From Saccoglossus kowalevskii (taxonomy: Eukaryota; Hemichordata; Enteropneusta; Harrimaniidae), in assembly GCF_000003605.2 (NCBI RefSeq), contig NW_003157233.1, positions 251,977 to 280,487 on the forward strand: 28,511 nucleotides of DNA, in the 5' to 3' direction. How positions within the stretch are numbered: the first letter of the stretch is position 1; each line of letters opens with the position of its first letter. The translations under genes were made by a program, and so were the position numbers. Under the pieces are notes generated by a model that saw only the letters and a list, made by a program, of their open reading frames with translations, was not told the origin of the DNA and made no database searches. Shown one piece after another: positions 1 through 28,511 of the stretch.

Positions 1-215
1 GGTATCGGGTAGTATATGTGTGGTATCAGGCAGTATTTGTGTGGTATCAGGTAGTATATGTGTGGTATCAGGTAGTATATGTGTGGTATCAGGTGGTATT
101 TGTGTGGTATCAGGCAGTATATGTGTGGTATCAGGCAGTATTTGTGTGGTATCAGGTAGTATATGTGTGGTATCAGGTGGTATATGTGCGGTGTGTGGCA
201 CTATATTTATGGCAT
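1..215. repeat. 21-bp tandem repeat array, truncated by window edge
   Basis: About ten units close to GGTATCAGGTAGTATATGTGT. Variation is mostly C/T in GGYAG, A/T in TATWTGT and CG/CA in TATCRGG. Because 21 is divisible by three and no stop falls in some frames, it shows spurious open frames (VWYQVVY repeated). The array continues beyond the left edge and decays after about 200. Confidence 0.93.
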
Positions 216-3200
216 GAGGTAATATTTCGCCGACGTACATGTCGTATTGTACATTGCACCATTTATTTTTAAACAACCTCGACCTTGAGGGGGTACTCGA
301 GTGTTAGACGATGACGCCGTAATTTGGGGTAATAAAACAGTGCGATTCGCACCACGTTGTATGTCATGGTCATATGACATTTTTGCTGGTCTAGCAACGT
401 TTCGGTTCCTCGCAACGTATTGGCATGGTGTACAGCTCTCATTGTCCGATATTGAATAATATGTTTCCAAATGACGAAACGTTTAGTCGCCTTTCCTGTA
501 TCTGATATATACTCTACCATACCACATTCTCAATCGTACGTCTTTCTGTTGTAACACTTGCCAGCATAAACCGACGTTGCCAATGACGATAACCCTGGTC
601 GTAAATTTTAAACTTTAAAAAAAAGTTGTTTACCCAACACTGCGGCCAACACTATTTCTAGGCCAAATGGCCCATTAGTATCGTATAACTCGGGCTTTGT
701 CCGTATGTCCGAATGTGTGTTATCAGCATTTTCCAAGGAATTTAGCAGCAAACTGTGTATGTAATGCATAATTATTGTCAGTTGCAAGACCTCCTCATTT
801 CTCTGTAGTGTTAATATAATAAACTTCATTTTAGAGATCATATAAAACTTTATATACAATGTTAGTGAGGAGCAACATTGAGTACTGTACTCAGATGTGG
901 TCTCCTTCAGAAATATTTCTAAGTTGTTAATAAATCTGTCAATATAAAAGTCAATTGTTATTTTTTTTTAATTTCAAAATGTGATCATTAATCGGAATTA
1001 GTTTCATAAATAACATTATGACCCTGAGTTTTGAATTGATAACAATGTTGGCATTCCCACTGTTAATAGTGAGCAGCGAACATCATTGGTATCATATGGT
1101 GCCATTGTGCTGAAAACAGTTGTGGAATTTGACGGGGGAGCAGTGGAGAATTTCACCAGAGCCACCGGGGTGTTGAAGCTAACGATACTGCCGGTGACTT
1201 GCGAACGACACAGTCTCCGGAGGTACATGGCTGCTCGTACTGGTGGCACTCATGCTGTTCATTATGGTAGACATCTGAGGCTGCTGTCTATTAGATGGTG
1301 ATTTTTAGGGGAATCAAAACACCATGATTTTCTCAGCCTCCATTACTATCGTTCTCAGCGAGAACTTTCAAACTATAGGCGACATCGACATACTCACACG
1401 AATATCATGGAAGTACCAAGTTTGTATGAGGAAAAACATCTGGAATTATACTTGCACATAATTGAGGAACAATATTTAAATATGTTTTGTATTGAAATGC
1501 GTCGGAACGAATGTAAACACACTGAACGCTGCCGCCTATGATCAGATCAAAGATATCAAAATATACGGGGCAAGGGAACTCCCAACGACATGTCAACATA
1601 ACTTTAAAGAACATTAACGTGGCAGATTATGTCGTAATTTCAAAACGTCGCAATTACAATGACTATCAAAATATAAACGGGTATGCACATTTTTCTGAAT
1701 AACTGCCAAATGACACACACGCGCAAAGATGACGAATAACGTTGGCTATACACTGTATATTTTTTGTGAAATTTATTTTTCGTTTTATTCCTTGAATTGA
1801 ACATTAACAGTTTGTAAATACCGATAATCAGCTTTTATTCAAATCCAAATATTTAATAGTAACTGGCTTGAGAGCTCCACAATGTCTACGCCAATAACGA
1901 ACGCGCAAACTTTCAAGTGCAACTGCGACCACCCACTTATTCAAAATAAAGGGATGATGTTGAACTAGCTCATTAATATTGAAGCAGGAGGGTCGTCACC
2001 TGCGCACGCGCGGGAATTGAATCCCAATTTCAAGAAAAAGTCGAAAAAATCACTTTTTACCAAAAATAACAAAAGTATTCATCAGATTACAGAATTGAAG
2101 ATATCACCACAAACAAAACAAGTCTGAGAGAGGCCCACGTGAGGTAACTATCTACATGTTTATGTCATATTAATTAAGAGGAGGCACATTTATTTTACTT
2201 AATCTTTCATTTACACTAGCATGACATGGCATACCAATACTCGATGTTTCTTCATACCGGATGCCTACATGCACATGCAATATTGGTTTCACGCACATGC
2301 TTTTGTGATTAAATAATTACTATCATAATCATAATTGAGAAATATATTTGGGTAGTAACCACACAGCATGTAGTTTGTCTGAAGGACTACAACTGGAACA
2401 AATGAAAATTTCACCCAGACAACATTGGTCGAAACATTCGGCCAATCCTACAGAATGATCTATAATATAGACCCCCCCCCCCATCCGCATCGCTGAAATA
2501 ATCGTTGCCGAGCCAACAAATCTGTAAAGTCTGTACACAGCTATGTATTAATCAAACAGTTAGAATGAGTACATACTTGCACGTTTTAGACCTTGTACAT
2601 AAATCATTCCCAGACACAATAAATATACTCACGTCTGTTTATGCTTACAAAGGTCAATCGTGTCAATCTAAATTGAACATTACATTTAGCTTAACGAGAC
2701 ATTTCAATATTCATGCAATACTCAGTAAAAATAAGACATGTCATACCCATACATAACTCACATGTAGTAAAAATGGAATGCTCGATAACGTCCGAGTTAC
2801 TCAGTCATGCCATGACATATATAGTGTGTAGAGTAAACAGTTACAGTAACACGATATGTGAACGTTGTACTGAATCGCAGCACGTAGTTTGTCTTATCAC
2901 GTGCTTCAGTTGTATGTGCCGAGTTTACATGGATAAAGTAGAGTTAAATATAACAGTGACATCGCTCCAATTCAATTGCTATTTATCAGAACAAATGTTA
3001 TATATATATATTTCAAATATTGCCACACATCAACGGCATTTTAAGTAGGCGACAATATTGTCCGAGGCCTACCGGTGATGAGCCTGGTGAGACGGAAAAA
3101 TAGTGCTGTTGTCACAATGTACATAACGACACACACACTGCGTAATACATATCGATACATTGTTTTCATTGCATAGTAATAAAGTGTATACATAGTGTAT

Positions 3201-3460
3201 AGTTTATACATCTGTCACCGTAACGCCATAAGTTACGGCGTGCCGTAATTTTGAGGTATTTTACGGGGTATTTTCATCAAACCATATTAGAAATTATGAA
3301 TTCCAAATATGGAATGACTACGCGCGTGAGCGTCCTCTAATAATAAACAATAAACATGGCTGCCACCAGGGTTTGACCGGACTCCACACAAAGAAGTTCG
3401 CTGATTCTGTTCCAAAATGTTCGGATTTCGGCATTCCCATGATGTATCCTTGAAAGAAAA
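216..3460. other. Intergenic DNA without a supportable gene
   Basis: No exon with recognisable protein homology was found. A relatively GC-rich patch at 1020-1300 has short overlapping open frames on both strands (77 aa minus, 71 aa plus) but no motif. There is an 11-C run at 2472-2482. A small hairpin (CCGTAAC/GTTACGG) sits at 3218-3238. The rest is AT-rich and unstructured to my eye. Confidence 0.5.
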
Positions 3461-3475
3461 AGATGTATAATAATA

Positions 3476-3593
3476 AGGTTAATACGAGGATACCTCAAAG
3501 TATGCACTCAGACAGTACGCCTCCGCTGCGCGTCGGTGGATACCGCTGTAGTGTCTTTGTGTATACTTTGAGGTATCCTCCTCGCAATAACCT
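3476..3593. repeat. Foldback element with long imperfect inverted repeat
   Basis: A perfect 18-bp inverted pair, GAGGATACCTCAAAGTAT at 3486-3503 and its complement at 3563-3580, is extended outward to AGGTTA / TAACCT and inward with mismatches. The centre is CpG-rich (GCTGCGCGTCGG). This looks like a small non-autonomous foldback or MITE; a clean target duplication is not evident. A structured small-RNA precursor is a less likely reading. Confidence 0.75.
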
Positions 3594-6195
3594 CATAGTA
3601 CATACATTTGTGTTATTTATAAACTTGTATATCTTATATATATTATGATAGATTACATGAATAGCTGCACACAACTATATATGTATTATCCTATGTATGA
3701 CATTTTAAATAAATACAAGTAAAAGCGAGATGAATTATTATAGTACAGCATGCCTTCTCGGAAGTTAATTACAAATACACTTCATTATAATCAGTGAATT
3801 GTAAGGCTCATAGTACGTATCATTAACACAAATTAAATAAAATTATGAGAGAAAAAAATGTAATATCAAATTACAATCACGCAAAACAATATTGAAAATT
3901 AATTTATATAAAATGTGAATATAAATCGTAGATTTAAAAGACTACTATTGTATATAGTATATATCCGAGACAGCTGCTATGGTACGTTGTATGGGATAAC
4001 TAAAATACAGAGGCATTATGGTATACGGCGTTTAGATCACTGAAGACGAGATTCATTTGAACTTCGCAGTTCAGCATTATGTATACGCCATTTATCGCAT
4101 ATGCTCACAAACCATTTAAAATTTGACCAGTAGAAAATGACGATTTTATCATTGATTGTGCTCAATGAGACATATTTGAAAGTAGTGAGTACGGTTAGTG
4201 TGGTATATTTGAAACTACTCAGCTGTAGTTGACGCTCTTAAGGCATTCAGTATAGTTAGTATGGTATATTTGAAACTATTCAGTTGTAGATGACGCTCTT
4301 GAAATATTGAGTAAGGTTACTGAGCTATCTTTGTAATTTATTTATTAAAAAAACAAAACATCCATAACTATTTGTTATGTAGTGATTAAAATACAAGTAA
4401 ACATACACAATATAAGACGAGGTAAAACAAAATAAGAATAACATTACTATTTGAGACTCGATACATATCGTCTTAATTGATATTTCCAGCATGAGTTTTT
4501 GGGGACGTAATATTTATTCCCGGTGTTGTAGAAGAAGACAGTAGCGCATGTAGTCAGTAGTTTTGAAAGATAATGAGAAACCAAATGTCTTTTTCTATGT
4601 TTTACCATTCAAGCGATAGAGATGTGGTCATACTTATTTTGTCTACATTGAATACGACTGTCAATATTGATGGTGGGCTGAAGACTACTATGCGGAATTT
4701 ACAAACCCACCGAAAGTAGGACTCATGAATATTTCAGCTCAGGATCAAATTTTATGCTGAGACAGGTTGCAGTTGATGTTGAATATATATTTTTGAAGTT
4801 GTGAGCATGTTGATGTAGTCGAGAACTTTTAGAGCTGTTGGCTTCTTCTAAAGAACATGTATATGTATTTAGAGAGACCGAGTTAGAGAGACTTTGACCG
4901 AAACTAACTTTTGGAACTTGAGATGTACGATATCAAAGAAGGTGTGATGTTCTTATAATTTGATGAGTATAAATAAGGCATATTTGTAAGACAGAGTAAA
5001 TCGCTAGCGCCTTTAAATCATACACACATTGCGTTTCAGAGCAATAGGTCAAATATGAATATCACTGTATGTATTTATGTTTGGTTTGTAGGCTAACCCA
5101 AAGTAAATAATAGCAAGCACACATGTGACCTTCAATACCCAGTTAGATTTTCAAGACACATATCTGTCAGAAATTGAATCTTATCTTTACTTTATTCAGA
5201 TATGTTCTATATGATATTAATCTAGGGTATCGTATTCTAGAAATGTATGCCATGTATTATTAACACATCACATAATGTTATATACAAAATACCAAATATA
5301 CTAAAACGTTCCTTACCACATATGACATAGCCACTGATTACGCATCCATCTAAAACTAGTAAGTAAGTTTTCATCGGAAACCTTCCTTTGGCCAGGAACT
5401 GTAGAAATACGTACTTGTGAGTTCACAAGCAATCAGACGGGAGCCGTTGTACTTGTGCCCGCTACGACACTGCAACGCATTTGAAGGGAATGAATAGGTG
5501 GTTGTTTCAATTGCTGCTGTATTACTGTTGACCCGTTAAACTAAATTACTGAATACTAAACTTTGTTTTAACTTAAATACACTGAAGTCTAATAAAACTG
5601 AAGTCGAATTTAATTATTTGGTAAGCAAAATATTGTAACACGGCCAATGTTGCAGTTACGGTTTACCTTGGGTGATATCCACTCAACACTAGCAGAAATA
5701 TCTACAATGATGATCACGTACTCTACATTAACAATCAACAGTTCGTACATGTTGGTATGATACAATAGGGAAGGAGGATTTATTCAATTGTCGCTATATA
5801 ATCCTTAATTCAATTGTTTTCGTTGATAGAACTTTGATACATTTTATTACCAGGCGGAAAATGTCATGAGAAATATACATCTGATAGCGATAAATACTAC
5901 ATGCTCTATAAGAAAAGCGAGTGTATATCCAGGTTAGTCGTCATGAAGTGATCACCTGAGAGAACCAATTGACCAATTTAACACATTCGGAAAACAATAA
6001 TAAATTAAACGATATTAATATTTTAACAATATCTTTAATCTACTCAATATATATGTGTATTTTACTTGGCATAGGATTTTTCCTATCAATCGTGACAATT
6101 TTCTTCTTTTACATTTTGTTTGATAATAGCCATTTTTAATTTAAAGATTAAAATATTACAATATGTGTCATAAATATTCTCATCAACATTCTAAT
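3594..6195. other. AT-rich intergenic DNA 3' of the gene
   Basis: No gene recognised. Almost no open frame of 60 codons occurs on either strand. Apart from the 62-bp repeat at 4165-4330, I see only AT-rich unique-looking sequence. Minus-strand AATAAA sites lie at 5784-5779 and 5848-5843, about 0.9 kb beyond the GALNT stop. Confidence 0.5.
4165..4330. repeat. 62-bp tandem duplication, about 2.5 copies
   Basis: GTTAGTGTGGTATATTTG at 4194 recurs with slight change (GTTAGTATGG...) 62 bp later at 4256, each followed by a GACGCTCTT motif. Partial copies flank both sides (CATATTTGAAAGTAG before, GGTTACTGAGCTAT after). Confidence 0.75.
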
Positions 6196-6397
6196 TACTG
6201 TAAAATGACTATTTTTCACTGGGTTTAAATTTCGCTGATTTACCATTTCAGGCATATTCAGTAGGTTTTAAATTCACAGTTTTATCATTTAGATAATGTG
6301 TTCTATGCTAAATTTTACATATTCACAGGGTTTTAATTTAGCGCATTTTCCAGTCAGCAAAATTTAAACCCAGTGAATAATTAACCCTTTTACAGTA
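6196..6397. mobile_element. MITE copy 1 (TA-flanked, CTGTAAAA termini)
   Basis: A 198-bp element (6198-6395) with about 40-bp imperfect terminal inverted repeats starts CTGTAAAA and ends TTTTACAG, with CACTGGGTTTAAATTT inside each end. TA lies directly on both sides, the target duplication made by Tc1/mariner-type transposases. It has no coding capacity, so it would be non-autonomous. It sits 283 bp beyond the GALNT stop and carries the only nearby minus-strand ATTAAA. A second copy is at 26623-26833 in opposite orientation. Confidence 0.88.
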
Positions 6398-6679
6398 CTT
6401 ACTCTGTAGATAAGATGTAAAATACAGTATACAAATAACTTGTGTAATAAGATACAATTCAAATAAACGTTCTGTGATTAAGTCAGCAGTATGTTCCTAT
6501 CAATCTACATAAATAAAATACAAATCCCCCAAATGCACTGTGACGCAATTTTGTTTGCAAAACTAAAAAGCAGATGACAAAATGACTTGTAATTTTTAAA
6601 TTAGTTGTGACGCAACTTTGAAAAGACAAGAGAATTTGCAATTAATATGAAACAACAATGTATGCATATTTAATCACCG

Positions 6680-6802
6680 TTAACTCAATTCATTGAATTG
6701 CCATTTTTGTGTGTCTTTATCAGGCAGACATGGGGATACAAACAGCTCAGTTTCTGTTCGGTCAAGACACATACCGTCTTGAACAGTTATCTTAGAGTCA
6801 TT
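6680..6802 (-). CDS. GALNT10-like: GALNT exon 10: lectin gamma repeat and stop codon
   Basis: Encodes residues 595-634 and TAA at 6682-6680. The gamma repeat is intact: CLDR at 606-609, Cys619 and QKW at 626-628, ending FNELS. Acceptor CGTTTCAG|AATGAC. No clear AATAAA is seen close behind the stop. An ATTAAA on this strand at 6337-6332 lies inside the neighbouring MITE and could serve, but this is only a possibility. Confidence 0.93.
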   Translation of the reverse strand, partial: NDSKITVQDGMCLDRTETELFVSPCLPDKDTQKWQFNELS

Positions 6803-9800
6803 CTGAAACGAAGTGAAAACGATATTAATTGTGCGTTATAAATACACTTGGTGTATGATTGTATTACACTACTACGAGACCCATACACGCCATACACAAC
6901 GACATACTCGTCATACACAACCCTGAGATAGTTGTCCGTATCTCCAATCAGAAATCACAAAAACTTCAAAAGTCTATTCGAACGTTTGACCTCATCGGTT
7001 GACATTGTTGCGAATCACAATGTATTTATAATTCTTTCAGGACGCTAAACTTACCTCATTGAAATTCCAGCCATATTGTTTTCTCGGCACACAACGCTCC
7101 AATTTCACTGTCGATCCATCTGTATACAGACACTCCTCGTTGACACGAAATTCACCGCCTTCATTTAATCGCAACAACTGGCTCCCTCCATAACCATGAC
7201 AACCATACAACGCCACTTTACCGCTAGGAGATCGTCCCATACTATCCACACATTTTGAGGAACCAACACCTCTAACCTAACAAAAAGTAAAAAGATCATC
7301 TCAATACTCAAAATATACTAGTTGTGGAGATGGGCACTAGAAAATCAACTCAAGCACCGAGGTGTGGAGATGTGTATGATGAGTGCAACGGAAATATCAA
7401 ATCAAGTACCCCAGGTGAAGAGATAAATAAGAAGATAATTACCCGGAGATGGGCATAGAGGGTGAAAAAGAACATCGAATCATGCACCCCGGGTACAGGG
7501 ATGGGTATAGTGGGTACAACCGAATATCAAATCAATGATTATGATTGTGATCGGATTTGTGATGTTACTAATTGCTATCTTCGGTTCACGGGTGTGACAG
7601 GTGATTGTCCTTGTGGACCTTGTCGGCCATGAGTGATTACAGTAAACATTCTACATACGTGTACCAATTCAAGTACCCTATAAGTAAGAAGATGGGTAAA
7701 GGTGCAATGTATATGTTAATACAAGTTAATAGTTGTGAGGATTGGGTAAGGGTGAAGTACGTATCAAGTAGTCTAGCAGTCGGTCTTTACAAGTAGTAGT
7801 ACGTATAATAAGTACTCAAGGTGAGAATTGGGTAAGTATGTGATATGTATAGTAAGTAAATGCGGGATTGGATTAAAGTGGAATATGTACATCAACAGGA
7901 GTTGAGCAAAGGAATCCACTTATGCCGGAGATGTTTGTATGCATCACATACGCTGAGGTGTATTGCACGCACACCTTTTCTGTAAGTTATATGGTAATAT
8001 AAAACTAGCATGGGACGAAAGTAGACATTTGGTACGTCCAAAAGCCGTTCGACCAATGAGAGACAAATAATTAGTTTCTAAATCAGAATCCCGCTACAAA
8101 TAATGGTTCATTCATTATACCTAAACATGTGTTGTGAGTTTCGGGACATTCCAGAAAATACTTACTTCTCCCCATCCGATATTTTTAGATATCAGAGGGA
8201 ATCTTTCTGTAATATCATACGCTACTTCGTCCATAAACCATTTGAAATCATGAGGACAGTGTTCTTGGCGGAATTGCACCTGCTCTGTGATGTCACCATA
8301 AGGTTTTCCACGTAGTTCAGGTTTCATACGATAGAAATATTCTTTATACTCGTCCATCCAAACTTCTGCCACACGAAGATAATTCTGCCCGTAATTATAT
8401 CAAGACGTTCAGTGTTTAGAAATCAACAAGTATGATATAATTGGACATGTATGTTTCACGTGTCAGTGTAGCCGTAATAATATGTTGCAACTTACCAGAT
8501 TGTATTCCATTATTCATTCAAATAACAGATATATAATAAATGATGGAAATATTTCATGAGTTCGTCGTTTTATTGTACCTACCTTGTTTACTATTGAAAT
8601 ACCGTCATCACTCTGTGGATACGAATAGGGAATACCTCCTCTCCTATAAATATGACCAACGCGTGAACATGGTACAAACTCTAAGATACCGCCACACATC
8701 CAAATCTGAAATAACAAGCCATGCATGGCACAGTCCCCGTTAGTTATCAAATTTAAGATATATTGTTTTGTTTATAGTAATATAGCTGGAATATAACCAT
8801 GTCAGGAATATGATTATGATGATTGTTTAACATTAAAATGATTGACATTTGTATCTGATCTTCAAACACGTACTTGTCCATATTGAGAGATATTTCTCTG
8901 GAATAGCCTTAATTAAAACAAAATCAGTCGTTTTGAATACATGTATATATCTATAACATGATGTATAACGAATATATAAAATTTTAACACAATCAGTAAA
9001 TACAAGTCAGAAATATGGGTCTAGAAGCGCATTCATTAAAACAAAATTGCCACCAGTCAGCCACTTTTAATCCGATCTGAAAAATGAAATGCTTGATATT
9101 TGATGATTGTTTAGCACAAAAATGACCACCATTCGGCCATTTTGAATAGGATCGTCAAACCAATATATCTGTATTTCTATGACATGATGTATAATGAATA
9201 TTAAATATTTGAACATAATCAGTCAAAGCAATTCAGAGATATGGCACGATAAAAACATAGTTAAACTCTGGTGACCTTGCCCTTTGTTATATAATATAAT
9301 TCCCTAAATATCATAGTTTATTTCAATATGAATATGCATTGTCATAATTAATTTTGAATACAACAGTGGGAAATCAGTCTACCGAATGTACTTAACAAAT
9401 ATAAATATCTTACAAAAACATTGGTGTATAATTTGTTTAATTATTTTAAGGGACATAATTTCAAGCTTTATTCAAAGTAATTCAGATATTTTAGTATAAA
9501 AAAATGCCTCATAGCAGAAACAAAGTGCTGCATTTAGACGTGAATAGATTCATAAAACATGCAAGATAACCGAAAATCTTAGCTGGCTTTTGTCCAAGTA
9601 TTTTGTACAGGTGTCACACGCAACGTAATATTACCGTAATTGGTATAGTACAGGTGTGATGGTTCAAATACCAAAATGGCAACAGTAACAGAAAGACTTC
9701 CCTGGCGGCGATGATAACATACAAACACGGAGCCAACAGATGAGGCTTCAACTGGTACTGGTATTATTATACTCTGCAAACATCAAGTACAATAACGCGG

Positions 9801-12800
9801 TAAAACTCCACTACTCCAATAACTAGATACTTAAACTCCAATACAATTCAACGAGATCTCCGATCTGAACAACACCCCTATATATACCCCACTGTCTATA
9901 AATAGACCATTACATCAGCATACATAATGAGTCTGGAACTTACTACAAATTCTAGAATGTCCCATTACCTTCTATTGTCTTCTGCAGTGTTCTATTACCT
10001 ATTCAACCAGTTTCTAAAAAAAAATCTAGAATATTCCACCCAGACACAGTACGGTTCTAGAACATTCTCAGTGACACGGAAGTGGTAAATAAGTCGTATG
10101 CGAGAACAGGTGTCTGTCAAAAAATAATGATTCACTGATACAAATATGAACTGCCTTATTATATTCATTGTGTGACTACTGTATTATATGAAAATAAAAA
10201 AAAAACACCCTCTATGAATAGCTATCATGTTACAAGCTCTGCTTTGTATGCAAATCAACTTAAATAGTTAGTTGGTGTCCAGTGGAGAGAGAAGTCAACA
10301 GTAGTGTAGCCTCCTGAGAATCTAATCTTCGAACACTGCAATCTTTGTTTGTGAAGTGCGTTTTTAAATTAGTATTATAAAAGCTCTAGCATTCTGTTCT
10401 AATAGCTGAAACAAATTCCTGTGAATTTTCATTTGTCGAATGAACTGTTTGTCAAATACAGAATACATATATTTTAGTACAATTTTCTTCTCAAAATGTG
10501 GATGCAACGTTTTGGATTTTTTATGTATTGTTTTTGATTTGATAACTTTGAACTAAACAGATTTTCTATCAGCTTCAGATCTTTATCAAAGTTTGGCACC
10601 CAGTTCATAGCAGTGCTTATATTGATTTCTGACATCTTGTTTTCTGTAAAGATTTTATTGGTAGGTTTGCAAATGTGTATCAGATTGTGCAAAAAATCTC
10701 TCTATGAGTTAGTTTTGAAACCCAGTCGAGTATTCCCATGGGATTTGGGAGATATATTACCAAAGATATTATTACAAGATAAATGATTTGCTTCACTGAA
10801 CACATACAACAATGCATATTTCCACTGAGATCAGTGACCTTTGATGTGTATCACCAGTGATCAGTCAAGTGGAAACAGTCAAAATATTTTATCAGATTTT
10901 CTCAATTTTTGTATGATATTTTCATACAAGACATCTGTTGTTCAAACTCAGGGAAGACTTTATACTGATGAATAAGGTGACCAAGTTTGATGACGTTTGG
11001 AATAGAATTAGTAAAGTTATTATGCACACAATAACAAGTATTAACGACAGCAATGACGACAACGACAACAACGACGACAACGCCGGACAAATTGTTTTCC
11101 CTTATTATACCTTTCCCTTCCATCTTTGATGGTACGGGCAAGGTAACAAAATGGCCGCCAGTCGGCTATTTTTAATCTAATCTGAAAAACAAATTATTTG
11201 CATCAAGGTCCCATAATGTGTAATGTGTATACCAAATTTGAAATAATCCATCTGTAAACAGCCGAGAAATGCTTGATTTTGATGATTTTTTAGCACAAAA
11301 AAAATGGCCGCCTATTCGGCAATCTTGAATCAGATCGTAAAACAAATTGATGGGCATATGTATAATACCATGTATGATGTATGTGTGAAGTTTGATTATG
11401 ATTGGTCCACCCATTTCTAAGATACAGGTTCGGACGGACGCACGCGCACACACACACACGCACGCACGCACGCGCAGAAGTACGACGCGTACGGGTCAAA
11501 ACATAAGTCCCCGTTTTCGGACTGTATCCCAACGGGGACTAATAAACATTCCACAACTCGTCACAGTCTTTCATTTAACACCAACGTCGACTTTCACCAC
11601 CTTTCATAGACTAAATCTGTGAGTTTTGTTCAAAATTAAAAAACAAATAAATGTGACCAAATGTTGTCCATTCCGTGCAATATTAACAAAGAAAACAAAG
11701 ACAATTAAACAATAAAAGTTAGGGACAATAACATTAGGACGTTCACGGTCCTACGTTGACACGTAGTATATGTGAACGCCGGATTTGCGCTTATGATATT
11801 ACCTTGAAAGAAATTTCGTATTGTTCTCCTCCCCAGATATCAAGTCCATTATCATAACCACCAATGTCGAAAAAGAAAGACCTAGACAAGGCAAATAGAC
11901 CACCAGCCATCACAGGGGACCTGCAGAACAAGTATGATCAAGATGTGTTCATAAAAAAATACAACCGATGAAATATCAGCCAACGTAAAACAAAAAATAA
12001 ACATTGGTTGACGAACACTCTGATGGTGTGATTCATCAGCACACGCTAGACCGGAAGCGCCATGCAATGTAGGTATGCAGCGATATCTACACACCTAATA
12101 CTCAAAGAAAGAAACACAACATACGCAAACACATTATTCAAATACACAAACACATTATTCAAATACGCAAACACATTATTCAAATACACAAACACATTAT
12201 TCAAATACGCAAACACATTATTCAAATACACAAACACATTATTCAAATACACAAACACAATATTCAAATACACAAACACATTATTCTAATACACAAACAC
12301 ATTATTCTAATACACAAACACAATATTCAAATACGCAAACACATTATTCAAATACACAAACACAATATTCAAATACGCAAACACATTATTCAAATACACA
12401 AACACATTATTCAAATACACAAACACAATATTCAAATACACAAACACAATATTCAAATGCAATATACAAATACACAATCACATTATACATATACACAATC
12501 ACAATATTCAAATACACAAACAAAGTATTCAAATACACAAACACATTATTCAAATACATAAACAAAATATTCAAATACACAAACAATATTCAAATACACA
12601 AACAATATTCAAACACACAAACATTATTCAAATACATAACCATAATATTTGAATACACAAACACAATATTTAAATACACAAACACAATATTCAAATACAT
12701 AAACAAAATATTCAAATACACAAACACAATATTCAAATACACAAACATTATTCAAATACATAACCACAATATTTAAATACACAAACACAATATTTAAATA

Positions 12801-15800
12801 CACAAACAATATTCAATTACACAATCGCAATATTCAAATACACAAACACAATATTCAAATACACAAACATTATTCAAATACATAACCACAATATTTAAAT
12901 ACACAAACACAATATTTAAATACACAAACAATATTCAATTACACAATCGCAATATTCAAATACACAAACACAATATTCAAATACATAAACAAAATATTCA
13001 AATACACAAACAATATTCAAATACACAAACAATATTCAAACACACAAACATTATTCAAATACATAACCATAATATTTGAATACACAAACACAATATTCAA
13101 TTACACAAACAATATTCAAATACACAAACATTATTCAAATACATAACCATAATATTTGAATACACAAACACAATATTTAAATACACAAACAATATTCAAT
13201 TACACAATCGCAATATTCAAATACACAAACACAATATTCAAATACATATTCATAATATTTAAATACACAAACACAATATTAAAACACACAAACACATTAT
13301 TCAAATACACAAACACATTATTCAAATACACAAACACAATATTCAAATACACAAACACAATATTCAAATAAACAAACACATTATTCAAATGCACAAACAT
13401 AACATTCAAATATACAAACACATTATTCAAATACACAAACACAATATTCAAATACACAAACACATTATTCAAATACACAAACACATTATTCAAATACACA
13501 AACACAATATTCAAATATGTAAACACATTATTCAAATACACAAACACAATATTCAAATGCAATATACAAATACGCAATCACATTATACATATACACAATC
13601 ACAATATTCAAATACACAAACAAAGTATTCAAATACACAAACACATTATTCAAATACATAAACAAAATATTCAAATACACAAACAATATTCAAATACACA
13701 AACAATATTCAAACACGCAAACATTATTCAAATACATAACCATAATATTTGAATACACAAACACAATATTTAAATACACAAACAATATTCAAATACACAA
13801 TCACAATATTCAAATACACAAACACAATATTCAAATACACAAACATTATTCAAATACATAACCACAATATTTAACTACACAAACACAATATTTAACTACA
13901 CAATCAAAATACACAATCAAAATATTCAAATACACAAACTCAATATTCAAAAACACAATATTCAAATACACAAACACTATATTCAAAAACACAAACACAA
14001 TATTCAAATACACAAACACTATATTCAAAAACACAAACACAATATTCAAATACACAAACTCTATATTCAAAAACACAAACACAATATTCAAATACACAGT
14101 CCCAATATAACTAATGGCCATTCACACGTACGGTACCCATATGAACCACTATTACGGGTTCTTCTAATGACTACTCAAATGAAACATACATGCATGATTC
14201 AATATCACATTCTCATCTAATAACTTATCACGCTACAATATCTGCCTGGTTCAATGTTACGCTCTCTTCTAATAACTTATCGCACTACATTACCTGTATG
14301 GTTCACTGTTACGTTCTCTTCTGTTCGCCTCTTTGGGTGGTATTGGAATACGCTTATAAAAGAAGTCCCAATTGAAAACGCCTCGTGCCATGCCATCAGC
14401 TTGAGGGGCATAACCGAAATTATCAGCATCTACAGCATCTACTAAGGGGCAAACAACCGCCTTCCTGTCAAGGTGTAACAGTACATTAATGTCGTTACTG
14501 GTCACATCATCTGGTAAACTTTTGACTGTACACATATTCATATCAATATCTGCATTATTATTATTATCATAGATATTTGTATGGCCATGTCGACTATATA
14601 CATTAACAATGATGGTTTCTAGTGACGTTTTACCTGTTTTGCTTAATACGTGATAATAGCGGAGGTAACCAATTCGGGGAGCATTCACAGTGAGCGTCCA
14701 GAAACACGACAACTTCGCCCCTTTCAGCATTTATAGCACCAATGGTTCGAGCCCTGATCAAACCTTCCCGTTTAGCGTTTCTTACAAGTTTTATCTTTCC
14801 TTCAAATCTGTCTTGCTTTATATATTCTTCCAATTTGCTCTTCAAATGATCTATCATCGTATCAAACAAAAATTGAAGCAGCGGTGTCAGTGAAGACACA
14901 CGCACATACGCACACACACACACACACATATATACGAATAAATATTAATATTTACCATCACATAGAATATTGCACTTACCTTTGTCACTGAAGTCATCTA
15001 CCATTACAATCTCAGCTAAAAGATGTGATGGTGACGTATTGAATACACTATGTACTGTTCTCATTAGTGTCGACCACCCTTCGTTAATGAACACTAACAC
15101 AACACTTGCTGTTGGCAAGTCCGTCGGATAATGCCAGTATTTACACCTATAAAGTACATTAAATAATTCAGTCTTGACATGACTTGATTTTTTTCAGTTA
15201 GAACAGGACAGGGCATGAAACTCCACTTTTCCCAGGCCAACTGTTTTAATGTTAGCCCCTTAATATTTCAGTCAAAATTAGTAATAATATAAATAATCAA
15301 ATAGTATTTCACAGATCGTTTGTTCCTCATAAGCTAGATTCTATATTTAATAGTAAAACTTCCTGATTCAGACATATAAGTATAACCATATTCCGCACTT
15401 TAAGATTAAGAGATATAACTACATCTATATCTCTGTATATAGTCTGATGCAGGTATATAACTACGTCTATATTTCCGCATATAGTCTGACGCAGGTATAT
15501 ATCTACATTTATATCTCCGCATATAGTCTGACGCAGGTATATATCTACATCTCTATATCTTTGCATATAGTCTGACGCAGGTATATATCTACATCTCTAT
15601 ATCTCTGCATATTGACTGATGCAGGTATATATCTACATTTATATCTCCGCATATAGTCTGACGCAGGTATATATCTACATCTCTATATCTTTGCATATAG
15701 TCTGACGCAGGTATATATCTACATCTCTATATCTTTGCATATTGACTGATGCAGGTATATATCTACATCTCTATATCTCTGCATATTGACTGATGCAGGT

Positions 15801-18800
15801 ATATATCTACATCTCTATATCTCTGCATATAGATATATAGCTAAATCTATATCTATATGTCACTGTATATCTAATTCAGGCCTTTAACAACACTTGTACT
15901 TCAAATAGCCTGTTTCAGGCAGATACATAAATAGAGCCTGCCCATATGTTTATGTTTATGTCTCTGCATGCAGTCTGATTAAGATATATAACTATATGTA
16001 TATATATGCATACACTCGTACATCTGTATATAGCCTGTATAAGCATGTAACTAACACTGACAGAGCTTCAGATCGACAGGAGTGAAAGCTGCTAAAATAT
16101 GACATATTTCTGTATTACAGGAAATCAATGGGAAATTAGTGTTGACGTAAATACAGCTAGTACCCTGGTAAATTGAGGCCTGTTATGTAGTATCACATGG
16201 TACAGCATCTTCACATTCAACTAAATGAAAAATAAACTTACTCTGGATCTCTAATATCTTTTACTGTTCTGTCAAGTGAAATCTGGTCACTGATAACCAT
16301 ATTGAAACCAAATTCTCGTTTTGCTTTCACGTATTTATTTTCATCTGCAGGATTCAATTGTACGGGTATCGCGCCTTCACCAAGCCCAGTACGACGTTCC
16401 GATTTAGGTGGCTCAAAATTACCCACTATTCCAGGCTTAAAAACAGCACCAGCTTCAAATGTAAGTGTGTCTTCTACTATCTCCTTTGTATCCTTCTTGC
16501 CCCCAATGTCTTTTCTCTTTGAATTCAAATCAACTTCGATGCCTTCCACTTTGGGCAAACCGATGACAATGTTCTTACTTATACCCCCGTAATTCTGAAA
16601 TACATGAGAATATAGAAAGTATGAAGTGAGTGTTTGACGGTGTCGACGGTATGCTCGTTGCGAGGGCACTGCAAACTACGAACCGTTTGATGCGCGCTCC
16701 TTGACATCAATACACAAGACAGATTAGCACACAATGTTCGAACTTCATGTCAGTTTAATTTAAGTTTAATAACATGTTTTACGTTTAAATCTGAGTAAAA
16801 TAAAATGTTTAGTTAAGTCGGAATGAATATTACATTAATGTTGTAGTTTCAAAGTTATCACGGCATAATATTATACAATGAATTGTAACAATAAACTATC
16901 GTTTTTTTGCTGATTTAAATTGACAACAGAATTCATCCCTAATGTGTGTAATTCATATAGCGTTCTGGCCCTGATGTATAGCCGATCGATATGCACTGCT
17001 TTATTAAAATGAAATGCCATGATATATGGGATGAAATATAATCCTAATTTTAAGTGCTTTGTGTTCTATGGGTTTTAGACGCGGACAGTTCGAATCTATT
17101 CATGCCAGAAATGTCATTGAGATATCCCTCAGAAAACTAGACAAATAGAACGTTATTTGTCCATGCATCGTCTGTGCCATTTCACTTCAGTAAAGCTATC
17201 TCGCACAACATAGTAGTCGCCGGCAAAGTTGTTAGTATTTACGTTTCTATAAACGGCACAACACACCAGCTTTAAAGAAGTCTACCCCACGAACGCTGTA
17301 ACTTTCAAATATGATTTTTAAGCAATTATTCGAAATTGAAAGAGCTTTCAACCAAGTTACGCCGAAAAATACGACTTCAATAGCCAAATGATCTGTAGGA
17401 ATGTTTCCTTGTTTCACATCAACTGTTGAGAAGCATATAATGTCAGATATATTGAACAGGCGCAGTGATTTCTAATTAAAACGACCGACCGACGTGTTAC
17501 GAATATTAATCAACAAGTTTCGATATGTTTGAAAACACGTTCTCTTACACTTGTCTGATTTTATTGTAAATACCTGTTGTTGTACCATGTCCGCGTCATA
17601 TTTTAGATACAACTACGTAAATGCACTTATATTTTAGATACAACTACGGTAAACGCACTGTTATATTTTATATACGAATACGTAAATGCACTGTTATATT
17701 TTATATACGAATACGTAAACGCACTGTTATATATACGAATACGTAAACGCACTGTTATATTTTATATACGAATACGTAAACGCACTGTTATATATACGAA
17801 TACGTAAACGCACTGTTATATTTTATATACGAATACGTAAACGCACTGTTATATTTTATATACGAATACGTAAATGCACTTATATTTTATATACGAATAC
17901 GTAAACGCACTGTTATATATACGAATACGTAAACGCACTGTTTATTTTATATACGTAAATGCACTGTTATATTTTATATACGAATACATAAATGCACTGT
18001 TATATTTTATATACGTAAACGCACTGTTATATTTTATATACGAATACGTAAATGCACTGTTATATATACGAATACGTAAATGCACTGTTATATTTTATAT
18101 ACGTAAATGCACTGTTATATTTTATATACGAATACATAAATGCACTGTTATATATACGAATACGTAAACGCACTGTTTATTTTATATACGTAAATGCACT
18201 GTTATATTTTATATACGAATACATAAATGCACTGTTATATTTTATATACGTAAACGCACTGTTATATTTTATATACGAATACGTAAATGCACTGTTATAT
18301 TTTATATACGTAAACGCACTGTTATATTTTATATACGAATACGTAAATGCACTGTTATATATACGAATACGTAAATGCACTGTTATATTTTATATACGTA
18401 AATGCACTGTTATATTTTATATACGAATACATAAATGCACTGTTATATTTTATATACGAATACGTAAATGCACTGTTATATTTTATATACGAATACGTAA
18501 ATGCACTGTTATATTTTATATACGAATACATAAATGCACTGTTATATTTTATATACGTAAATGCACTGTTATATTTTATATACGAATACGTAAATGCACT
18601 GTTATATTTTATATACGAATACGTAAATGCACTGTTATATTTTATATACGTAAACGCACTGTTATATTTTATATACGAATACGTAAATGCACTGTTATAT
18701 TTTATATACGAATACATAAATGCACTGTTATATTTTATATACGTAAATGCACTGTTATATTTTATATACGTAAACGCACTGTTATATTTTATATACGAAT

Positions 18801-21800
18801 ACGTAAATGCACTGTTATATATACGAATACGTAAATGCACTGTTATATTTTATATACGAATACGTAAATGCACTGTTATATTTTATATACGAATACGTAA
18901 ATGCACTGTTATATTTTATATACGAATACGTAAATGCACTGTTATATTTTATATACGAATACGTAAATGCACTGTTATATATACGAATACGTAAACGCAC
19001 TGTTATATTTTATATACGAATACGTAAATGCACTGTTATATTTTATATACGAATACATAAATGCACTGTTATATTTTATATACGAATACGTAAATGCACT
19101 GTTATATTTTATATACGTAAACGCACTGTTATATTTTATATACGAATACGTAAATGCACTGTTATATTTTATATACGAATACATAAATGCACTGTTATAT
19201 TTTATATACGAATACGTAAATGCACTGTTATATTTTATATACGAATACGTAAATGCACTGTTATATTTTATATACGAATACGTAAATGCACTGTTATATT
19301 TTATATACGAATACGTAAATGCACTGTTATATTTTATATACGAATACATAAATGCACTGTTATATTTTATATACGTAAACGCACTGTTATATTTTATATA
19401 CGAATACGTAAATGCACTGTTATATTTTATATACGTAAATGCACTGTTATATTTTATATACGTAAACGCACTGTTATATTTTATATACGAATACGTAAAT
19501 GCACTGTTATATTTTATATACGTAAATGCACTGTTATATTTTATATACGAATACATAAATGCACTGTTATATTTTATATACGTAAATGCACTGTTATATT
19601 TTATATACGAATACGTAAATGCACTGTTATATTTTATATACGTAAATGCACTGTTATATTTTATATACGAATACGTAAACGCACTGTTATATTTTATATA
19701 CGTAAATGCACTGTTATATTTTATATACGTAAACGCACTGTTATATTTTATATACAAATACGTAAACGCACTGTTATATTTTATATACGTAAATGCACTG
19801 TTATATTTTATATACGTAAACGCACTGTTATATTTTATATACAAATACGTAAACGCACTGTTATATTTTATATACGAATACGTAAATGCACTGTTATATT
19901 TTATATACGTAAACGCACTGTTATATTTTATATACGAATACGTAAATGCACTGTTATATTTTATATACGTAAACGCACTGTTATATTTTATATACGAATA
20001 CGTAAATGCACTGTTATATTTTATATACGTAAATGCACTGTTATATTTTATATACGTAAACGCACTGTTATATTTTATATACGAATACGTAAATGCACTG
20101 TTATATTTTATATACGTAAACGCACTGTTATATTTTATATACGAATACGTAAATGCACTGTTATATTTTATATACGTAAATGCACTGTTATATTTTATAT
20201 ACGTAAACGCACTGTTATATTTTATATACAAATACGTAAACGCACTGTTATATTTTATATACGAATACGTAAATGCACTGTTATATTTTATATACGTAAA
20301 CGCACTGTTATATTTTATATACGAATACGTAAACGCACTGTTATATTTTATATACGTAAATGCACTGTTATATTTTATATACGTAAACGCACTGTTATAT
20401 TTTATATACAAATACGTAAACGCACTGTTATATTTTATATACGAATACGTAAATGCACTGTTATATTTTATATACGTAAACGCACTGTTATATTTTATAT
20501 ACGAATACATAAATACACTGTTATATTTTATATACGTAAATACACTTATATTTTATATACGAATACGTAAATGCACTGTTATGATATTGTAGATACAACA
20601 GCGTAAATGCACTCTTATATTGTATTGTAATTGTAATTTGGAATAGAATTAGTAAAGTTGTTGTGCACACATTAACAAATATTAACGACGACGACAGACA
20701 GACATTTTTCCCTTAACATACCCTTCCCTTTCATCTTTGATGATACAGGTAAGGTAAAACGATGAAGCATGTCAGCACGAGTCTATTGTAAAATATACAA
20801 TACGTGGCGGGTACCAATAATTTACGAAATGTGATGACGTGGTGTGCATTTATAGCTATGCACTATTTTAATTTCATGTTGCAAACTATGATTGATGTTT
20901 TACATTTCCATATATGATCGTACGTAATCTTGATGTCAGACTGTTTTTTCACTGCGAGATCCCACGTTATGCGTGAAATCGAACGTAAAAACAAGTCCCG
21001 CCAATTGTATTTAACATTGTCTTATATGGTCAACAATAAGACATAGCAAATAAATCATAGATGAAAAAAGAAAGTAAAGCAACTTGCAGTGCATGTCTAT
21101 GTCATGCACTTATTAAAATGGTTAAACGACAAATAAAGTATGTTTGAGAAATGATGAAATGTTGGGGATTTGTGATTTGTTTTGTCATTATATCAAGTCA
21201 TTAAACATCATCATGTATTGTATCAAGCGTAGTCTTTTTTTAGTGGCACAGAAGTATCTCTTAGTATTCCATCGGTGTACATATAATGGTAAGACGGAGA
21301 CGACCATTGCATTAAAAAGGAACTTGCATGTAAGCGAAAAAATAGTAAATTGCCACTAATCGATAATATTTGTTCTTATTACATAAACAAAGATGTGCAC
21401 ATTTAACCCAATATGTATGATCATTATTCCAACTTTGATTTAAATTAGTCTAGTCATCTCCGAGAAACACGTCAAAACAACGATTAAACGCTTTTACATA
21501 AAATTGGCTGTCAGTAATATAGATATTGCTACATATTAATACACTTATATTATAAATCCAGTTATACTTTTTTTATATTTGTGTAGGATTTAGTTTTTTT
21601 ATTGCTGAGAACAACATACATCGAATTTATATGTATATCATTCCTACTTTTTGTGCCGCGTGTCATAACATTCACAATCGACCTGTGCTGACGCGTTTCA
21701 TAATGATGTATTTCGTAATGTTGAAACGTTGAGAATATATTATTTATAATTAAGTTGGAACACGTTTAAAACACGTTTAAAGTGGGCGCATTTGGCTTGA

Positions 21801-23249
21801 ACACGATATTGCATATTTCGCACCTGGTCGCACAAATCCAATGTAACGCGGATTTGTTGTATGGATACAATCATACGAATACTGACTGGGCACATTATTC
21901 AGTTTGTATACGTTTGTCTGCAGAAAATCACGCTAGAAATAGCAAAACCTAAAAAAAAATTTTTTTTAGACATAATGATAAAGAAAGGAAAACGATGAAG
22001 CATGTCAGCACGAGTTTATTGTAAGAGATACGAGACGCGACGGGTATCAATGATTTATGTGAATGTGATGACGTGGTATGCATTGTTAGCTATGCACTAT
22101 TTTATTTTCATGTTCAAACTATGATCGATTATATATATGATCATTATGATCGTTCCCAACTTTCTAACAATTGTTGTTCACTGCGAGATCCAGCAATATG
22201 CGTGAAATCGAATAGAACAAACAATGGTCATAGTGTCGTGAAAACATCGCGTAGGATTCAACAAACGCGAAACTATTTCTGCGCGTGATAATTTTGACGA
22301 AGCTAGGATATCTCAGTGGTATATTGTCTCTGAAAAATTGGCAGTTTGACATTGGGGTATAAAAGAGAACTCAAAATCAAAATTGTTTTGCGACCGGACT
22401 GACGTTCGAACCGCGTCTTTCACACATTGTGCGTGATCCCGCAGTGAACGGAAAGCCACATTTTTGTCGGCATGTTATTGTAAAAATTATTGATGGGAAA
22501 TATAAATATAAACCTGTATTGAGTTACGAACATTGACATTTTATTAGCAACGGTTCTGTATGCAAAGACAGGAAAGCTTTCATTGATTAAAAAGATGTTG
22601 GCCATCTCAACGCTTACAAAATATGCAACATACCCAGAGTTTGGAAACGTATTGTTTCACATACGGGTACGGTGTACTCGCCCCAATTACCACATCAGAC
22701 CTGTATAGGGATGTGTCAGTTCACAACTCCTTGGACACACCCATTGTCCATGAACTAATTACTGAAGTCATTATTCCAAAGCTGTGAATGCAAGTGCTAC
22801 GTCATAACTGCGTAATTTGTTTGTTTTTGTTTTTGATATACATGTACTAGTATTACGTATCAGTTTTTCTAGTATTCTTACCCTAATTCCTGAGTACACT
22901 ATTACACCCCCTCATGTACAGCGACCTCTGCCATTATTTTAGTATTGCAACCCCCCCCCCCCACACCCGGTGTGAAATAAACGCACTGGTTGGCCCCTAA
23001 TTATTCACCTCCGCAGAAGAAGGACTTGTCGCGATTACTTATATTTATATACAATACCTGTTCCTTCTTTTTAATGTGGCTATCCAACGACGAAAAGTCA
23101 TTCTTTTCAATCTGAGAAAGGTCACCGCTATCAGTTCTGTCGGGTTGTAGATTAGGTATAGTTATGTACAGTTTCCAACAAAACAGTGCAAACATGATAA
23201 ACACCATTAAACGTAATACACGCCGCTTCTTCCACACATACACGATCAT
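6680..23249 (-). CDS. GALNT10-like: Polypeptide N-acetylgalactosaminyltransferase, GALNT10-like (complete gene, 10 coding exons)
   Basis: This enzyme transfers GalNAc from UDP-GalNAc to Ser/Thr of proteins, starting mucin-type O-glycans in the Golgi lumen. Seen: ten exons (listed separately) bounded by AG/GT with compatible phases add to 1905 nt, giving 634 residues; the family is usually about 560-640. Order: basic tail (KKRR, residues 7-10), signal anchor (about 11-30), stem (about 31-155), catalytic domain (about 157-505) and ricin-type lectin domain (about 518-634). Key residues: INEGW 202-206, DDFSDKD 232-238, the DxH metal site D289-A-H291, WGGEQ 396-400, and GHIYR with the likely metal ligand H424. 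The family is known by these motifs. The WGGEQ form, where many members have WGGEN, and KRIPIPP point to the GALNT10 group; GALNT7 or an invertebrate-specific paralog is the alternative. A 5' non-coding exon may lie further upstream. No frameshift or missing catalytic residue is seen. Confidence 0.95.
7055..7276 (-). CDS. GALNT10-like: GALNT exon 9: lectin domain alpha and beta repeats
   Basis: Encodes residues 521-594. The alpha repeat has CVD (529-531), a variant of CLD, and [11 protein letters not shown], where Cys529 and Cys546 should pair and Asp531 would contact GalNAc. Its final QxW is QLL. The beta repeat starts at Cys569 (CLYT, so the sugar-binding Asp of CLD is absent) and ends [12 protein letters not shown]. 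Acceptor TTTGTTAG|GTTAGA; donor AATGAG|GTAAGT, phase 0. Confidence 0.94.
7318..7915. repeat. Degenerate minisatellite in GALNT intron 8
   Basis: Recurring phrases such as GGAGATGGGTATAG, CGAATATCAAATCAAG and CACCCCGGGT return at roughly 55-65-bp spacing (around 7325, 7365, 7445, 7500) and in weaker form to about 7900. The units are strongly diverged, so this is an old array. The 63-codon open frame at 7605-7796 lies within it and is not taken as a gene. Confidence 0.65.
8166..8384 (-). CDS. GALNT10-like: GALNT exon 8: end of catalytic domain and linker
   Basis: Encodes residues 448-520. [15 protein letters not shown] (451-465) is a family signature, followed by the helical end of the catalytic domain, CPHDFKWFM, and the linker ending NIGWGE. 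The acceptor (ACGGGCAG|AATT) has a poor pyrimidine tract, but phase and sequence conservation fix the junction. Donor GGAGAA|GTAAGT, phase 0. Confidence 0.95.
8583..8705 (-). CDS. GALNT10-like: GALNT exon 7: CSRVGHIYR segment
   Basis: Encodes residues 407-447. IWMCGG and [11 protein letters not shown] are near-invariant in the family; His424 is expected to be the third metal ligand with D289 and H291. The flexible catalytic loop follows ([13 protein letters not shown]). Acceptor TTATTTCAG|ATTTGG; donor AACAAG|GTAGGT, phase 0. Confidence 0.96.
8790..9275. repeat. Interspersed repeat, two diverged copies in intron 6
   Basis: Two similar blocks (about 8810-9030 and 9040-9275) share GATGATTGTTTA, CATTCATTAAAACAAAATTG-like sequence, GACATGATGTATAA.GAATAT and an AACACAATCAGT/AACATAATCAGT phrase. 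The same family is seen again at 11140-11430 (GCCGCC...TCGGC, TTTTTAGCACAAAAA, GATGGGCATATGTATAATACC). Confidence 0.65.
9579..9773 (-). other. Possible alternative terminal exon in intron 6 (unconfirmed)
   Basis: A strong-looking acceptor (TTGATGTTTGCAG) at 9774-9775 is followed by 64 open codons and TAA. Its phase (0) matches the donor of GALNT exon 6. The peptide is rich in beta-strand-type residues ([20 protein letters not shown] ... NTWTKAS) and loosely recalls the end of an extracellular module such as MAM, but I cannot name it with confidence. It could be an alternative 3' exon, a captured exon relic, or chance. Confidence 0.25.
10990..11145. repeat. Interspersed repeat R, copy 1 (intron 6)
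   Basis: TTTGGAATAGAATTAGTAAAG, TATGCACACA.TAACAA.TATTAACGAC, a (GACAAC)n-like microsatellite, and CCTTTCCCTTCCATCTTTGATG are shared in the same order with 20634-20756 beside the intron 1 satellite. It is therefore a dispersed family with an internal microsatellite, followed here by the GGCCGCC-type block. Confidence 0.8.
11140..11480. repeat. GGCCGCC-type interspersed repeat pair plus (CA)/(CGCA) microsatellite
   Basis: AAAATGGCCGCCAGTCGGC at about 11150 and AAAATGGCCGCCTATTCGGC at about 11302 start two related blocks, each followed by TTTTAATC/TTGAATC, AATCTGAAAAAC/GATCGTAAAAC and AAATT. It ends in GGTTCGGACGGACGCACGCG and an alternating purine-pyrimidine CA/GCAC run (11434-11477) that could adopt Z-DNA. 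Confidence 0.7.
11803..11920 (-). CDS. GALNT10-like: GALNT exon 6: WGGEQ motif
   Basis: Encodes residues 368-406. [13 protein letters not shown], then [20 protein letters not shown], the Gal/GalNAc-transferase motif of the family (WGGEQ at 396-400). Acceptor GTTCTGCAG|GTCC; donor TTCAAG|GTAATA, phase 0. Exon 6 is separated from exon 5 by the 2.4-kb intron holding the 21-bp array. Confidence 0.96.
12110..14105. repeat. 2-kb array of 21-bp AT-rich units in intron 5
   Basis: The unit is close to TTCAAATACACAAACACATTA (21 bp) with ATT/TAT and ACA/ACG variants and some 17-19-bp shortened units. The left 350 bp is nearly uniform; the middle is mixed. A block of about 230 bp at 12451-12680 recurs with few changes at 13551-13780, an exact 1100-bp offset, and a shorter 122-bp offset repeat lies at about 12745-12960. 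Open frames on both strands (up to 125 codons) reflect the unit length and are not genes. Confidence 0.95.
14294..14464 (-). CDS. GALNT10-like: GALNT exon 5: central catalytic domain
   Basis: Encodes residues 311-366 plus split arginine codons 310 and 367. Contains [11 protein letters not shown], then [18 protein letters not shown], the acceptor-side loop region conserved in GALNTs; KRIPIPP resembles GALNT10 more than GALNT1/2. RREXNSEP-type charged residues follow before the exon 6 junction. Acceptor CTTGACAG|GAAG; donor TACAG|GTAATG. Intron 4 (14465-14633, 169 bp) separates it from exon 4. Confidence 0.95.
14634..14850 (-). CDS. GALNT10-like: GALNT exon 4: DxH metal-binding segment
   Basis: Encodes residues 239-309 plus split codons. 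REGLIRAR (265-272) and [10 protein letters not shown] (284-293) carry the Asp-x-His site that holds Mn2+ and the UDP diphosphate; here it is DAH where many paralogs have [13 protein letters not shown] follows. The acceptor is GATGATAG|ATCATT; the in-frame open stretch upstream of it (to about 14929) is intron and includes an (AC)n tract. Donor AACAG|GTAAAA; read-through meets TAA at once. Confidence 0.95.
14905..14930. repeat. (AC)n microsatellite in intron 3
   Basis: ACACACGCACATACGCACACACAC run inside the 129-bp intron between exons 3 and 4, overlapping its pyrimidine-rich part on the minus strand. Confidence 0.85.
14980..15146 (-). CDS. GALNT10-like: GALNT exon 3: first half of GT-A nucleotide-sugar fold
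   Basis: Encodes residues 183-237 plus split codons at both ends. It begins [11 protein letters not shown] (Cys183 is a conserved disulfide cysteine) and contains [20 protein letters not shown], the first Rossmann-like strand and helix that bind UDP, then [12 protein letters not shown]. Acceptor TTATAG|GTGT; donor AAAG|GTAAGT. The split codon with exon 4 restores Asp238, completing DFSDKDHL, typical of the family. Confidence 0.96.
15404..15850. repeat. 42-44-bp tandem array in intron 2
   Basis: About ten units built on GCATATAGTCTGACGCAGG followed by TATATATCTACATCTCTATATCT. Spacing measured between successive CATAT marks is 44 and 42 bp. Variants are GACGCAGG/GATGCAGG, TCCGCAT/TCTGCAT/TTTGCAT and AGTCTG/TTGACTG. 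Decayed units continue to about 16040. Confidence 0.93.
16242..16594 (-). CDS. GALNT10-like: GALNT exon 2: stem and start of catalytic domain
   Basis: Encodes residues 65-181 and two bases of codon 182. The acceptor is ATTTCAG|AATTAC and the donor CCAGA|GTAAGT. The first about 90 residues are a Lys/Glu/Gly/Pro-rich stem. The last part, from REFGFN (about 157) through ISDQISLDR to KDIRDPE, is the conserved entry to the catalytic domain in all GALNTs. Reading into the intron gives an immediate stop (GAG TAA). Confidence 0.93.
17593..20625. repeat. 3-kb satellite array of 33- and 27-bp units in intron 1
   Basis: Core unit: TGCACTGTTATATTTTATAT then ACGAATACGTAAA (33 bp). A shorter unit lacks GAATAC (27 bp) and another lacks TTTATA (27 bp, mainly at the left end). 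About 100 units. Both edges carry diverged monomers with TTTAGATACAACTACG (17600-17655) and TTGTAGATACAACAGCG (20585-20605), so the array grew outward from a homogenised core. All unit lengths are multiples of three, giving apparent open frames up to 587 codons in several overlapping frames and 511 on the minus strand; none is a credible gene. Confidence 0.97.
20634..20756. repeat. Interspersed repeat R, copy 2 (intron 1)
   Basis: TTTGGAATAGAATTAGTAAAG through CATCTTTGATGATACAGGTAAGG matches 10990-11145 in order and orientation, with a short GAC repeat in place of the longer GACAAC run. It directly abuts the right edge of the satellite. Confidence 0.8.
20757..20990 (+). repeat. 230-bp interspersed repeat S, copy A
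   Basis: Begins AAAACGATGAAGCATGTCAG and ends TTCACTGCGAGATCC...GCGTGAAATCGAACG. The same sequence, about 75-80 percent alike by eye, is at 21988-22212 in direct orientation. The GAAATCGAACG near the end resembles a degenerate tRNA B box (GGTTCGAAC), so a SINE-type origin is possible. Confidence 0.75.
21988..22212 (+). repeat. 230-bp interspersed repeat S, copy B
   Basis: Shares AACGATGAAGCATGTCAGCA, TGTGATGACGTGGT.TGCATT, TAGCTATGCACTATTTTA and CACTGCGAGATCC with copy A, in the same order. The two direct copies bracket about 1 kb of AT-rich DNA with no recognised reading frame. Confidence 0.75.
22398..22447 (-). repeat. Partial inverted copy of repeat S
   Basis: On the minus strand this reads GTTCACTGCGGGATCACGCA and then GGTTCGAACGTC, matching the 3' end of repeat S with a better preserved B-box-like core. 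A tRNA-A-box-like string (ATCTCAGTGGTA) lies at 22309-22320 on the plus strand, but its orientation does not agree, so a full SINE is not claimed. Confidence 0.5.
22951..22962. repeat. Poly-C run (12)
   Basis: Twelve C in a row, followed by CACACCC, in intron 1 about 100 bp downstream (in gene sense) of exon 1. On the transcribed strand it is a G run close to the 5' splice site of intron 1. Confidence 0.9.
23058..23249 (-). CDS. GALNT10-like: GALNT exon 1: start codon, cytoplasmic tail, signal anchor, start of stem
   Basis: Encodes residues 1-64. The ATG at 23249-23247 has A at -3 and an in-frame TGA three codons upstream, so this start is well supported. KKRR at 7-10 precedes one hydrophobic stretch (about 11-30, [10 protein letters not shown]...), which fits a type II Golgi membrane protein. 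The rest is a hydrophilic, Asp/Lys-rich stem. The donor is CAG|GTATTG and the exon ends in phase 0. An AG just before the CACAATG could be an acceptor for an upstream 5' untranslated exon. N-terminal sequence is poorly conserved in this family, so linkage to exon 2 rests on phase, topology and absence of a better candidate; a further small stem exon within intron 1 cannot be excluded. Confidence 0.85.
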
Positions 23250-23359
23250 TGTGCTTCAATCACCCAACAGACCAACACCTGTGACATCAATCGACGAGTC
23301 TCAACGTCTATCGCAGCCTGCACAGTTTAAAAATCAGTCCGCTGATATATCGGGAACTG

Positions 23360-23755
23360 GCCACCTGTTCAGCGGGTCACAGTATAGTCCTGTTGATAAT
23401 GGTGGTAGTTGCGTATTCGGCAGTTAGCTTCGATGGGTCACGGTAGAAACGTGGTATCCGTTTGATAATGGTGGTATTACGACTATGAAGCAATTGACGT
23501 CAACAGATCGCAGTAGAGTTGTGTTAATAATGGTGATAGTTAGTTAGCTGCAGTTGCAACGGATCGCAGCAGAGATCTGTTGGCAATAGTGGCAGTTACG
23601 TATGCTGCACTTAACGTTAAGGGATGACAGCAGAAACGTGGAATCCGTTTGATAATGGTGGTAGTTTCATTCCACGTAGGTGGTGTCAATGGGTCACAGT
23701 GTAAACGTGGAGTTCCGGTTATTGATGTGTCGTAGTGATAACAATGGTGGCTTTC
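23360..23755. repeat. Degenerate 60-75-bp repeat immediately upstream of the GALNT start
   Basis: Recurring GGGTCACAGTAGAAACGTGG, ATCCGTTTGATAATGGTGGT and a GCAGTTAACGT-like phrase, five to six times, strongly diverged. A full TGACGTCA palindrome (CRE-type) lies at 23495-23502 and ACGTGG recurs in several units. It lies 110 bp and more 5' of the start codon, so it is either 5' intron, 5' UTR or promoter; which of these cannot be told from sequence. Confidence 0.6.
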
Positions 23756-24290
23756 CTATGAGGCAGTTTACGTGTCCACGGTACAGGCTCCGTGCTTCCC
23801 AGACTCCGGCTATTGTCTGACACAACAGTGTATTCATTGCCGGTTGTTATACCATATGGTGTGAATACATGCACTGTGTTTAGCGGAAGTGTTTGTGACG
23901 ACTTCACACAGTAACGGGTATAGCGACGTGACGTGTTCTCGTTACAGGGCGTCAACCATCTAAATGCTGCACATGTCTTACTATTTTGTGGCCGTTGTTT
24001 ACCAATATAGACGTCTCGATCAAAACTATACCGTATTAATCGGGGTCACAGCCACAATAATACCCCCGGGACCCGTGTCTCATTACTTACCACGTATTTG
24101 TATACGTGCAACCATAATAAGCCAATAATTGAATCTCACTGATAGCGACAGCTGATTAATTAAAAATTCATATACTCGTACGCTGTTGTAGTAGTAGTTA
24201 TTCGATGACCCAAACCCGATATAAAATATTTGCATGTGAATGTAATTTAAATAGGGAATAGTACATTTATTATCGGCGGGGTGGGATGGG
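23756..24290. other. Upstream unique-looking DNA
   Basis: No exon recognised. Includes a 78-codon open frame on the minus strand (23719-23955) without motif. GC content is a little higher than around it, with scattered CpG. Confidence 0.4.
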
Positions 24291-24299
24291 TAGTTTTGT

Positions 24300-25370
24300 C
24301 GTTGTTTTTACCTTGGTAATGGTCCACCCCCCTAATAATAAAATCCATGGACATAAGCAATTGGTCCGTGCGTCCGGTACTGACATTCATATACATAGGC
24401 AATGGTCCATCCCTCTAGTACTAATTAATATCCATGTACATAAAGAATATGACGGTTCATCTGGCAGTAAAATACATATACCAGTCCGTCCCTCTGGTAT
24501 CAAATCTCATATACTTCAGCATTGGGCGCATCACTCTGGCAGTAAAATCTTAAGATCAAGCAATTGTACTGTCCTTCTGGTACTAACATTAATATACTCC
24601 AATCTAGCACTAAATTCCACAAACTGAGCAATAGATCTATATATGTGCTACTAAAACCCATGCCTTAGAAATAAGTCCGAACCCGAGTACCAAAACCTCT
24701 ATCCTAATCAATGCGCCCGTCTTTATAATACTAACAACCAGATATCTAAGAAATGTGTCTATACATATGATGTTAATAACCATATATCTAAGAAATGTGT
24801 CTATACCTATGATGTTAATAACCATATATCTAACAAATGTGTCTACACCTATGGTGTTAATACCCATATATCTAAGAAATGTGTTTATACCTATGATGTT
24901 AATAACGATATATCCAAGAAATATAGCTGCTCTCTGGTGGTACAATCCAAATACCAAGCAACAAATTCGTCCTACACACTAGTACTACACTCCATATACT
25001 GAGTAATGTGTTCTTCAAAGTCATGCTAAAATTACAAAGCAATGGGTCTGTCTTTCTAATGCTAAAATTCATATACCAAATCAATATGACGTCCGCCCCC
25101 CAGTACTGAAATCCATAAACCTGAGTAATTGGTTCTTGATCTGGTAATGATATCTTTATCCATATATACATGTATAAGCAATGTGTCCATGCCCCTAACG
25201 TGCATAATCAATATATCCATCGTTCTTATACTTCCTATGCCTCTGGTACTAACATCCATCAACATAATCAATGAATCCGTCGTTCTGTAACTGAAATTCA
25301 TATACATAAGAAATGCGTCCCTCTCTTTACTACCAAAACACAAAAATATGAGCAGTAAATTCGATATACC
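24300..25370. repeat. Old 42-46-bp minisatellite with a homogenised core
   Basis: Loosely conserved phrases (GTCC.TCCCTCTGGTACTAA, AATCCATATACATAAGCAAT) return throughout. In the centre (24739-24925) five nearly identical 42-bp units of ATATCTAAGAAATGTGTCTA-type sequence stand side by side. Open frames of about 75-113 codons in this region come from the repeats. Confidence 0.8.
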
Positions 25371-25485
25371 AAACAATTAGAAATTTTCGAGTTCTTTGTA
25401 AAAAATAAATAAATTAAAAAATTAGAATGTAATTTATAATTAATTACTTGACTACGAAGTATTAACGTATGTTTGTGTACCTTAC

Positions 25486-25555
25486 CTCATGCATGGCATC
25501 CCACCGCAACACCCGCTTGCGGTAGAAATAGAAAAAACTTTCTTCTTTGGTGAAA
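25486..25555 (-). other. Candidate 5' exon (untranslated or of unknown frame)
   Basis: A 70-bp segment bounded by ATACCAG| and CATGAG|GTAAGG, a near-consensus donor. One frame is protein-like (FTKEESFFYFYRKRVLRW), but TGA stands four codons upstream of the acceptor and no family is recognised. Its place 2.2 kb upstream of the GALNT start on the same strand would suit a 5' non-coding exon. Confidence 0.25.
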
Positions 25556-25869
25556 CTGGTATGTTTGATTCATAAGTAAATGGTCTTAGCAAGCTAGAAA
25601 TGTTAGCACAAAGACATCGCTTTTTCATTTGAATAGTTTACATAGAATTTCTTGCAATGTAAACCGTGAATTATATAATAACTCAACGTACGCACCCTTA
25701 ATTTTTGCATATAATAAAACAATGAAGACTTCAATGCCATGACCCCTGACCCGACGTGACCAGGAAGTTGATACCCCAAACGAGGCAGTACATGATTAAA
25801 TCCTGTGGGGGCCGTATTGTAAAGTGTTTTCACTATGATGTGTTAAACTGTTAAAAGAAACGAACAGTT

Positions 25870-26060
25870 GATTGAGTCCAGGTTAAGTCGGGATGTTGTA
25901 AACAATGCCGACTCCTTTGACAGCACTGTGACGGCGTGGGCGTCCGTGTTCCTACGTGGGGCGCGAATTGGTGGCTGAATCGTAGACACTTGTCGGCCTT
26001 CTTGCGAAACGAAAACTCGCAACTGTCGATCGGGACAGTGTATGACATTTGGTAGTCATG
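25870..26060. promoter_or_regulatory. CpG-dense segment, promoter candidate
   Basis: CpG is far more frequent here than in the surrounding AT-rich DNA (GACGGCGTGGGCGTCCGTG, GTGGGGCGCGAATTG, GCGAAACGAAAACTCGC, GTCGATCGGG). It lies just upstream of the candidate 5' exon on the minus strand. It could be the GALNT promoter or the start of an unseen plus-strand gene (a 41-codon frame begins at 26058). No TATA box is assigned. Confidence 0.35.
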
Positions 26061-26622
26061 GGGGAATCCATGGAAAATCTGACGTGGGTGATTTTCAAAT
26101 TGGCACGAAATGAATGCTCCAAAAATAACTGTTCTACGTTATTGCGCATGATAAAAAGTCTACCATTTCATTTAACTTTTTAACTGCTAAATATTGTATA
26201 GTCCCTAGGTACAGAATCCGAATTGACATGGCATGAGCCAGATGTCTCTGCTGTCACACGCGTCGAGTACCACTGCCAGCAAACCCTCTTCTTTCATCCG
26301 TGATCAACCTGTAGTTAAACTTAGGTCAGTCCATGCATGGATAAGGCCTTCTATTATGCATTGATACTACTAGTACTTCAGTCTACAACACAAACGACAA
26401 GATTGTGTTGTCATTGTAAATCCTCCGTGTTGAATCAACACAAAATCGGTGATTTCCAAGTTCAGGGGCAAGATCTTCATTGCAAGTAGGGCCTGTGTGT
26501 CCAGTACGTTCGCTGCTCACAGTTTAAACATCAAACTGGCAACAATAGACAATAACATATAATTTCAGGAAGCATTTTGAGTACGTGTCCCGATAAACAC
26601 AGCTCTATTTAGTTACAGTACA

Positions 26623-26833
26623 TACTGAAAAAGAATTAATTATTCACTGGGTTTTAATTTTGCTTATTTCGCTGACTGACAAATGCGCTAAATTGAAGCC
26701 CAGTGAATATGTAAAATTTAGCATAGAACACATTATCTAAATGATAAAACCGTGAATTTAAAACAAACTGAATATGCCTGAAATGGCAAATCAGCGAAAA
26801 GTAAACCCAGTGAAAATTAGTCAGTTTACAGTA
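26623..26833. mobile_element. MITE copy 2 (inverted relative to copy 1)
   Basis: Reverse-complement relative of 6196-6397: CACTGGGTTTTAATTTTGC near the left end, TAAACCCAGTG near the right end, TTTACAG then TA at the right edge and TACTGAAAAA at the left (one small loss in the CTGTAAAA end). The inner TAGCATAGAACACATTATC is shared. About 207 bp, non-coding. Confidence 0.87.
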
Positions 26834-28080
26834 TTGGCTAACGTCATTGTATTGATTCAATAAATATAAAGTCACGAAGTTTTGACCGGCTCTGGTCTTG
26901 ATGCAAACAGTTCACTCAATGTTCAGAACATCAAAGATACGAATACAATTATATGGAACGTACTATTTTTTAATGAACAAATTTAATCGACACATACATA
27001 AACATCCAGATTTGGGGGTATTTCGGAAATCGTGACACGCTCAACAAGCATGACAGACCCGCAAACGTTTTACTCAAAAACTACGACCCCAAGTATTATT
27101 CATGTACATTAAATCGGGGTTGTCGTCGCGCAGCACGTGTTCGAATTTCATGTAAATAAACAATGAATTTTACACGCATTGTATACGTCGCTATGAGTCC
27201 CATTTTGAACAGGACGCGGCACGACGACTGTCGCCCTTTAAATTAAAAATATGATTCATGAATTGACAAGCTTTTATATTTTAATATTCTGGTTATTCGC
27301 ATGAATACATGTATAAATATGGCGATCAACATTACAATTCACATTAAGGACTTGTCATTGTCTTTGGTCGAGGGTGGGTGGGTGGTTGCTGGAGAATCTG
27401 ATTTCGCAAAAGTATGAAAAGACCCTCAAACAAAAAGCAAAACAGGATGCACTCCTTCACATCACCTGAAAATACAGTGACCCCCCAAGAACTTTTGGTT
27501 TATATTACTTGTAGCTTGGGAGAAAATGACCAGTCCCTTACTACATGTACGCACATCACAGGATGTACACCCCCGATAATGGCAATACACTCAATTTTAT
27601 TGAAAATGAAGAACTCACCCTTTTAAACACTTACGAAGCCTTGTTGAAGTTCCTGCAATCCAACCACTGTGCATTGAACAATAAATAAACCTGACGAATA
27701 CAATGAAACAACACTCTGCTGAACAGAGACACGTGGTGTGGTGATACACCGTTACTTCCAGATTCGTACTTAGTGCTGCAGCAAGGGCCCAAAAAGCCAT
27801 TATTTTGGAAGTTGGTGGCACCCAAAGTGCCACATTTGTCCTCATGCATAAATTTGAAGGTTAATATGTCTAGAGTATGAAACAGCCTGAGGACATTTTA
27901 GGAAATGCTGGCGAGCTGAGAAATTGAGGTTTGAATTTGGTAATGTAGAACCGCCAAAACAGACGCTAGTGGTATTATAAAATGGGGGTAGGGGAAACGT
28001 AAACCCTCATATATTTTCTGCTAATTACCCTATTTTAAAAACCTATACCGTGTTTTAAAGCTATTGCAATGGTCTTTTAG
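26834..28080. other. Intergenic DNA without a recognised gene
   Basis: Several 60-80-codon open frames (27414-27626 plus; 27615-27849 minus) lack motifs, start context or splice structure that would support a gene. A repeat-derived origin for 27830-28330 is likely from its wording but was not matched to another copy here. Confidence 0.4.
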
Positions 28081-28101
28081 GCCATGTATGATATTTGGTC
28101 A

Positions 28102-28139
28102 GAGGTTAGAGGCAAAGGTCACTTGAGGTCAAAAGGTCA
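28102..28139 (+). promoter_or_regulatory. Cluster of AGGTCA direct repeats (DR4 and DR2 spacing)
   Basis: AGGTCA at 28116-28121, 28126-28131 and 28134-28139, spaced by 4 and 2 bases, with a related AGGTTA at 28102-28107. This matches half-site arrangements of nuclear receptors. Strings like this also occur inside mollusc-type interspersed repeats, so function is not implied. Confidence 0.45.
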
Positions 28140-28424
28140 CATGACAAATTTATCAAATACATTTTCAGGAACATACTGTTGTTTGTGCACTGGTAATTAG
28201 CTTTTATTGTCTCTAGGCATATCATGGTTCAGAAATATGGTTATACTTTATGCTTAAATGATCGCAGTTGTAGTGATAATCACCAGAAATATGTTTATGA
28301 ACAATTAATATCATTTGAAAAGGTCATAATTTGCTATATATTATAGTATACATTTATGAATCGGTCATGTGTATATGCACAAACTCTTCAATGATATGTT
28401 TTTTATATGATTTTTATATGATTC

Positions 28425-28468
28425 GCATACATACATACATACATACATACATACATACATACATACAT
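28425..28468. repeat. (CATA)n microsatellite
   Basis: About eleven perfect CATA units. Confidence 0.95.
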
Positions 28469-28511
28469 TTGAATCTTTTATTCTCGAGTAATAAAAAATC
28501 AGTTAACAATC

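Follow-up and report, generated by a model that had tools for sequence, protein, structure and literature searches.

The window, which is the whole stretch of DNA analysed here (28,511 nucleotides of Saccoglossus kowalevskii, contig NW_003157233.1, positions 251,977 to 280,487), contains an intronic satellite-like tandem array of minisatellite scale. The gene around it, as predicted on the minus strand, looks GALNT7/10-like from the similarity of its exons (Table 1). The piece 16238-16600 of that strand matched GALNT7 (6iwq, E 4.4e-14), and the best match of the piece 14290-14730 was GALNT10 (2d7i, E 7.5e-13). Above 16500 the minus strand has six hydrophobic frames, and the one taken as first coding exon was chosen by eye. 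The stem exon starts at 16594 (TTTCAG/AATTACGG), and the phase is 0 at both borders of the intron. Other exon-like pieces, picked by eye in the lists of open reading frames down to about 7.0 kb, are presumably GALNT-family exons. A Pfam scan of six open reading frames, two GALNT-matching frames among them, returned no GALNT family and two weak matches below the cut-off. The name 'first coding intron' was preferred because a non-coding exon further upstream is possible, and the predicted gene model would place the array within this intron, as an earlier note on this DNA had proposed in locating it in intron 1.

Table 1 Features of the locus (positions in the window; a slash marks an exon border)
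Feature	Position	Strand	Description
Predicted first coding exon, GALNT7/10-like gene	23058-23249	-	ATG, 64 aa, one hydrophobic stretch, donor CAG/GTATTG, phase 0
Predicted first coding intron, holding the array	16595-23057	-	6463 nt, GTATTG...TTTCAG
Predicted second coding exon (stem)	16242-16594	-	Similar to GALNT7, donor A/GTAAGT at 16241
Degraded left edge units (n = 2)	17599-17662	.	AGATACAAC, CpA instead of CpG at CpG1
Core tandem array	17663-20580	.	96 units, 12 sequence types, 2,918 bases
Degraded right edge unit	20581-20616	.	AGATACAAC too, plus other non-CpG differences
Interspersed-repeat fragment adjoining the right edge of the array	20637-20757	+	Shares 72% identity with 10996-11146 across 151 alignment columns

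Array layout and point variation

Tandem Repeats Finder placed the array at 17598-20625 with a period of 33 and 99.3 copies, a range that agrees with the position given earlier. Units were cut at the CACT anchor across 17571-20660, thereby yielding 100 pieces; 96 of these form the core, and four were set aside, namely, the piece at 17571 (flank and first edge unit), the edge units at 17629 and 20581, and the tail at 20617. The core units fall into length classes of 33 bp (n = 54), 27 bp (n = 34) and 28 bp (n = 8), which take in one 31-mer, two 26-mers and one 25-mer. The 27-bp class is a 6-bp deletion and the 28-bp class a 5-bp deletion; beyond point changes, the differences within the core are length changes of 6, 5, 1 and 2 bp. 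Open frames of up to 587 aa run through the array; they are probably not a gene but a by-product of units without stop codons, most of them 33 or 27 bp long. An Rfam scan had no match at the gathering threshold, and ARAGORN found no tRNA.

All four variable columns of the core sit within three CpG dinucleotides, and all are transitions. Among the 96 core units, CpG1 (ATACG/AAT) is CG in 58 and CA in 4 and is absent from 34, which carry the 6-bp deletion; CpG2 (TACG/TAA) is CG in 85 and CA in 11; and CpG3 (AAACG/CAC) is CG in 33, TG in 61 and TA in 2. The units were also aligned, with wrap-around, to the 33-bp consensus; this second alignment gave matching counts, with 4 of 33 columns segregating and no other. 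If all positions are taken as equal, the probability that 4 of 4 segregating positions fall among the 6 CpG positions of 33 is 3.7e-4, and position-blind chance is unlikely as the cause of the CpG-only variation in the core. The TA state at CpG3 is confined to two neighbouring units (20490 and 20523) in which both letters were changed; one of the two steps therefore lay outside a CpG.

The three edge units have AGATACAAC in place of the core ATATACGAA, with two non-CpG positions differing besides CpG1, and each has further differences of its own. Since CpA is found at both ends of the array, it may, judged from these three units, be the original state of CpG1; in that case the CpG of the core would have been gained, and its four CA units would keep the old state and not be products of decay. 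The earlier description of the array as varying almost only at CpG sites thus holds for the core (4 of 4 columns) but not for the edge units, which differ at non-CpG positions as well. Its companion statement, that each variant is a change from CpG to TpG or CpA, is right for the single-step products and wrong for one step in the two TA units.

Copies and independent events

Deamination of a methylated CpG can strike either strand and produces TG or CA accordingly. Since methylation exposes both strands, independent deaminations should leave TG in some units and CA in others at every CpG. The many units with TG or CA (61, 11 and 4 of 96) would suit a process in which most of them are independent, recent hits on methylated CpGs. 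The single-step products, however, are one-sided at all three sites, with CA 4:0 at CpG1, CA 11:0 at CpG2 and TG 61:0 at CpG3; if the copies were independent, the two-sided p would be 0.125, 0.001 and 9e-19, respectively. The 4:0 split at CpG1 is not significant by itself. No mirror single-step product occurred at any of the three CpGs among the 96 core units, the sole trace of a G-to-A change at CpG3 being the two TA units that hold both changes, and no CpG change was private to a single core unit.

The variants are also linked with unit length and with their neighbours. All 4 CpG1-CA units have CG at CpG3 (p 7e-4), all 11 CpG2-CA units belong to the 33-bp class (p 0.001), and within the 33-bp class 10 of 54 units have CG at CpG3, versus 18 of 34 within the 27-bp class (p 0.001). 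Moreover, 176 CpGs remain in the 2.9 kb of the core. Ongoing deamination is hardly credible against this evidence, and recurrent independent deamination was dismissed on the one-sided products.

Blocks of unit types were repeated along the array. When windows of successive unit types were compared, 63 recurred at a length of 3, 30 at a length of 4 and 13 at a length of 5, versus shuffle means of 28.6, 6.9 and 1.3; of 5000 shuffles, 0, 0 and 2, respectively, attained these counts. The structure of head-to-tail units with type blocks repeated beyond chance, at 3 to 5 units and not at 6, is the higher-order structure of satellite-like arrays. The one-sided products, the linkage and the repeated blocks together argue for few founder changes that were then copied, with some four point changes, in many copies, behind the point variation of the 96 units. 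The variants that had been called recurrent were thus figures of copies and not of independent mutations, while the background of homogenisation proposed alongside them is strong, with 12 types in 96 units and an excess of repeated blocks of 3 to 5 units over the shuffles.

Clustering was seen for types J, C with H, and F, which were as tightly placed in 209, 51 and 78 of 5000 shuffles, respectively. Windows of 6 unit types showed no excess (2 versus a mean of 0.2, with 460 of 5000 shuffles reaching the observed count), and types B, G and E showed no clustering (4417, 883 and 783 of 5000 shuffles equally tight); these two observations run counter to the copying of few founders.

CpG and G/C effects

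In the CpG-richest unit, 6 of the 9 G/C positions lie in CpGs, and an effect of CpG is therefore confounded with one of G/C. Conditioned on hits at G/C positions, the probability of 4 of 4 in CpG is 0.12, and that of 3 of 3 is 0.24. Counting all four changes as CpG hits makes a 10-fold CpG rate likelier than equal rates by a factor of about 4 (0.82 vs 0.20), and counting the TA change as non-CpG lowers this likelihood ratio to 0.4 (0.041 vs 0.099). The array alone cannot decide between a CpG effect and a plain G/C effect. Alignment of all units with a count of substitutions by context, which had been suggested as a check, yields CpG-only core columns, but the question of CpG versus non-CpG rates is not settled within the array because the core has only about four point changes.

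A weaker form of the earlier proposal would confine deamination to the origin of the variants: the founder changes would be CpG deaminations in a germline-methylated array, subsequently spread by exchange. Each of the four segregating columns is a transition within a CpG, and the position-blind p of 3.7e-4 counts for this form and against ordinary founders, since a CpG excess fits it too. Against it stand the G/C confounding described above, the CpA state of all three edge units, by which CpG1 is perhaps a gain, and the local controls.

Local controls

The tandem arrays were masked and the window was self-aligned, and twelve matches had an E value of 1e-4 or lower. Of these, two palindromic self-matches (3486-3580 and 26641-26709) were dropped, and ten pairs of interspersed repeats were retained. 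Transitions were found at 21 of 93 CpG positions versus 78 of 411 other G/C positions (OR 1.25, 95% CI 0.72-2.15, Fisher p 0.47), a comparison that serves as a rough yardstick, most of the pairs lying outside intron 1. Similar values were obtained with the palindromes included (12 pairs; 26/115 vs 87/471; OR 1.29, CI 0.79-2.12) and with two overlapping pairs removed (17/80 vs 63/328; OR 1.14, CI 0.62-2.07). The sole pair with both copies in the intron of the array (20740-20983 and 21975-22212) had transitions at 5 of 30 CpG positions versus 12 of 70 other G/C positions. Strong CpG hypermutability in the neighbourhood is not favoured.

The core had a CpG observed-to-expected ratio (o/e) of 4.05, and the remainder of intron 1 had one of 1.26; the value was 0.95 for 7000-23249 without arrays, 1.13 for predicted exon 1 and 0.82 for predicted exon 2. 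CpG depletion was thus found neither in the core nor in the rest of the intron. The o/e of TG plus CA was 0.99 in the core and 1.26, above expectation, in the rest of intron 1.

Three marks of CpG-decayed repeats, namely, a neighbourhood excess of CpG transitions, both TG and CA at each CpG, and CpG depletion, were all missing at this locus. Germline methylation followed by deamination, by which the earlier note had explained the variants, is not borne out, given no mirror products, no private CpG change, an OR of 1.25, no CpG depletion and a p of 0.12 once G/C is taken into account. For its weaker form, the lack of local hypermutability and of CpG depletion adds to the G/C confounding, and methylated founders appear unlikely.

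Several local observations bear on CpG decay in the window. The palindrome 3486-3580 has CG against TG or CA five times and CG against CG twice, each counted from both arms, and leans to CpG decay; no such CG/TG-or-CA changes occur in the palindrome 26641-26709. Two kilobases are poor in CpG (10001-11000, o/e 0.37; 15001-16000, o/e 0.59). In the neighbouring 21-bp array (12121-14098), 17 of 21 columns segregate and CG is the minority state, with CG versus CA at 7 vs 85 in one column and 3 vs 72 in another. A small 44-bp array (15413-15832) in the next predicted intron has 9 of 44 columns segregating, and one of its CpGs is split into 5 CG and 4 TG. The leaning palindrome, the split CpG of the 44-bp array, the excess of TG plus CA in the rest of the intron and the two CpG-poor kilobases are observations counter to an explanation by copied founders without methylation; the 21-bp array counts for that explanation.

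Flanks of the array

The second copy of the right-flank fragment, at 10996-11146, has no such array beside it. Runs of three or more successive GAC(N) have only two matches in the window, at 17483-17494 and 20687-20704, which lie about 104 bp to the left and 71 bp to the right of the array, and a related GAC-rich tract is present at 11043-11082 in the second flank copy. In the oyster, according to the accessible text of PMC7492417, such arrays occur within HINE elements, next to GTCY/GTCC/GTCK microsatellites. An interspersed fragment on the right, the sole GAC(N) tracts of the window on both sides and this oyster parallel would fit the insertion into the intron of a non-autonomous, Helentron-like (HINE) element whose central repeats make up the array, an origin compatible with the other explanations. 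However, an ungapped search for inverted repeats between 17350-17598 and 20617-20950 gave none scoring at least 9, a score that 46 of 100 shuffles attain, and no hairpin of at least 6 bp was found in 17350-17598. The subterminal inverted repeats and 3' palindrome that mark HINE elements were accordingly missing from these two intervals in the ungapped search, and the second flank copy is without an array. We consider a HINE carrier quite unlikely.

Discussion

The locus is best explained as a homogenised intronic array in which few variant units were copied in blocks, methylation being needless, and we put the probability of this explanation at roughly 0.78. The array would have grown and been homogenised from few variant units by slippage or unequal exchange. 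Some four point changes, and about as many small length changes, may each have had one or a few origins, and would then have been copied in blocks of units, as the linkage, the repeated blocks and the one-sided products indicate. With 6 of 9 G/C positions in CpGs, ordinary G/C transitions would resemble CpG decay, and the change at CpG1 possibly ran from CpA to CpG.

Another reading invokes methylation: in a germline-methylated, CpG-dense array, the copying of units would restore CpGs faster than deamination removes them, and a few amplified TG and CA alleles alone would remain as its mark. We regard this as improbable. If methylation did operate here, the array would offer a natural setting in which to test homogenisation against deamination. 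Methylation of intronic repeats is known in cnidarians, as stated in the accessible part of PMC8857917, and this precedent, together with that of a bivalve satellite (PMC5537241, likewise from its accessible part), makes methylation of the array possible by analogy without showing it. The accessible part of PMC5705604 concerns fish centromeres and has no bearing on the methylation question here.

The main implication is methodological: array units counted as independent mutations can mimic a methylation signature. Mirror products, G/C-conditioned positions and linkage with unit length are checks that can be applied to other arrays from the sequence. Among the papers listed by literature searches, judged from titles and the starts of abstracts, no matching report of CpG-only variation in an intronic array was seen, and one may exist.

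Satellite-like tandem arrays of minisatellite scale, dispersed in introns and with a higher-order block structure, form a general class. The present array, known here from sequence alone, resembles them in that a short unit is present in about 100 copies, length variants and point variants are copied in blocks, and the edge units are degraded. The central repeats of Cg_HINE in the Pacific oyster, as described in the accessible text of PMC7492417, are similar in that the array adjoins an interspersed flank and a GAC/GTC microsatellite-like tract; they differ from the present array, for which neither a flank-to-flank inverted repeat nor a left-flank hairpin was found. The bivalve satellite SSUsat is alike in being a CpG-containing satellite, and whereas the present array is represented by its sequence only, methylation was measured in SSUsat, at 5.65% of CpG sites in the accessible part of the report (PMC5537241).

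Tandem arrays

In the core array, a tandem array with a period of 33 bp at 17663-20580, some units carry a 6-bp deletion and are thus 27 bp long, and they are classed as TG or CG type by the state of their third CpG. Adjacent plain 27-bp units occurred only in the order TG type to CG type (7 times versus 2.4 expected), and the remaining three orders were never found (6.6 expected).

Two further arrays were associated with the GALNT-like gene, a predicted GALNT7/10-like gene on the minus strand. One CpG column of the 44-bp array was split between CG (5) and TG (4). The plus strand of the 21-bp array was almost devoid of G, with GC skew reaching -0.93; 17 of its 21 columns segregated, and its variation far exceeded that of the core array.

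Additional tandem arrays in the window
Array	Position	Copies	Higher period	Location
44-bp	15413-15832	9.7	130 bp	Between the stem exon (predicted second coding exon) and the next GALNT-like piece
21-bp	12121-14098	about 96		Within the span of the GALNT-like gene

Apparent CpG depletion and other repeats

The stretch at 10001-11000 looks CpG-depleted: when the window is taken in 1-kb steps, its observed/expected CpG ratio of 0.37 is the lowest, and its observed/expected TG+CA ratio is 1.39. Two imperfect palindromes (3486-3580 and 26641-26709; 74-75% identity with their own reverse complements) are possibly foldback elements, and a lean towards CpG decay, namely CpG to TG or CA, was seen in the former and not in the latter. 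A direct repeat pair (20740-20983 and 21975-22212; approximately 240 bp each, 81% identical) lies in the predicted first coding intron, with both copies to the right of the core array. An inverted pair, 87% identical and approximately 20 kb apart (6196-6403 and 26617-26833), apparently consists of a short interspersed element present twice.
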